A program made the position numbers and the translations under genes. The notes beneath the pieces are model-generated. The model was not told where the DNA came from and ran no database searches. It was given only the letters and a program-made list of their open reading frames with translations. A stretch of DNA of 64,000 nucleotides, taken from contig NC_014165.1 in NCBI RefSeq assembly GCF_000092645.1, positions 3,224,001 through 3,288,000 of the forward strand, read 5' to 3'. The stretch comes from Thermobispora bispora DSM 43833 (GTDB taxonomy: Bacteria > Actinomycetota > Actinomycetes > Streptosporangiales > Streptosporangiaceae). Numbering within the stretch: position 1 is the first letter of the stretch; each line of letters starts with the position of its first letter. Positions 1 through 64,000 of this stretch are shown here, in pieces.

Positions 1-698
1 CCCGCATACCCGGCCTGGCCCCACCCGTGGCGCGGGAGCGGTGCGGCCGCGGGCGGAGCGGCAGGCCCCGAACTCAGGGGCGGCCCGCAGAGCGCGGGAA
101 TCCATCCGGCGGCGTGATCGCATCGGGCGTGCCGCCCGACGGGCCCAGCGCATCAGCGTGGCGAGATCATCGGCAGGACGCATCAGAACGGCACGAGCAT
201 CGCACTACGCCAGAGAACGGCGAGATCGGTGCTGCCGCCGGGCGATTCCGTACGGCGAGATCGCTGCGATTCCGTACGAGCGGAGATCTGTGCCGTGTCC
301 GAGCGAGCACCCGGTTGGCGCGGCACCCCGCGAGAGACGGCACGAGCGGCGCATGAAAAGATCGGGGCCGGGTAGCCCCCCCAAACTACCCGGCCCCGTT
401 CGAGTCGCCGGAGCCGGGCAGTCCCCCAACTACCCGGCCCCGGTACAGCGGTTCCGCCAGGCGTTGCCCTCCCCAAAGGCAACCGGCGGCGCCCCGCTCG
501 AACGCGGTTCCCCCATCCGCGTTCTTCTTCACAAAGCCTGTGGTCCCCGCTCTCCCGAGGAACACCTTCAGAGTACAAGGGGCCATGTCATGGGTGTGTC
601 ATGCGAAGGTGGATTTTCTCCCTACCGAACCTGACCTTCCTTGACCTGCGCGAGACCTCGGCCGGGCCCGCCCACGGCCGCTGAGTCCCCACCCACGG
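1..698. other. gene-less stretch at window edge
   Basis: I find no convincing gene here. Open frames exist on both strands but their translations are Arg/Gly/Pro-rich and resemble shadows of GC-rich non-coding DNA. Visible structure: a 13-bp direct repeat GCGATTCCGTACG at 242-254 and 266-278 (24-bp period), and two near-identical hairpins at 364-438 described separately. The minus-strand gene ending at 699 would transcribe into this stretch. Confidence 0.6.
364..438. repeat. two tandem near-identical GC hairpins
   Basis: Hairpin one has perfect 12-bp arms (GGGGCCGGGTAG at 364-375 and its complement at 386-397) around a C7A3 loop. Hairpin two has 9-bp arms of the same sequence with one mismatch (413-421 and 430-438) around a C-rich loop. 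They are about 49 bp apart. They may act as a bidirectional terminator downstream of the gene ending at 699, or be a REP-like element; there is no U-tract on either side. Confidence 0.6.
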
Positions 699-974
699 TC
701 AGGCGTCCGGGTGGTGGGAGAGGTACTCCAGGTAGATCGGCCGGAGCGCCTCACCGACGTCCCCCTCCCCCGCCGACAGAGCGTCGCTGATCAGCGCTGC
801 CACCCGGGTGAGGTCGTTCGCCGCCTCCTCCCCGTGCCCGCTGGCCGCCTCCGCCACGGGGATCGCCTTGAGCAGCCGCCAGAGAAAGCCCACGTCACCG
901 TGGCGTACGGCATGGCGTACCGCGCGATGGTGCAGCTCCCGCGTGGGGAGGTCCTCGAGCCGTTCGTCGTCCAC
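699..974 (-). CDS. conserved hypothetical protein, 91 aa
   Basis: A small soluble, His- and Glu-rich helical protein with no signal peptide or membrane segment. I know the general look of this family as a small actinobacterial hypothetical, but no function can be assigned. It starts 62 bp downstream of the oxidoreductase gene on the same strand, so the two may be co-transcribed. Codon use (strong GC3) is normal for the chromosome, which supports it being a real gene. Confidence 0.7.
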   Translation of the reverse strand: MDDERLEDLPTRELHHRAVRHAVRHGDVGFLWRLLKAIPVAEAASGHGEEAANDLTRVAALISDALSAGEGDVGEALRPIYLEYLSHHPDA

Positions 975-1036
975 GCCGCCTCACCCCCTGGGTGGGCCTT
1001 CCCCGGGCGGGCCCGCGCCAAGCGGCCGGCGACCGG

Positions 1037-2038
1037 TCAGAGCCGGACGATCATCTTGCCGATGTTCTCGCCGCGGAGCATCGCGAGGAACGCCTCGGGC
1101 GCCTGGTCGAGCCCTTCCGCCACCGTCTCCCGGTGAACGATCTTCCCGTCGCGCACCAGCGGGCCGACCTCGTCGAGGAACGCGGGGAAGCGGTCGTAGT
1201 GGTCGCTCACGATGAACCCGCGGAGGGTGAGCCGCTTGCCGATGGCCTGGACGAGGTTGCGCGGCCCGGGCGGCGGCTCGGTCGCGTTGTAGACCGCGAT
1301 GGCGCCGCACATGGCGACCCGGCCGTACGGCCGGAGCGCGGCGATGGCGGCCTCCAGGTGGTCGGCGCCGACGTTGTCGAAGTAGACGTCGATGCCGTCC
1401 GGGGCCGCCTCCTTGAGCAGATCGCGCACGGGTCCCCGCCGGTAGTTGAACGCGGCGTCGAAGCCGAGCTCCCCGGTCACGTGGGCGACCTTCTCGTCGG
1501 ATCCGACGCTGCCGATGACCCGGGAGGCGCCCTTGAGCCGGGCGAGCTGCCCGGCCAGGCTGCCCACCGCGCCGGCGGCGGCCGAGACGAAGACCACGTC
1601 GCCTTCCTTCATCCCGGCGATGTCGAGCAGCCCGACGTACGCGGTGAGGCCCGGCATGCCGAGCACGCCGAGGTAGGCGGAGGGCGAGACCCCGGGTATC
1701 CGGGGCACCTTGCGCGCCGCGGCGGCGTCGAGCACGGCGTGCTCCCGCCAGCCGAAGTCGTGCAGGACCAGGTCGCCCGGTGCGAAACCGGGGGCCTTGC
1801 TCTCGAGCACCTCGCCGATGGCGCCGCCGGTGAGCGGCTCACCGACCTGGAACGGCGGGACGTAGGACTTGCCGGCGTTCATCCGGCCCCGCATGTACGG
1901 GTCGACCGACATGAACACGTTGCGGACGAGGATCCGGCCGTCGGCGGGCTCGGGCAGCTCGGCCTCGGCGACGGCGAAGTCGTCCGGCCGGGGCCAGCCG
2001 GTCGGCCGGGCGGCGAGAAGGACCTGACGGGTCTTCAT
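1037..2038 (-). CDS. NADP-dependent MDR oxidoreductase (CurA / LTB4 12-hydroxydehydrogenase type)
   Basis: 333 residues, full length for the zinc-free medium-chain reductases that reduce alpha,beta-unsaturated ketones with NADPH. The N-terminal half carries the family motif VDPYMRGRM (about residues 48-56), the middle has the nucleotide-binding turn AAAGAVGSLAGQLA, and the C-terminal half has DVYFDNVG and ends in GENIGKMIVRL, as in family members. There are no structural-zinc cysteines, as expected. The ATG at 2038 is preceded by AGGAG at good spacing; a longer in-frame reading upstream is Arg-rich and unlikely. The substrate cannot be told from sequence. Confidence 0.93.
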   Translation of the reverse strand: MKTRQVLLAARPTGWPRPDDFAVAEAELPEPADGRILVRNVFMSVDPYMRGRMNAGKSYVPPFQVGEPLTGGAIGEVLESKAPGFAPGDLVLHDFGWREHAVLDAAAARKVPRIPGVSPSAYLGVLGMPGLTAYVGLLDIAGMKEGDVVFVSAAAGAVGSLAGQLARLKGASRVIGSVGSDEKVAHVTGELGFDAAFNYRRGPVRDLLKEAAPDGIDVYFDNVGADHLEAAIAALRPYGRVAMCGAIAVYNATEPPPGPRNLVQAIGKRLTLRGFIVSDHYDRFPAFLDEVGPLVRDGKIVHRETVAEGLDQAPEAFLAMLRGENIGKMIVRL

Positions 2039-2173
2039 GGTCGCTCCTATCGCTCTCGGGCCCCGTGGCCTTCGGGGCCTCGATCTGGTCGTGCCCGCGG
2101 CGGCGGTGTCCCGCCCGTGCGGTGGCCGATGCCGGCCACGCGCATGCGGCCGCGGCATGCCAGGATCCTTCAT

Positions 2174-2545
2174 GTGAAGGTCATCATCAAGATCTTGGTG
2201 GTCGCCGCGTCGCTGTGGGCCGCCACGCAGCTGGTGAGCGGCATCACGGTCACGGCCGAGACCCCGCTCGAGGAGGTCCTCACCCTCCTGGCGGTCGCGC
2301 TGATCTTCGGTGTCGTGAACGCGGTGCTCAAGCCGATCATCAAGACGATCGGGTGCGCGTTCTACGTGATCACGTTAGGCCTGTTCGCCCTGGTGGTGAA
2401 CGCCGCCTTGCTGCTGTTCACGGGCTGGCTGGCCAGGCTGTTCGATCTCGGCTTCCACGTCGAGGGGTTCTGGGCGGCCTTCTGGGGCGCGATCGTGATC
2501 TCCGTGGTGAGCTGGCTGCTCAGCCTGGTCTTCGGCGACGACTGA
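2174..2545 (+). CDS. phage holin family 4-type membrane protein
   Basis: 123 residues from a GTG start (preceded by AGGA) with four hydrophobic segments at about residues 3-22, 32-50, 57-80 and 95-118. Matches the small integral membrane family PF04020 (Phage_holin_4, YvlD-like): a first helix, then a TPLEEVLTLLAVALIFG stretch and the NAVLKPIIKTI loop. Despite the family name these chromosomal proteins are not part of a phage; their role is unknown. It diverges from the oxidoreductase gene with 135 bp between starts. The reading frame is open far upstream but that part is a shadow of the opposite-strand gene. Confidence 0.88.
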   Translation: MKVIIKILVVAASLWAATQLVSGITVTAETPLEEVLTLLAVALIFGVVNAVLKPIIKTIGCAFYVITLGLFALVVNAALLLFTGWLARLFDLGFHVEGFWAAFWGAIVISVVSWLLSLVFGDD

Positions 2546-2847
2546 CGACCCCTCCCCCGGGCCTCCGGCGCCGCCGGCCTCCGCCTGAACGGCCCGCGGC
2601 CGCACCGCCGCCGGCGCCCGGCCCGCCCCATGGCCCGCCCCGTCGCCGTACGCCCCGGCCCGGAAATGGCTCACGATACGGCGAGAGGCACCCGCGATAC
2701 TCCCCGGCGGCTTCCGGCCGGAACGTGACAACCGTCCGCTGCTCCGGGCCGAACCGGCCGGCCGTCACGCACGCGCCGGCAGGGCGCCGAGCGCGCCGCG
2801 GAGCGGGAGCGCCGCCCGTAGCGGAACAGGGCGGCGCGGTGCGCTGC
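2546..2847. other. convergent gap, no gene seen
   Basis: 302 bp between the ends of the holin-like gene and the FhuF-like gene. Very GC-rich with runs of CCGCCGGC; several weak dyads but no clear terminator with a U-tract and no coding pattern. Confidence 0.5.
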
Positions 2848-3558
2848 TCAGCGGCGGACGCAGCAGGTCACGCAGGGATCGGTGCCCGGGATCCGGATCC
2901 ACAGGCAGCACGTGCGGCGGCGGTAGCCGTCGCCCTCCGGCACGATCAGCCCGTCCACCGGGGATCCGATCGTCTTGAGCAGCCGATCGGCGTCCGCATA
3001 GGAGCCGAGCATGACGAGCGGCCGGACGATCGCCTCCGCCGTCGACCCCCAGAGCGTGCGCTCGCCGACCCGCGCGATCGCGTTGAGCGCCTTGATCACC
3101 GGCTGCTGGCCCTCGAGGAGGGCACCCCGGATCGCGATGGCGAGATCGGGCACCACGACCGTCCCCGGCGCCCCGGCGAAGGAGTCGTCGGGGAGGACGG
3201 CGACGGTCACGTCCCGCGCCGCGATCGTCACGCCCGCGGGGGACGGTCTCACCAGCGTGTCCTCCAGCCGCATCAGCGGCACCCGCCGGATCCGCGCCCA
3301 GCCGAGGACCATCGGCAGCGTGTGCCAGAAGCTGTACGCCTTCCACAGCAGCGCTGCCGCCACGTGCCGGGACGCGCCCCACCGGACCTCGGTCTCCGCC
3401 ACCAGGTCCTGCAACGCCTCGTACGGCTCGCGCACCAGGTCACTGGCGCGGATCCACTCGGGGGAGTCGTGGGTCACCAGGTCCGGGAGGACCCCGAAGC
3501 CGTCGCCGTACTCGGCCTCGAGGCTCCGCAGGTTCTCCGCCACCGCTTCCAGTAGCAC
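2848..3558 (-). CDS. FhuF-like siderophore-iron reductase, [2Fe-2S]
   Basis: 236 residues. The C-terminus has the FhuF iron-sulphur ligand pattern: CC at about 217-218, then C and CC in DPCVTCC close to the end, the hallmark of proteins that reduce ferric siderophores in the cytoplasm to release iron. The body is an ordinary soluble alpha/beta protein as in the FhuF/IucA-related reductases. GTG start at 3558 with GAGGAGG at ideal spacing. An iron box lies directly upstream, so the gene should be repressed by an IdeR/DmdR-type protein when iron is plentiful. No siderophore uptake or synthesis gene sits next to it, so it is an isolated iron-regulated gene. The exact siderophore is unknown. Confidence 0.88.
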   Translation of the reverse strand: MLLEAVAENLRSLEAEYGDGFGVLPDLVTHDSPEWIRASDLVREPYEALQDLVAETEVRWGASRHVAAALLWKAYSFWHTLPMVLGWARIRRVPLMRLEDTLVRPSPAGVTIAARDVTVAVLPDDSFAGAPGTVVVPDLAIAIRGALLEGQQPVIKALNAIARVGERTLWGSTAEAIVRPLVMLGSYADADRLLKTIGSPVDGLIVPEGDGYRRRTCCLWIRIPGTDPCVTCCVRR

Positions 3559-3570
3559 GGTCGCCTCCTC

Positions 3571-3589
3571 TTAGGTAAGGCTTACCTTA
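3571..3589 (-). promoter_or_regulatory. iron box (IdeR/DmdR1-type operator)
   Basis: The 19 bp TTAGGTAAGGCTTACCTTA match the actinobacterial iron-box consensus TTAGGTTAGGCTAACCTAA at 16 positions and form a dyad. The box ends 12 bp upstream of the GTG of the FhuF-like gene, immediately before its ribosome site, so a bound repressor would block the promoter or early transcription. Confidence 0.88.
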
Positions 3590-3599
3590 ATGGAGAACC

Positions 3600-3910
3600 G
3601 GGAGGAGATCCATCCCAGGTCGGGCCGGATCGGGTGAACGTTCGCCAGACGGGCGCCAACGCGCGGCAAGCCCGGCTCGGCATGGGCGAGCATGGCCTCC
3701 AGAAGGACGCACGGAACACGGCACGGCCGCGCAGCCCCGCCCGCATGGGCATCCCGGCCGCGCCCCTGAACCGGCCCGCCGACCGGAGATCGACGCGACC
3801 CCATGCCACAACGGGGCGATCTGGATCATGCGGCAGCGGACCGGGTACGGCGCATGTGTCTGAGGGCCGGGTAGGGCCGGAGACATCAGCCGCCCCGGAT
3901 GCGCCGGCGG
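3600..3910. other. upstream flank of the FhuF-like gene, no gene seen
   Basis: About 310 bp between the iron box and the end of the MFS gene. Open frames here translate to low-complexity Arg/Ala/Pro sequence. Nothing else recognisable. Confidence 0.5.
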
Positions 3911-5131
3911 CTACGCCGTGGCGGGCCGGGGCCGGCCGGCGAGCACGCCGGCGGCGAGCTGGAGCAGGCAGACGCCGATCCCGGCGAGCAGCGGCACGGT
4001 CCACCCGCCGGAGACCTGGTGGATCAGGCCGATCGCGACCGGGCCCAGCGCGGCGAGCACGTACCCGATCGACTGGGCGATGGCCGAGAGCGCGGTCACC
4101 GAGGCCGGGTCGGGCGCCCGCTGCGCGATGATCAGCAGAGCGAGCGCGATCGAGGCTCCCTGGCCGAGCCCGAGCACGATCATCCAGAGCCACGGCAGCG
4201 TGGTGGGCAGGAGGAGCACGCAGGCGTACCCGGCGGTGGTGAGCAGCGCGGCGGCCGCCACGTGCGGCGCCTGGGAGCGGGCCCGCCCGGCGTGGACGGG
4301 CACGGTGAGGGTGGCCGCGATCTGTGCGAGGTTGGTCAGCCCGAGCAGGTACCCGCCCTGATCCGCGGGGAGCCCCGCGTCGTGGAAGATCGTGGGCAGC
4401 CAGGCGAGCACGATGTAGAAGGTCATCGACTGCAGGCCCATGAACGCGGTCACCGCCCAGGTCGTGGGGCTGCGGAGCAGCGTCCCGTACGGCCGGTGGC
4501 CGGTGGGCCGGCCGGCCGCGGGCTGCGGCCGGAGGGCCTGCGGCAGCCAGAGCAGGGCGGCCACCGCGGCGAGGACGGCGGCCGAGCCGAGCGCGGCCCG
4601 CCAGCCGACCCTCCCGGCGAGCGGGACCATCACCGCCGAGGCGGCCGCGGCGCCGGCGACCAGGCAGGACACGTAGATCCCGGTGAACGTGCCGATCCGG
4701 TCCGGGAAGTGCTGCTTGCACACGGCCGGCATGGCCACGTTCATGATCGCGATCGCGGCGCCGGCGAGCACCGCCCCGCCGTACAGCGCGGGCGGGCCGT
4801 CGAGGCTGCGGAGCACGACCCCGGTGCAGAGCAGGAGCAGGGCGACGAGCACCGTGCGGTCGAGCCCGATGCGCCCGGCGAGGGCCGGGGCGAGCGGGCC
4901 GAGCAGGCCGAGGCAGAGCACCATGACCGTGGTGATCGCCCCGCCCGCGGCCGGGCTCAGGTGCAGCTCCGCCATGATGTCGCCGAGCAGCGGCGAGACC
5001 CCGGCGAGCGCGGGCCGCATGTTCCACGCGATGAGCACGAACCCGGCGATGAGCACAATGCGCCCGCGGTTGCTCATGAAACCTCGCATCGCCCGCCGAA
5101 GGCCTCGCCGGTTCTCCTGCGTCGTGACCAC
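3911..5131 (-). CDS. MFS transporter, CynX/NimT family
   Basis: 406 residues with twelve hydrophobic segments, the size of the family. Diagnostic is the first-helix sequence LIAWNMRPALAGVSPLLGDI, typical of the CynX (cyanate) and NimT (2-nitroimidazole) group of the major facilitator superfamily. Acts in the cytoplasmic membrane; substrate not predictable, probably a small anion or drug-like molecule. The GTG at 5131 has only a weak ribosome site; an in-frame ATG 44-45 codons... is too far in, while MSNRGR (about residue 19) is a plausible alternative start. It stands alone on the minus strand. Confidence 0.9.
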   Translation of the reverse strand: MVTTQENRRGLRRAMRGFMSNRGRIVLIAGFVLIAWNMRPALAGVSPLLGDIMAELHLSPAAGGAITTVMVLCLGLLGPLAPALAGRIGLDRTVLVALLLLCTGVVLRSLDGPPALYGGAVLAGAAIAIMNVAMPAVCKQHFPDRIGTFTGIYVSCLVAGAAAASAVMVPLAGRVGWRAALGSAAVLAAVAALLWLPQALRPQPAAGRPTGHRPYGTLLRSPTTWAVTAFMGLQSMTFYIVLAWLPTIFHDAGLPADQGGYLLGLTNLAQIAATLTVPVHAGRARSQAPHVAAAALLTTAGYACVLLLPTTLPWLWMIVLGLGQGASIALALLIIAQRAPDPASVTALSAIAQSIGYVLAALGPVAIGLIHQVSGGWTVPLLAGIGVCLLQLAAGVLAGRPRPATA

Positions 5132-5454
5132 TGCTCAGAACGGGTGTTCCGCGATCTCGCCCTGCATGATGACCCACTAAGTGTAGGGGAAGGCCTCGGC
5201 GTCGGCCCGGGCGCCCCGACCGGAAGCCGGTGCCGGTGCCCGAGGCGGCCGCGCGCTCCTCGGACGAGGCGGCGGCCCCGCCGTCCTCAGGGCCGGCGAT
5301 CGTCCTCCGGGCCGGCGATGCCCGCCCGGCCGGGCTCGTGGCGGGCTCGATCACCGGGGCGTGCCCGGCCCGGGAGGTCCGCGGGCCGCCGCCGTGGCCC
5401 CAGCCGGCCCGGATCCTCTCATCGAGCGGCATCGCGCTTCGCGCTTCCGGCCGT
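5132..5454. other. gap between MFS and decarboxylase genes
   Basis: 323 bp. The part next to 5131 must carry the promoter of the MFS gene (a less GC-rich patch CCCACTAAGTGTAGGGG at about 5171-5187). The rest is GC-rich with no gene or repeat that I can support. Confidence 0.5.
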
Positions 5455-7077
5455 TCACGGGTGGAACTCGGCGTCGGGGGCGACGCCGATGTCGAGCAGG
5501 AGCGGCTCGGTGCGGGAGGCGAGGTCCGGGACGATCTCGTCGAGCACGGCCACGAGCCGGTCGTGGGTGTCGATCCGGATCGCGGGGCAGCCGAACGAGC
5601 GCGCCATGGCCGAGAGGCTCACCTCGGGGAACGCCGGCCACGGCACCCGGGCGGCGCCCGGGCCGCCGGCGTGCCGTTCGGCGAGCCGGTCCATGATCGC
5701 GTACCGGCCGTTGGCGAGCACGACGATGAGCGCGCCGATGCGGTAGTGCGCCGCGCTCCACAGCGCCTGGATGCCGTAGATCGCCGAACCGTCGCCCACG
5801 ACCGCCACGACGGGCCGCTCCGGGAGGGCCATGCGCAGGCCCGCCACCGCGGGAAGGGCGAACCCGAGCCCGCCCATCGCCGCGGAGAGGAAGCCGAGCG
5901 GCCGGCGGGCGGGCAGCAGCCGGTGCAGGTCGGCACGGGAGGAGGGCGCCTCCTCGATCACGACCGTCTCCGGCGGGAGCCGGCGCGCGAGCTCCTGGAG
6001 GACGTGCACGGCGCGGAGCGGCGCACCGGGGGCGGGCGGCGGTACGGCCCGCCGGTCCGGCCCGGCCACCTCCCGCCGGCGGCGCGCGGCCGGGATGAGC
6101 CGGGCGAGCCGGGCGCAGACCGCGGCCGGGTCGGCGAGCACGGCGAGCTCGGCCGGGCTCCGGTGCACCTCGGCCGGGTCATCGCTCACCACGGCGATCC
6201 GGGTGCCGGGCTCGACGAGCGGCCCGGGATCGTAGGGGTAGTGCCGGAACACCGGGGCGCCCACGGCGAGGACCACGTCGTGGCCTTTGAGCGCGCGGCG
6301 CTGCCCGCCGCGGTCCGCGGGCAGCACCCCGGCGAACTGCGGGTGGTCCTGTGGGAAGCCGGCCCGGGCGCCGAACGCCTCCTGCCAGACCGGGCAGCCG
6401 AGCCGCTCGGCGAGCTCGGTGAGGGCCGCCCATCCCGCGGGCGAGTCGGCCCCTGCCCCGGCGACGAGCACCGGGTCCTCCGCCTGGGCGAGCAGCGCGG
6501 CGAGCGGCGCGATCTCCTCGTCGGCCACCGCGGCGGGCCGGAGCACCGCGGCCGGGGCGGCCTCGACCGTGCCGTCCCACGGCGCCGACCAGTCGTCCAT
6601 CGGCACGATCACGATCGCCGGGCCGCGGCCGGTGACGGCCTCGTGCGCGGCCCGGGCGATCGCGCCGGGCACGTCCTGGGCGCGCACCGGCTGGTCGGTC
6701 CAGACCGGGTACTCCCCGGCGAGCCCGTGCAGCCGCCCGGCGAGGAACGGCTCCAGGGCGAGGTGCCGGCGGTCCTGCTGCCCGACGAGGACCACCAGCG
6801 GGGCGCGGTTGACCCGCGCGGTCGCGATCGCGGAGACCGCGTTGCCGAGCCCGGCGGTGGTGTGGAGCACGGTGAGCGCGGGGCCGCGGCCGGCGAGCGC
6901 CCAGCCGGTCGCCATCCCGACCACCGACCCCTCGTGCAGGGCGAGCACGAACCGCAGGTCCTCCGGCAGGCCGGCGAGCAAGGGGATCTCGGTCGAGCCG
7001 GGGTTGCCGAAGATCGTGGTCATCCCGGTGCGCCGCAGCACCTCGAACGCGGCGTCCCGGACCGTGCCCGTGCTCAC
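5455..7077 (-). CDS. mdlC: thiamine-diphosphate-dependent benzoylformate decarboxylase
   Basis: 540 residues. Three-domain ThDP enzyme: N-terminal PYR domain with FGNPGSTEIPLL (about 22-33) and the conserved Glu in ALHEGSVVGMATG; VLHTTAGLGNAVSAI carries the catalytic His seen in benzoylformate decarboxylases; LVGQQDRRHL and VPMDDW match the same family; the C-terminal PP domain has the metal/ThDP motif GDGSAIYGIQALW. It would convert benzoylformate to benzaldehyde and CO2 in the mandelate route, although related 2-oxo-acid substrates are possible. Start: GTG at 7077 overlaps the TGA of the upstream ABC remnant (GTGA), implying translational coupling. An IclR gene diverges just upstream. Confidence 0.88.
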   Translation of the reverse strand: MSTGTVRDAAFEVLRRTGMTTIFGNPGSTEIPLLAGLPEDLRFVLALHEGSVVGMATGWALAGRGPALTVLHTTAGLGNAVSAIATARVNRAPLVVLVGQQDRRHLALEPFLAGRLHGLAGEYPVWTDQPVRAQDVPGAIARAAHEAVTGRGPAIVIVPMDDWSAPWDGTVEAAPAAVLRPAAVADEEIAPLAALLAQAEDPVLVAGAGADSPAGWAALTELAERLGCPVWQEAFGARAGFPQDHPQFAGVLPADRGGQRRALKGHDVVLAVGAPVFRHYPYDPGPLVEPGTRIAVVSDDPAEVHRSPAELAVLADPAAVCARLARLIPAARRRREVAGPDRRAVPPPAPGAPLRAVHVLQELARRLPPETVVIEEAPSSRADLHRLLPARRPLGFLSAAMGGLGFALPAVAGLRMALPERPVVAVVGDGSAIYGIQALWSAAHYRIGALIVVLANGRYAIMDRLAERHAGGPGAARVPWPAFPEVSLSAMARSFGCPAIRIDTHDRLVAVLDEIVPDLASRTEPLLLDIGVAPDAEFHP

Positions 7078-7367
7078 CGCGCCCCCTTGGCCCGCTGGAT
7101 CCGGGCGCACCCGTGGCCGCGGAGCCCGGCGAAACCGCGCGGCGACCGGGTGCCGATCCGGTCGCGCATCGCGGACAGGTCGATCTTGAGGTCTTCGAGC
7201 GCCATGGTCAGGGAGGAGGACGGCACGATCATCCGCTTGCCGACGTGGACGGCCTCGTCGATGTCGTGGGTGACGGGGAGCGTGGTCATGCCGGGCCGCT
7301 GCCGGAGAATGAGGTTCTCGAGCTCGGCGCGGGTCCGGGCGGCGACGGCGAGCGGTGCATCGAGCAC
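7074..7367 (-). pseudogene. C-terminal remnant of an ABC-transporter ATPase (SsuB/TauB type)
   Basis: 97 codons encode only the last third of a nitrate/sulfonate/taurine-type ATP-binding subunit: LDAP (D-loop region), the H-loop VTHDIDEAVHVGKRMIV, and the usual tail LKIDLSAMRDR...FAGLRGHGCARIQRAK. Walker A, Q-loop and the LSGGQ signature are missing, and so are the permease and binding-protein genes, so it cannot work as a transporter. The frame is still open and its TGA overlaps the decarboxylase GTG. It may survive as a translated leader that drives mdlC. GTG at 7367 has AAGGAG just upstream. Confidence 0.8.
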
Positions 7368-7373
7368 TCCTTG

Positions 7374-7388
7374 GTTCGCCAGGCGAAC
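7374..7388. promoter_or_regulatory. candidate IclR operator, site 1
   Basis: Perfect 15-bp dyad with arms GTTCGCC and GGCGAAC around one base. It lies 7 bp before the GTG at 7367 of the minus-strand unit and shares the core GTTCG-N5-CGAAC with site 2. Confidence 0.65.
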
Positions 7389-7493
7389 AAATGTTCTGAA
7401 TGCGGATGCGTCGACTGCACGCTACGCGCCGGAAAACGTCGCGTCAATACCGAAGTGGTGCCGGATTAGACTCGATTCGCGCTGAGGATCACC

Positions 7494-7508
7494 GTTCGTT
7501 GCGCGAAC
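7494..7508. promoter_or_regulatory. candidate IclR operator, site 2
   Basis: 15-bp dyad GTTCG-N5-CGAAC, centred exactly 120 bp from site 1 and 33 bp before the IclR gene start. The placement suggests autoregulation of the iclR gene and control of the divergent decarboxylase unit by the same protein. Confidence 0.65.
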
Positions 7509-7533
7509 ACGCCGGCCGGGAGGTGCGCGGCCG

Positions 7534-8319
7534 ATGGCCGATGAGTTCGTCCAGTCGCTGGCCCGGGGTCTCGCCGTCATCCGGGCCTTCGACGCCGGGA
7601 GCCCCGAGCTCACCCTGAGCGAGGTCGCCCGCAAGACCGACCTGCCCCGGGCGGCGGCCCGCCGCTTCCTGCACACCCTGGTCGAGCTGGGGTACGTGCG
7701 GACCGACGGCCGGCGCTTCGCCCTCACCCCGCGGGTGCTCGAGCTCGGGTACGCCTACCTGTCCAGCCTCTCGCTCCCCGAGGTGGCCCTCCCCCACCTG
7801 GAGCGGCTCGCCGCCGAGGTGCGGGAGTCGGCCTCCGTCTCCGTGCTCGACGGCAGCGAGATCGTCTACGTCGCCCGGGTGCCGACCAAGCGCATCATGC
7901 GGGTGGCGATCGCGATCGGCACCCGGTTCCCCGCGTACTGCACCTCCATGGGCCGGGTGCTCCTCGCCGGGCTCCCGCCGGCCGAGCTCGACGCCTACCT
8001 GGAGCGCGCCACCTTGACCGGGCTCACGCCGTACACCATCACCTCGAAGGAGGCCCTCCGCGCCGAGCTGGACCGGGTGCGGGCGCAGGGGTGGGCCATG
8101 GTGGACCAGGAGCTCGAGGAGGGCCTGCGGTCGATCGCCGCGCCGATCAGGGACGCCGCCGGGCGGGTGGTGGCCGCGGTCAACGTCTCCTCGCACGCGA
8201 GCCGGACCACCCGCGAGTCCATCCGCCGCGACCTGCTCCCGCCGCTGCTCGCCACCGCCGCCCGCATCGAGGCCGACCTGCACGCGACCCGCTCCGACGG
8301 CGGGATCAGGCTGCGCTGA
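7534..8319 (+). CDS. IclR-family regulator (PcaR/PobR-like)
   Basis: 261 residues: N-terminal winged helix-turn-helix (about 7-70, with SLARGLAVIRAFD and LTLSEVARKTDLPRAAARRFLHTL) and a C-terminal effector domain (about 80-250) with SVSVLDGSEIVYVARV and the RG..RSIAAPI region typical of IclR proteins that sense aromatic acids. The closest flavour is PcaR/PobR/CatR regulators of beta-ketoadipate genes. ATG at 7534 follows GGGAGG. It diverges from the decarboxylase unit with two matching dyads in the 166-bp gap, so it most likely controls that unit and itself; the inducer is probably an aromatic acid (inference). Confidence 0.92.
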   Translation: MADEFVQSLARGLAVIRAFDAGSPELTLSEVARKTDLPRAAARRFLHTLVELGYVRTDGRRFALTPRVLELGYAYLSSLSLPEVALPHLERLAAEVRESASVSVLDGSEIVYVARVPTKRIMRVAIAIGTRFPAYCTSMGRVLLAGLPPAELDAYLERATLTGLTPYTITSKEALRAELDRVRAQGWAMVDQELEEGLRSIAAPIRDAAGRVVAAVNVSSHASRTTRESIRRDLLPPLLATAARIEADLHATRSDGGIRLR

Positions 8320-8356
8320 CCCGCCGCGCCGGCCGCCCCGGAGCGCTCCGGTTCTC

Positions 8357-8382
8357 CCGCTCCGCCCCACCGGGCGGAGCGG
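8357..8382 (+). terminator. hairpin after the IclR gene
   Basis: Perfect 11-bp arms (CCGCTCCGCCC and its complement) around a CACC loop, 38 bp after the iclR stop codon. No long U-tract, which is usual for high-GC actinobacterial terminators. Confidence 0.6.
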
Positions 8383-8568
8383 TCTCGCTCGGATCGCCGC
8401 CGACCGGGTGGGCGACCGCCCGGGCCGAGGCATCCGATCGCCAACCCGGACCGGAGCACCCGACCGGTGACCGGACTGAGGAACCCGATCGGAGAGACGC
8501 GCCGCCGTACGCCTGCCGGGCGGGTGAGGCGATCGGCGCGGTCCTCCCTTGCGCCGGCCGCCGGTGAT

Positions 8569-8583
8569 CGCAAACGGGTTGCG
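8569..8583. promoter_or_regulatory. dyad upstream of the aldo/keto reductase
   Basis: CGCAA-N5-TTGCG, perfect 15-bp dyad, 34 bp before the ATG at 8617. Possible operator; regulator not known. Confidence 0.4.
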
Positions 8584-8616
8584 CGGAAACACCCGATCGA
8601 TTGCAAGGTAGGCGGC

Positions 8617-9528
8617 ATGAGAATCGCATTAGGGACCATCCCGTTCGGGACCACCGTTGACGAAGCGACCTCCTTCGCCATCCTCGACCGGTTCGTCGAG
8701 TCCGGCGGGAAGATCATCGACACCGCCAACAACTACCCGTTCTGGCTGGAGGGGGCGACCGGCGACGAGAGCGAGACGACCATCGGCCGCTGGCTCGCGT
8801 CGCGCGGCAACCGGGACCAGGTGGTGATCAGCACCAAGTGCGGGGCGCGCCCGACCGTCCCCGGGGACCGGACGCTCGCCTCCGCCGAAGGGCTTTCGGC
8901 CAAGGCGATCCGGTCCGCGGCCGAGGGCAGCCTGCGCCGGCTCGGGGTGGACCACATCGACGTCTACTGGGCCCACCTCGACGACCGGTCGGTGCCGCTG
9001 GAGGAGACGGTGGCCACCCTCGACGAGCTCGTGCTCGCCGGGTGGGTGAAGGAGGTGGGCGCGAGCAACCACGCCACCTGGCGGCTGGAGCGCGCCCGGT
9101 CCCTCGCCGCGGCCCGCGGGTGCACGCCGTACACCCACGTGCAGCTCCGCTACTCCTACCTGCGTCCCCGGCCGGGGGTACGGCTCCCCGGGGACGGGCA
9201 CGTCCACGCGACCGAGGAGACGCTCGACTACGTGCGGTCCGAGGAGAACCTGACGCTGTGGGCCTACACCGCGCTGCTCAAGGGCGCCTACGCGGGCCGG
9301 CCGCTGCCCGAGCACTACGACCACCCGGGCACGGCCAAGCGGCTGGCCGTGCTCGACGAGGTGGCCCGTGAGCTGGGCGCCACCCGGAACCAGGTGGTGC
9401 TCGCCTGGCTGCGGGCGCAGGACATCATCCCGGTCGTGGGGGTGAGCTCGGTGGACCAGCTGGAGGAGCTGCTCGTGGAGGTCGAGCTCGAGCCCGAGCT
9501 GCTCGACCGCCTCAACGCCCCGGCCTGA
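8617..9528 (+). CDS. aldo/keto reductase
   Basis: 303 residues, TIM-barrel NAD(P)H-dependent reductase of aldehydes or sugar-like ketones. Catalytic tetrad visible: Asp in IIDTANNY (Tyr), Lys in VVISTKCG, and His in VYWAHLDD. The strand order and the closing cofactor segment IIPVVGVSSVDQLEELL fit the YajO/IolS-like AKR group. The ATG at 8617 with AAGG upstream is preferred over an in-frame GTG 150 bp earlier, because the extra residues are Arg-rich and unlike the family. It follows the IclR gene by 297 bp with a terminator between, so it is a separate unit. Confidence 0.92.
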   Translation: MRIALGTIPFGTTVDEATSFAILDRFVESGGKIIDTANNYPFWLEGATGDESETTIGRWLASRGNRDQVVISTKCGARPTVPGDRTLASAEGLSAKAIRSAAEGSLRRLGVDHIDVYWAHLDDRSVPLEETVATLDELVLAGWVKEVGASNHATWRLERARSLAAARGCTPYTHVQLRYSYLRPRPGVRLPGDGHVHATEETLDYVRSEENLTLWAYTALLKGAYAGRPLPEHYDHPGTAKRLAVLDEVARELGATRNQVVLAWLRAQDIIPVVGVSSVDQLEELLVEVELEPELLDRLNAPA

Positions 9529-9538
9529 CGCGCGGTCC

Positions 9539-9671
9539 CGGCCCGGGCGGGGCGTGACGAGGCTCCGGCCCGGGCGAGGCGGGGATGTCCCAGGCATCGG
9601 CCCGGGCGAGGCCGGGATGCCCCGAACCTCGGCTGGGCGAAGCAAGGATGCCCCGGTCTTCGGCCCGGGCG
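9539..9671. repeat. 32-bp degenerate tandem repeat
   Basis: The block CGGCCCGGGCG recurs at 9539, 9566, 9598, 9630 (as CGGCTGGGCG) and 9661, giving 27, 32, 32 and 31 bp steps; the intervening part reads roughly AGGCGGGGATGCCCCG. The array lies between the convergent ends of the aldo/keto reductase and TetR genes. No coding sense. Confidence 0.7.
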
Positions 9672-9736
9672 CGGGCGGCGCCACCGGACGCCGCGACGGC
9701 GCGTGGCCGGGGGGCCGCGCACCGGGCCGGGCGGGG

Positions 9737-10408
9737 TCAGGCGAGGTAGCCGACGAGGTAGGCGCGGACGAGGCGCTTGGCCTCGGCGATGAGGTCGGGG
9801 TCGCCGTCCGGGTGGGCGCGGAAGGCGAGCTTGAGCACGGCGTCGGCGGCCTCGACCGCCACGACGAACGCCCGGGCGAGGCTCTCGCTCGGCGGCACGC
9901 CGAGCAGGTCGACGACGAGCGAGCGCAGCCGGTCCGCCACCACCACGTTGTTCTCCAGGGCGGCGTCGAGCAGCCGCTTGGTCCCGGGCAGCTCGGGGCC
10001 GCCCGGGGTGGTCCGCACGTCCCCGAAGTCGACCGCCCCGAACCCGGGCACGGTCCGCTTCATGGTGACGAACTCGTCGATGGCCAGGTCGACGGCCTCC
10101 GACCAGTCCGACAGCCCGGCCGCGGTGAGCCGGGAGGCGAGCCGGTCGAGGTAGCTGTCCAGGTTCCGCAGGGCGAGCGCGCGCACCAGCGACTGCTTGT
10201 CCGTGAAGAACTGGTAGAAGGTGCCGATCGGCACCTCGGCCCGGCGGGCGACCTCCTTGGTGGTCAGCCGGTCGTACCCCACCTCGTCGAGCAGGAGGGC
10301 GCATTCGTCGAGCATCCGCTTGACCCGTTCCTGGCTGCGGCGCTGGGCGGGGAGCCGGCGCAGCGGTGGCCCGGCGAGGTGGCGTGCGGTGGCGCCGTGG
10401 GAACCCAT
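9737..10408 (-). CDS. TetR-family regulator
   Basis: 223 residues. The N-terminal helix-turn-helix (about residues 28-75) reads LTTKEVARRAEVPIGTFYQFF, the standard TetR recognition region; the C-terminal ligand domain is helical and variable. ATG at 10408 with GGGAG upstream. The gene diverges from the GH1 beta-glucosidase gene with 407 bp between starts; a perfect 8-bp-arm dyad close to bglB is a possible target. Ligand unknown. Confidence 0.9.
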   Translation of the reverse strand: MGSHGATARHLAGPPLRRLPAQRRSQERVKRMLDECALLLDEVGYDRLTTKEVARRAEVPIGTFYQFFTDKQSLVRALALRNLDSYLDRLASRLTAAGLSDWSEAVDLAIDEFVTMKRTVPGFGAVDFGDVRTTPGGPELPGTKRLLDAALENNVVVADRLRSLVVDLLGVPPSESLARAFVVAVEAADAVLKLAFRAHPDGDPDLIAEAKRLVRAYLVGYLA

Positions 10409-10777
10409 GCCGCCATTCTCCCTCCCCCCGGCCGCCCTCCCGGCGGGGGCCCGCCTGGCCCATCAGGCCGGCTCCCCCATCCGCCCGGCTCACCGGACCA
10501 TCCGCAGGCCGCCCCTATCCGCACCGGCTCACCGAACCCATCCGCGGGCCCGCCGCCCCGGTCCGCCCGGCTGCCGGGCATCCCGCCGGCACGCATCCGC
10601 GCGCGCCCAGACCCATCCCCCGGTCAGCCGCACCCCTCCGCCCAGAGCGCCGGGCTCACCGGCCGGCCTCCGGAACGCCCCGCGCGGGGTGTCCCGCCCG
10701 CCGAGACGCCGGGTCCATCCGGCCCGGCCCGCGAGCCCGCTCCACCGGGCCCTTCAGCGGCTCAGGGGCGCGGGGTT
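10409..10777. other. TetR-bglB divergent gap with degenerate repeats
   Basis: About 370 bp without a gene. Repeats of a CCGGCTCACCGRACCCATCCGC-like word occur near 10486-10550 and weaker ATCCGC words continue to about 10620; these resemble the reverse complement of the GATGGACCG words in the array at 49.6-50.1 kb. Promoters for both neighbours must lie here but none is clear. Confidence 0.5.
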
Positions 10778-13008
<2,231 letters not shown>

Positions 13009-13083
13009 GCAGCCTCCGCTCCGACCGAACCCGGGGAAGCCGATCTGTCGGCTAATGCACCAGAAGATTCTGATGTTTCTGAT

Positions 13084-13120
13084 GTGGTTTATAGCAACCA
13101 CAATGCCCGGCTGCCGGGCA
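13084..13120 (-). promoter_or_regulatory. two adjacent dyads in the promoter of the M15-like gene
   Basis: GTGGTT-N6-AACCAC (13084-13101; on the minus strand the spacer supplies a TATAAA-like -10) is followed at once by TGCCCGGC-N1-GCCGGGCA (13104-13120). They lie 76-112 bp upstream of the GTG in an AT-richer patch. Probably promoter plus operator; the binding protein is unknown. Confidence 0.5.
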
Positions 13121-13483
13121 AACCACGGACCCGGTGCGCCCCAGAAGACCCGGTTCCGGCCGGTACGGCGGCGCCGTCGTCACGGCATTCGGGGCGCGGG
13201 CCGGAACCGGCGGATCGGCCGGATGGAGCGGGTCACCGGCGGGGACGGACGCCCCACCGGTGACCCGCACGGAGCCGGCAACCCCTCGGATCGATCGGAG
13301 ACCGCGGCCGTCGCCCGGCGGCCCGCGTCCCCCTTGGCCGCCGGGGCCTCGCCGGCCGGTGGGTTCCCCCATCTCCCGCGCGGCATGAGGGTCCCGCCCA
13401 ATGCGCCCCCGCGGCACTGGGCCACACCGGGGTGTGCACCGGCCGGCGCGTGCGCGAGTCCCGACACCCGCAATAGACGACGC
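13121..13483. other. gap before the hydrolase gene, no gene seen
   Basis: About 360 bp of GC-rich sequence between the promoter dyads and the end of the alpha/beta-hydrolase gene. Open frames translate to low-complexity Arg/Gly/Pro sequence. Confidence 0.5.
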
Positions 13484-14248
13484 TCAACCGGAGATGGTTC
13501 GCGTGATCCATCCGGCGATCCGGCGGATCAGATCCGGGGTGGCGGCCGCCTCGGCGTGGCCGTACCCGGGCTCGATCCACAGCTCCTTGGGGTCGCGGGC
13601 GTTCTCATAGAGCTGGCGGGCGTGCTCGACGGGGAAGAACGCGTCGGCGTCGCCGTGCACGATCAGCAGCGGGGTCGGCGCGATCATGTGCACCACCTCG
13701 TGCGGCGCGAGCGGCACCACCTCCCAGCGGCCGTTCCCCGCGATCCTGGTCCGCTTCACCGCCCGCACCACCAGCCGGCCGTGCCACCGCTCGATCGCCC
13801 AATGAACCTGGCGCATCGGCGTGGTGTCCCGGTAGTACCAGCGGGCCGGCCCGCTCACCGACACCACGGCGTCGACGCCGCCGTGCAGCGCCGCGTGCCG
13901 GATGGCCACCGCGGCGCCCATGGAGAAGCCGATCGTGGCCACCCGCCGGTACCCGATCGCCCGCGCGTGCTTCACCGCCACGTCGAGGTCGAGGATCTCC
14001 CGGTCTCCGACGGTCGTTTGCCCGGACGAGCGCCCGTGGCCCCGGAAGTCGAACGAGACCACGCCGCCGAACCGGGAGAGGAGCTGGGTGATCCGGCGGG
14101 TCGGCCGCTCCCGCCACGAGCCGGTGAACCCGTGCGCGACCACGATGCCGAGCTCGAGCGACCCGTTCGGGGTGTGCGCCGCGTCGAGGCGCACCCCGTC
14201 CGCCGTCCGCAGCGTCGCCGGGTAGACGGGAGACCATGCCACGCCCAC
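13484..14248 (-). CDS. alpha/beta hydrolase
   Basis: About 254 residues. Alpha/beta-hydrolase fold: oxyanion HG in IVVAHGFTGSW, FDFRGHGRSSG, nucleophile Ser in TIGFSMGAAVA, Asp in VHGDADAFFP and His in EPGYGHAEAA. Esterase or thioesterase-like, substrate unknown; no signal peptide. The frame stays open well upstream, but AGGAGG at 14261-14266 points to a GTG start at 14248 (spacing 12) or 14260 (no spacing). It diverges from typA. Confidence 0.87.
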   Translation of the reverse strand: MGVAWSPVYPATLRTADGVRLDAAHTPNGSLELGIVVAHGFTGSWRERPTRRITQLLSRFGGVVSFDFRGHGRSSGQTTVGDREILDLDVAVKHARAIGYRRVATIGFSMGAAVAIRHAALHGGVDAVVSVSGPARWYYRDTTPMRQVHWAIERWHGRLVVRAVKRTRIAGNGRWEVVPLAPHEVVHMIAPTPLLIVHGDADAFFPVEHARQLYENARDPKELWIEPGYGHAEAAATPDLIRRIAGWITRTISG

Positions 14249-14481
14249 GACCCTATTCACCCTCCTCGCGGCCGGGCCGGCCCGAGGTCCGGTGGCCGGC
14301 GTCCTCGCTCCAGGCGATACGGGTTCTCCCCGCCGATCCCCGGCGCAATCCGGGGCCGCTGCTCGGCGGCGGGAGCCCTCACGGCCATCGAATACAATGA
14401 CCAGGCCGCTCACGACGGCCGATGCGTTTCTCTCCCACTCCGGGGCGCAACGATCCACCTCACCGCAGAACGAGACCGACC

Positions 14482-16335
14482 ATGCCTTTGCTGACCCGCG
14501 ACGACCTGCGCAACATCGCGATCATCGCGCACGTCGACCACGGGAAGACCACCCTGGTGGACGCCATGCTGTGGCAGTCCGGTGCGTTCCGCGCCAACCA
14601 GGAGGTCGCCGAACGCGTCCTCGACTCGATCGACCTGGAGCGGGAGAAGGGCATCACGATCCTCGCCAAGAACACGGCGGTACGGCACGGCGGGATCACG
14701 TACAACATCATCGACACCCCGGGCCACGCCGACTTCGGCGGCGAGGTGGAGCGCGGGCTGTCCATGGTGGACGGGGTCGTGCTCCTGGTCGACGCCTCGG
14801 AGGGTCCCCTCCCGCAGACCCGGTTCGTGCTGCGCAAGGCGCTCGAGGCGAAGCTGCCGGTGATCCTCTGCGTGAACAAGGTGGACCGCTCCGACGCGCG
14901 GATCCCCGAGGTCGTCGACGAGGTGTACGAGCTCTTCATCGACCTCGGCGCCACCGAGGAGCAGATCGAGTTCCCGATCGTCTACGCCTCGGCGAAGGCC
15001 GGCCGGGCGTCGCTCAACCGGCCGGAGAACGGCACGATGCCCGACTCACCGGACCTCGAGCCGCTCTTCCAGACGATCGCGGAGACGATCCCGCCGCCGG
15101 TCTACGACCCGGACGCGCCGCTGCAGGCGCACGTGACGAACCTCGACGCCTCCAGCTACCTCGGCCGGATCGCGCTCTGCCGGGTCCACCACGGCACGAT
15201 CCGGAAGGGGCAGACCGTCGCCTGGTGCCGCACCGACGGGAGCGTGCAGCGGGTCAAGGTCACCGAGCTGTTCCTCACCGAGGCCCTGGAGCGGAAGCCG
15301 GCCGCCGAGGCGGGGCCGGGCGACATCATCGCGATCGCCGGCATCCCGGACATCATGATCGGCGAGACCCTGGCCGATCCCGACGATCCGCGCCCGCTCC
15401 CCCTGATCAAGGTCGATGAGCCGGCGATCTCGATGACGATCGGGGTGAACACCAGCCCGCTCGTCGGCAAGACCAAGGGCACGAAGGTGACCGCCCGGCT
15501 GGTCAAGGAGCGCCTCGATCGGGAGCTGGTCGGCAACGTCTCGCTCCGGGTGCTCCCGACCGACAGCCCGGACACCTGGGAGGTGCAGGGCCGGGGCGAG
15601 CTCGCGCTGGCCGTCCTCGTGGAGCAGATGCGGCGCGAGGGCTACGAGCTCACCGTCGGCAAGCCGAGGGTCGTCACCAAGATGATCGACGGCAAGCTGC
15701 ACGAACCGGTCGAGCGGCTCACCGTCGACTGCCCCGAGGAGTACCTCGGCGCCGTGACCCAGCTCCTCGCCCAGCGCAAGGGCCGTATGGAGAACATGAT
15801 CAACCACGGCACGGGCTGGGTCCGGATGGAGTTCGTGGTGCCCGCGCGCGGCCTGATCGGGTTCCGCACCGAGTTCCTCACCGAGACCCACGGCACCGGC
15901 ATCGCGCACCACGTGTTCGAGGGGTACGAGCCGTGGTTCGGGGAGCTGCGCACCCGCACCACCGGGTCCCTGGTGGCCGACCGCGCCGGCAAGGTGACCT
16001 CGTACGCGATGCTCAACCTGCAGGAGCGGGCCACGCTCTTCGTCTCCCCCGGCACCGAGGTGTACGAGGGCATGGTGGTCGGGGAGAACTCCCGCCCCGA
16101 CGACATGGACGTCAACATCACCAAGGAGCGGAAGCTCACCAACATCCGCTCGTCCACGGCCGAGGAGCTGGAGAAGCTGACCCCGCCGCGGGTCATGACG
16201 CTGGAGCAGGCCCTGGAGTTCATCCGCGACGACGAGTGCGTGGAGGTCACCCCGGACAGCGTGCGGATCCGGAAGGTGGTGCTCGACGCCGCGGAGCGCG
16301 CCCGCGCCGCCGCCCGGGCCAAGCGCCGCGGCTGA
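14482..16335 (+). CDS. typA: translational GTPase TypA/BipA
   Basis: 617 residues, full length. G domain with G1 [10 protein letters not shown] (about 16-25), [13 protein letters not shown] switch region, G3 [12 protein letters not shown] and G4 NKVDRSDAR; then the EF-G-like domains II, III and V and the BipA-specific C-terminal domain ([15 protein letters not shown]...). A ribosome-associated GTPase that helps 50S assembly and stress or cold adaptation. ATG 14482 begins [17 protein letters not shown], which matches the family N-terminus; an in-frame ATG at 14422 gives an unrelated extension. Single gene unit followed by a 39-bp tandem repeat. Confidence 0.96.
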
Positions 16336-16373
16336 GCGCCGGTCGAGCCGTTTCCGGCGCCGCCGCGGGCGAT

Positions 16374-16530
16374 CGCCCCGCGCCGGCGCCTCCAACGGAC
16401 CCTTCCCGGCGATCGCCCCGTACCGGTACCTCCGGCGGACCTCTCCCGGCGTCGCCCCGTACCGGTACCTCCGGCGGACCTCTCCCGGCGTCGCCCCGTA
16501 CCGGCGCCTCCGGCGGACCTTTGCCGGCGG
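16374..16530. repeat. 39-bp tandem repeat after typA
   Basis: Four head-to-tail units start at 16374, 16414, 16453 and 16492 (CGCCCCG anchors; steps 40, 39, 39). Units two and three are identical over all 39 bp; units one and four are diverged. The unit contains GTACCGGTAC, itself a palindrome. The repeat fills part of the 462-bp gap between typA (ends 16335) and the SOD gene (starts 16798); the remaining 16531-16797 holds only the SOD promoter, which I cannot pinpoint. Confidence 0.85.
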
Positions 16531-16797
16531 CCGCCGCGGGCCGGCGGCTCGCTCCCGGTCCCTCCCGCCGTGGCCTTTCGTCACGGCCTCTCGGATGACC
16601 GCCCCCTTCCCGCGGCTCCCGCGGTCGGGCCCGGGCGATCGGCCGGCCTTGCCGCGTCGCCCTGCCGTGGCCGCGCCCGCCCGGCAAGAACGCGGTAAAC
16701 CGTCGGCCAAGAACGGCGTTTTCCCCCCGCCCGGCCGGCCCGTGCCGTGCTCTGCTGTCGCCGGAACCAGCAGCGCCGTTCACGGAGGAGGCGACTC

Positions 16798-17412
16798 ATG
16801 TTTCGCGCGACCTACCTGGCCCTCGCCGCCCTGGGGCTCACCGCGACCGGCGCGGCGGCACCGGCGGGTGACGCACCGCGAACGGGCTACCAGCCCCGGG
16901 TCATCGCAGGAGCCGTGATCAAGAACGCGAAGGGCAAGACCCTCGGCACCTTCCAGCTCGAGGCGTACGGCCGCGGCAAGTCCCGGGTCACCGTGCACGT
17001 CCGCGGGCTCACCCCGGGGTTCCACGGCTTCCACATCCACAACACCGGGGTGTGCGACCCCAAGTCGATCGATCCGGCGACGGGGAGCCCGTTCGCGAGC
17101 GCCGGCGACCACCTCGGCCACGGCAAGGCGCTGCGCCACCCCGCGATCGGTGACTTCCCGCCGATCCTGGTGAACTCGGACGGCACCGCCTACATGACCG
17201 TCGTCATCGACCGGATCCCGCGGCGGCGGCTCGCCGACCGGGACGGCAGCGCGGTCATCATCCACGCCAAGCCGGACAACCTCGCGCACATCCCGGACCG
17301 GTACACCCACCCCAAGGACAGCACCGGCACCAAGGGACCGGACGAGGCCAGCCGGCGGACCGGTGACGCGGGCGCCCGCGTCGGCTGCGGGGTCATCGAG
17401 GTCGTGGACTGA
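16798..17412 (+). CDS. sodC: secreted Cu/Zn superoxide dismutase
   Basis: 204 residues. Signal peptide at about 1-22. Copper ligands in GFHGFHIH (His79, His81), bridging and zinc ligands in DHLGHGKALRHPAIGDF (His105/108/114, Asp119), and the last copper His156 in AVIIHAKPDN. Two Cys (about 86 and near the C-terminus in VGCGVIE) form the family disulphide. Disproportionates extracellular superoxide. ATG at 16798 with GGAGGAGG upstream. A 7-bp-arm hairpin starts 5 bp after the stop (17417-17433). Convergent with the HerA-like gene. Confidence 0.93.
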   Translation: MFRATYLALAALGLTATGAAAPAGDAPRTGYQPRVIAGAVIKNAKGKTLGTFQLEAYGRGKSRVTVHVRGLTPGFHGFHIHNTGVCDPKSIDPATGSPFASAGDHLGHGKALRHPAIGDFPPILVNSDGTAYMTVVIDRIPRRRLADRDGSAVIIHAKPDNLAHIPDRYTHPKDSTGTKGPDEASRRTGDAGARVGCGVIEVVD

Positions 17413-17626
17413 CGCGGCCGGTGACCCACCGGCGGCCCGAGACCGGGCCCTCGCCAGGCGGCCCGCGCCCGGGGCACCCGGCGGCCGACGCCGCGGACAC
17501 CCCGCCGGTGGCCCGCGCTCAGGGCGCGCGGCGTCCGAGACGCCGGAGAGGCGGCCCGGCCCGGGGCACCCCACCGGCGGCCGGACGCCCGGGACCGGTC
17601 CGGCGGGCGGCGCCCAAGGCGCGCGG

Positions 17627-19153
17627 TCAGCGGCGACGGCGGCGCACCGTGCCGAACACGGACCGGGCGATCTCCCGGCCCAGCGCGGTCGCCGCCGAGC
17701 GGGCGAGCGACTCCAGCCCCTTGGCGGAGAACACCCGCTCGAGCGGGGACGGCTCCGGCCGGCCGGGCCTCCCCTCCGGCTCCGCCCGCCTCTCCCGTGA
17801 CCGGCCGGACGCCGGCTCCCCGGCCCCGGGTCCGGCCGCGCTGAGCCGGGCGGCGAGCAGCTCATAGGCGGACTCCCGGTCGACCGCCGTGCCGTACACG
17901 GCGGTGAGCGGGGACGCGGCGACCACGCGCCTGATCACTTGCGGGTCGGACGGCGCCATGCGGGACCGCGGCGCCCGCAGCCGGGTCCGGGCCACGGGGG
18001 TGGGCGCCCCGGTCTCGGAGAGCACGGTGACCACGGCCTCCCCGATGCCCAGCCCGGTGAGCACCTCCTCGAGGTCGTAGGAGGAGCGCGGGAACGTGGA
18101 GACGGTCGCCTTCAGCGCCTTGGCGTCCTGGGGGGTGAAGGCGCGCAGGGCATGCTGCACCCGGGCGCCGAGCTGGGCGAGCACGCCGGCCGGCACGTCC
18201 TCGGGGGTCTGGGTGACGAAGAACACGCCGACCCCCTTCGAGCGGATCAGCCGCACGGTCTGGACGAGCGCCCGCAGGAACGCCTTGGACGCGTCCTCGA
18301 AGAGCAGGCCCGCCTCGTCGAAGAAGAACACGAGCTCGGGCCGGTCCGGGTCACCGACCTCGGGCAGCCGCTCGAACAGGTCGGCGACCAGCCACATCAG
18401 GAAGGTGGAGAAGAGCCGCGGCCGGTCCCGCACCTCGGGGAGCTCGAGGATGGAGACGATCCCCCGGCCGTCCGGGGTACGGCGCAGCAGGTCGCGCACG
18501 TCGAACTCGGGCTCGCCGAAGAACACGCCCGCGCCCTCGGCCTCGAAGGTGGTGAGGCTGCGGAGGATCACACCGGCCGTCGACCGCGACAGCCCGCCGA
18601 TCTCGCGCAGGGCCTCCGGCGTGTCGGCGAGGTAGCGGACCACCGCGACCAGGTCCTTCAGATCGAGCAGCGGGAGCCCGTTCCGGTCGGCGAAGTGGAA
18701 GATCAGCCCGAGCGAGGACTCCTGGGTCTCGTTGAGGCCGAGCACCTTCGCGAGCAGGGTCGGGCCGAAGGACGTCACGGTGGCGCGCAGCGGCACGCCT
18801 TCGCCGAGGCCGCCGAGCGAGAAGAACTCCACCGGGCAGGCGGCGGGCGACCAGTCCTGCCCCACCTCGGCGGCCCGGCTGAGCACCCGCTGCCCGGGCA
18901 GGCCGGGCGACGCCATGCCGGACAGGTCGCCCTTGACGTCGGCGAGGAAGACGGGGACGCCCGCCGCGGAGAGCTGCTCGGCCATGAGCTGGAGCGTCTT
19001 GGTCTTCCCCGTCCCGGTGGCCCCGGCGATGAGCCCGTGCCGGTTCATCATGGCGAGCGGGAGCCTGATCCGCTCGGCGGGGTCGATGGTCCCGTCCTCC
19101 CGTACCAGCGCGCCGAGCTCCAGCGCCGGGCCCGCGAAGTCGTAGCCCTTCAT
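17627..19153 (-). CDS. HerA-like ATPase, DUF853 family
   Basis: 508 residues. P-loop NTPase with Walker A GATGTGKTKTLQL (about 43-55), Walker B LVFFFDEAGLLFE, and VFFVTQTPEDVP, fitting the helicase HerA-like / DUF853 (YjgR) family of hexameric FtsK-HerA-type motors. The C-terminal 90 residues are Arg/Gly/Pro-rich and probably disordered. Biological role of DUF853 is not established. Start ATG 19153 overlaps the stop of the upstream deacetylase gene (ATGA), so the two are translationally coupled. Confidence 0.9.
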   Translation of the reverse strand: MKGYDFAGPALELGALVREDGTIDPAERIRLPLAMMNRHGLIAGATGTGKTKTLQLMAEQLSAAGVPVFLADVKGDLSGMASPGLPGQRVLSRAAEVGQDWSPAACPVEFFSLGGLGEGVPLRATVTSFGPTLLAKVLGLNETQESSLGLIFHFADRNGLPLLDLKDLVAVVRYLADTPEALREIGGLSRSTAGVILRSLTTFEAEGAGVFFGEPEFDVRDLLRRTPDGRGIVSILELPEVRDRPRLFSTFLMWLVADLFERLPEVGDPDRPELVFFFDEAGLLFEDASKAFLRALVQTVRLIRSKGVGVFFVTQTPEDVPAGVLAQLGARVQHALRAFTPQDAKALKATVSTFPRSSYDLEEVLTGLGIGEAVVTVLSETGAPTPVARTRLRAPRSRMAPSDPQVIRRVVAASPLTAVYGTAVDRESAYELLAARLSAAGPGAGEPASGRSRERRAEPEGRPGRPEPSPLERVFSAKGLESLARSAATALGREIARSVFGTVRRRRR

Positions 19154-19971
19154 CGCTTGACGTACTGCTTCCCGGGGGTGACGTCGCCGAGCAGCTCGGA
19201 GACGGTCACGTAGGTGTACCCCTTGCGGTCCAGCTCGGCGAGGATCCGGGGGACCGCCTCGATCGTGGTGGCGTGGATGTCGTGGAGGAGCACGATGTCG
19301 CCGGGCTTGGCCTGGGCGGCGCGCTTGGCGACCGTGTCGGCGTTGCGGTCGCGCCAGTCGAACGTGTCGAGCGTCCAGAGGATCTGCGCGAGGCCCGCGT
19401 CCCGCGTCACCTTCTCCACCCCCTGGCCGGTCGCGCCGTACGGCGGGCGCATGATCCGCATCCGGACCCCGGCGACCTCCATGACCACCTGCTGGGTGCG
19501 GTCGAGCTCCTCCCGGACGCCTCCCGCGGAGAGCCCGGTGAGCGCGGGGTGGCTCCAGGAGTGGTTGCCGATCTCGTGCCCTTCGGAGACCATGCGCCGC
19601 ACGTACCCGCGCGTGGTCTCGTCCTGGTCGACCATCCGGCCGAGCACGAAGAAGGTGGCCCGGGCGTGGTGGGCCGCGAGGATGTCGAGCAGCCGCCCGG
19701 TCTCCTCACCCGGACCGTCGTCGAAGGTGAGCGCCACGCACTTGAGCCGACTGCAGTCGATCGTCCTCGGTGGCGGGGCGACCGGCAGGCGCGGGCCCGG
19801 CCAGTCCCGCTGCGCGGAGACGAGCCGCATCCCGATCAGGTCCTGGGCGGGCGGGGTGCGGTGGCGGAACACGCGCTTGGGGCCGGGTGCGGTGGTCGCC
19901 GGCCGGGTGGGCTCGGCCATGCCGCATCCCGCGAGCAGCAGCAGCGCCAGCAGAACCGACCGTTTCCGCAT
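19150..19971 (-). CDS. polysaccharide deacetylase lipoprotein (NodB domain)
   Basis: 273 residues. Begins MRKRSVLLALLLLAGCG: signal sequence with lipobox LAGC, so membrane-anchored outside the cell. NodB domain from about residue 85: LTFDDGPG (catalytic Asp pair), HEIGNHSWSHP (metal His residues), RMRIMRPPYGATG, WTLDTFDWRD and GDIVLLHDIH. Expected to remove N-acetyl groups from peptidoglycan or another amino-sugar polymer, or O-acetyl groups from xylan (CE4). ATG 19971 follows GGGAGGGGG; the earlier in-frame start would add residues before the signal sequence. Overlaps the HerA-like gene by 4 bp. Confidence 0.92.
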   Translation of the reverse strand: MRKRSVLLALLLLAGCGMAEPTRPATTAPGPKRVFRHRTPPAQDLIGMRLVSAQRDWPGPRLPVAPPPRTIDCSRLKCVALTFDDGPGEETGRLLDILAAHHARATFFVLGRMVDQDETTRGYVRRMVSEGHEIGNHSWSHPALTGLSAGGVREELDRTQQVVMEVAGVRMRIMRPPYGATGQGVEKVTRDAGLAQILWTLDTFDWRDRNADTVAKRAAQAKPGDIVLLHDIHATTIEAVPRILAELDRKGYTYVTVSELLGDVTPGKQYVKR

Positions 19972-20328
19972 GGAACCCCCTCCCGGCCGGACGGGCGGGC
20001 GGAGGCCGCCCGCCTCGTTCCCCCGTGCGTGTGGCACATATCGGACCTCGACTGACCGATGCCGACATATGCGGCACGGCGATTTCGTGCCCAGCTATCG
20101 GCGTTTCACGGTGTCAGCGGGCCGGGGCGGTAACGCCCGGGGAACATGGCGTCCGGTCATCACGAGGGTGTTCCGGGAGTGTTCGAGGCGCGGCGCGGCG
20201 CCCGGCCCGAGGCGGCCGGTGCCGCGTGATCATCGTCTTCCGTGGAGACTCCCCGGTCGGCCGTGCCGGGGGTACGCGACGCGCCGCGGTCAACCGGATC
20301 TTCACCGACCGGCGAACGATCTCTGGGG

Positions 20329-20907
20329 TCAGTCCTCGACCCGGTTCGTCGGCTCGGTCACCACCATCACGAAGCGGACCGGCCCCTCGCCGTGGTTGGC
20401 GTACCGGTGGGGCCGGTCGGCGCTGAAGACCACGGCCGCGCCCTCGCCGATCGTGTGGCTCTGGCCGTACACGGTGAGGGTGAGCTCCCCCTCGAGGACG
20501 GTGAGCATCTCCCGGGTGCCCGGCGGGTGCGCGTCCCCGTCGTAGTGCTCACCGGGGCCGAGCCGCCAGTCCCACAGCTCGAGGATGGCCGGCGCGTCGG
20601 AGCCGATCAGCAGCCGCGCCGAGCTGCTGGCGCCGTGCTGGAAGGTCACGGCCTCGGACGGCTGAACGATCCGCACCACCGGGACGTCGGCGACTTCGAC
20701 CAGCCGGCCGATGCTGACGCCGAGCGCCTCGGCGATCCGGTTGAGGGTGTTGATGCTGGGGTTCGTCCGGCCCTGCTCGATCTGGATGAGCATGCCCCGG
20801 CTAACCTTCGACCTGGCGGCCAGCTCGTCGAGGGTCATCCCGCGCTGGCCCCGCAGGCTCCGCACGTTCGCGGCGATCGCGGCGTTGATCGTCTCGGGGT
20901 CGGGCAT
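20329..20907 (-). CDS. XRE-cupin regulator
   Basis: 192 residues: N-terminal helix-turn-helix (about 10-65; TLDELAARSKVSRGMLIQIE) and C-terminal cupin barrel (about 105-185; HYDGDAHPPGTREMLTVLEGE). The two-domain design is common for regulators of small-molecule catabolism or export that sense a metabolite in the cupin. It diverges from an EamA transporter with 84 bp between starts, the likely target. Confidence 0.92.
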   Translation of the reverse strand: MPDPETINAAIAANVRSLRGQRGMTLDELAARSKVSRGMLIQIEQGRTNPSINTLNRIAEALGVSIGRLVEVADVPVVRIVQPSEAVTFQHGASSSARLLIGSDAPAILELWDWRLGPGEHYDGDAHPPGTREMLTVLEGELTLTVYGQSHTIGEGAAVVFSADRPHRYANHGEGPVRFVMVVTEPTNRVED

Positions 20908-20910
20908 GGG

Positions 20911-20950
20911 TACAGTCTATTATGCTTTAAAGTTAATTTATTGTACTTTC
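20911..20950. promoter_or_regulatory. AT-rich divergent promoter/operator
   Basis: About 40 bp that is nearly 80 percent A+T in a genome above 70 percent G+C, placed between the divergent XRE-cupin and EamA starts. It holds the palindrome CTTTAAAG (20925-20932) and TATTATGCTTTAA-like -10 words on both strands. Likely overlapping promoters with a regulator site. Confidence 0.6.
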
Positions 20951-20991
20951 GACGATCTCTTGTGGCCCCGACGGCTCCCGGAGGTCGCACC

Positions 20992-21828
20992 GTGACCGTG
21001 GCCGCGCTGGCGACGGCGGCCGCCGCCATCCTCGGCACCGCGGACTTCCTCGGCGGGCTCGCCGCCCGGCGCTCCCGCCTCATCGCCGTCGTCCTCGTCT
21101 CGCAGCTCGGCGGCCTCCTGGTGACCGGGCTGCTGCTCTCGCTCCTCCCCGGCACGCCGAGCGCCCCCGCCCTGCTGTGGGGGATGGCCTCCGGCGTCAC
21201 CGGCGCGACCGCCATCGCCCTCTTCTACCGGAGCCTCGCCGCCGGCGTGATGTCCGTGGTCGCCCCGGCCACCGGGGCCACCAGCATGGCGGTGCCCGTG
21301 CTGATCGGCCTCGCCCTCGGGGAGCGCCCGTCCCCGCTCGCCATCGGCGGCATCGCCGCCGGGCTCGCCGCCGTCCTGCTCGTCGGCCAGGACGGCAGGC
21401 GATCGCGGACCGGGTCCCTGACCGGCCCCCTCGTGGGCGGGATCCTCGCCGGCGCCGGCTTCGGCGGCTCCTATACCCTGCTCAAGCTCGCCCCGGCCGA
21501 CGCCGGGCTGTGGCCGCTGCTCGGCGGACGGGCCTGCTCGGTCCTGCTGGTCGCGCTCGTCGCCGTGGCGGCGCGGCGGAGCCCGCGCCCGGCGCCGGGG
21601 TCGCTCGCGGTGACGCTTCTCGCCGGGGTGCTCGACGCGACGGGGATCGCCCTCTACCTGCTCGCCGTCCAGCAGGGCATGCTCAGCCTGGTCGCCCCGC
21701 TGGTCTCCCTCTACCCGGCGAGCACGCTGCTGCTCGCCCGGTACGTGCTCGGGGAACGGCTGAGGCCGGTGCAGATCACCGGGGTGGCCTGCGCCCTGGG
21801 CGCGATCGTGCTGATCTCCGTCTCCTGA
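20992..21828 (+). CDS. EamA/DMT-superfamily transporter
   Basis: 278 residues with ten hydrophobic helices in two repeats, the layout of the drug/metabolite transporters. First repeat about 1-130, second about 140-278, each with the EamA pattern (GATAIALFYRSLAAG; PLVSLYPASTLLLARYVLGE). Cytoplasmic membrane; probably metabolite or amino-acid export. The GTG at 20992 has GGAGG 7 bp upstream. Likely under the divergent XRE-cupin protein. Confidence 0.9.
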   Translation: MTVAALATAAAAILGTADFLGGLAARRSRLIAVVLVSQLGGLLVTGLLLSLLPGTPSAPALLWGMASGVTGATAIALFYRSLAAGVMSVVAPATGATSMAVPVLIGLALGERPSPLAIGGIAAGLAAVLLVGQDGRRSRTGSLTGPLVGGILAGAGFGGSYTLLKLAPADAGLWPLLGGRACSVLLVALVAVAARRSPRPAPGSLAVTLLAGVLDATGIALYLLAVQQGMLSLVAPLVSLYPASTLLLARYVLGERLRPVQITGVACALGAIVLISVS

Positions 21829-22114
21829 CCGTGCCGTCGCCGCCGCAGGCGGCCGGGCGGGCGTACGGCCGTGCGCCCGGGTGGGTGCGCCCGCGTGTCT
21901 CGGTGCTGCGCGTTCTCCCAGGCCGGATGGTGGTACCCCGGCGCGTTCCCCCGCGCGTCCGGGTGCCGCCCGGGTTCCGCGTCGCCGCGTGCGGCACACC
22001 GTACGGCACGGCGGCGCGGCCGGGCCGGGTCATGCGCGCCCGACCGGGTCAGGCGGCCGGCCGGGTCAGGCGGATGGCCGACTCGGGCAGCAGACCGGGC
22101 CGGGCTCGGCCGGA

Positions 22115-22711
22115 TCAGGCGGCCGCCGGCTCCGGCTCGGCCGCGCTCACCAGGCCGCCCTCGCGGGCGTAGTCCTTCAGCATGGCGCGCAGCTGCTTGC
22201 GGCCGCGGTGCAGCCGGGACATGACCGTCCCGATGGGGGTGCCCATGAGCTCCGCGATCTCCCGGTAGGCGTACCCCTCGATGTCGGCGAGGTAGACGGC
22301 GATCCGGAACTCCTCGGGGAGGGAGCGGAGGGCGTCCATCACGACCGAATCGGGGATCTGGTCGAGCGCCTCGGCCTCGGCCGACCGCAGGCCGGTGGAG
22401 GTGTGCGACTCGGCCGCCGCGAGCTGCCAGTCCTCGATGTCCTCGGCGGCGGAAAGCTTCGGCGAACGCTGCTTCTTGCGGTAGTCGTTGATGAAGTTGT
22501 TGGTGAGGATCCGGTGCAGCCACGCCTTGAGGTTCGTCCCCGGCCGGAACTGGTGGTACGAGGTGTACGCCTTGGCCACGGTCTCCTGGACCAGGTCCTC
22601 GGCGTCCGCCGGATTCCGCGTCAACCGCATCGCCGATGCGTAGAGCTGCCCGGTGACCGGCATGACCTCGCGCTCGAGCCAGACCCGCCGCTCTTCGTCG
22701 GTCGAGATCAT
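22115..22711 (-). CDS. sigR: ECF sigma factor, SigR/SigH (redox) group
   Basis: 198 residues. Region 2 contains [22 protein letters not shown] and [22 protein letters not shown]; the linker [20 protein letters not shown] and region 4 ([41 protein letters not shown]) are very close to Streptomyces SigR and mycobacterial SigH, which turn on the thiol-oxidative stress response. Those are usually followed by an anti-sigma gene (rsrA/rshA, HxxxCxxC); none follows here. ATG 22711 with a GGGGGG-rich ribosome site is chosen; an upstream in-frame ATG at 22777 is possible. Confidence 0.93.
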
Positions 22712-23312
22712 TTCATCCCCCCTGGAGAAACCCCGGAGCCTGAGAATCATGCGCGCATGCCCGGCCATCGACGGCACACGAGCATTCCAACGCGGGTGTA
22801 AGCGCAGCGTTAGGGCTCGTCTCTGAGCTACGTCTCACCGCGACAGGTCAGACGGTCGCCCTCGACCCTGCCTGACCGGTCCTCATCGAGGCATGCCGGA
22901 AGTCGTACGGAACGTCGGGCTGATCACGCGGTCACACGCCGCACTACCCCGAAAGCGGTCGGCTCGCAACTGATCTAGGTCTCACAATTGTAACACTTCA
23001 GCCCGCGACCGGTAAAAGGACCGCCTATGGGGCACCGGTGACGCTCGCCGAGCGGTCTCCGCCGCCGGGGCCGTAGGCCACCGGGCCGCGGACCCGCGCA
23101 CCGCTCGCGCGCCCCATCCGCCAGGCCTGCCACGCTCCGCGCTCCGCCGAGCCGGCGCGTGTTCGCCTGCCGCCGTTCGCCCGCCCGCCGCGGGCGGACG
23201 GATCACGCCATCCGACGATCCGGCCTCACCCCGCCTGATCGAGATCGCGGTCACCCACGCGAATCAGTACAACCGCCTTACTTGCACTTTTATTTCATCG
23301 ATCCACACCGCT
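22712..23312. other. 600-bp gap between sigR and the esterase gene
   Basis: No gene seen. It must hold the sigR promoter and part of the esterase promoter. An AT-richer patch CACAATTGTAACACTTC lies near 22982-22998 and another, TTACTTGCACTTTTATTTC, at about 23278-23296. Open frames are not coding-like. Confidence 0.5.
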
Positions 23313-23328
23313 GACCTTGCGCAAGGTC
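23313..23328. promoter_or_regulatory. 16-bp palindrome before the esterase
   Basis: GACCTTGCGCAAGGTC, a perfect palindrome with the TTGCGCAA centre common in LacI-family operators. It is 90 bp upstream of the GTG; a -35-like TTGACA follows at 23348-23353. Good candidate for carbohydrate control of the gene. Confidence 0.65.
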
Positions 23329-23417
23329 CGGCCGTGTCAGGGCTCGATTGACACCTTGAAAAGTCGAACTTGACGCTCGACGGTGGTGGTCCAATCTCAC
23401 GTGGAAGGAGAGCCCAG

Positions 23418-24767
23418 GTGAAGAGCCACTCGGGCCGCTCCACGATCCGATCGGCGGTCGCCGTGCTCGCGGTGGCGGCGACCTGCGCGGTCGGTGGAGC
23501 GTTGACACCGGGCGCTCAGGCGGCCGTGGTCACCGCGGCCGTGGAGGACGACGGCACCGGCTGCCCGGTCCCGGACACCGGTGACCTGGCGAGCACTCCC
23601 CTGCTGCCCGACCCCTTCCGCAAGCTCGGCACGCGCATCACCACCAAGGCGGAGTGGCGGTGCCGCCGCGCGGAGATCAGGAAACTGGCGGAGCGGTACG
23701 TCTACGGCACCAAGCCCGGAAAACCGGCGAGCGTCACGGGTTCGGTCACGCGGAACGGCATCACCGTCAACGTGTCGGAAGGCGGCAGGAGCGCGAGCTT
23801 CTCGGCGAGCGTCGACCTGCCGAGCGGGAACGGCCCGTTCCCCGCCGTCGTCGTCCTGGGCGGGCTCGGCGCGGACACCGCCACCATCAAGGCGGCCGGT
23901 GCCGCGGTCATCGGCTTCGACCCGTACTCCGTCGGGCGGGAGAACACCTCCCGGAGCAACAAGCAGGGCGCCTTCTACACCCTCTACGGCTCCTCCAGCA
24001 GCACCGGCCTGCTCGCCGCCTGGGCCTGGGGCGTGAGCCGCATCATCGACGTCATCGAGCAGTCGGACGGCTCCATCCTCAAAGCGGACGCGATTGGGGT
24101 CACCGGGTGCTCCCGGTTCGGCAAGGGCGCCTTCGTGACCGGCGCGTTCGACCAGCGCATCGCGCTCACCATGCCGATCGAGTCCGGCACCGGCGGCGTC
24201 CCCATCTTCCGCGGCGTGGCCCGGGAGAGCGGCGCCCAGCCGCTGAGCAGCGCGTACAACGAGCAGCCGTGGCTCGGTGACGCGTTCGGCTCGTTCACCG
24301 GCGACCCGGCGCGGCTGCCGGTGGACACGCACTCGATCATCGGCATGATCGCGCCGCGGGGCCTGTTCATCATGGAGAACCCGCACATCGACTGGCTCGG
24401 CTCCCGGCCCGGCAGCGTCGCCGCCCTGGCCGGAGCGGAGATCTACAAGGCGCTCGGCGCGGAGGACAACATCAGCTACTGGTCCAACGTCCAGGACGGC
24501 ACGCACTGCGCCGCGCGCGCCGAGTGGCGGGACCCCCTGCAGCGGAACATCCGCAAGTTCCTGCTGAAGACGGGCGACGATACGGGCGTCTTCAACATCT
24601 CGCCCAACGCACGGGCGACCTGGCGGGGTGGCGGGACTGGACGACCCCGGTCCTCAGCGACGACGGTGGGACGCAGCCGTCGCCGAGCCGGCCGCCCACG
24701 AGCCCGAGCCCGTCCCCGACCGGCAACCCGCCGCCCGGGCAGTGCTCGGCCACGCTGCGCGTGGTGA
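23418..24767 (+). CDS. secreted CE15 glucuronoyl esterase (frame broken before its CBM2)
   Basis: GTG at 23418 with GGAAGGAG 7 bp upstream. Signal peptide about 1-36, then a CE15 domain (about 50-395) that would cut the ester between lignin alcohols and 4-O-methyl-glucuronic acid of xylan. Nucleophile Ser232 in the hallmark GCSRFGKGAF, acidic residue in PIESGTGG, His363 in DGTHCA. Residue 402 (Trp) is the last sensible one; the frame then runs on for 47 Arg/Pro-rich residues to 24767. The intended sequence continues in another frame through a Pro/Ser linker into a CBM2. One missing G in the run at 24625-24628 would explain this. Catalytic domain is intact; anchoring to cellulose would be lost if the lesion is real. 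Confidence 0.9.
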   Translation: MKSHSGRSTIRSAVAVLAVAATCAVGGALTPGAQAAVVTAAVEDDGTGCPVPDTGDLASTPLLPDPFRKLGTRITTKAEWRCRRAEIRKLAERYVYGTKPGKPASVTGSVTRNGITVNVSEGGRSASFSASVDLPSGNGPFPAVVVLGGLGADTATIKAAGAAVIGFDPYSVGRENTSRSNKQGAFYTLYGSSSSTGLLAAWAWGVSRIIDVIEQSDGSILKADAIGVTGCSRFGKGAFVTGAFDQRIALTMPIESGTGGVPIFRGVARESGAQPLSSAYNEQPWLGDAFGSFTGDPARLPVDTHSIIGMIAPRGLFIMENPHIDWLGSRPGSVAALAGAEIYKALGAEDNISYWSNVQDGTHCAARAEWRDPLQRNIRKFLLKTGDDTGVFNISPNARATWRGGGTGRPRSSATTVGRSRRRAGRPRARARPRPATRRPGSARPRCAW

Positions 24768-25033
24768 ACTCCTGGAACGAAGGCTGGCAGGGCGAGGTCA
24801 CGGTCCGTGCCGGGAGCACGCCGATCAACGGCTGGACCGTGCGCTGGACATGGCCCGGATCCCAGAGCATCACCCAGCTGTGGGGCGGTGACCATCAGCC
24901 GTCCGGATCCGGGACGGTGACGGTGCGCAACGCACCGTGGAACGGCTCGCTCGGCGCCGACGCGAGCACGACCTTCGGCTTCCTCGCGTCGGGATCGCCG
25001 GCGACCCCGGCGGCCACCTGCACCAGCCCGTGA
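24629..25033 (+). pseudogene. CBM2 cellulose-binding module cut off from its esterase
   Basis: Reading from 24629 in the frame one base back gives WRDWTTPVLSDDG, a Pro/Ser/Thr linker (SPSRPPTSPSPSPTG), then a CBM2 of about 100 residues with Cys at both ends and the surface Trp residues in NSWNEGW, INGWTVRWTWP and NAPWNGSL. It has no start or ribosome site of its own. Fused to the upstream CE15 domain by adding one G at 24625-24628 it forms a normal secreted CE15-linker-CBM2 enzyme of about 538 residues. Confidence 0.85.
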
Positions 25034-25072
25034 CCCCGTAGGTCTCACCGGACACCCCCACCGGGTGCACCG

Positions 25073-25109
25073 ACAGGGCCCGTGGTACGTCGCGTACCAC
25101 GGGCCCTGT
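25073..25109. terminator. bidirectional terminator between esterase and ftsY
   Basis: Perfect 17-bp arms (ACAGGGCCCGTGGTACG and complement) around a 3-base loop. It lies between the convergent ends of the esterase unit (25033) and ftsY (25131) and can serve both. Confidence 0.85.
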
Positions 25110-25130
25110 GCACGATCGGTGGCCGCCGGC

Positions 25131-26306
25131 TCAGTCCCCCACGATGGCGTCGACGAACAGCTTCGGATCGAACGGGGCGAGGTCGTCCGGGCCCTCGCCG
25201 AGACCCACGAGCTTGACCGGGACGCCGAGCTCCCGCTGCACCGAGATCACGATGCCGCCCTTGGCCGTGCCGTCGAGCTTGGTCAGCACGATCCCGGTGA
25301 CGTCCACCACCTCGGCGAACACCTGGGCCTGGCGCATGCCGTTCTGCCCGGTGGTCGCGTCGAGGACGAGCAGGACCTCGTCGACCTGCGCCTTCTTTTC
25401 GATGACCCGCTTGATCTTGCCGAGCTCGTCCATCAGGCCGACCTTGGTGTGCAGGCGGCCCGCGGTGTCCACGATGACCGTGTCGACCTTGTCGGCGATG
25501 CCCTTCGCGACCGCGTCGAAGGCCACGGAGGCCGGGTCGGCGCCCTCAGGCCCGCGCACCACGGCGGCGCCCACCCGTTCGCCCCAGGTCTGGAGCTGAT
25601 CGGCGGCGGCGGCGCGGAACGTGTCCGCGGCGCCGAGCAGCACCTTCTTGCCGTCCCCGACCAGGGCCCGGGCGAGCTTGCCCGCGGTGGTGGTCTTGCC
25701 AGTGCCGTTGACCCCGACGATCAGGACGACGGCCGGGCGCTCCCCGGTCGGCTCCGTGCGCAGCGTGCGGTCGAGGTCCGGGCCGACCTGGGCGAGCAGC
25801 TCCTCCCGGAGCAGGGCACGCAGCTCCTCCTCCGTTCGGGTGCCGAGCACCTTCACCTTCGTGCGCAGGTTCTCCACCATCGCCCGGGTGGGCGCGACCC
25901 CCACGTCCGCGGTGATCAGGGTCTCCTCGATCTCGTCCCAGACCTCGTCGTCGAGCCGGTCCCTCGACAGCAGCTCGAGGAGGCCCCGCCCGATCACGTT
26001 CTGGGAGCGGGCCAGGCGGCTGCGCAGCCGTACCATCCGGCCGGCCGACGGCGGCGGAACCTCGATCGCGGGTGGCTTGACCAGCTCCTCGGCCGGTGGA
26101 GGCGGCACGGTGGTCGTCGCCGTCCCGGCGGCCTCCTCTTCCTCGGTCGCGGCCGGCCGGCCCGGTGCCTCGGCCGCGGGCGTCTCCGGCGGTGCCGGCA
26201 CGCTCGGCGGCCTCCGGGTCTTCGGCCGGAACAGCAGGAAAACGCTCACCAACGCCAGGGCGGCGATGGCGACCACCAACACCAGGTAGCCGATGTACTC
26301 CTCCAC
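25131..26306 (-). CDS. ftsY: signal recognition particle receptor FtsY
   Basis: 391 residues. N-terminal membrane helix (about 5-26), a Pro/Glu-rich linker (30-90), then the NG domain: G1 GVNGTGKTTT (about 198-207), DTFRAAAADQL, G3 DTAGRLHTK and G4 TKLDGTAKGG. Docks SRP-ribosome complexes at the membrane so that proteins are inserted co-translationally. The amino-terminal helix is normal for actinobacterial FtsY. It lies downstream of smc on the same strand, 572 bp away, the usual neighbourhood in Streptomyces. Confidence 0.97.
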   Translation of the reverse strand: MEEYIGYLVLVVAIAALALVSVFLLFRPKTRRPPSVPAPPETPAAEAPGRPAATEEEEAAGTATTTVPPPPAEELVKPPAIEVPPPSAGRMVRLRSRLARSQNVIGRGLLELLSRDRLDDEVWDEIEETLITADVGVAPTRAMVENLRTKVKVLGTRTEEELRALLREELLAQVGPDLDRTLRTEPTGERPAVVLIVGVNGTGKTTTAGKLARALVGDGKKVLLGAADTFRAAAADQLQTWGERVGAAVVRGPEGADPASVAFDAVAKGIADKVDTVIVDTAGRLHTKVGLMDELGKIKRVIEKKAQVDEVLLVLDATTGQNGMRQAQVFAEVVDVTGIVLTKLDGTAKGGIVISVQRELGVPVKLVGLGEGPDDLAPFDPKLFVDAIVGD

Positions 26307-26878
26307 ACCATGCAGTCTCCCAGACGACCAGGGGTGCCCGGCCCAACCCCGGGGGTGCCGGCCCGGACTCGCGTGGCAACCGGCCGGCGGCCGGCCAGGG
26401 CACGGCGGCGATCCGGGCCCCGGGCATTTCCCTGCTCAGTAGCCCTCGCGGGCGTCGCCGGCCCGTACCTCGCATGGAGGAGCAGCCGAAGGCGGGCGGA
26501 ACACGGCGGCGTGGCCGACCCCGGGCGCTCCCGGACGGGCGTCGCCGATCCGGGCGGTCCCCGCTCGATGGTCCCGGCGGGCGTCACCAGCCCGGACTCG
26601 CACGGGGGACCGGCCGACGGCGGGACGGCGCATACCGACGTGCCCGGGCCCGGGCGTTTCCCGTGCCCGACGGTCCCCGCGGTCCGGCTCGGGACTTCCC
26701 CGGTACGGGTGGTATCGGGACGGGACAGCGGCGGTGGCCCGCGATCCGGGCGGCATGGTGAGCGCGATCAGCCGGGCCTGGTGGACCGCGCCCGGGCGGG
26801 GCGGCGTGCCCCGCCCGGACCGTGTGGCATCGGTGGCCGGGCACCCGCCCGGGCAGCGTCGTCAGCGCATCTGGGGCG
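26307..26878. other. 572-bp smc-ftsY gap with short repeats
   Basis: No gene supported. A word close to CGGGCGTCGCCGRYCCG recurs near 26447, 26533 and 26577, and CCCGGACTCGC occurs twice (near 26362 and 26590). This is GC-rich minisatellite-like DNA; the ftsY promoter presumably lies near 26307-26360. Confidence 0.5.
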
Positions 26879-29800
26879 TCACTCGCGCAACCGCTGGCTC
26901 ACCACCTGGCTCACCCCGCCGCGCATGGTCACGCCGTACAGCGCGTCGGCGATCTCCATGGTCCGCTTCTGGTGGGTGATGATGATGAGCTGCGAGGTCT
27001 TCCGCAGCTCCTCGAACAGGGTGAGCAGCCGCTGGGTGTTGGTGTCGTCGAGTGCCGCCTCCACCTCGTCCATCACATAGAACGGCGACGGCCGGGCCTT
27101 GAAGATGGCGATGAGGAAGGCGACCGCGGTGAGCGCCCGCTCCCCGCCGGAGAGCAGCGAGAGCCGCTTGATCTTCTTCCCCGGCGGCCGGGCCTCCACC
27201 TCGACGCCGGTGTGGAGCATGTCGTCCGGGTCGGTGAGGATCAGCCGGCCCTCACCGCCCGGGAAGACCCGCTGGAAGATCTGCGCGAACTCCCGCGCCA
27301 CGTCGTGGAAGGCGGAGGCGAACATCTGCTCCACCCGCTCGTCGACCTCCTTGACGACGAGCATCAGATCCCGCCGGCTCTTCTTGAGGTCCTCCAGCTG
27401 CGAGGTGAGGAACGCGTGGCGCTCCTCCAGCGCGGCGTACTCCTCGAGCGCGAGCGGGTTGACCTTGCCGAGCTGGGCGAGCCGCCGCTCGGCGGTCGCG
27501 GCGCGCTTCTCCTGCTCCTCCCGGACGTACGGCACGGGCGGGTCGCCGGGCACCGGGACGTGCGGGCCGTACTCGGCGATCAGCGACTCGACGTCGAGGC
27601 TGAACTCCTCCATGGCCCGCTTCTCGAGCTGCTCCAGGCGGAGCCGCCGCTCGGTCCGCGCGACCTCGCTGCCGTGGGCCCGGTTGACCAGGGCATCGAG
27701 CTCGGCGCCGAGCTCCCGGACGCGGCCCCGGACCGTCTTGAGCTCGGTCTCGATGTGCTCGCGGGCCCGTTCGGCGGCCTCCCGCTCCTCGGCGGCGAGC
27801 GCGAGGGACCGCTCCACGGCCTGCAGGGCGGTCTGGGCGCCGCGCACCACCGCGGCGGCCGTCTCGGCCTGCCTGCGGCGGCGGGCCCGCTCTGCGGCCA
27901 ACCTGGCCCGCTCCACCCGCTCCCGCTCCGCGGCGCGCAGCAGGGCGTCCGCGCGGCCGGCGATCCCCTGGAGCCGCTCTTCCACGGTCCGGACGGCGAG
28001 CCGGGCCTCCAGCTCCGCCTGCCGGGCCGACTCGCAGGTCGCGGCGAGCTCGTCGCGGGTCTCGGTGGTGACCTCCTCGGTCAGCTCGGCCGCGTACTCC
28101 TCCTCGGCCAGCCGCTCTTCCAGCTCCACGACGGCGGCCAGGGCCTCCTCGCGGGCCTGCTCCGCGCCCCGCACGGCCTGCTCCAGCCGGGCGACCTCGT
28201 CGGCGGCCGCGTTCGCCGCGGCCTCCAGACCGGCCAGCCGGCGGGCCGCGTCGGCGGCGGCCTGGTCGGCCTCCCGCTGCCTGCTCCGCAGCCGGTCGAG
28301 CGCCGCCTGGGCGGCGTTGAGGCCCTGCTGGGCGGCGTCGACCCTGCTCTGGGCCGCCGCGGCGGCCCGCTGGGCCTCGGCCACGCGCTCCTCCGCCTCG
28401 GCGACGGCGTTCCGGCACTCCTCCTCGGCGGCGAGCGCCTCGGCGAGCGCCCGGGCGTTGCGCTCCGCCTCGGCCTGGGCGGCGGCGAGGCCGGCGGCCG
28501 CCTCGTCGAGCGCCCGCCGCATCTGCAGCACCGAGGTGCGGCCGCCCGGGCCGCCCTGGGCCGCGTACGCGCCGAGCACCTCACCGGCCCGGGTGACCGC
28601 CCGCAGCCGCGGGTTCGCCTCGACCACCTTGCGCGCGGTGACGAGGTCGGGGACGACGACCACGTCGGAGAGCAGCGCGGCCACCGCCGGGCGCAGCGCT
28701 TCGGGCGCGGTGACGAGATCGGCGGCCCACTCCGCGCCGGCGACCGGCGGCTCACCGGGGTGACGGGCCTCCGTGGCGTCGCCGGCGATCAGCAGCGCGG
28801 AGCCGCCCCCGCCGGACTCGCGCAGGTGCTCCATGGCGGCCACGGCCGCGTGGAGCGAGGCCACGGCCACGCCGTCGACCGCGAGCACGGCCGCGATCGC
28901 CGCCTCGGCCCCGGGCGCGACGGTGAGCAGGCCGGCCACCGGGCCGAGCACCCCGGGCAGGCCGGCGCCGAGCAGGGTCGCGGCCCCGTCCGTGGGCTGG
29001 TTGAGGCTCAGCTCGAGCGCCTCCCGGCGCGCCTGCAGCGCGGCCACCTTGCGCTGCGACTCCTGATCGGCCGCCACCGCGGCGGCGACCGCCGCCTTCG
29101 CCGCGGCGAGCGCCTCCTGCGGGGCGGCGAGACCGGCCTTCACCCGGTCCACCTCGGCCTCGGCCTGCGCGGCAGCCGCCCGGGCCTCCTCCACGGCGGC
29201 GCGGGCGAGCTCCACCTCCTCCTCGGCGGCGGCGAGCTCGGCCAGGAGCCGCTCATCGACCTCCGGCTCGGCGAGCGCCTGCGCCTCGAGCTCGGCCCGC
29301 GCCTGCTCGGCCCGCCGCCGCGCCTCCTCGAGCGCCCGGGAGAGCCGGCCGATCTCCTCGTCGGCCGCCCGGGCCCGGCTGCGCGCGGACTCCACCTGGC
29401 CGCGGAGGGCGGCGAGCGCCTCGCGCCGTTCGGCCGCGGCGCGGGCCGCGGCGGCGAGGCGGCGTTCCTCGGCCGCCAGGGCGTTCTCCGCCTCGGCGCG
29501 GTAGTCGACGGCGGCGGCCAGCCGGGCGTTCGCCTCCTCGAGCTCCTGGGCGAGGGCCTCCTCCTGCGCGCGCGCCTCGGCCGCCTCGCGTTCGAGCTCC
29601 TCGGGGTCGCGGCCCCAGCGCTGGACCTGCGCGGCCTCGGCGGCGTGCCGCTGCCGCTCCGCGGCGAGGCTCTCCACGCTGCGCAGCCGCTCCTTGATGG
29701 CGGAGAGCCGGTAGTAGGACTCCTGGGCCGCCTTGAGCCGCGGCTCGGCCTCGCTCGCCGCGGCCTCCAGCTCGGCCTCCACGCGCTGGCTCTCCGCGAG

Positions 29801-30583
29801 CTGGGCCTCGACCTCCGCGCGCCGGGCCCGTACCGCGGCCTCGTCGGCCTCCTCCCGCCGCAGCTCCTCCCGCAGGGTCACCACGTCGTCGGCGAGCAGC
29901 CGCAGCCGCGCGTCCCGTAAGTCGGCCTGGATCACCGCGGCCTTCCGGGCGATCTCCGCCTGCCGGCCGAGCGGCTTGAGCTGGCGGCGCAGCTCGGTGA
30001 TGAGGTCCTGGAGGCGGTTGAGGTTGGCCTGCATGGCGTCGAGCTTGCGCAGCGCCTTCTCCTTGCGCTTGCGGTGCTTCAGGACGCCCGCGGCCTCTTC
30101 GATGAACGCCCTGCGCTCCTCCGGCCCCGCGTGCAGCACCTGGTCGAGCTGCCCCTGCCCGACGATGACGTGCATCTCGCGGCCGATGCCGGTGTCGGAG
30201 AGCAGCTCCTGGATGTCGAGCAGGCGGCACGGGTCACCGTTGATGGCGTACTCGCTCTGGCCGGACCGGAACATCAGCCGGCTGATGGTGACCTCGGTGT
30301 AGTCGATCGGCAGCGCGCCGTCGGAGTTGTCGATGGTGAGCGTGACCTCGGCGCGGCCCAAGGGCGGCCGGCTGGCGGTGCCGGCGAAGATGACGTCCTC
30401 CATCTTGCCGCCGCGCAGCGACTTCGCGCTGTGCTCGCCCATCACCCAGGCGAGCGCGTCGACGACGTTGGACTTCCCCGACCCGTTCGGCCCGACCACG
30501 CAGGTGATGCCGGGCTCGAACCGAAGGGTCGTGGCGGAGGCGAAGGACTTGAAGCCGCGAAGGGTCAGCTTCTTCAGGTACAT
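26879..30583 (-). CDS. smc: chromosome segregation ATPase SMC
   Basis: 1234 residues. Head: Walker A GPNGSGKSN (31-39) and Q-loop region; two long coiled coils rich in Ala/Glu/Arg (about 165-500 and 680-1010) around a hinge (about 505-670; GAGLPGVLGPVAGLL); C-terminal head with signature LSGGERALTAVAFL and Walker B YVMDEVEAALDD. Works with ScpA/ScpB (not in the window) to organise the chromosome. ATG 30583 has GGAGGGGG upstream and begins MYLKKLTLRGFKSF, as in orthologues; an earlier GTG adds seven odd residues. Confidence 0.97.
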   Translation of the reverse strand: MYLKKLTLRGFKSFASATTLRFEPGITCVVGPNGSGKSNVVDALAWVMGEHSAKSLRGGKMEDVIFAGTASRPPLGRAEVTLTIDNSDGALPIDYTEVTISRLMFRSGQSEYAINGDPCRLLDIQELLSDTGIGREMHVIVGQGQLDQVLHAGPEERRAFIEEAAGVLKHRKRKEKALRKLDAMQANLNRLQDLITELRRQLKPLGRQAEIARKAAVIQADLRDARLRLLADDVVTLREELRREEADEAAVRARRAEVEAQLAESQRVEAELEAAASEAEPRLKAAQESYYRLSAIKERLRSVESLAAERQRHAAEAAQVQRWGRDPEELEREAAEARAQEEALAQELEEANARLAAAVDYRAEAENALAAEERRLAAAARAAAERREALAALRGQVESARSRARAADEEIGRLSRALEEARRRAEQARAELEAQALAEPEVDERLLAELAAAEEEVELARAAVEEARAAAAQAEAEVDRVKAGLAAPQEALAAAKAAVAAAVAADQESQRKVAALQARREALELSLNQPTDGAATLLGAGLPGVLGPVAGLLTVAPGAEAAIAAVLAVDGVAVASLHAAVAAMEHLRESGGGGSALLIAGDATEARHPGEPPVAGAEWAADLVTAPEALRPAVAALLSDVVVVPDLVTARKVVEANPRLRAVTRAGEVLGAYAAQGGPGGRTSVLQMRRALDEAAAGLAAAQAEAERNARALAEALAAEEECRNAVAEAEERVAEAQRAAAAAQSRVDAAQQGLNAAQAALDRLRSRQREADQAAADAARRLAGLEAAANAAADEVARLEQAVRGAEQAREEALAAVVELEERLAEEEYAAELTEEVTTETRDELAATCESARQAELEARLAVRTVEERLQGIAGRADALLRAAERERVERARLAAERARRRRQAETAAAVVRGAQTALQAVERSLALAAEEREAAERAREHIETELKTVRGRVRELGAELDALVNRAHGSEVARTERRLRLEQLEKRAMEEFSLDVESLIAEYGPHVPVPGDPPVPYVREEQEKRAATAERRLAQLGKVNPLALEEYAALEERHAFLTSQLEDLKKSRRDLMLVVKEVDERVEQMFASAFHDVAREFAQIFQRVFPGGEGRLILTDPDDMLHTGVEVEARPPGKKIKRLSLLSGGERALTAVAFLIAIFKARPSPFYVMDEVEAALDDTNTQRLLTLFEELRKTSQLIIITHQKRTMEIADALYGVTMRGGVSQVVSQRLRE

Positions 30584-30693
30584 GCGCTGCCCCCTCCCAG
30601 CCACCTGTGTTCGGGGGAAGACTACCGTCCCTGAAGGACACCGGTGTCACATAAGGCTCGCTGAGCCCGCGAGCAACGCGGCTTATGTCCTAT

Positions 30694-30713
30694 AACGAAC
30701 GGATCGTTTCGTT
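30694..30713 (-). promoter_or_regulatory. dyad in the AT-rich smc upstream region
   Basis: AACGAA-N8-TTCGTT, about 110 bp upstream of smc, in a stretch (30684-30840) that is unusually AT-rich for this DNA. A second small perfect dyad, GAATC-N4-GATTC, is at 30820-30833. Together with the terminator at 30848-30870 they fill the 310-bp gap; the smc promoter is likely here. Confidence 0.45.
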
Positions 30714-30847
30714 GCGCGCGGACGGCTCACGCCGAATGGGAAGGTCTCTTGGCGAAGGGCGAAGGCTCATCGACCGGCGCCTGGAATTCTCGTTTCGAAA
30801 TGCGCCGGGGAAAGTTAAAGAATCAAAAGATTCATCAGGAAACGGCA

Positions 30848-30870
30848 AGGGACGCCGTTCGGGCGTCCCT
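30848..30870 (-). terminator. terminator after the 64-residue gene
   Basis: 9-bp perfect arms (AGGGACGCC and complement) with a GTTCG loop, 24 bp past the stop codon of the small gene on the minus strand. It separates that gene from smc. Confidence 0.75.
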
Positions 30871-30893
30871 ACGACTGTCCTTCCGCCGCTCTG

Positions 30894-31088
30894 TCAGGTG
30901 AGAGCGGGCTCACGGTCCTCCAACCGGACCAACGCGTCCTCACGCGCCTGCGCGGTGAGAGCGTCGTTCTGCGCCTGGAGCCGGGTGAGTTCTGCCTCCA
31001 GATCCCGGATGCGCTGCTGAAGACGGCGCAATTCGGAGACCATACGAGGATCAGGACCGCCGACGTGGCCAAGTAGAGCCTTCGCCAT
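30894..31088 (-). CDS. small coiled-coil protein, 64 aa
   Basis: Starts at ATG 31088 (MAKALLGHVGG) with GGAGG 10 bp upstream. Residues about 16-60 form a regular heptad pattern (VSELRRLQQRIRDLEAELTRLQAQNDALTAQ), a short leucine-zipper-like coiled coil, probably a dimer. I recognise the N-terminal MAKALLGHVG as typical of a small conserved actinobacterial hypothetical, but no function is known to me. It has its own terminator and an AT-rich upstream region, so it is a single-gene unit. Confidence 0.75.
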   Translation of the reverse strand: MAKALLGHVGGPDPRMVSELRRLQQRIRDLEAELTRLQAQNDALTAQAREDALVRLEDREPALT

Positions 31089-31274
31089 GGTAAAGGGTCC
31101 TCCACGCTGAGTGACCAGACTATTTGCGCACTTCAAGCCGCGGGAGGGTGCGCTTAGTACCTCTCAAGAGTCGCACCGGCACTGGAGGGCGGTCAAGCTG
31201 AACGCTCCGAGCTAGCCTACCGGTGAACACTCCCAAGTGATAAATATACCTGACTCACTGAGTTTACGGGAAGG

Positions 31275-31544
31275 CTACCGGATCCCGAACCCCGTGATCC
31301 CGCCCTTGGCGTCACTCCAGCGCTCGGTGACCCCGGTGACCTCACCCGGGGTGTCGCCGCCGCGTAAATGATCGAGCAGCTTCTGACATGATTCCCGCGG
31401 GCCTTCGGCCACGACCTCAACCCTGCCGTCGGACAGGTTGGCCGCCCACCCGCACAGACCGAGCTCGAGCGCGCGGGCGCGGGTCCACCAGCGGAACCCC
31501 ACTCCCTGCACTCGACCACGGACCCACGCCGTCAACCGGACCAC
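31275..31544 (-). CDS. acyP: acylphosphatase
   Basis: 89 residues, full length. Contains the phosphate-binding [13 protein letters not shown] (catalytic Arg in GFR) and [17 protein letters not shown] with the catalytic Asn, which hydrolyses acyl phosphates in the cytosol. GTG at 31544; ribosome site weak. It lies between mutM and the small coiled-coil gene, as in other actinobacteria, but 286 bp after mutM. Confidence 0.93.
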
Positions 31545-31830
31545 GACTACCAGTATCCAGATCGGCCGCTCCCGTGACCAGCCGCGCCGGCCGCCAGGTC
31601 ACCGGCAGCCGCGCCGGCCGTCCCCGTGGGCTCCCGTCCTCCCCGGCGGCCCGGCCACGCCGGCGGCGCCTCCATCCCTGAGGTACGGGTCGCTCGGGAC
31701 GGCGCCGATCCCTTACCCACCGGTGGCGCCGGTCCAGGGCACGCCGGGTCACCGCACCGCCGCGGGAGGCCGACTCGGGTGAAGCCCGGCCACGGCGCGG
31801 TACGCGGCTCGCGGACGAACTCCCGGGTGT

Positions 31831-32715
31831 TCACGGCCGGGCGTCGCCCGGCCACGGCTGGCACTTCGGGCAGCTATAGGACGACCGGTTCATGAACGGG
31901 TCGCGCCGCACCGGCGCGCCGCACCGCGGGCACGGCTCGTCCTGCCGGCCGTACACCGCGAGCGAGCGGCCGAAGTAGCCGCTCTCCCCGTTGACGTTCA
32001 CGTACAGGCTGTCGAACGACGTGCCGCCCTGCGCGATCGCGTCGGTCAGCACGGCCCGGACCTGGGCGAGCAGCTCGGTGACCTCGGCCGCGGTCAGCGT
32101 CTCCGTGGCCCGCGCCCAGTGCAGCCGCGCCCGCCATAACGCCTCGTCGGCGTAGATGTTGCCGACCCCGCTGATCAGCGACTGGTCGAGGAGGGCGCGT
32201 TTCAGCCCGGTACGGCGCCGCGTCAGCCGGTGCGCGAACCCGTCGTCGTCGAAGGCCTCCTCGAGCGGGTCGGGGGCTATGTGCGTGATCGGCTCGGGCA
32301 CCCGGCGGCCGTAGGCGCTCGCCAGCGGGGCGACGAGCATGTGGCCGAACGTCCGCTGGTCGACGAAGCGCAGCTCCGGGCCGTCATCGGCGAAGCCCAG
32401 CCGCACCCGCAGGTGCCGCTCCGCCGGCGCTCCCCGGTCGGTGAGCAGGAGCTGCCCGCTCATGCCCAGATGGACGACGAGGGCCTCCTCCGCCTCGCGC
32501 GGATCGGCCGGATCGCCGTCGCCGAGCGGCAGCCACAGGTACTTGCCGCGGCGCTCGGCGGAGAGCAGCGGGCGGCCCTTGAGCCGGGCGGGGAGGTCGC
32601 CCGTGTTCCGGCGGACCGACCTCGGGTGCAGCACCTCGGCGGACGCGATCGCCCGCCCGGCCACCCAGCGCTCCAGCCCGCGCCGGATGACCTCGACCTC
32701 GGGAAGCTCGGGCAT
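31831..32715 (-). CDS. mutM: formamidopyrimidine-DNA glycosylase (Fpg/MutM)
   Basis: 294 residues. Starts [14 protein letters not shown], giving the catalytic Pro2 and Glu3 after Met removal. Helix-two-turn-helix in the middle ([20 protein letters not shown]) and C-terminal zinc finger CPRCG...CPKC. Removes 8-oxoguanine and ring-opened purines and nicks the strand. 12 bp downstream of rnc, so part of the same operon. Confidence 0.97.
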
Positions 32716-32727
32716 CCGCGGTCCCGG

Positions 32728-33531
32728 TCAGGACTCGCCGGTCCCGGCCCCGCCCGCGGGCTCCCCGGTGCGCTGCGCGCCGCCGTCCTCCGCCTTCCCG
32801 GCCTTCTCCTTCGCGTCCCGCATCGCCCGGATCGCGGTCCAGGCCGCCTCGGCCGCCTGCTGCTCGGCCTCCTTCTTGCTCCGCCCCGTGCCCTTGCCGT
32901 ACTCCTTGCCGCCGACGCGGACGGTCGCCACGAACGACTTGGCATGGTCGGGGCCGCTCTCGTCCACGTGGTACTCGGGCACGCCGAGCGACTCGGCCGC
33001 GGTGAGCTCCTGCAGCGACGTCTTCCAGTCGAGCCCGGCGCCGAGCGAGGCCGACCGCTCGATGAGCGGGTCGAAGAGCTGGTGGACCACCCGGAACGCC
33101 TCGTCGAGCCCCTTGTCGACGTAGACCGTGCCGATGAGGGCCTCGAGCGTGTCGGCGAGGATCGACGACTTGTCCCGGCCGCCGGTCCCCTCCTCGCCGC
33201 GGCCCAGCCGCAGGTACTTGCCGAGGTCGAGGCTGCGCGCCACGTCGGCGAGCGCCCGCATGTTGACCACGGCGGCGCGCAGCTTGGCGAGCTGCCCCTC
33301 CGGCATGTCGGGGTGGTTGCGGTACAGCGTGTCCGTCACCACCAGGCCGAGCACCGAGTCACCGAGGAACTCCAGGCGCTCATTGGTCGGCAGGCCGCCG
33401 TTCTCGTAGGCGTACGAACGGTGCGTCAGCGCCTGCTCCAGGATGTCAGGGCTGAGCTCCACGTCGAGGATCTCGCCCAGCTCCTGCCGGACGATCTCCA
33501 CGTCCACCGGCTTACTGCCCGATGCGGCCAC
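32728..33531 (-). CDS. rnc: ribonuclease III
   Basis: 267 residues from GTG 33531 (AGGAGG 7 bp upstream). RNase III domain with signature [17 protein letters not shown] and acidic metal ligands in [13 protein letters not shown]; double-stranded-RNA-binding domain at about 165-235; the last 35 residues are a Gly/Ala/Glu-rich tail of low conservation. Cuts structured RNA and rRNA precursors; the Streptomyces homologue AbsB affects antibiotic regulation. Upstream is rpmF with a strong hairpin between, so rnc-mutM probably has its own promoter. Confidence 0.96.
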
Positions 33532-33730
33532 GAACGTCCTCCTCTTGCTCCACGCGCGGCAGGACGGCGCAGAGAGGCCGGTGGATCGGAGGAGCCCGAA
33601 GGCGTGGTGGGCGCCGGGCCGCCGGGGTCCGGGGCCCCGGCGTCCACCACGGCCGCGGGCATGCCGTACACGGTCTCCTCGGTCCGGCCGCCACGCCGCG
33701 TGTACTCGGCCTTCTTCACAACAAGGTAAC

Positions 33731-33761
33731 GCCGGCCGAATCGTTTGACGATCCGGCCGGC
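33731..33761 (-). terminator. hairpin between rpmF and rnc
   Basis: 13-bp arms with one mismatch (GCCGGCCGAATCG against CGATCCGGCCGGC) and a 5-base loop, 28 bp past the rpmF stop on the minus strand. Followed by a mildly U-rich stretch. Ends or attenuates the coaD-yceD-rpmF transcript before rnc. Confidence 0.7.
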
Positions 33762-33788
33762 GACGCCTGTGGTCGAAAATCCGTGTGC

Positions 33789-33968
33789 TCAGTCCGCCGG
33801 GGTGTAGACCTGACGGCGGTTGTAGGTGCCGCACGTCGGGCACGCCGTGTGCGGACGCTTGGGCGAGCGACACTGCGGGCAGCTCACGAGCGCGACCGCG
33901 GCGGCCTTCCACTGGGACCTGCGGGCGCGCGTGTTGCTCCGCGACACCTTCCGCTTGGGGACGGCCAC
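33789..33968 (-). CDS. rpmF: 50S ribosomal protein bL32
   Basis: 59 residues, [20 protein letters not shown] at the N-terminus. It keeps both CxxC pairs of the zinc ribbon (CPQC and CPTC), so this is the zinc-binding form. GTG at 33968 with AGGAGG inside the end of yceD; only one base separates the genes. The yceD-rpmF pair is conserved across bacteria. Confidence 0.95.
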
Positions 33969-33969
33969 G

Positions 33970-34542
33970 TCAACCCTCCTGATCTCGTTTGTTCTCCAGA
34001 ACCAGACCCTGCAGCGCCGCCCAGCGTGGGTCGATCCTCTCGTGCCGGTGATCCGGGCCGGCCTCTGCCAGCTTCACCCCGCAATCCGCGCACAGACCGG
34101 GGCAGTCAGGGGTGCAGACCGGGCGCAACGGCAGCGCGAGCACCACCGCGTCACGGAACAGCGGCTCCAGGTCGAGGAGCTCGCCGTCGAGGACGAAGTC
34201 GTCCTCGGACGCCTCCTCCGCCGAGTAGAGGTACAGCTCCTGGAAGTCGACCTCCATGTCGTAGGCCAACGGATCCAGGCAGCGTGAGCACTCTCCACGC
34301 AGCGGTACCCGTGCCGTGCCCGTGACGAGCACGCCCTCCATCACCGCCTCGAGCCGGATGTCCGGCCTGATCTCGGCGTCCTGGGGGACGCCGATCATCC
34401 CGACGGCCAGATCCGCCGGCGCCGAGAGCACCGGCTTGATCCGGACCATCGATCCCGGCTGCCGTCCCAGCTCATGGGTGGAGATGATCCAGGAGGACCG
34501 GGAATCGAGGATGTGCGGGTTCATCCGGCTCTCATCAGGCAT
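33970..34542 (-). CDS. YceD/DUF177 family protein
   Basis: 190 residues. DUF177 motifs: GECSRCLDPLAYDMEVDFQE and the C-terminal CTPDCPGLCADCG with four Cys that probably bind metal. In bacteria and plastids this family is needed for 23S rRNA and ribosome maturation, and its gene precedes rpmF, as here. ATG 34542 or the ATG six codons later could be the start. Confidence 0.92.
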   Translation of the reverse strand: MPDESRMNPHILDSRSSWIISTHELGRQPGSMVRIKPVLSAPADLAVGMIGVPQDAEIRPDIRLEAVMEGVLVTGTARVPLRGECSRCLDPLAYDMEVDFQELYLYSAEEASEDDFVLDGELLDLEPLFRDAVVLALPLRPVCTPDCPGLCADCGVKLAEAGPDHRHERIDPRWAALQGLVLENKRDQEG

Positions 34543-34593
34543 GGCGAATCACCGCCGTCGTGCAGGCTGAGACTCAAGACTACCAGCCAGTCC

Positions 34594-35070
34594 TCAGCCC
34601 CTGAGCCGTGCTTCCAGCCGCTCACGAACCAGGTCGGGGACCAAGCCGGATATGTCACCACCATACCGGGCGATTTCCTTCAGCCTGCTCGACGACAGGA
34701 AGGAGTACTCCGGGTTCGTCGACATGAACAGGGTCTCGACCCCGGACATCCGGTAGTTGAGCTGGGCCATCTGCAGCTCGTAGTCGAAGTCGCTCACCGC
34801 CCGCAGACCCTTGACGATCACGCGGATGTCGTGCTGCCGGCAGAAGTCGACCAGCAGGCCGTGGAACTTCTCCACCCGGACGTTGTCGTACTCCTTGGTC
34901 ACCTCCCGGAGCATGTCGATGCGCTCATCGATCGTGAAGAGGGCCTGCTTCTCGATGTTGATCAGTACCGCGACGATGACCTCTTCGCAGAGGTTGGCGG
35001 CCCGGCCGATGATGTCCAGGTGTCCGTTCGTGACGGGGTCGAAAGACCCTGGGCAGACGACGCGACGCAC
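34594..35070 (-). CDS. coaD: phosphopantetheine adenylyltransferase
   Basis: 158 residues. Nucleotidyltransferase motif GSFDPVTNGHLDII near the N-terminus and SFLSSSRLKEIA near the end; makes dephospho-CoA from 4'-phosphopantetheine and ATP. GTG 35070 (MRRVVCPGSFDP). 16 bp after rsmD and 51 bp before yceD on the same strand. Confidence 0.97.
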   Translation of the reverse strand: MRRVVCPGSFDPVTNGHLDIIGRAANLCEEVIVAVLINIEKQALFTIDERIDMLREVTKEYDNVRVEKFHGLLVDFCRQHDIRVIVKGLRAVSDFDYELQMAQLNYRMSGVETLFMSTNPEYSFLSSSRLKEIARYGGDISGLVPDLVRERLEARLRG

Positions 35071-35086
35071 TGCGCACCCCCAAATT

Positions 35087-35656
35087 TCAGAGGTTCCCGG
35101 CTGCGCGACCGTACCAAATCGCCGCAACCCCGTACCTGCGGACCCTGTCTGCCACAAAGCCCGGCGGCCATTCCAGGTCTTTCCCCCGTGACTCCCGCTC
35201 CACGGCCACGAGAGCCCCTCCGGCGAGCCAGCCGTTGTCCCGCAGCGCGATGAGCACCTCGATGACCTGCTCATCCGGGAGGGAGTACGGCGGATCGGCG
35301 TAGACGAAACCGTACGGCTCGGCGCAGCGGCGGCGCACGAGCCGCTCGACCTTCTCCTGGCGGAGCACCGCACCCGGGAGCCCGACGGCCTCGATGTTCG
35401 CCCGGATGGCCCGCGCCGCCCGCGGGTCCGCCTCCACGAGCAGCACGTGCTCCGCACCCCGGCTCAGCGCCTCCAGCCCGACGGCGCCCGAACCGGCGTA
35501 CAGGTCGAGGACGCGGACCCCCTCGAGGGTGCCGAGCACCGACAGGACCGTGGCGAACAGCCCTTCCCGGGCCCGGTCGCTCGTCGGCCTCGTGTCCTTG
35601 CCGGGCGGAACGGTGAGCCTGCGGCCCTTCGCCAATCCCGCGATCACCCGTGTCAC
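35087..35656 (-). CDS. rsmD: 16S rRNA (guanine966-N2)-methyltransferase RsmD
   Basis: 189 residues from GTG 35656. SAM site VLDLYAGSGAVGLEALSRGA and catalytic motif ADPPYSL. Methylates G966 of 16S rRNA. The in-frame extension upstream is low-complexity and rejected. Conserved pair with coaD. Confidence 0.95.
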   Translation of the reverse strand: MTRVIAGLAKGRRLTVPPGKDTRPTSDRAREGLFATVLSVLGTLEGVRVLDLYAGSGAVGLEALSRGAEHVLLVEADPRAARAIRANIEAVGLPGAVLRQEKVERLVRRRCAEPYGFVYADPPYSLPDEQVIEVLIALRDNGWLAGGALVAVERESRGKDLEWPPGFVADRVRRYGVAAIWYGRAAGNL

Positions 35657-35890
35657 CCGTTCATTGTCCCGCCGGCGCCCGGTGCGCCCGACCCGGCGCG
35701 CGGTCGACGGCCGGGCGCGCGCTCTTCCGGCGGCCGTCTCAGGCCGCCCAGGCGTCACCGGCCGGCCGTGCCCACCCCGCACCACCGCCCCGGTGCGGGA
35801 ACGCACGGCTGGGCCCGACGGGGCGCCCCGGCCCACACCCCGGCCGGCCGGTCGAACGCACGGCCGCATGCGGGAGCGCGGAGGAGCAGG

Positions 35891-38068
35891 TCACCCCTTC
35901 TCCAGGAAGCGCGCCCGATCGTCGGCGAGGAGCGCGTCCAGCTCGGCGCGCAACGCCGGATGCCCGGCGAGCTCCGGGTCACGGGAGAGCAGCTCGGCCG
36001 CCTCGGCGCGCGCCGTCTCGATCAGGTCCTCGTCCCGCAGGAGCTGCAGCAGCTTCAGCGACGACTTGCGGCCGGACTGCGCGGCCCCGAGGATGTCCCC
36101 CTCCCGGCGCTGCTCGAGGTCGACCCGGGAGAGCTCGAATCCGTCGAGCGTCGCGGCCACCGCGTCGAGCCGCCGCCGCGCCGGCGTGCCCGCGGGCGCC
36201 TCGGTCACCAGCAGGCACAGCCCGGGCAGCCTGCCCCGGCCCACCCGGCCGCGGAGCTGGTGGAGCTGGGAGACGCCGAACCGGTCGGCATCCATGATCA
36301 CCATCACCGAGGCGTTCGGCACGTCCACCCCGACCTCGATCACCGTGGTGGCGACCAGGACGTCGATCTCCCCCCGGGAGAACGCCCGCATCACCGCGTC
36401 CTTCTCCTCCGGGGGCAGGGCGCCGTGGAGCGTCCCGATCCGCAGGTCGCGCAAGGGCCCCTCGCCGAGCATCCGGGCGACGTCGAGCACGGCGAGCGGC
36501 GGCCGGCGCTCCTCGTCCTCGCCGGTCGCCTGCTCCTCCTCGGCGCCGCCCTCCTGATCGCCGATGCGCGGGCAGACCACGTACGCCTGGCGGCCCAGGG
36601 CCACCTCCTCGCGGATCCGCTCCCAGGCGCGCTCGAGGTAGTGCGGCTTCTCGGCCGCGGGCACCACGTGCGTGGCGATCGGCGCCCGGCCGGAGGGGAG
36701 CTGGGCGAGGGTGGAGACCTCCAGGTCGCCGAAGACGGTCATCGCCACCGTGCGGGGGATCGGCGTCGCCGTCATGACGAGCACGTGCGGCCGGCCTTCG
36801 CGCGCCTTCATGCGGAGCGCGTCCCGCTGCTCCACGCCGAACCGGTGCTGCTCGTCCACGACGACCAACCCGAGGTCGGCGAACTGGACCTGCTCCTGGA
36901 GCAGGGCGTGGGTGCCGATCACGATCCCCGCTTGGCCGGACGCCGCGGCGAGCAGCGCGTTCCGCCGGGCCGCCGCCCCCATCGAACCGGTGAGCAGCAC
37001 CACGCTCGTGCCGCCGAACACGCCCCCGGTGGCGAGGTCGCCGAGCAGGTTCGTGATCGACCGGTGGTGCTGCTGGGCGAGCACCTCGGTGGGGGCGAGC
37101 AGGGCGGCCTGGCCGCCGGCGTCGACCACCTGGAGCATGGCGCGCAGCGCCACCACGGTCTTGCCCGCGCCGACCTCGCCCTGGAGCAGCCGGTGCATGG
37201 GGTGCGGGCGGGCGAGGTCGGCCGCGATCTCCTCGCCGACCTTCCGCTGCCCCTCGGTGAGCTCGAACGGCAGGCGCTTGTCGAACTCGCTCAGCAGCCC
37301 GCCGTCGCGCGGCGGGCGCGGCTTGGCCGCCCATTCGGACGCGGTCATCCGCCGCTTGAGCAGGGCGAGCTGGAGCAGGAACGCCTCGTCGAACGCGAGC
37401 CGCCGCCGGGCCGGGGCGATGTCCGCCTGGCTCGCCGGCCGGTGGATGCGGCGCAGCGCCTCCTCGAGCGTGACCAGCCCCTGCCGCCCGCGCACCTCGG
37501 CGGGGAGCGGGTCGTCCACGCTGAGCACGTCGAGCACGGTCCGCACGGCGCGGCGGATCTTCCAGCTCGCGAGCCCCTGCGCCGACGGGTAGATCGGGAC
37601 CGGGGCCGCGGCGAACTCCTCCGCGGTCTCCCCCGACTCGTCGAAGAGCTCGTACTCGGGGTGGGTGAGCGTGACCCGCCGGGTCCGCGGCGTGGTGAAC
37701 ACGTCGACCTTCCCGGCGAACATCGCCTCCGTGCCCGGGGTGAGCCGCTGCTCGGCCGCGTGCCCGCCCTTGCCGAAGAACGCGAGGTGGAGCTTGTCCG
37801 TGCCGTCGGTGACCACGACGTCGAGCCAGGTGCCCCGGCGGTTCTTCATCGGGCGGCGCATCACCGAGGAGACCCGGCCCACCACGGTCACGTGCTCCCC
37901 GTGCCGGAGCGAGGCGATCGGCGTGAGCTCGCCGCGCTGCGCGTACCGCCGGGGGTAGTGCCGCAGCAGCTCACCGACGGTCCGGATGCCCAGCGCGCTC
38001 TCCAGCGACGCCGCGGTACGGCCCAGCACCCGCGTGAGCGGCTCGTCGAACCTCGTCACGGCTCCCAT
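35891..38068 (-). CDS. recG: ATP-dependent DNA helicase RecG
   Basis: 725 residues, full length. N-terminal wedge/OB domain (about 30-180), then SF2 helicase motifs: I GEVGAGKTVVA, Ia LAPTEVLAQQH, II VVDEQHRFGV, III MTATPIPRT, V VATTVIEVGVDVP and VI QLRGRVGRG. Reverses stalled replication forks. ATG 38068; the next-in-frame GTG (VTRFDEPL) is an alternative. In many relatives a DhaL/FakA-like gene lies between rpmB and recG; here it is absent. Confidence 0.97.
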   Translation of the reverse strand: MGAVTRFDEPLTRVLGRTAASLESALGIRTVGELLRHYPRRYAQRGELTPIASLRHGEHVTVVGRVSSVMRRPMKNRRGTWLDVVVTDGTDKLHLAFFGKGGHAAEQRLTPGTEAMFAGKVDVFTTPRTRRVTLTHPEYELFDESGETAEEFAAAPVPIYPSAQGLASWKIRRAVRTVLDVLSVDDPLPAEVRGRQGLVTLEEALRRIHRPASQADIAPARRRLAFDEAFLLQLALLKRRMTASEWAAKPRPPRDGGLLSEFDKRLPFELTEGQRKVGEEIAADLARPHPMHRLLQGEVGAGKTVVALRAMLQVVDAGGQAALLAPTEVLAQQHHRSITNLLGDLATGGVFGGTSVVLLTGSMGAAARRNALLAAASGQAGIVIGTHALLQEQVQFADLGLVVVDEQHRFGVEQRDALRMKAREGRPHVLVMTATPIPRTVAMTVFGDLEVSTLAQLPSGRAPIATHVVPAAEKPHYLERAWERIREEVALGRQAYVVCPRIGDQEGGAEEEQATGEDEERRPPLAVLDVARMLGEGPLRDLRIGTLHGALPPEEKDAVMRAFSRGEIDVLVATTVIEVGVDVPNASVMVIMDADRFGVSQLHQLRGRVGRGRLPGLCLLVTEAPAGTPARRRLDAVAATLDGFELSRVDLEQRREGDILGAAQSGRKSSLKLLQLLRDEDLIETARAEAAELLSRDPELAGHPALRAELDALLADDRARFLEKG

Positions 38069-38194
38069 TCCTACCCTGTGCGGCCGACACCCGGCGCCGC
38101 CCACGCCCGGATTCCGGGCCGCTCCGGCCCGCGCCGTACGGCCGCCACCGCACCCCGCATGCGCTAACGTTGACGAACCGACGGCAGGCGCCGT

Positions 38195-38223
38195 TTGGCG
38201 TGCACCGGCCGGCATCGGATATT
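38195..38223 (+). promoter_or_regulatory. promoter of rpmB
   Basis: TTGGCG (-35, 38195-38200), 17 bp, GATATT (-10, 38218-38223), about 100 bp upstream of the rpmB GTG in the gap divergent from recG. Confidence 0.55.
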
Positions 38224-38323
38224 CTCGTTTGGCCAGCCGGTTGTCCCGGCGCGTTTCGCTCGGAGTTCACCGCCGCCGCACCCGGCGCCGGGCCGATCGA
38301 CTGATCCTGAAGGAGCGATTAAC

Positions 38324-38509
38324 GTGGCTGCCGTCTGCGACGTCTGCGCCAAGAAGCCGATCTTCGGCAACAACATCTCGCACTCGCACCGCCGGACCCG
38401 GCGCCGCTGGAACCCGAACATTCAGCGGGTGCGTGCGAAGATCAACGGCACCTCCAAGCGGCTGAACGTCTGCACCGCGTGCCTGAAGGCGGGCAAGGTC
38501 ACCCGCTGA
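38324..38509 (+). CDS. rpmB: 50S ribosomal protein bL28
   Basis: 61 residues from GTG 38324 with AAGGAG 8 bp upstream. Family pattern [11 protein letters not shown]...[15 protein letters not shown] and C-terminal [12 protein letters not shown]. Both CxxC pairs are kept, the zinc-binding (C+) form. Stands alone on the plus strand, divergent from recG and followed by a terminator. Confidence 0.95.
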
Positions 38510-38525
38510 CCGAGAGCGTTCGCTG

Positions 38526-38553
38526 AGCCCGTCGCCGGTCGGTGACGGGCTTT
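38526..38553 (+). terminator. rpmB terminator
   Basis: AGCCCGTC and its complement plus three more pairs (one G-U) around GGTC, followed by TTTC, 16 bp after the rpmB stop. Confidence 0.8.
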
Positions 38554-38961
38554 CGCATGCCCGGGCATCGGCGACCCGCCCGGGCCGTGCGTTCTGCCGG
38601 GGCCTCCCTCATTCCCAGGTGCGGATGCTCCCGGCGTGCGGCTCCCGGCGGTGTGGGCGCTCCCGCCGGCTTTCCGCGCGCCCCCGCGCCCGCGTCGCCG
38701 TACGTCTCGGCCGCCGTGCGCGCCATGGTCTCCACCGGGCCGCGCCATCCCCTGGCCGCGCCATCCCCGGCGTGCGGGACCAGGCGCCGGCGGCGTCGCC
38801 CGCCGCGAGTGACCACCCTGAACCCTCCTTGCCGGGTATCGGCTCCCGGCGTTCCCTGCGCGCCATCCGGCGGCGTCCCCTGCGCTCGGCATCGCCGTAC
38901 GTCCCGGCCGCGGAAAACGGACCGGCCGCCCGGTGGCACCGGGCGGCCGGGTGCGAAGCCG
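38554..38961. other. gap between rpmB and thiD, no gene seen
   Basis: About 400 bp, convergent. GC-rich with short repeats (CGCCGTACGTC twice, near 38697 and 38893; GCGCCATCCCC near 38744 and 38759). No coding sense. Confidence 0.5.
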
Positions 38962-39759
38962 TCAGCCCTGACGCCAGCGCCAGGCGTGGTCCACGGGACC
39001 GATCCCCGCGCCCAGGGGGAAGCCGTTCGCGATGGCCCCGGTGATGTACTCCTTGGCCTGCCGTACCGCCTCGGGCACGTCGGCGCCGAGGGCGAGGTAG
39101 GAGGCGATCGCCGAGGCGAGCGTGCAGCCGGTGCCGTGGGTGTGCGGGGTGTCGATCCGCTGGGCGTGGAACCGGTGCTCGCTCGTCCCGTCGGTGAGCA
39201 GGTCGACGGGCTCGCCCGGCAGGTGCCCGCCCTTGATGAGCACCCACTTCGGGCCGAGCGCGAGCACGGCCTCCGCCGCCCGGGGCAGGCCGTCCTCGTC
39301 CTCGACCTTCACCCCGGTGAGCTGCTCGACCTCCCACAGGTTGGGGGTGACCACGGTCGCCAGGGGGAGCAGCCGCGACTTGACCGTCTCCACGGCCTCG
39401 GGGGCGAGCAGCCGGTCACCGTGCTTGGACACCCCGACCGGGTCGACCACGACGGGCGCCGTGACCCCGGCGAGCACGTCGGCGACGGTCTCCACCAGCA
39501 CGGGTGAGGCGAGCATCCCGGTCTTGATCGCCTGCGCGCCGATGTCGCCGAGCACCGACTCGAGCTGGGCGCGCACCGCCTCGGGGGGAAGCTCCCAGTA
39601 CCCCTGCACGCCGATCGAGTTCTGCGCGGTCACGGCGGCGATCACGCTCATGCCGTGCACGCCGAGCGCGAGCATGGTCTTCAGGTCGGCCTGGATGCCT
39701 GCGCCACCGCCGGAGTCCGAGCCCGCGATGGTGAGCACGCGCGGAGGAGTCATCGTCAT
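38962..39759 (-). CDS. thiD: HMP / HMP-phosphate kinase ThiD
   Basis: 265 residues. Ribokinase fold: [19 protein letters not shown] near the N-terminus, [26 protein letters not shown] and the anion hole/base motif [13 protein letters not shown]. Phosphorylates hydroxymethylpyrimidine twice in thiamine synthesis. ATG 39759 (MTMTPPRV) is chosen; ATG at 39768 or 39753 are alternatives. thiL, which performs the last step, lies 1.5 kb upstream, with an unrelated envelope gene between them. Confidence 0.96.
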
Positions 39760-39934
39760 ATGCCCCATCAAACCGTAAACCTGGCGGTAAGCCACCTTCG
39801 GCCGGCTGAAACGCCGCCCCCGGACGTCCGGATCGCCGCGTCCTCGTCGCCCGGCCGCGCCGTCCAGGGCCGCTCCGGCCGGTGAGCGGGCGCGGGCCGG
39901 CCCGGCGGCATAGGCCGGGGGTATGGGCCGGGGC

Positions 39935-41182
39935 TCAGCGGGCCGTGACCGCGCACTCGCCGCCCGCGAGCGCGCACTCGGTGGGCGGCCACGGCGCGCC
40001 CTCGGCCTCGAAGGCGATCCGCCGCTCCTCCCCCGCGGCGAGCGGCTCGGCCGACCGGATGGTCAGCGTCCTGCCGCGCTGCCGCCATTCGGCGCCGTCG
40101 AGCGCGGTCACCCTCCCGCCGACCCGCAGCGTGACCGTCCATCCGGGCAGGTCCCGGGTGGCGCGCACCACCAGCTCGGCCCGGTACCCGGTGTCGTGGG
40201 CGCCGGTGACGGTGAAGCGCAGCAGCACGCCCGGGGTCACGGCGCCCGCGCCCGGTGCGGCGCCCGGCCGCGGCCCGCTGGCGTCCGGGTACGGCAGGCG
40301 GGCCGCGCCCTCGGCCGGCCCGGTCTCCTCCCGCGGGGCGGGGAGGTCCGGCTCGGCGCGGGTGTCCGGTGCCGCCCGTCCGGTGTCCGAGCGTCCTTGC
40401 GGCGCTTCACCGGCGTCCCCCGCATCGGCGCCGGCCTGCCGCGGGGAGGTGGGGGCCGTGGCGCGCCCGGCCGCCAGGGGAGCCGCCGTGGCGTCCGCCG
40501 GCCCGGCGGTCGTGGGCGCGGGCCGCGGCTCCGGGGAGGCGTCCGCCGGTTCGGACGGCGCGGTGGCCGGGGGTGCGGAGGGCGTGGCGGCCGAGCCCGG
40601 GAGCGGGGTCTCCGGGGCGGCCGAGGCGTCGGGCCGCTCCTCCTCGGCGGGCCCGGACGTGGGGAGCGCGTCCCCGGCGGCCGAGGTGACGCAGCTGGTG
40701 TACGCGTCGCACGTCGCCGATCCGGAGGGGGCCATGGTGAGCTCGTACCGCTGGCTGATCAGCCGTACGCCGCCGGCGGTGACCCCGATCGCGAGCAGCA
40801 CGGCGAGCGCGGTGGTCACCGCGAGGCGGCCCGGCCGCCGCGGCGCGCCGGCCGGGCCGGCGGAGTCCTGGGACGGCCCGGCGGTCCCGTTCCCGGACGG
40901 GCCTCGCCGTGCCGCGGCGATGGTCTCCCGGCCCGGCGATGCTCCACCGGCGGACCGGCCGGTGGCGGCGGCCGTGTGCTCGGCGTCGAGCCGTTCGGGG
41001 GCGAGCTCCGCGTAACCGAGGCGCGCGGCGGTGGGCGCGATGGGGGCGGTGTCCCGTCCGTCCGCGTGGTCCTGGGGCGGTGCGGGCAGCCGGTACGTCA
41101 CCTCGCCCGGCCTCTCCTCGGGGATCGCCGGACCTCGGCGCGGGGCGTCCGGCGTCTGTCGATCTGCCGAGTGGCGGCCCAT
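39935..41182 (-). CDS. membrane-anchored protein with CBM2-like outer domain
   Basis: 415 residues: cytoplasmic N-terminus of about 118, Pro/Arg/Ala-rich (1-118); one membrane helix (about 119-140, [20 protein letters not shown]); an extracellular Pro/Ala/Glu linker of about 170 residues (150-310) of mucin-like composition; and a beta-rich C-terminal domain of about 100 residues ([45 protein letters not shown]) with the strand pattern and conserved Trp of CBM2/cellulose-binding folds, closed by two Cys in [13 protein letters not shown]. Two Cys just after the helix (CDAYTSC) could make a disulphide. Function unknown; perhaps attaches cells to plant polysaccharide. ATG 41182 with AGGAAGG upstream. 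Confidence 0.82.
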
Positions 41183-41215
41183 TACGGTCCTTCCTGTCGA
41201 CGACCGCCAACTCTT

Positions 41216-41244
41216 ATAACAGATCTAATACGCATTTGTCACAA
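41216..41244 (-). promoter_or_regulatory. promoter of the CBM2-like gene
   Basis: On the minus strand TTGTGA (41244-41239), 17-bp spacer, TGTTAT (41221-41216), inside an AT-rich 50-bp patch between thiL and the gene at 41182. Shows the gene has its own promoter apart from thiL. Confidence 0.55.
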
Positions 41245-41247
41245 TTT

Positions 41248-42207
41248 TCACAGTCGGAAGTGATCCCACCCGCCCTGGGAGACCCGGCGGCCGGCGACCT
41301 GCACGCCCTCCCCCTCGGCAACCTCACCGATGATCGTCCACCCGGACGGCAGGCGCACCTCACGGGGGAAGGTCGCGGCGAGCGCGTGGTCGTCGCCGCC
41401 GGTGAGCACCCACTCGAGCGGATCGGCGCCCAGCTCGGCCGCGGCCTCGGCGAGGCTCCCGGGGACCGGCAGCGCGGCCGGGTCGATCGCGATCGCCACC
41501 CGGCTCGCCTCGGCGATGTGGCCGAGGTCCTGCACCAGGCCGTCGCTCACGTCGATCATCGCGGTGGCGCCCAGCCCGGCCGCCTCCGGGCCGCGCCGGT
41601 ACGGCGGTCGCGGCCGCCGGTGCGCGTCCACCAGGGCCGGCCGCCACGGGCCTCCGGGGTCGTCCGCCCGGCCGGCCTCGAGCAGGGCGAGCCCGGCCGC
41701 GGCGTGGCCGAGCCGTCCCGTCACGGCGACCACATCACCGGGCCGGGCCCCGGAGCGGGTCACCGGCGCCCGCCCGCCGAGGTCACCGAAGGCGGTCACC
41801 CCGAGCACGACGATGTCCGAACGGGACATGTCGCCGCCCACCACCGAGGCCCCGGCCTCGGCGCACTCGTCGCGGAACCCGTCGGTGAGCGCGTCCAGCC
41901 AATCGAGCCCGGTGTCGGCCGGCGCGCCGAGGCCGACGACGATCCCCGTCGGGACGGCCCCCATCGCGGCGACGTCCGCGAGATTCTGCGCGGCCGCCTT
42001 CCGGCCGATGTCGTATCCGCTCGACCAATCGCGGCGGAAATGCCGCCCCTCGATCAGCAGGTCGGTGGTCACCACGACCCGCCCGTCGGGGGCCCGGAGC
42101 ACCGCGGCGTCGTCCCCCGGGCCGACGAGCACGTCCGGTTTCTGGAAAAGCCTTCGGGAAATACGGCTAATGGCGCCGAACTCACCAAGTTCACCAACCG
42201 TAATAAT
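41248..42207 (-). CDS. thiL: thiamine-monophosphate kinase ThiL, start codon unusual
   Basis: ThiL phosphorylates thiamine monophosphate to the active diphosphate. Motifs: VGPGDDAAVL, VVTTDLLIEGRHF, QNLADVAAMGA, GGDMSRSD, MIDVSDGL and LTGGDDHALAA. The first normal start codon is the GTG at 42132, which gives 294 residues and begins just before the ATP-loop. Translation in the same frame upstream gives TVGELGEFGAISRISRRLF, which is the conserved ThiL N-terminus (G-E-F-x-x-I), so the true start is earlier, yet no ATG, GTG or TTG exists there. Two ATT codons at 42207 and 42204 follow GGGGG at usable spacing; I place the start at the first. Divergent from the Lrp-domain gene by 62 bp. Confidence 0.85.
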   Translation of the reverse strand: MITVGELGEFGAISRISRRLFQKPDVLVGPGDDAAVLRAPDGRVVVTTDLLIEGRHFRRDWSSGYDIGRKAAAQNLADVAAMGAVPTGIVVGLGAPADTGLDWLDALTDGFRDECAEAGASVVGGDMSRSDIVVLGVTAFGDLGGRAPVTRSGARPGDVVAVTGRLGHAAAGLALLEAGRADDPGGPWRPALVDAHRRPRPPYRRGPEAAGLGATAMIDVSDGLVQDLGHIAEASRVAIAIDPAALPVPGSLAEAAAELGADPLEWVLTGGDDHALAATFPREVRLPSGWTIIGEVAEGEGVQVAGRRVSQGGWDHFRL

Positions 42208-42269
42208 GGCACCCCCAGAGCTTTCCGGTACGGTTGACCGCCGGTACTCGTCTCTACTCGGAGGACGTC

Positions 42270-42503
42270 ATGGTGCAGGCCTACATCCTCATCCAAACCG
42301 AGGTGGGCAAGGCGGCCGGCGTGGCGCAGACCATCGCCTCGATCCCCGGTGTGCTCCAAGCGGAGGGTGTCACCGGCCCCTATGACGTGATCGTCCGGGC
42401 GGAGGCGAGCGACGTGGACCAGCTCGGCAAGCTGGTGGTCGCCCAGATTCAGGCGATCGACGGCATCACCCGTACACTTACCTGCCCGATCATCCACATC
42501 TGA
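42270..42503 (+). CDS. stand-alone Lrp/AsnC ligand-binding (RAM) domain protein
   Basis: 77 residues; an entire AsnC-type effector domain (YILIQTEVGKAAGVAQTI, GPYDVIVRAEASDVDQLGKLVV, ITRTLTCPIIHI) without a DNA-binding part. Such proteins oligomerise and may bind amino acids. ATG 42270 with GGAGG at good spacing. Followed 27 bp later by the DUF3515 gene. This order between thiL and ddl is common in actinobacteria. Confidence 0.93.
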   Translation: MVQAYILIQTEVGKAAGVAQTIASIPGVLQAEGVTGPYDVIVRAEASDVDQLGKLVVAQIQAIDGITRTLTCPIIHI

Positions 42504-42530
42504 GGAGAGCATTCCACGGACGGGCAGGCG

Positions 42531-42968
42531 ATGCGGAGAGTCGCGCGCGTGGCAGGGACGATGGCGGTGCTGGCGGCCCTGGCCGGGTGCTCCTCGACCG
42601 TACGGGTCGACCCGCCTACCCCCTCGGGGGAGGCCGCCGAGGCGTGCCGCAGGCTCGCCGGCGTGCTGCCCGCCACGCTCGACGGCGCGAAGCGGACCCC
42701 CTCCGAACCGGCCTCGCCGTACGTCGCGGTCTGGGGCGGCGGGGAGATCACCCTGCGCTGCGGTGTGCCGCGCCCCGCGAACATGGAGCCCACCGCAGAG
42801 GTGGCCGACGTCAACGGCGTCGGCTGGTTCCAGGACCCGAGCCGCCCGCTGCTCTTCACCTCGGTGAACCGGGTCGCCTACGTGGAGGTGACGATCTCCC
42901 GGGAGCACGCCCCCGGGAACGTCCTGGTCGACCTCGCCCAGCCGATCAAGCAGGCCATCCCCGAGTGA
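42531..42968 (+). CDS. DUF3515 lipoprotein
   Basis: 145 residues. Signal sequence ending in lipobox LAGC (Cys about 20), then a small domain with two Cys (EACRRL, LRCGVPRP) and VNGVGWF, matching the actinobacterial DUF3515 family. Function unknown; in actinobacteria the gene is kept next to ddl and thiL, as here. Convergent with ddl, 23 bp between stops. Confidence 0.92.
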   Translation: MRRVARVAGTMAVLAALAGCSSTVRVDPPTPSGEAAEACRRLAGVLPATLDGAKRTPSEPASPYVAVWGGGEITLRCGVPRPANMEPTAEVADVNGVGWFQDPSRPLLFTSVNRVAYVEVTISREHAPGNVLVDLAQPIKQAIPE

Positions 42969-42991
42969 CGCCGCCGTCCGGCCGCACCCGC

Positions 42992-44107
42992 TCAGCGGAG
43001 GCCGGGCGGGCGGCGCAGCGCGAGCTGGATCAGCCGGTCGATCAGCTGCGGGTACGGCAGGCCGGTCGCGGCCCAGAGCTTGGGCGCGACCGACTGGGCG
43101 GTGAAGCCGGGCATCGTGTTGATCTCGTTGACGATCAGCTCGCCCGAAGGCGTGTAGAAGAAGTCGACCCGGGCGAGCCCTTCGCACCCGAGCGCCTCGA
43201 AGGCCTGGACCGCCAGGGCCCGGACCCGCTCGGAGACGCTCTCCGGCAGGTCGGCCGGGGCGTGCAGCTCCATGCCGCCGTCGAAGTACTTCGCCTCGAA
43301 GTCGTAGAACTCGTGGCCCTCGGCGACCACCACCTCGCCGACCACGCTCGCCTCCGGCGGGGAGTCGCCGAGCGACTCGAGCACCGCGCACTCGACCTCC
43401 CGCCCGGGGATCGCCGCCTCGACGAGCACCTTGGGGTCGTGCTCCCGGGCGGCCTCGATGGCCTCCTCGAGCCCGGCCGCGTCGTGCACCTTGGTGATGC
43501 CCTGCGACGAACCGGCCCGGGCCGGCTTGACGAACACCGGCCAGCCGAGGTCCCCGGCCTCCTTGAGCACCCTCGCCCGGTCCACGCGCCAGTCCCGGTC
43601 GCGGACCACCACGTACGGGCCGACGGGCAGCCCGCTGGCGCGGAGCACGAGCTTCATGTACGCCTTGTCCATGCCGATCGCGCTCGCGAGCACCCCGGAG
43701 CCGACGTAGCGCACCCCGGCCATCTCCAGGAGGCCCTGGATGGTCCCGTCCTCCCCGAACGGCCCGTGGAGCAGCGGGAACACCACGTCGACCTCGCCGA
43801 GAGCCCGCGGGATCTCCCCCGGCCGGAGGGCGACGAGCGAGGCCGAGTGCGTGGGGATCGCGAGAGCGTCGCCGGTCTCGTCCACGGTCGGGAGGCGGCC
43901 GGATTCGATCGCGTACCGCTGCCGCTCGGAGGCGAGGACCCAGCGCCCGTCCTGGGCGATGCCGATGGGGATGACCTCGTACTTGCTCTGGTCGATGGCC
44001 TCCAGCACGCTCCCCGCCCCCAGCAGGGACACGGAGTGCTCGGAGTTCCGGCCTCCGAAGACCACCGCCACGCGCACGCGTGACCGGCTCTCGCGATCGT
44101 GGTTCAT
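42992..44107 (-). CDS. ddl: D-alanine--D-alanine ligase
   Basis: 371 residues. ATP-grasp enzyme: VFGGRNSEHSVSLLGA at the N-terminus, LLHGPFGEDGTIQGLLE, FVKPARAGSSQGITKV (ATP loop) and VNEINTMPGFT (metal). Makes D-Ala-D-Ala for peptidoglycan. ATG 44107 (MNHDRESRSRV). Usual order plsC-gpsA-ddl, but a strong hairpin sits between gpsA and ddl. Confidence 0.96.
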   Translation of the reverse strand: MNHDRESRSRVRVAVVFGGRNSEHSVSLLGAGSVLEAIDQSKYEVIPIGIAQDGRWVLASERQRYAIESGRLPTVDETGDALAIPTHSASLVALRPGEIPRALGEVDVVFPLLHGPFGEDGTIQGLLEMAGVRYVGSGVLASAIGMDKAYMKLVLRASGLPVGPYVVVRDRDWRVDRARVLKEAGDLGWPVFVKPARAGSSQGITKVHDAAGLEEAIEAAREHDPKVLVEAAIPGREVECAVLESLGDSPPEASVVGEVVVAEGHEFYDFEAKYFDGGMELHAPADLPESVSERVRALAVQAFEALGCEGLARVDFFYTPSGELIVNEINTMPGFTAQSVAPKLWAATGLPYPQLIDRLIQLALRRPPGLR

Positions 44108-44151
44108 GTCGTCCGACCCTATCGCCTCCGACGGGAGAAATCGCCGGTCCA

Positions 44152-44189
44152 CGGGCGCCGCTCCCGGCGGGAACCGGGAGCGGCGCCCG
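44152..44189 (-). terminator. 16-bp stem between gpsA and ddl
   Basis: Perfect arms of 16 bp (CGGGCGCCGCTCCCGG and complement) with a 6-base loop, 8 bp after the gpsA stop and 45 bp before the ddl start. Lacks a U-tract; it may partly end the plsC-gpsA transcript or protect its 3' end. Confidence 0.6.
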
Positions 44190-44196
44190 GTCCGGC

Positions 44197-45204
44197 TCAC
44201 AGACCGTACCGCTCCGGTTTCGGGGTGCGCGACATCAGCATCGCGGCCGCCTCCCGGGGGTCCAGCCCCTTGTGGACCACACCGACCACCACCTCGGTGA
44301 TCGGCATCTCCACGCCGTGCCGGCGCGCCAGCTCGAGCACCGACTCGCAGGACTTGACCCCCTCGGCGGTCTGCTTGGTCGCGGCGACCACCTCGTCCAG
44401 GCTCATTCCCCGGCCGAGGTTCTCCCCGAAGGTGCGGTTGCGCGAGAGCGGCGAGGAGCACGTCGCCACCAGGTCGCCCATGCCGGCGAGGCCCGCGAAC
44501 GTGTGCTGGTCCGCGCCGAGGGCGGCCCCGAGGCGGGCGATCTCCGCCAGGCCGCGGGTCATGAGCATGGCGCTGACGTTGTCCCCGTAGCCCATGCCCA
44601 CCGCGACCCCGACCGCGAGGGCGATGACGTTCTTGACCGCGCCGCCGAGCTCGACCCCGATCACATCCGGGTTGGTGTAGGTGCGGAACCAGGGCAGGTG
44701 GCAGGCCTCCTGGAGCCGGCGCGCCACGTCGTGGTCGGTGCAGGCGACCACGGTCGCCGCCGGCTGCCGCTGGACCAGCTCGCCGACGAGGTTGGGCCCG
44801 GAGACCACGGCCACCCGGTCCTCGGGCACCTCGGCCACCTCCCGGATGACCTCGCTCATCCGCTTGCAGGTGCCGAGCTCGATGCCCTTCATCAGGCTCA
44901 CCATCACGGCCCCGTCCGGGATGGCCGGTTTCCACGCCTTCAGGTTCTCGCGCAGCGTCTGGGCCGGCACCGCGAGCACGACGTAGTCGGCGCCGTCCAT
45001 CGCCTCCGCGGGGTCGGTGGTGGCGCGCAGCCCGTCCGGCAACCGGAAGCCCGGCAGATAGTCGGGGTTCTCACGCCGTTCGTTGATCGCCTCGACGACC
45101 TCCGGCCGCCGTGCCCACAGTGTCGTGCGGGTGCCCGCCTCGGTGAGGATCGCCGCGAACATCGTGCCCCACGAACCAGCGCCGAAAACGACAGCCCTGC
45201 TCAC
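44197..45204 (-). CDS. gpsA: glycerol-3-phosphate dehydrogenase [NAD(P)+]
   Basis: 335 residues. N-terminal VFGAGSWGTMFA (dinucleotide turn), SLMKGIELGT, GPNLVGELVQ and catalytic Lys in LGGAVKNVIALAVG. Makes sn-glycerol-3-phosphate for phospholipids; next to plsC, the matching acyltransferase. GTG 45204; an in-frame GTG three codons earlier is possible. Confidence 0.97.
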   Translation of the reverse strand: MSRAVVFGAGSWGTMFAAILTEAGTRTTLWARRPEVVEAINERRENPDYLPGFRLPDGLRATTDPAEAMDGADYVVLAVPAQTLRENLKAWKPAIPDGAVMVSLMKGIELGTCKRMSEVIREVAEVPEDRVAVVSGPNLVGELVQRQPAATVVACTDHDVARRLQEACHLPWFRTYTNPDVIGVELGGAVKNVIALAVGVAVGMGYGDNVSAMLMTRGLAEIARLGAALGADQHTFAGLAGMGDLVATCSSPLSRNRTFGENLGRGMSLDEVVAATKQTAEGVKSCESVLELARRHGVEMPITEVVVGVVHKGLDPREAAAMLMSRTPKPERYGL

Positions 45205-45244
45205 TGGCCGCACCCACTCTTTCCATGTCCCTGACGCCCGGTCA

Positions 45245-46099
45245 TCACCGTACGGCCCGCCGGTCGCCGCCGGCGTTCTTCGGGTCGTACGGCTCGGCCG
45301 GGGGCTTCTCCTGACGGATCTCGGCGAGCAGCCCGGTGATCGCGGCCATGATGTCCGCCGTGGCCTCACGGAGCAGCGAGGCGGTCATCGGCCGGCCCGC
45401 GTACGCGGACAGGTCCACCGGTGGTCCGACCCGGACCTGGAACGTCTTGCGCGGGAACAGCCGCGGCTTCTTCTCCCCGTACGGCAGCAGCTCCTGGGCG
45501 CCCCAGTGGGCGACGGGGATCACCGGGGCCCCCGTGGCGAGGGCGAGCCGGGCCGCGCCGGTCTTCCCGACCATCGGCCACAGGTCCGGATCACGGGTGA
45601 TGGTGCCCTCCGGATAGATGATCACGCACGCGCCCTCGTTGAGCCGTTCCTCGGCGATCTTGAGGGAGAGCGTGGCGTCCGTGGTCCCGCGGTGCACCGG
45701 GATCGCCTGAAGCCGGTCGATGATCCGGCCGAGAACGGGGACCTTGAACAACGACGCCTTGGCCAGGATCACCGGCCAGCGGCCGTTGTTGTAGACGAAG
45801 TGCCCCAGCAGCACCGGGTCCGTCCAGGACAGGTGGTTGGCCACGAGGATGACGCCGCCCTCGCGCGGCAGCTGGCCGGTCGCCCAGTCGTGCCTGAGCA
45901 GCAGCCGGGAGAGCGGCCGGATGATGAGCGCGGCCAGGATCTCCCAGAACAGGGGCGGACGGCCGGGGCGACGGCGACCTGATCGGCGCCGGTCCGCCTG
46001 GCCGGCCGGTCCGGGAGCCGTGTCCGTTCTCTCGCTCTGCTGGGCGGCGTTCGGCGCCTGCCCCTGCACGTCGTGTTCTCGCTCGCTGGGCTGGCTCAC
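45245..46099 (-). CDS. plsC: 1-acyl-glycerol-3-phosphate acyltransferase (PlsC family)
   Basis: 284 residues. HX4D motif in ANHLSWTDPVLLG, acceptor-binding YPEGTITRD and one hydrophobic segment (about 50-66). The first 45 residues are charged and disordered-looking. Makes phosphatidic acid at the membrane. GTG 46099 with GGAG at 6 bp. Operon with gpsA (40 bp gap); divergent from cofC. Confidence 0.93.
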   Translation of the reverse strand: MSQPSEREHDVQGQAPNAAQQSERTDTAPGPAGQADRRRSGRRRPGRPPLFWEILAALIIRPLSRLLLRHDWATGQLPREGGVILVANHLSWTDPVLLGHFVYNNGRWPVILAKASLFKVPVLGRIIDRLQAIPVHRGTTDATLSLKIAEERLNEGACVIIYPEGTITRDPDLWPMVGKTGAARLALATGAPVIPVAHWGAQELLPYGEKKPRLFPRKTFQVRVGPPVDLSAYAGRPMTASLLREATADIMAAITGLLAEIRQEKPPAEPYDPKNAGGDRRAVR

Positions 46100-46179
46100 T
46101 TGCTCTCCAAGGTCACCGGTGATGTCCGCACAAGTCTCCCGGTTCGCCCCACAGCATGTCGAGGCGGGATGCTGACAGC

Positions 46180-46839
46180 ATGCATCGCCTGCGCTGGACC
46201 ATTGTGGTCCCGGTCAAGACCTTGATCCGGGCCAAGACACGGCTCGCCGCCGCGGCCGGGCCGTACCGGACCGACCTGGCGGTGGCCGTGGCGAGCGACA
46301 CGGTCGCGGCGGCGCTGCGCTGCCCGCTCGTGGCGCGGGTCATCGTGGTGACCGCCGACCCCGTGCCGGCGGAGCGGCTCCGGACGCTCGGCGCGCACGT
46401 GGTGCCCGACCCGGACCGAGGTCTCAACGTCGCGCTCCGCACCGGCGCCGCCGAGGCGGTACGGCTCTCGCCCGGGACCCCGGTGGGCGCCCTGCAGGCG
46501 GACCTCCCCGCGCTGCGCCCCGCCGAGCTCTCGGTGGTGCTGGACGCGGCGCTCGAGTTCGATCAGTCGTTCGTCCCCGACGCCGCCGGGGTGGGCACCA
46601 CGTTCTACGGCGTCCGGCCCGGGGTCGCCTTCCGGCCCCGGTTCGGGGGCGAGTCCCGGGCGAAGCACCTCGCGGGCGGTGCCAAGGAGCTCGCCGTCGA
46701 CGGCATCCCCTCGGTGCGGAGGGACGTCGATACGGTAGCCGACCTGCTCGAGGCCCTCGCCTTGGGAGTCGGCCCGGCGACCGCCGCGCTCGTCCCGCGG
46801 CTCGGCCTGGACGCGGCGGCGCGCGGACACGACGGGTGA
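46180..46839 (+). CDS. cofC: 2-phospho-L-lactate / phosphoenolpyruvate guanylyltransferase (CofC/FbiD)
   Basis: 219 residues. VVPVKTLIRAKTRLA near the N-terminus, VVTADPV, DPDRGLNVALRTGA, ALQADLPALRP and FGGESRAKHLA define the CofC family, which activates the 3-carbon acid for coenzyme F420. Supports an F420-using actinobacterium. ATG 46180 is preferred; an in-frame ATG at 46156 has no ribosome site. fbiA/fbiB are not in the window. Confidence 0.93.
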   Translation: MHRLRWTIVVPVKTLIRAKTRLAAAAGPYRTDLAVAVASDTVAAALRCPLVARVIVVTADPVPAERLRTLGAHVVPDPDRGLNVALRTGAAEAVRLSPGTPVGALQADLPALRPAELSVVLDAALEFDQSFVPDAAGVGTTFYGVRPGVAFRPRFGGESRAKHLAGGAKELAVDGIPSVRRDVDTVADLLEALALGVGPATAALVPRLGLDAAARGHDG

Positions 46840-46942
46840 CGCCATCCCTGCCGGCTGTTGAGACGCCCGGGACCCGGCGGCGCGCGGACACGACCGGTGA
46901 GGACGGCCGGCTCGCCGCGGCCGGGCCGGCCGTCCGCGACGG

Positions 46943-48424
46943 TCAGCCGGCCGGGACCGCCTCCGGGGCGTCCTCGGGCTCGCGGGCGTGCCGGGGCAGG
47001 AGGCAGGAGAGCGCGAGGGCGGCCGCGAACATCGCGATGATCACCCAGACGGTGGTCTGCATGGCCCGGTCGAAGTCGGCCGCCATGGGGGCGTCACCGA
47101 GCAGGTCGAAGAAGACCGTGCCGATCAGGGCGACGCCGAGCGCGCCGCCGAGCTGCTGCACCGCGGTGAGCGTGCCGGACGCCGACCCGGTCTCCTCCGG
47201 CTCGACCCCGGCGAGCACGATGTCGAAGAACGGGGCCATGACCATGGCCTGGCCGACGCCGGTCACGGCCAGGGCCGGGACGAGCTGCCACGGGGTGAGC
47301 CCGAGGCCGGCCCAGTGGAGCGTGAGCAGCAGGCCGAGCATGCCGAGGATCTCGATGAGCAGGCCGAGGTGGAGCACCGCGCGCCCGAAGCGCCGCAGGG
47401 CCTGGGCGACCCCGAACCCGGCGACCGTCCCGATCGACCAGGGCACCATGGCGAGACCGGCCTGCAGCGTCGAGTAGCCCAGGCCGACCTGGGTGAAGAC
47501 GTTGAACACGAGGATGAGGCCGATCATGGGCGCGAAGAACGCGAGCATGGTGAGCAGCCCACCGGCGAAGGCCCGCTTGCGGAACAGGCTCGGTGTGATC
47601 AGCGGGTCGCCGCCCCGCCCGGTCTTGCGCGCCTCGTACCGGCCGAAGAAGGCGAACACCGCGGCGGAACCGGCGATCATGAGGAAGGCCCAGAGCGGCC
47701 AGCCGTGCTCGCGGCCCTGCACAAGCGGGTAGATGACGAGGAACGCGCCGAGCGCGGCGAGCAGGACGCCGGGGATGTCGAGCCGCGGCCGGTCCGCAGA
47801 CCGCGTGCCGGGCAGGAAGCGCACCCCCGCGAGCAGCGCCGCCATGCCGAGCGGCAGGTTGATCAGGAAGATCATGCGCCAGCCGGTGCCGAGGAGGTCG
47901 GCCTCCACCAGCCAGCCGCCGAGGATGGGGCCGCCGACGGAGGCGAGGCCCATGACCGGCCCGAACATGCCGAACGCCGCCTGCATCTCCTTGGGCGGGA
48001 ACATCTCCTTGATCATGCCGAGCCCCTGGGGCAGCATGACCGCGCCGAACGCGCCCTGGATCACCCGGGCGGCGATCAGCACCCCGGGGCTCCAGGCCAA
48101 CCCGCAGAGCAGCGAGCCGAGGGTGAACCCGGCGGCCCCGATGAGGAACATGCGCTTGCGGCCGGCGATGTCGCCGAGGCGGCCGCCGGTGATGAGGCCG
48201 ACGGCCATGGCGAGGGTGTAGGCCGCGCCGAGCCATTGGATGGTCGACGGGCCGCCGCCGATGTCGGCGCGGATCGACGGCGCCGCGATGTTGGTGATCA
48301 TCCCGTCGACCATGTCCATGACCTCGGCGGCGAGGATCACGAAGAGCGCCGCCCATCGCCATCGGTACGGCGCGGCGCCCGGTGGGGCGGGGGGCGGTAC
48401 GGCCGCCACGTTGGTCTGGTCCAT
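46943..48424 (-). CDS. DHA2-family MFS efflux pump (EmrB/QacA type)
   Basis: 493 residues, about 14 membrane helices. Motif A GGRLGDIAGRKRMF, the DHA2 motif C region GPILGGWLVEADLLG-like segment after helix 5, and SASGTLTAVQQLGGALG. Exports drugs using the proton gradient. ATG 48424 (MDQTNVAAVPPP) with GAGGAAGGGG upstream. Divergent from a TetR gene, with two dyads in the 191-bp gap. The pair interrupts the cofC-hup order and looks like an insertion. Confidence 0.94.
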   Translation of the reverse strand: MDQTNVAAVPPPAPPGAAPYRWRWAALFVILAAEVMDMVDGMITNIAAPSIRADIGGGPSTIQWLGAAYTLAMAVGLITGGRLGDIAGRKRMFLIGAAGFTLGSLLCGLAWSPGVLIAARVIQGAFGAVMLPQGLGMIKEMFPPKEMQAAFGMFGPVMGLASVGGPILGGWLVEADLLGTGWRMIFLINLPLGMAALLAGVRFLPGTRSADRPRLDIPGVLLAALGAFLVIYPLVQGREHGWPLWAFLMIAGSAAVFAFFGRYEARKTGRGGDPLITPSLFRKRAFAGGLLTMLAFFAPMIGLILVFNVFTQVGLGYSTLQAGLAMVPWSIGTVAGFGVAQALRRFGRAVLHLGLLIEILGMLGLLLTLHWAGLGLTPWQLVPALAVTGVGQAMVMAPFFDIVLAGVEPEETGSASGTLTAVQQLGGALGVALIGTVFFDLLGDAPMAADFDRAMQTTVWVIIAMFAAALALSCLLPRHAREPEDAPEAVPAG

Positions 48425-48441
48425 GACCCCTTCCTCGGTGG

Positions 48442-48480
48442 TGAACAATGTTCAGTAGAAGTGAGCACCGATCAGTGATC
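48442..48480. promoter_or_regulatory. candidate TetR operators for the efflux pump
   Basis: TGAACA-N1-TGTTCA (48442-48454) and GATCA-N1-TGATC (48470-48480), both perfect and in a low-GC stretch between the divergent pump and regulator. A half-site TTGTTCAA follows near 48490. Confidence 0.65.
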
Positions 48481-48615
48481 TGAGCGTTGTTCAATGACCT
48501 GTGCGGCGTTCACGATATAACGCGAACAGCGGAAAGACAAGATATATCTCGTTCACCCCGGCCGCGCCGGCCGTACCGGCGGATCACTACGATGGGCGGG
48601 ACGGCGGGAGGTGTG

Positions 48616-49344
48616 ATGACGGAGGAGGGCATCCCGGCACCGCCCTGGGAGCGTCCGCGCAAGCGAACGGTGCCGGCGCGCGTCCCGCTGACCAGGGAGC
48701 GGATCGTGGACGCCGCGTTCGCCGTCCTCGATCGCGATGGCTACGAGAAGCTGAGCATGCGCCAGGTCGCCGCCGAGCTCGGCGTCGCGGTCTCAGCGCT
48801 CTACGCGCACGTGAGCGGCAAGGACGAGCTGCTCGACCTGATGTACCACCGGCTGTTCGACGGGATGGAGGTGCCCGACCCCGACCCGGACCGCTGGCAG
48901 GAGCAGCTCAGGGAGCACATGCGCGGCATGCGCGCCCGGCTGCTGCGGCACCGGGACATGGCCCGGATCTCGATGGGCCGGGTGCCCTTCACCTCGGAGC
49001 TGCTGCCGCACGTGGAGAGGCTGCTGGCCATCCTCCGGTCCGCAGGCCTGCCGGACCGGGTCGCCGCGATCGCCGGTGATCTGATCTCCACCTACGTGGA
49101 GGGATTCGTCCTCGCCGAGGAGATCTGGCAGGAACGGCTCCGGACGGAGCGGTTCTCCTGGGACGACGTCCGCCGGGAGCTGCAGGAGTACTTCGCGTCC
49201 CTCCCCGCCGACCGCTTCCCGAACATGATCGCGCTCGCCGACCTGATGATCCAGGAGTCGAACGACTACCGGTTCGAGCTGGGCATGGAGATCCTGCTCC
49301 GCGGCCTCGCCTCCTACGTCACCGAGCCGCGGGCGAACGGCTGA
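48616..49344 (+). CDS. TetR-family repressor, TetR_C type
   Basis: 242 residues. N-terminal HTH (about 25-70; LTRERIVDAAFAVLDRDGYEKLSMRQVAAELGV trimmed pattern: RERIVDAAF then SMRQVAAELGVAVSALYAHV) and a C-terminal tetracycline-repressor-like domain. Probably represses the divergent pump and itself. ATG 48616 (MTEEGIPAPPW) follows GGGAGG closely; a GTG one codon earlier is possible. Confidence 0.92.
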   Translation: MTEEGIPAPPWERPRKRTVPARVPLTRERIVDAAFAVLDRDGYEKLSMRQVAAELGVAVSALYAHVSGKDELLDLMYHRLFDGMEVPDPDPDRWQEQLREHMRGMRARLLRHRDMARISMGRVPFTSELLPHVERLLAILRSAGLPDRVAAIAGDLISTYVEGFVLAEEIWQERLRTERFSWDDVRRELQEYFASLPADRFPNMIALADLMIQESNDYRFELGMEILLRGLASYVTEPRANG

Positions 49345-49414
49345 GCACGGTCGTAGCGGGGCCGGGCACGCGCCGGGCGCGCGTACGGCCGCGCGGCGCG
49401 GTTAGGCTGGCCGC

Positions 49415-49633
49415 GTGCAGGCCACGGTGAAGTCCTTCGACCCGGAGACCCGCTCGGGATCGGTCTTCCTCGACGACGGAACGGAGCTGCCCTTCGGCCG
49501 GGAGGCGTTCGATGCCGGGCCGCTGCGCCTGCTGCGTCCCGGGCAGCGGGTCGGCATCGTCATGGCCGAGGGCCGGATCACCTACATCACGCTCTCGACC
49601 TTCCCGGTGCCGGAGTCACCCGGATCCGGCTGA
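49415..49633 (+). CDS. small cold-shock-like (CSD) protein
   Basis: 72 residues. TVKSFDPETRSGSVFLDDGTE resembles the RNP1-bearing first half of cold-shock domains and LRPGQRVGIV the last strand, but the aromatic RNA-binding pair is reduced. Likely an OB-fold protein of unknown nucleic-acid role. GTG 49415. Lies just before the long repeat array. Confidence 0.7.
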   Translation: MQATVKSFDPETRSGSVFLDDGTELPFGREAFDAGPLRLLRPGQRVGIVMAEGRITYITLSTFPVPESPGSG

Positions 49634-49639
49634 CCGGAC

Positions 49640-50128
49640 GGGCCGGGACGCGGGCCCGGATGGCCCGGGCATGGGCCGATGGATCGGCCTGCGCGCCCGC
49701 AGGATCGGGCGTGTTGCCGATGGACCGCGTCGCCGGCCGGACGGACCAGGTATGTGAGCCGGCCGACCGGACGTGCGCCGATGGACCGGGCGTGGGCCTG
49801 GATCGACATGGTGTGCGTCCGCTGGACCGGCTGCGAGCCCGGATGGGCCGCGTGTACCCGGCGAATCCGCATGTAGCCGATGGACCGCGTCGCCGGCCGG
49901 ACGGACCAGGTGTGTGAGCCGGCCGACCGGACGTGCGCCGATGGACCGCCTGGGCCTGCATCGGCCGGACGTGGGCTCGATGGGCCGACTTCCAGCGGAT
50001 GGACCGCGTGAGCCCGGACCGGCCTGGTGTGAGCCTGATATGGCTGCGATCCCGATGGGCCGGGCGTGCACCTTACGGACCACGGCGGGTGCCGGATGGA
50101 GCGGGCGTGAGCCGGGAAGACCGGGCTT
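49640..50128. repeat. 20-bp degenerate repeat array with 160-bp duplication
   Basis: About 24 units of roughly 20 bp with core GATGGACCG(G/C)GYGTG-GCC run from about 49659 to 50120 (unit starts 49659, 49678, 49703, 49719, 49740, 49765, 49780, 49801, 49821, 49842, 49863, 49879 ...). A higher-order copy is clear: 49716-49788 recurs at 49876-49948 (73 bp, one mismatch), offset 160 bp. No coding sense. Lies between the cold-shock-like gene and hup. Confidence 0.85.
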
Positions 50129-50157
50129 GAGCGGCGCCCACCTACCGGGCGCCGCTC
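50129..50157 (-). terminator. hup terminator
   Basis: Perfect 11-bp arms (GAGCGGCGCCC and complement) with a 7-base loop, 17 bp past the hup stop on the minus strand. Confidence 0.8.
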
Positions 50158-50174
50158 GCGGCGTCGGCGACCGG

Positions 50175-50471
50175 TTACTTCTTCTTGGCGGCCTTGCCCC
50201 CGGCGTTGACGAGCTCCTTGAACTCGGCCCCCGGCCGGAACCGGGGAGCCCAGCTCTCCTCAACCTTGATCGGGGCGCCGGTGGAAGGGTTGCGAGCGGT
50301 GCGGGCGGGCTTGTGGACCATCTCGAAGGCGCCGAAGCCGGTGATCGACACCTTGTCCCCCCGGGCGACCGCGTTTTGGATCGTCTCGAGGACCGCGTTG
50401 ACCGCCTCGGTGGCCGTCTTCTTGTCTCCGACGCGGTCGGCGATCGCCTCGACGAGTTCCCTCTTGTTCAT
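50175..50471 (-). CDS. hup: HU-family DNA-binding protein
   Basis: 98 residues. N-terminus MNKRELVEAIADRVG, saddle arm GFGAFEMVHKPARTARNPSTG and C-terminal FKPG-type FRPGAEFKELV, then a short AAKKK tail. Bends and compacts DNA. The Streptomyces gene at the matching place (hupS) carries a long Lys-rich tail, which is missing here. ATG 50471 with GGGGGAGG upstream. Downstream is a perfect hairpin. Confidence 0.96.
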   Translation of the reverse strand: MNKRELVEAIADRVGDKKTATEAVNAVLETIQNAVARGDKVSITGFGAFEMVHKPARTARNPSTGAPIKVEESWAPRFRPGAEFKELVNAGGKAAKKK

Positions 50472-50713
50472 TTGTTCCTCCCCCTTACGCGGTTGAAGGT
50501 AGGGGACGAAATCACTGGACTCAATCACTGGGGGGCATGTTCGCCGCTCGGCGTGTCGGCGGCGCCCTCCCAAATGGGCGGGGAACGCGCCGAACCGGGC
50601 ACCGGGCGGGCGGTCCGCGTCGCCTCGTCACTGCTCGCGGATAGCCGTGTCAAGCGCGTTATTTCCCCTTCCAGCGGGGCTAACGCGCTTTCCGGCCGTC
50701 GGAGAACGCGAAA

Positions 50714-50742
50714 GCGGCGATGCGCCGGTCGCGCATCGCCGC
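50714..50742 (-). terminator. leuCD terminator
   Basis: Perfect 12-bp arms (GCGGCGATGCGC and complement) with a 5-base loop, 21 bp after the leuD stop on the minus strand, followed by TTTCG. Confidence 0.8.
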
Positions 50743-50763
50743 CTCAGGAACCGCCGGGATGGG

Positions 50764-51351
50764 TCACAGGGTCGTCGGGAGCCACGGCTGGCGGCGCTTC
50801 TCGTACGCCTCGATCTCGGCCTCGTGGCGGAGGGTGAGGCCGATGTCGTCGAGGCCCTCCATGAGCCGCCAGCGGGTGTAGTCGTCGATCTCGAAGGGGT
50901 ACACCTGGTCGCCGGTGCGCACCTGGCGCTCGACCAGGTCCACGGTGATCTCGGTCTTGGGCTCGGCCTCGGTCAGGTCCTGGAGGCGCTCGACCACGTC
51001 CTCGGGGAGCACGACCGGGAGCAGGCCCTGCTTGGTGGCGTTGTTCCGGAAGATGTCCCCGAAGCGCGGCGAGATGACCACGCGGAAGCCGTACTGCTGG
51101 AGGGCCCAGACGGCGTGCTCACGGGAGGAGCCGGTGCCGAAGTCCGGGCCGGCGATGAGGATCGAGGCCCCGTCGTAGGCGGGGTTGTTCAGGACGAAGT
51201 CGGGGTCCTCCCGCCACGCGGCGAACAGACCCTCCTCGAAACCGGTGCGGCTCACCCGCTTCAGCCAGACGGCCGGGATGATCTGGTCGGTGTCCACGTT
51301 GCTGCGCCGCAGCGGTACGGCCCGGCCGGTGTGTGTGGTGAACGGTTCCAT
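50764..51351 (-). CDS. leuD: 3-isopropylmalate dehydratase, small subunit
   Basis: 195 residues. [30 protein letters not shown] and [12 protein letters not shown] are the swivelling-domain motifs of LeuD. Works with LeuC in leucine synthesis. ATG 51351 with GGAAAG upstream; 71 bp after leuC. Confidence 0.97.
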
Positions 51352-51422
51352 CAGCTTTCCTACGCTTTCGGTCGGTACGGGAAGGCCGGTCGGCGGCGCG
51401 CCCGCGGGGGCGCGCCGGATCG

Positions 51423-52811
51423 TCACAGCAGGTCGGCCGGGGCGGTGAGCCGCCCGGTGACCGCGGTCGCCGCGGCCACGGCCGGGGAGACGAGGTGGGT
51501 GCGGCCGCCCTTGCCCTGCCGCCCCTCGAAGTTGCGGTTGGAGGTCGAGGCGCAGCGCTCGCCCGGCTTGAGGGTGTCCGGGTTCATGCCGAGGCACATG
51601 GAGCAGCCGGCGGTCCGCCACTCGGCGCCGGCCGCCTTGAAGATCTCGTCGAGGCCCTCGGCCTCGGCGGCGCGGCGCACCTCCATCGACCCGGGGACGA
51701 TGAGCGTGCGGGTGACGACCTTGCGGCCGCGGAGGATCTCGGCGGCGGCGCGCAGGTCCTCGATCCGGCCGTTGGTGCAGGACCCCACGAAGACGGTGTC
51801 GATCTTGATCTCCCGCAGCGGCGTGCCGGGGGTGAGCCCCATGTACTGCAGGGCCCGCTCGGCCGCCGCCCGCTCGATCGGGTCGTCGAAGTCGTCGGGC
51901 GAGGGCACGACCGAGTCGAGCGGCGCACCCTGACCCGGGTTGGTGCCCCAGGTGACGAACGGCGAGAGCGTGGTGGCGTCGATCTCGACGACCTTGTCGA
52001 AGACGGCGTCGTCGTCGGTGCGCAGGGTCTTCCAGTACTCGAGGGCCTGCTCCCACAGGGCCCCCTTCGGGGCGTGCGGGCGGCCCTCCAGGTACGCGAA
52101 CGTGGTGTCGTCCGGCGCGATCATGCCGGCCCGGGCACCGGCCTCGATCGACATGTTGCAGACGGTCATCCGGCCCTCCATGGAGAGCTTCCGGATGGCC
52201 TCGCCGCGGTACTCGACGATGTGGCCCTGGCCGCCGCCCGTGCCGATCTTCGCGATGATGGCGAGGATGAGGTCCTTGGCGGTCACGCCGACGGGGAGGT
52301 CGCCCTTGACCTCGATCGCCATGGTCTTCGGCCGGTAGGCGGGGAGCGTCTGGGTGGCGAGCACGTGCTCGACCTCGGAGGTGCCGATGCCGAAGGCGAG
52401 GGCGCCGAAGGCCCCGTGGGTCGAGGTGTGGGAGTCACCGCAGACGATCGTCATGCCCGGCTGGGTGAGCCCGAACTGCGGGCCGATGATGTGCACCACG
52501 CCCTGGCCGGGGTCGCCCATCGGGTGGAGCCGGATGCCGAACTCGGCCGCGTTCTTGCGCAGGGTCTCGACCTGCGTGCGGGAGATCGGGTCGGTGATCG
52601 GCCCCAGGACGGTCGGGACGTTGTGGTCCTCGGTGGCGATCGTGAGGTCGGGGCGGCGTACCTTCCGGCCGCTGAGACGCAGACCGTCGAACGCCTGCGG
52701 GCTGGTCACCTCGTGGACGAGGTGCAGGTCGATGTAGAGCAGGTCGGGTTCGCCCTCCGCGCGGCGCACGACGTGCTGCTCCCAGATTTTCTCGGCCAGT
52801 GTGCGACCCAT
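51423..52811 (-). CDS. leuC: 3-isopropylmalate dehydratase, large subunit
   Basis: 462 residues. Aconitase fold with the three [4Fe-4S] Cys: [11 protein letters not shown] and [12 protein letters not shown]; also [13 protein letters not shown]. Isomerises 2- to 3-isopropylmalate. ATG 52811. Divergent from ndgR, with two dyads in the 135-bp gap, as in Streptomyces where NdgR controls leuCD. Confidence 0.97.
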
Positions 52812-52849
52812 GGCTCCGACGACCTCCTCGCGTTCCGCCTCCGGATGTC

Positions 52850-52862
52850 TCTCATTGTGAGA
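52850..52862. promoter_or_regulatory. dyad on the leuC side of the ndgR-leuC gap
   Basis: TCTCA-N3-TGAGA, perfect, about 40 bp before the leuC start. Together with the dyad at 52916-52932 it shares a TCTC/GAGA core. Confidence 0.55.
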
Positions 52863-52915
52863 CGACGTTTCGTTATACGGACACACTATGCGGGATTCCC
52901 CATCAGCGCATTTGC

Positions 52916-52932
52916 GTCTCGGATTTCGAGAC
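52916..52932. promoter_or_regulatory. dyad on the ndgR side
   Basis: GTCTCG-N5-CGAGAC, perfect 6-bp arms, 14 bp before the ndgR ATG. Suggests NdgR autoregulation. Confidence 0.6.
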
Positions 52933-52946
52933 GGCAGTATCGGGGT

Positions 52947-53672
52947 ATGGACAACTCTAGCGGGGTCGGAGTACTCGATAAGGCCGTTCTCGTACTCAAC
53001 GCACTGGAGGCGGGCCCCGCGTCCCTCGCGCAGCTCGTTCAGGCGACCGGCCTGGCCCGGCCGACGGCACACCGCCTGGCGGTGGCACTCGAACACCACC
53101 GTATCGTCTCGCGCGACTCCCAGGGACGCTTCATCCTCGGGCCGCGGCTCGCCGAGCTGTCCAGCGCCGCCGGTGAGGACCGGCTGCTCGCCGTGGCCAC
53201 CCCCGTCCTCACCCAGCTCCGCGACATGACCGGCGAGAGCGCCCAGCTCTACCGCCGGCAGGGGGACGAGCGGGTCTGCGTGGCCGCCGCAGAGCGGACC
53301 AGCGGCCTGCGCGACACCGTGCCCGTCGGCGCCGCCCTCCCCATGACGGCCGGATCGGCGGCACAGGTCCTGCTCGCCTGGGAGGAGCCGGAGCGGCTCC
53401 ACCGCGGCCTGCGCGGCGCCAAGTTCACCGCCGCGACGCTCGCCAGCGTCCGCCGGCGAGGGTGGGCGCACAGCGTCGGGGAGCGCGAACCGGGCGTGGC
53501 GAGCGTCTCCGCGCCCATCCGCGGCGCCGGGGGCAAGGTGATCGCCGCCATCTCCGTCTCCGGCCCCATCGAGCGGCTCACCCGCACGCCGGGCCGGCTG
53601 TTCGCCAAGCCGGTCGTCGCCGCGGCCGAGAAGATCACCGAGGCGCTGCGCCGGTCCGACGGCGGTTATTGA
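52947..53672 (+). CDS. ndgR: IclR-family regulator NdgR
   Basis: 241 residues. Winged HTH (about 8-65; [39 protein letters not shown]) and an effector domain ending in [11 protein letters not shown]. Sequence and position divergent from leuCD identify the actinobacterial NdgR/AreB, which controls leucine and other amino-acid genes and links them to antibiotic production. ATG 52947 has a weak ribosome site (GGGG). Confidence 0.95.
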
Positions 53673-53724
53673 TCGGCGGCGAATCGATTAGGGCACCTCG
53701 AGGTGTACGGCCTAGTCTGGCGGG

Positions 53725-55497
53725 GTGAGCGAGCACATCGAGGCGGCCACCGCCGAACTGCGTCCGCTGCTTGAGGACTTCATCCTCTGGGCGCCCGAGC
53801 ACGCGCCCGGTGGCGATCCCACCCTGGTCGGCCCGGCGGTGCTCTGGCACCGCCTCGTCGCGAGCGACGACGTGGGCCGGTGGACGCGGGACCAGCTGCG
53901 CGCCGTCCTGCTGGAGCAGGTGCCCCAGGTCGTGGAGCACCGGGCAGCGGCCGAGGGCATGCTGCCCGCGCTCGGCGCCTACCTGCGGTTCCTCGACGCG
54001 ACCGGGCGGCTCTCCCCGGGGTCCGATCCGCTCGAGGCGCTGCTGGCCGAGCTCGATGCGCTCGAGGACGACTTCCTCGCCGCCGTCGACGCCGCCGCCC
54101 CGGGCCGCGGCGCGGGCGCGGACGAGGACGAAGACGGGTACGACGACGAGGACGCCGGCGAAGCCGGAGAGGCCGACGACGACGTCGGCGACGACGACCT
54201 CGGCGAGGCGGGCTCCGGTCTCGGCGACTTCGAGCCGTTCGCCGACGAGATCGCCGAGCTGCCCGCCATCCGGCTCCGCTCCGACGCCGAGCTCGCCGAG
54301 GCGGCCCGGCGCGCCCCGCTGATCGCCCAGGCGCGGGACCTGGCGCTCTGGGTGGGCACCGGGCGGAAGCTGGGCGAGAAGACCCTGCTCAGCGACGACG
54401 AGCTCGCCGATGCGATGCGGACGCTCGGGCTGGCCGACCCCAAGCGGCTGTGGAACCTGTGGAACCTCGCCGTCGATCTGGAGTTCCTCGTCCCGGAGGG
54501 CGAGGACGCGGTCAGCGCCGGCTCCGACGTGGCCGACTGGCCCTTCGACGATGACGACGACACCCTCGACGTGTGGATGGCGGGCCTCCGGTCCATCGAC
54601 TACGGCGACCCCGAGCTCGACGACGAGGACCTCACCGTGGCGCTCTCCGGGCTCACCCGCGCGCTGCTGATCCGGCTGCTCCTGGCCGGCGGCTCCCGCG
54701 CGCTGCCTGGGCTGCGGGACGAGCTCGGCGCGGCCGCCGCGGAGTGCGACGACCTCGGCCTCGACGCCTGGGCGGCCGCCGGCGACCCGCTCGCCCCGGT
54801 GCTCTCCTGGCTGACCGGGTACGGCATGGTCACCGTCGAGGGGGACCCCGAGGAGGGCACGGTCACCCTCACCCCGCTCGGCACGGAAGGCCTCGTCCAC
54901 CTGCTGGAAGACGAGGACATCGAGGTGGACGCCCGGCCGGCGGTCGACGTGATGAGCGCGCTCGACCTGCTGGTGTGCAGCGCGGACCTGCCCGAGGAGG
55001 AGGCCGATCGCGAGTTCGCCGCGTGGCTCGCCCTGCGCAGCCCGGCCGAGGCCGCGGCTGAGCTGCTCTCGGCCGCCGCGGTGGACGAGTCCGACGCGCT
55101 CGTGCGGGTCCAGGCGGCCAGCCTGGTGGGCACGCTCGGCGAGGCCGCCGTCCCCGCCTGGCGGGAGGCCCTCGCCCGGCCGTCGCTGCGGCCGTACGCG
55201 GTGACCCACCTCGCCCAGCTCGGGGCCGAGGGCGCGCCGCGGCCGACCCGGGCCGACACGCACTGGCTCATTCTCGACATGTGGACGATCGCCCACGAGC
55301 TGGGCCGCACCGAGTTCCTCAGCAGCCTGCACGACATCGGCCCGGTGCCGGCGCTGCTCGGGCTCCTCGACACGATCTGGAAGGTGCGGCATCCGCACCT
55401 GGAGCGGCTGCTCGAGGCGATCGCGGCGACGCACGAGGATCCGCGGGTGGTCAAGGCGGCGCGCCGGGCGCTAGTGAGAGCACGCGCCGGCGAGTGA
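53725..55497 (+). CDS. acidic HEAT-like hypothetical protein, 590 aa
   Basis: 590 residues, very acidic. A helical N-terminal part (1-120), an Asp/Glu-rich spacer (about 130-165, [20 protein letters not shown]), then a helical region ([39 protein letters not shown]) and a C-terminal alpha-solenoid (about 410-590) whose pieces ([20 protein letters not shown]) look like HEAT/PBS repeats. No enzyme motif. I do not recognise a function; similar proteins occur in Streptosporangiales, sometimes annotated near plasmid pRiA4b ORF-3-like proteins. 52 bp after ndgR on the same strand, so possibly co-transcribed. Confidence 0.8.
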
Positions 55498-56049
55498 CCA
55501 CCTCCGCGCCCGCGTGAGCCGTACGGCACGGCTCCGGCGCGCTCAGGAGGCCGGGAAGCGCCCCAGGACGCCTGCCCATGGTCTTTTGCGCGTCGGGCCG
55601 CCACCGCCCGGCCAGGACGCGCGGCACGCGCGTGCCCGGACGGATCGAGGCCGCCCCAGCGGTTCGATCGACCTCCCGGGGCACGTGCGTGCGCGGAGGG
55701 GCGTGCATGCCGGGTGCGCGGGGCGGTGCGCGCGGCTCCTCTCCCCCACCGAGAAGCGGCGGGCCTCTCCCCTCCTCGAGAAGACGGTGATCACCATCGG
55801 CCGGCCCGCCCACGCCACGGGCACGGCACGCTCTCCGTGGGCGGCGGGGACGTGCGTGCCGCGGGTGTGCCGCCGGGGTCGTTCCCCGGCACGGCTGGGC
55901 CGCTCGCGAGGATCGCGGACGCCCTGGGTGACGCGGTAAGCCGTCCCTGAGGCGCCGGGGCCGCTCCCTGGCGGCGGGGCGCCGGTCGGACGCCGGGCGG
56001 GCGTTCGGGACGATGCTTCCGGGATGGTGGAGATCGGTGGAGAAACACA
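55498..56049. other. 550-bp gap before the tRNA cluster, no gene seen
   Basis: GC-rich with recurring GCACGTGCGTGC-like words (near 55681 and 55849) and CACGCGCGTGCC near 55625. Open frames are low-complexity. No gene or known element. Confidence 0.5.
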
Positions 56050-56074
56050 AACGCCGCCTCGAACGGGCGGCGTT
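56050..56074 (-). terminator. terminator of the tRNA cluster
   Basis: 9-bp perfect arms (AACGCCGCC and complement) with a 7-base loop followed on the minus strand by TTTGTGTTTC, 36 bp past the last tRNA. Confidence 0.85.
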
Positions 56075-56110
56075 CTGACCGTGGACGACGGGATCTCGCG
56101 TCCGCAGTGC

Positions 56111-56186
56111 TGGTAGTCCCGAGCGGATTCGAACCGCCGTTACCGCCTTGAGAGGGCGGCGTCCTAGGCCTCTAGACGACGGGACC
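56111..56186 (-). tRNA. tRNA-Glu (anticodon CTC), copy 2
   Basis: Cloverleaf on the minus strand: 5' GGTCCCG pairs with the 3' acceptor (G1-U72), loop CTCTCAA carries anticodon CTC for GAG, T-loop GGTTCGAATCC, CCA encoded. Identical to the copy at 56202-56277; the 86 bp at 56103-56188 equals 56194-56279, so the gene was tandemly duplicated in a 91-bp unit. Confidence 0.97.
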
Positions 56187-56201
56187 TCGTGTTCGCAGTG
56201 C

Positions 56202-56277
56202 TGGTAGTCCCGAGCGGATTCGAACCGCCGTTACCGCCTTGAGAGGGCGGCGTCCTAGGCCTCTAGACGACGGGACC
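56202..56277 (-). tRNA. tRNA-Glu (anticodon CTC), copy 1
   Basis: Same sequence as the next copy, 15 bp apart from it. CCA encoded. Co-transcribed with the tRNA-Gln upstream; close to gltX, which charges it. Confidence 0.97.
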
Positions 56278-56323
56278 TCAACACTGCGTGTTGTCAACAA
56301 AGGATCCCCTTACAGGGAACCAG

Positions 56324-56395
56324 CTGGGGTACCAGGACTCGAACCTAGACTAGCGGAGCCAGAATCCGCCGGGCTGCCAATTACCCCATACCCCA
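56324..56395 (-). tRNA. tRNA-Gln (anticodon CTG)
   Basis: 72 nt on the minus strand: acceptor TGGGGTA/TACCCCA, D-arm GGGTAATTGGCAGCCC, loop TTCTGGC with anticodon CTG for CAG, T-loop GGTTCGAGTCC, discriminator G; CCA not encoded. First gene of the cluster. In organisms without GlnRS, GltX also charges this tRNA, followed by GatCAB. Confidence 0.95.
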
Positions 56396-56964
56396 TCGCT
56401 CGCGGCTGTTGTGTTCCGCTCGCTGCCTCGAAAGGATAGCCCAGATCGGCCGGACCACCAAAACGAAAGCCCGCCGATCCGGCCATCGGATCGCGAATCG
56501 CCGCCTCCGCGGACGCCCGGACGGACGAAACCGCAGGTCAAAGGGTGTCTCCTCCTCCCACCGGGTCCCTCGCGCCCAGACCGCGCAGAACGCCTGAGCC
56601 GGGATCCGCGTCTTCCTTCCCACCACCCCGGTCCTCGGCGCCCGTGCCCGCCCGTTGCGGCCTCCCGGGCGCCTCGGCGCCCCGAGACCCCGCGGGCCGG
56701 GCGCGACCCGGCGGCCCGGCCCGCGCCGTACCGCGCGCCCCTCGCGCGGGCCGTATCACGCGCCCATTGCGCGGGCCGTACCGTGGGGCCCGCGCCGCGG
56801 AGCGGGCCGGGAGAGGCCGGCGCCGCGCGAGCCGTACCGCCGGCGGAGACATCCGGCCTCCGGGTCGATGCCCGGCCCGGCGCTCCCGCGGGGCATCCCG
56901 GAAGCGCACGCACGCCGGTCGCCGGCCGGCGGTCGCCTGAGGCGCGAGAGCCGTACCGGGAGGC
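56396..56964. other. 570-bp gap between tRNAs and gltX, no gene seen
   Basis: The tRNA promoter must lie near 56396-56450, where GC content drops. The rest is GC-rich with repeats of GCGCGGGCCGTA (near 56744, 56771) and no coding sense. Confidence 0.5.
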
Positions 56965-58332
56965 TCAGGCGGAGAGCTTGGCGAGCGCGGCGCGCACCCG
57001 GGCGAGGGAGCGCTCCCGGCCGAGCACCTCGATCGACTCGAACAGCGGCAGGCCGACGGTCCGGCCGGTGACCGCCACCCGCACCGGCGCCTGCGCCTTG
57101 GCGAGCTTGAGCCCGTGGGCCGCGCCCACCTCCTCCAGCGCCGTCTTGAGCGCCTCCGGCGTCCACTCCACCGACTCCAGCCGCTCGGCGTACTCGGCGA
57201 GGATCTCGGCCGCGCCGGGCTTCATCGCCTTGTCCCAGGAGGCCTGGTCGAAGACCGGCTCGTCGAGGAAGAGGAAGTCGACGTAGTCCCGGATCTCGGA
57301 GAGCACGGAGATCCGGGTCTGCGCCAGCGGGGCGACCCGGGCGAACACCTTCCGGTCCCAGGAGGGGTCCAGGTACGGCTCGCAACGGGCGGCGAAGTCC
57401 TCCGGCGAGAGGGCCCGGATGTACTCCCCGTTGAACGCGCGGAGCTTCTTCTCGTCGAAGAACGCCGGCGACGGGTTGACGTCCTCCAGCCGGAAGCACT
57501 GCACCATCTCCGGCCACGGCATGATCTCCCGATCGCCGCCCGGCCCCCAGCCGAGGAGCATGAGGTAGTTGACCATCGCCTCGGGCAGGTAGCCCTCCTC
57601 GCGGTAGGACTCGAGCGCGACCTTGTCCCGCCGCTTGGAGAGCTTCTGCCGCTTCTCGTTGACGATCACGGGGACGTGCGCCCACACCGGGGGCCGCGCG
57701 CCGAGCGCCTCCCACAGGAGCTGCTGCTTGGGCGTGTTCGACAGGTGCTCCTCGGCCCGGATCACGTGGGTGATCCGCATCTCCATGTCGTCGACGACGT
57801 TGGCGAGGATGAACAGCGGCGAGCCGTCCCCGCGCACGATGACGAAGTCCTCCATCGCCGCGTTGGGGAACTCCACCCGGCCCCGGACCACGTCGTCCAC
57901 GACGGTGACCCCGTCGTCCGGGGTGCGGAACCGGATCGCGCCCTCGGTCAGGCCCCGGTCCCGGCAGTACCCGTCGTACCCCTGGTACTCGGAGCCGGTC
58001 CTGGCCTTCACGTCGTCCCTGGTGCAGGTGCAGTAGTAGGCCTTGCCCTCGCTGAGCAGGCGCTGGGCCGCCTCGCGGTGGAGCTTCTCGTACGAGGACT
58101 GGAAGTACGGCCCCTCGAAGTGCGGCGACTCCTTGCTGATGCCCAGCCAGGCGAGGGCCGAGATGATGCCCTCGGTCCACTCCGGCCGGTTGCGCGACTG
58201 GTCGGTGTCCTCGATGCGGAGGACGAAGGTGCCGCCGTGCCGCAGGGCGAAGGCCCAGTTGTACAAGGCTGAGCGGGCACCACCGACGTGGAACATGCCG
58301 GTGGGCGAGGGGGCGAAACGCACCCTAATCAC
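56965..58332 (-). CDS. gltX: glutamyl-tRNA synthetase
   Basis: 455 residues. Class I synthetase: HIGH-like motif in [18 protein letters not shown] (HVGG), and KLSKR (KMSKS) in [18 protein letters not shown] 58332 overlaps the FAH-family gene by 8 bp. Adjacent to its tRNA-Glu genes. Probably also charges tRNA-Gln in this organism (inference). Confidence 0.97.
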
Positions 58333-59101
58333 GTGTGATCACCCGGTTAGTGAGAGTTCCGATTCCTTCGATGCTGACGCTCACCTCGTCGCCCACGGCC
58401 ATCGGGCCGACCCCGGCGGGCGTCCCGGTCAGGATGACGTCGCCGGGCAGCAAGGTCATCACCGAGCTCACGAACTCGATGAGCGCGGGAACGTCGTGGA
58501 TGAGCTGCGCGGTGCGCGCGCTCTGCTTGACCTCGCCGTTGAGCGTCGTGGTGATCGCGATGTCGGACGGGTCGAGCTGGGTCTCGATCCACGGGCCGAG
58601 CGGGCAGAACGTGTCGAACCCCTTGGCCCGGCCCCATTGATCGTCCTTCGCCTGCAGGTCGCGGGCGGTCACGTCGTTGGCGCAGGTGTATCCGAAGACC
58701 ACCTCGGCGGCGCGGTGCCGTGGCACCTCACGGCAGAGCCGCCCGATCACGACGGCGAGCTCGCCCTCGTAGTCGACCCGTTCCGAGAGCTTCTGCGGGT
58801 AGACGATGCCGTCCCCGGGGCCGATCACCGCGGTGCTCGGCTTGAGGAAGAGGATCGGCTCCTCCGGCGGCTCGCTCCCCATCTCCCGTGCGTGCTCGGC
58901 GTAGTTCTTCCCCACTGCGACGATCTTGGTGGGGAGGATCGGGGCGAGCAGCCGGACGTCCGCGAGCGGGTAGCGCTTGCCGGTGAACTCGACCCCGCGG
59001 AAGGGGTGACCGGCGATCTCGGCGATGACCTCGCGCTCGTCCTCCTGCTCCACGGCCCCGAACGCGACGGCGTCACCCTTGGAAAACCTCGCGATACGCA
59101 C
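58325..59101 (-). CDS. fumarylacetoacetate hydrolase family protein
   Basis: 258 residues. FAH-fold: [41 protein letters not shown] (metal Glu/Asp), [15 protein letters not shown] and [14 protein letters not shown]. Hydrolase/isomerase/decarboxylase of 2-oxo-acids such as acylpyruvate or homoprotocatechuate intermediates. GTG 59101. Its end overlaps the gltX start by 8 bp, so both are co-transcribed, a conserved actinobacterial pair. Confidence 0.94.
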
Positions 59102-59251
59102 GTCATGAGCCTAGTGCCGCCGCCGGGGAGCGACGGCCGGGACGCACGCGCGTATCCACAGGTCCGGCCACCATCCCGGGGACCTGGCGGGCGTGACCAT
59201 AAGCTGGCCGTGGGAAGGGACGCCTGGAGAGGCGAGTCGAAGGAGCCGCAC

Positions 59252-59596
59252 GTGTCGGTTGTGAAGATCAACGTGCTCACCGTGCCGAAGGAGCGGCGCG
59301 AGGAACTGGAGAAGCGCTTCGCCAACCGGGCCGGGATGGTCGAGTCGTCCGACGGGTTCGAGTGGTTCGAGCTGCTCCGGCCGGTGGAGGGCACCGATCG
59401 GTACCTCGTCTACACCCGCTGGCGCAGCGAGGAGGACTACCAGCGGTGGACGCAGAGCGAGGCGTTCCAGGCGGGCCACGCCCAGACGGCCGAGCAGGGC
59501 GCGGGCCACGGCCACGGGCACGGGCCGGCCGCCGTCGCCGCCGAGCTCTGGTCGTTCGAGGTCGTCGAGTCCGCCGGGCCGAAGCAGCAGTCCTGA
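59252..59596 (+). CDS. MhuD/IsdG-type haem-degrading monooxygenase
   Basis: 114 residues. VVKINVLTVP, LEKRFANRAGMVESSDGFEWFELLRP (split by conserved gaps) and YLVYTRWRSEEDYQRW follow mycobacterial MhuD closely; Asn7 and Trp66 match its haem-pocket residues and His76 is near its haem ligand His75. A GHGHGHG insert at about 86-92 is extra. MhuD turns haem into mycobilin and iron, so this gene probably serves iron recovery; other ABM-domain roles are possible. GTG 59252 with AAGGAG 7 bp upstream. Stands alone. Confidence 0.88.
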   Translation: MSVVKINVLTVPKERREELEKRFANRAGMVESSDGFEWFELLRPVEGTDRYLVYTRWRSEEDYQRWTQSEAFQAGHAQTAEQGAGHGHGHGPAAVAAELWSFEVVESAGPKQQS

Positions 59597-59962
59597 CCGG
59601 GTGGTGGGCCGGGCGGCGGCCCGGACCGGGCGGCCCCGCGCGCAGTCCTGCGTGTGCAGGATCCGGCCGCCGCCGGCCTGCGTCACCGGGGAATCCCGGC
59701 ACGCCTCAGCAGGTCCTGCCGTGCATCCGAGCCGGCCCTGCCGGCACGCTCCACCGGCCTCGCCGCCAGAGGCGACACGCGAGACCTACCGCATGCGTGA
59801 CTGACCCCGGCGCCCCTGAGGCGGCCCGCCGCGCCATCCGAGCCGGCCCTGCCGGCAGGCCGGAACTCGGCCTGGGCACGTGAGTGACCAGAGTGATTTG
59901 ACCGAACCATTGTGATTCGGCAGCATGGTCCGGCCCCTGAGCGCTTCGGAAGGGAGCCGGGC
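59597..59962. repeat. gap with 23-bp direct repeat and a promoter-like dyad
   Basis: 366 bp without a gene. CATCCGAGCCGGCCCTGCCGG (extended by CA) is repeated exactly at 59724-59746 and 59835-59857, 111 bp apart. Nearer the next gene CCGAA-N9-TTCGG (59902-59920) lies in a low-GC stretch and may be an operator/promoter. Confidence 0.65.
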
Positions 59963-61477
59963 GTGCGCAGATCGGTTCGCTCTCTCGGCCTCCTCGCCGC
60001 CCTCCTGCCGGTGCTCTGGACCGGTGCACCGGCGCAGGCGCAGACCACCGCGGTCAAGCAGACCGCCGAATGCCAGGGCGACTGGCTCCCCGCCACGCCC
60101 ACGTCGGCGGAGATCATGAGCGGGAAGCTCTCCCTGCTCGGCCTCCCCGCCGTCCCGGTGGGCAAGGACGTCAACTGGCGGATGGACCCGTACCGGAACC
60201 GGTCCTGGCAGATGGTGTTCCACTCGCTGCGCTGGATGGCGCGGCTGGTCGCCGACTACGAGACCACCGGCGAGACCGCCTACCTCAAGCGGGCCATCGA
60301 GATCGCCAAGGACTGGGTGGCCGACAACCCCTACGGCGGGCGGAACACGTCGAAGTACGCCTGGGACGAGCACCCGATCGCGCTCCGCGCCCCGGCCTTG
60401 GTCTGCCTCAGCCGGCACCACTCCGCCTCGTGGCTGACCAAGACGCTCGCCCGGCACGCCAAGCTGCTCGCCGATCCGCGCAACTACGAGGCAGGGCACA
60501 ACCACGGCCTCGACCAGGACATCGGCCTGCTCCGGATCGGCTGCCGCTACCGCAACACCTCATGGCAGCGGCTCGCCGTCCGCCGCATGGTGCGCTCGAT
60601 GAAGCTCGACATCGACTCCCAGGGCGCCCTGCTTGGTGCCGATCGGGGACGGCGCGGCCGACGTGCAGGCACCCCGGCTCCCCCGCCCGGCCTCGAAGGT
60701 CCAGGTGTACCGGGCCGGTTACGTCTTCGGCCGCACCGAGTGGGACGACCGGGACTCCGCCTTCTACTCGATCTGGTTCGCCCGGGGCGCAAGTTCCACG
60801 GGCACGACGACCACCTGAGCGTCACCTACTACGCCCAGGGCCGGTCCATCCTCACCGAGGCGGGCTTCCACTCCTACGAGAACAGCGCGTACCGGAAGTG
60901 GACGATCAGCCCGGAGGCCCACAACGTGCCGATCGTCGTGGGCAAGCGGTTCCGCCCTAAGGCGCGGACCTCCCTCGTGGGGAAGTCGATCCGCGCCGAC
61001 CGGCAGTCGTTCACCCTCACCGACAAGGCGTACGGGGTCCGCCGGACCCGGTCGGTGCTGGTCAACCACGGTGACGACCTGCTCGCCGTGCTCGACACGG
61101 CGGGCGGCGACCTGCGCAACCTGTGGCACTTCGACCCCGGGCTGAAGGTCGCCTCCTCCTCGGGCGGGAAGGTGGTGGTCACCGACGGCGACTGGCGCGC
61201 CACCCTGGTGCAGCTCGCCATGCCGTCCTGCAAGCCGATCACCGGGCAGCGGGTGGTGATCGGCCAGAGCCGGCCCATCCAGGGCTGGGTCTCCCCCTCC
61301 TACCTGAAGAAGGTCCCCGCGCCGGTGGTGATCTCGCCGGCCGCCCGGTCCCTGCTCACGATCCTCGTGCCGGGAACCGGCGACCCGGAGGTCACCTGCG
61401 CCAAGGGCAAGGTGACGGTGCAGACGCCCGGCGGCGCGGTCACCCTGCGGGTCGGCTCCTCCGGCACCCTGGCCTAG
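59963..61477 (+). pseudogene. secreted heparinase II/III-like polysaccharide lyase, damaged
   Basis: GTG 59963 with GGAAGGGAG; signal peptide about 1-28; helical toroid (SWQMVFHSLRWMARLVADYE, NHGLDQDIGLLRIGCR) and C-terminal beta domain (KFHGHDDHLSVTYYAQG, ILTEAGFHSYEN) as in PL12/PL15/PL21-type lyases. Between about 60635 and 60787 the frame is wrong: the proper text (VPIGDGAADVQ..., YVFGRTEWDDRDSAFYSIWF) is in the +1 frame. It returns at a G4 run (60784-60787) if one G is missing, and before VPIGDGA about 40-80 residues of the helical domain seem deleted. The open frame continues without stops, so a protein of about 504 residues would be made with a scrambled middle. Likely inactive. Confidence 0.78.
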
Positions 61478-61496
61478 GCGGTACGGCCCGCCAGGG

Positions 61497-63077
61497 TCAG
61501 GGTGCGGTGCGCCCGGCGCGGAGCAGGCCGTAGGTGACCGCCTGCTCGAGGGCCTGCCAGGACGCCTCGATGATGTTCTCGTCGACGCCGACCGTGGACC
61601 ACTCGCCGTCGGTGTCGCTCGACGTGATCAGCACGCGGGTCACCGCGCCCGTGCCGTGGCTGCCCTCGAGGATCCGGACCTTGTAGTCGATCAGCTCGAC
61701 CGCGGCGAGCTCGGGGTAGAGCCGCTCGAGCGCGACCCGGACCGCCTTGTCGAGCGCGTTCACCGGGCCGTTGCCCTCGCCGGTCGCGATGATCCGCTCG
61801 CCCTTGGCGTTCAGCTTCACGGTGGCCTCGCTCACCACCTCGCCGTCCGGGCGGCGCTCCACGATCACCCGCCACGACTCGACCGTGAAGTAGCGGGGCC
61901 GCAGCTCACCGACGGTGTCCCGGAGCAGCAGCTCGAACGACGCGTCCGCGGCCTCGAAGGTGTACCCCTGGGCCTCCAGCTCCTTCACACGTTCCACGAG
62001 CGCAGTGGACTGCTCGCGGGTGAGCTCGTAGCCGAGGGCGCGGCCCTTCAGCTCGACCGAGGCCCGGCCGGCCATGTCCGAGACGAGCATCCGCATGTCG
62101 TTGCCGACCAGGGCGGGGTCGATGTGCTGGTAGAGCATCGGGTCCACCTTGATCGCCGACGCGTGCAGGCCGGCCTTGTGCGCGAAGGCGGACACCCCGA
62201 CGTACGGCTGGTGGGAGTTGGGGGTGACGTTGGTGATCTCACTGATCGCGTGGGCGATGTGGGTGAGCTCGCGGAGCGACTCCGGCGGCACGAGGTCGTA
62301 GCCGCGCTTGAGCTGCAGGTTGGCCACGACCGTGAAGAGGTTGGCGTTGCCGGAGCGCTCGCCGTACCCGTTGGCGCAGCCCTGCACGTGGGTGGCCCCG
62401 GCCTTGACCGCGGCGAGGGTGTTCGCCACCGCGCACCCGCTGTCGTCGTGGCAGTGGATGCCGATCCGGGCGCCGGTGGCGGTGACGGCCTCGTGCACCA
62501 CATCGGCGAGCTCGTCGGGGAGCATGCCGCCGTTGGTGTCGCAGAGGGCGACCACGTCGGCGCCCGCCTCGGCCGCGGTGCGGATCACCTCCAGGGCGTA
62601 CGCGGGATTGGACCGGTAGCCGTCGAAGAAGTGCTCGGCGTCGAGGAAGACCCGCCGGCCCTCGGCGCGCAGGTGGGAGACGGTGTCCCGGATCATCTCG
62701 AGGTTCTCCTCGAGCGTGGTGCGGAGGGCGAGCTCCACGTGCCGGTCGTGGCTCTTCGCGACCAGCGTCACCACCGGCGCCTCGGACTCGCGCAGCGCGG
62801 CCACCAGCGGGTCGTCCGCGGCCTTCATCCCCGGCCGGCGGGTCGAGCCGAACGCGGCGAGCTGCGCGTGCTTCAGGTCGAGCTCGGTGCGGGCACGCCG
62901 GAAGAACTCGGTGTCCTTGGGGTTGGCGCCCGGCCAGCCGCCCTCGATGAAGCCGACGCCGAGCCGGTCCAGGTAGCGGGCGATGGCGAGCTTGTCGGCG
63001 ACGGTCAGATTGAGCCCTTCTTGCTGAGCGCCGTCGCGCAGCGTCGTGTCATACACGTGGAACCTGTCGTCAGCCAT
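61497..63077 (-). CDS. cimA: citramalate synthase
   Basis: 526 residues, citramalate synthase rather than isopropylmalate synthase by its length and its motifs: [39 protein letters not shown] and [15 protein letters not shown], with the LeuA-dimer regulatory domain at about 400-526. Condenses pyruvate and acetyl-CoA towards isoleucine. ATG 63077. Preceded by a leader peptide and terminator, so likely attenuated by leucine/isoleucine tRNA charging. Confidence 0.95.
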
Positions 63078-63130
63078 CTTCCCGATCTCCTTAAGGTCTC
63101 GACACGCCGCCGCGCTCTGCCCAAACAAAA

Positions 63131-63156
63131 AGACCCCTCACGGACGTGAGAGGTCT
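63131..63156 (-). terminator. cimA attenuator terminator
   Basis: 11-bp arms (AGACCTCTCAC with GTGAGGGGTCT, one G-U pair) and loop GTCC, followed on the minus strand by TTTTTGTTT. It lies 54 bp before the cimA ATG. No gene other than the leader precedes it on this strand, so it is regulatory. Confidence 0.9.
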
Positions 63157-63191
63157 GCGCGCCGGCGTTGTCCCTTCTTCAGCCGGCGCGC
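63157..63191 (-). promoter_or_regulatory. leader hairpin of the cimA attenuator
   Basis: Perfect 10-bp arms (GCGCGCCGGC at 63191-63182 and complement at 63166-63157), the first inside the last leader codons, the second touching the terminator. Also GGTCTGC in the leader (63211-63205) can pair with GCAGACC (63158-63152), which overlaps the terminator arm: an antiterminator candidate. Confidence 0.75.
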
Positions 63192-63220
63192 CTGCCAATA
63201 ATCAGCAGACCGCAGGACAT
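63179..63220 (-). CDS. cimA leader peptide MSCGLLIIGRRAG
   Basis: 13 residues from ATG 63220 to TGA 63179, with consecutive Leu-Leu-Ile-Ile codons (CTG CTG ATT ATT). The tail IIGRRAG resembles LVLGKRVG of the actinobacterial ilvB leader peptides, which sense branched-chain amino acids. Ribosome site weak (GAGAAACC). ATT, rare in this GC-rich DNA, is used for both Ile. Ribosome stalling here would decide between the hairpins downstream. Confidence 0.8.
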   Translation of the reverse strand: MSCGLLIIGRRAG

Positions 63221-63332
63221 CGGTTTCTCAGTCTGCCACACGGGCTCCGCGCTTGGCACGTCGATCTGCGCGGCCGTACGGACGTGTCCCAGGTCAGCGG
63301 CCCGCTCACCCGCCGCGGCTAGGGTGAATGGC

Positions 63333-63983
63333 ATGAAATCAGCCGCGTTCCTGTCCCCGGCCCTGGCCGAGTACCTGGTCGCGCACGCGACCCCGCCCGA
63401 CGACCTGCTGCGCTCGCTCGCCGAGGAGACCCGGCGGCTGACCGGCGAGCAGGCGAGCCTGCAGATCTCCCCCGAGCAGGGGACGCTGCTCACCATGCTC
63501 GCCGGGCTCAGCGGGGCCAGGCTGGCCGTCGAGGTGGGCACCTTCACCGGGTACTCGTCGATCTGCATCGCCAGAGGGCTGCGCCTCATCGCCTGCGACG
63601 TGAGCGAGGAGTGGACCTCGGTCGCCCGCAGGTACTGGGAGCGGGCGGGCCTCACCGGCACGATCGAGCTCCGCCTGGGCCCGGCCGCCGAGACGCTGCG
63701 CGCCATGCCCGACGAGGAGGTCATCGACTTCGCCTTCATCGACGCGGACAAGGGCGGCTATCCGGTCTACTACGAGGAGCTGCTGCGGCGGCTGCGGCCC
63801 GGCGGCCTGATCGTGGCGGACAACACGCTGCAGGGCGGCCGGATCACCGATCCGGCCGCCGGGGGCACGGTCCCCGCCATGCGGGAGTTCAACGACCTCG
63901 TCATCCGGGATCCCCGCGTGACCAGCGTCCTGCTCCCCTTCGGCGACGGCCTCACCCTCATCCGGAAGAACGGCGGGTCGTAG
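63333..63983 (+). CDS. O-methyltransferase, class I SAM-dependent (caffeoyl-CoA OMT-like)
   Basis: 216 residues. SAM motif VEVGTFTGYSSICIARGL, IACDVSEEW, acidic metal residues in FIDADKGGYPVYYEELLRRL and DNTLQGG. Mg-dependent catechol-type OMT family; the substrate is unknown. ATG 63333 with AGGG upstream. Divergent from cimA; 113 bp separate its start from the leader peptide start. Confidence 0.93.
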   Translation: MKSAAFLSPALAEYLVAHATPPDDLLRSLAEETRRLTGEQASLQISPEQGTLLTMLAGLSGARLAVEVGTFTGYSSICIARGLRLIACDVSEEWTSVARRYWERAGLTGTIELRLGPAAETLRAMPDEEVIDFAFIDADKGGYPVYYEELLRRLRPGGLIVADNTLQGGRITDPAAGGTVPAMREFNDLVIRDPRVTSVLLPFGDGLTLIRKNGGS

Positions 63984-64000
63984 CGGCTCCCCGGTTCAGC

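Follow-up and report, generated by a model that had tools for sequence, protein, structure and literature searches.

The closest described systems are the attenuators of actinobacterial ilvB genes. Candidate attenuators of this kind have been reported for Corynebacterium, Mycobacterium, and Streptomyces in the available part of PMC1262725, and the ilvB leader peptide of S. lividans, IlvL, is given as MRTRILVLGKRVG in the available part of PMC8079986. The ilvB1 attenuator of M. tuberculosis, which carries LVVI codons, is induced by inhibition of the pathway, and replacing LVVI with AAAA abolishes this induction (PMC13236596, available portion). Control-codon substitutions in S. coelicolor ilvB were reportedly without effect (cited in the same portion of PMC1262725), which counts against the attenuation reading. 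In the ilvB passages available from these three papers, terminator and antiterminator are mutually exclusive, and an abutting arrangement of the two goes unmentioned. Seliverstov and colleagues (2005) described some attenuator components as missing before actinobacterial genes. For cimA itself, the S. lividans table of eight attenuators, as contained in the available part of PMC8079986, lists none, and the accessible main text of PMC2965389 mentions neither cimA nor citramalate. The original prediction knew of no description of cimA attenuation; we likewise recognized no report of it in the literature searched, most of which was judged without the full text.

The window is the whole stretch of 64,000 nucleotides of Thermobispora bispora DNA that was analyzed. 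The genome consists of a single contig of 4,189,976 bp; of the 345 order genomes, no other belongs to the same genus. On the minus strand, which applies to all following window coordinates unless stated otherwise, the window contains cimA (61497..63077), which encodes a citramalate synthase of 526 amino acids (profile search, TIGR00977, 674.9 bits against a cut-off of 450) and has an AAGGAG motif 5′ of its start ATG. The gene upstream of the leader is a divergent O-methyltransferase gene (PF01596, 63333-63980, plus strand). The terminator described below thus serves no upstream gene on the minus strand, as had been predicted. A heparinase II/III gene lies on the plus strand at 59912-61477, with its N- and C-terminal parts matched by Pfam; its middle (roughly 60650-60810) is sensible only in the +1 frame (VYRAGYVFGRTEWDDRDSAFYSIWFA), which we read as two compensating frame shifts or sequence errors.

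Between the two divergent genes lies a leader with all the parts that the original prediction had named, namely a short frame with CTG CTG ATT ATT, a 10-bp hairpin, and an 11-bp terminator ending 54 positions before cimA. The leader ORF (63179..63220) encodes the 13-codon peptide MSCGLLIIGRRAG and reads ATG TCC TGC GGT CTG CTG ATT ATT GGC AGG CGC GCC GGC from the ATG at 63220, followed by the stop codon TGA at 63181-63179; it is also found by the covariance model and the class-wide calls described below. The control codons ATT ATT (Ile-7 and Ile-8) occupy 63197..63202. The last codons of the ORF form the first arm of a hairpin, H1 (63157..63191), in which 63191-63182 (GCGCGCCGGC) pairs with 63166-63157 (GCCGGCGCGC) over 10 bp. 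Directly next to the end of H1, with a gap of 0, follows the intrinsic terminator T (63123..63156), visible in the sequence and in the alignment, whose 11-bp stem (AGACCTCTCAC/GTGAGGGGTCT) runs from 63156 to 63131 and continues into the U-tract, with TTTTTGTTT at 63131-63123. The 54 positions are counted from the end of this stem to the cimA ATG at 63077.

The leader is conserved before cimA. The 30 order cimA loci that we aligned are the best-scoring ones and not a random draw; the leader is present in 28 of them and absent from L031 and L040, both of genus g15. A covariance model, R1, built from the 28 aligned leaders, matches 328 of 345 order genomes and 67 of 70 genera, with hits counted anywhere in the genome (in the 30 best-scoring loci, cimA starts no more than 300 nt away in 30/30); leaving out the 28 source genomes, 300 of 317 are matched. 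Across the phylum, R1 matches 24 of 396 genomes, the window's genome included. Of the 26 phylum matches, 15 stand before cimA (again including the window's genome), 6 are upstream of ilvB, three of these at more than 400 nt from the gene, 1 precedes a leuA-like gene whose product is 28% identical to CimA, and 4 precede none of the three reference genes (cimA, ilvB, and leuA). Weak R1 matches may belong to ilvB. A weaker R1 match, the second one in its genome (L097, genome G406), lies before a gene that is not cimA, ilvB, or leuA; its frame MRTGLLLTEPR is followed by a hairpin and a terminator and resembles the S. lividans leuS leader MRAVRLLLSEPR given in the available part of PMC8079986. Another observation concerns a deeper lineage (L088), in which a leuA-like synthase gene is preceded by MSQNLLLT and a stop codon, and then by an abutting hairpin and terminator.

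To escape the bias of R1, we started a survey of the class from cimA itself. The gene was found at an E value of up to 1e-100 in 120 of 148 class genomes, and after two cimA fragments (G818 and G750) had been dropped, 118 upstream regions were usable. Of these 118 regions, 68 from 21 of 30 families pass a strict rule (an ORF of 5–25 codons with Ile-Ile and a terminator 15–150 nt later), compared with none of 590 dinucleotide shuffles and none of the 118 reverse strands. The 50 cimA genes without a strict call include all 12 of f90 and all 12 of f95. Relaxed inspection of the 50 yielded Ile-Ile leaders in 5/5 members of f89, whose terminators the strict rule had missed, Ile-rich candidates in single members of f10, f100, and f99, and Met-Ile-Met in two members of f5. 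In f95, all 12 cimA genes lie directly 3′ of an open frame. In f90, the 12 genes lack both an Ile-Ile call and a T-run within 450 nt, so their control of cimA is probably different. Codons and hairpins are thus kept before cimA in other Streptosporangiales, where their loss would have refuted the original prediction, and the leader is also kept beyond the order. For all further comparisons we used 160 distinct sequences, drawn from 227 upstream regions (118 class, 80 named, and 29 order regions, which overlap as sets) by keeping only strict calls and one copy per distinct sequence. These sequences come from 21 families and are related by descent, and Streptomyces weighs heavily among them.

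An Ile-Ile pair is the common core of leaders whose peptides otherwise differ, such as MTYCLIIT, MAQALIIG, MLHRVIIIS (Nocardioides), MKNHRNIIS (Kribbella), MPPQAIIIVRRAG (Thermobifida fusca), and MLSFAMIIGSRRAGPQ (Streptomyces). The two codons 5′ of the pair vary widely (LL, LV, VV, VI, AI, AM, AT, and others). Within the pair, ATT is used for 232 of 320 codons in the 160 distinct leaders, and 157 leaders have at least one ATT. In cimA itself (first 500 codons, 94 loci from the named and order members of the set), ATT accounts for only 6 of 1516 Ile codons. The cimA route ends in isoleucine, and attenuators are known to be marked by rare control codons, e.g. in the leu leader. The original prediction had assumed that isoleucine and leucine are sensed together. 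Its isoleucine half is borne out by the Ile-Ile core and the ATT bias; a joint sensor was rejected because the Leu codons are not conserved across leaders. Judged by its codons, the leader would sense isoleucine and not isoleucine and leucine.

The peptide downstream of the control codons appears to matter less. In five Streptomyces leaders (L123, L141, L158, and L174 with Ile-Ile and L160 with Ile-Met), the reading frame changes just 3′ of the control codons, giving SAPVRS.. in place of the RRAG tail; these leaders retain the control codons and H1 and have an altered peptide tail. In many families, moreover, the leader stop codon lies directly 5′ of H1. The conserved RRAG tail therefore looks constrained by RNA rather than by peptide.

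Most leaders appear to start near the 5′ end of their transcript. In 133 of 159 leaders, the last base of a −10-like motif lies 6–10 nt 5′ of the start codon; the corresponding counts are 14 of 795 for shuffles and 3 of 158 for blocks taken from farther upstream. A Shine-Dalgarno-like motif precedes the leader ORF in only 5 of 160. The window carries an extended −10-like promoter element (TGTGGCAGACT, 63230..63240), whose last base is 9 nt 5′ of the leader ATG, and no Shine-Dalgarno motif before the leader ORF; its leader transcript is probably leaderless.

The spacing of the Ile pair, H1, and T varies little. In the 160 sequences, the gap between H1 and T is 0 in 146, 1 in 13, and 2 in 1, and H1 comprises at least 8 bp in 159. 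Counted from the first base of the Ile pair, H1 begins at a distance of 9–14 nt (14 nt in 56/160), with 11 nt in the window. When both hairpins were mutually extended, they shared no base in 155 of 160 sequences and 1 nt in 5. A helix of at least 8 bp within 2 nt of T occurs in 159/160 real sequences versus 143/800 shuffles; of the small set of 37 background terminators in the named loci, 11 have an upstream helix of at least 8 bp, 3 of these with a gap of 0. The alignment of 28 sequences has 19 pairs in H1 and T together, 4 of them with changes on both sides, and H1 covaries in the 160 sequences. The lowest five pairs of H1 are mostly GCGCG (e.g. 63191-63187 in the window), beyond what pairing requires. 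Folding of a 161-nt fragment, which had been proposed as a check, gave a divided result. The fragment as a whole has z = −2.86 against shuffles, and T was kept, but H1 was absent from the minimum free energy fold, in which its arms pair elsewhere, the second arm with GC-rich sequence beyond T. Support for H1 therefore comes from sequence comparison and from the order of transcription.

Taken together, the leader is very likely an isoleucine-sensing, ribosome-controlled transcription attenuator of cimA. The complete explanation, i.e. an isoleucine-specific attenuator with H1 as abutting antiterminator, widespread in the class and ilvB-like in architecture, we consider probable. According to this proposal, the near-leaderless RNA would be translated at once. 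When isoleucine is plentiful, the ribosome would translate through the rare ATT codons and usually cover the first arm of H1 once it stands at the stop codon; with H1 covered, T would form and transcription would end before cimA. When isoleucine is scarce, the ribosome would wait on Ile-7 or Ile-8 with its front edge just short of H1. H1 could then form and, at the exit of the RNA polymerase, keep the lower T stem from closing, which would permit read-through into cimA. Because H1 withdraws no bases from T, it would have to act by contact: a duplex that ends exactly at the start of T could not enter the exit channel of the polymerase and would keep the lower T stem open. This step, antitermination by abutment of H1 on T, is conceivable, at somewhat less than an even chance.

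The front edge of the ribosome is taken as +9 from the A site; with +12 instead, a ribosome at Ile-8 would in most sequences reach into the base of H1. The leader stop codon is found at positions +6 to +36, and where it is at +36 (4/160), as in the frame-shifted Streptomyces leaders, the stopped ribosome would already have passed about half of the H1 arm and left it uncovered. We infer that the leader is translated, that ribosomes stall on it, and that starvation induces read-through, with the M. tuberculosis ilvB1 attenuator as the model for the last point (PMC13236596, available portion). Since formation of H1 depends on the position of the ribosome and the induction of ilvB1 depends on codons, the suggested polarity runs from stalling via H1 to read-through.

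The same geometry could serve an opposite purpose if H1 and T formed a tandem terminator, in which the two hairpins stack and stop transcription after the ribosome has left, and a ribosome stalled at Ile-8 weakens the base of H1 and thereby causes read-through. A gap of 0 also suits coaxial stacking, the upper bound of 14 nt between Ile pair and H1 is not demanded by a model in which stalling simply leaves H1 free, and PMC8355165, in its available part, takes neighboring hairpins as termination signals. However, T is strong on its own (11 bp and a U-tract), so that a partial loss of H1 need not give read-through, and in the 56 sequences with a distance of 14 nt, a ribosome at the second Ile codon should barely reach H1. 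The tandem model also demands that the ribosome vacate the stop codon before the polymerase has moved past T. We regard a tandem terminator as rather unlikely.

It is improbable that a protein or another trans-acting factor reads H1 and controls T, with the small ORF being incidental. The GCGCG at the base of H1, kept in most sequences and more than pairing needs, would fit a binding site, and a binding protein has been proposed for the leuA LEU element (PMC1262725, available part). Such a factor would leave unexplained the Ile-Ile pair, the ATT bias, the fixed spacing between Ile pair and H1, and the leaderless-looking starts. In addition, Rfam returned no relevant match for window positions 62900-63450 at E values up to 5, nor for nine loci at gathering scores, and neither a T-box nor a known riboswitch was found.

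The usual arrangement of an attenuator is a long antiterminator that shares the 5′ arm of the terminator and forms when the ribosome stalls. We measured how far the upstream RNA sequesters the T 5′ arm while the T 3′ arm is still to be transcribed, for a ribosome stalled on the Ile pair and for one at the stop codon. The test recovered the E. coli controls, in which sequestration was 0.62 stalled and 0.03 at stop for trp and 0.64 and 0.09 for thr. With the ribosome stalled, none of the 160 cimA leaders had the T arm sequestered above 0.5 (median 0.01); at stop the median was 0.27, the opposite of the classical pattern. H1 was fully formed in the stalled state and 0.00 at stop, the latter by construction, as the covered bases were removed. 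The median P(T) was 0.97 in both ribosome states, and H1 and T are thermodynamically compatible; equilibrium folding alone therefore cannot explain regulation. Two complementary matches in the window were considered and rejected by eye, as they are not kept in all relatives. A weak kissing loop between GGAC in the H1 loop and GTCC in the T loop occurs in most of the 28 relatives and is lost in L034, L035, and Streptomyces, and is thus not general. The match of GGTCTGC (codons 4–6) with GCAGACC (H1–T junction) exists only with that codon choice and would lie beneath the stalled ribosome. Since the upstream RNA sequesters the T arm above 0.5 in none of the 160 stalled leaders, and the shared nucleotides number 0 in 155 and 1 in 5, the classical antiterminator was rejected and the textbook attenuator is very improbable. 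The predicted branched-chain leader with a terminator before cimA stands; an attenuator in the textbook sense, with a shared-arm antiterminator, was not found. As judged from sequence, the parts and their conservation, the codon bias, the spacing, and the lack of an overlapping antiterminator are properties of this leader.

A chance ORF before an ordinary terminator is already refuted and has practically no probability left: GC-rich shuffles do often yield an 8-bp helix near T (143/800, gap up to 2), but none of the 590 shuffles combined an Ile-Ile ORF with a terminator, strict calls span 21 of 30 families, and no upstream gene on the minus strand requires T.

The ribosome-controlled attenuator would be a candidate control element for the citramalate route to isoleucine in many actinobacteria, including antibiotic producers, and its rare ATT codons and fixed spacing provide a simple signature for finding further members. 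More tentatively, we suggest a class of actinobacterial attenuators (before cimA and ilvB, and before a leuA-like gene of a deeper lineage) whose antiterminator abuts the terminator and shares no bases with it. If true, an upstream hairpin at zero spacing would physically block a terminator, and a ribosome stalled just before that hairpin would mean ON. An abutting rather than overlapping antiterminator is also our proposed answer to the puzzle of missing attenuator components before actinobacterial genes.

Compared with known systems, the cimA leader differs from the LEU element of leuA, described as a pseudoknot that reaches the Shine-Dalgarno box and has no terminator (PMC1262725, available part), whereas the cimA leader has a clear terminator and was not assigned to that type. 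The leuA gene of the window's genome (G000:C1 near 1326490, outside the window) is preceded by the frame MLRGLLLLSRRGEGR, which is like the leaders of LEU elements.

The E. coli trp and thr attenuators resemble the cimA leader in that control codons stand shortly before a hairpin arm that is covered by the ribosome at the stop codon, with a terminator downstream. As in trp-type attenuators, a short ORF carries control codons for the end product of the downstream gene, and a terminator lies between leader and gene. The antiterminator of trp and thr, however, takes the 5′ arm of the terminator, and an antiterminator sharing this arm was not found for cimA. The cimA leader would thus work like a trp-type attenuator, and we did not file it as a member of that type.

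The ilvB leaders, which the original prediction had named for comparison together with those of leuA-type genes, are the nearest kin and share the layout of hairpin and terminator, including IlvL of S. lividans (PMC8079986, available part). Like the cimA leader, they are short and often leaderless and carry branched-chain codons, a hairpin over or just after the end of the leader, and then the terminator. Mechanical calls were obtained for 9 of 30 ilvB upstream regions, and in 9/9 the gap between H1 and T is 0–1 and the distance from codons to H1 is 7–14 nt. By eye, 18 of the other 21 regions were inspected, and H1 abuts T in 13 of these 18. The ilvB leaders of f6, with LVVI or LVVL, have abutting hairpins in 3 of 4 genomes; G394 gave no leader. 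The window's genome has a separate ilvB leader, MQMRGILVVLRRRAA, with a hairpin next to a terminator (L003, G000:C1:3297817-3302505, minus strand, outside the window). In this ilvB leader, the arms of H1 and T seem by eye to overlap by ∼3 nt, and the minimum free energy fold differs. The leader studied here has the near-leaderless start without Shine-Dalgarno motif, by sequence only, and all 160 cimA sequences have the branched-chain codons shortly before a terminator-abutting hairpin. It differs from the ilvB leaders in preceding cimA, not ilvB, and in its control codons, Ile-Ile, which correspond to the end product of cimA. We have therefore filed the cimA leader as the cimA branch of the ilvB-type architecture and not as an ilvB leader.
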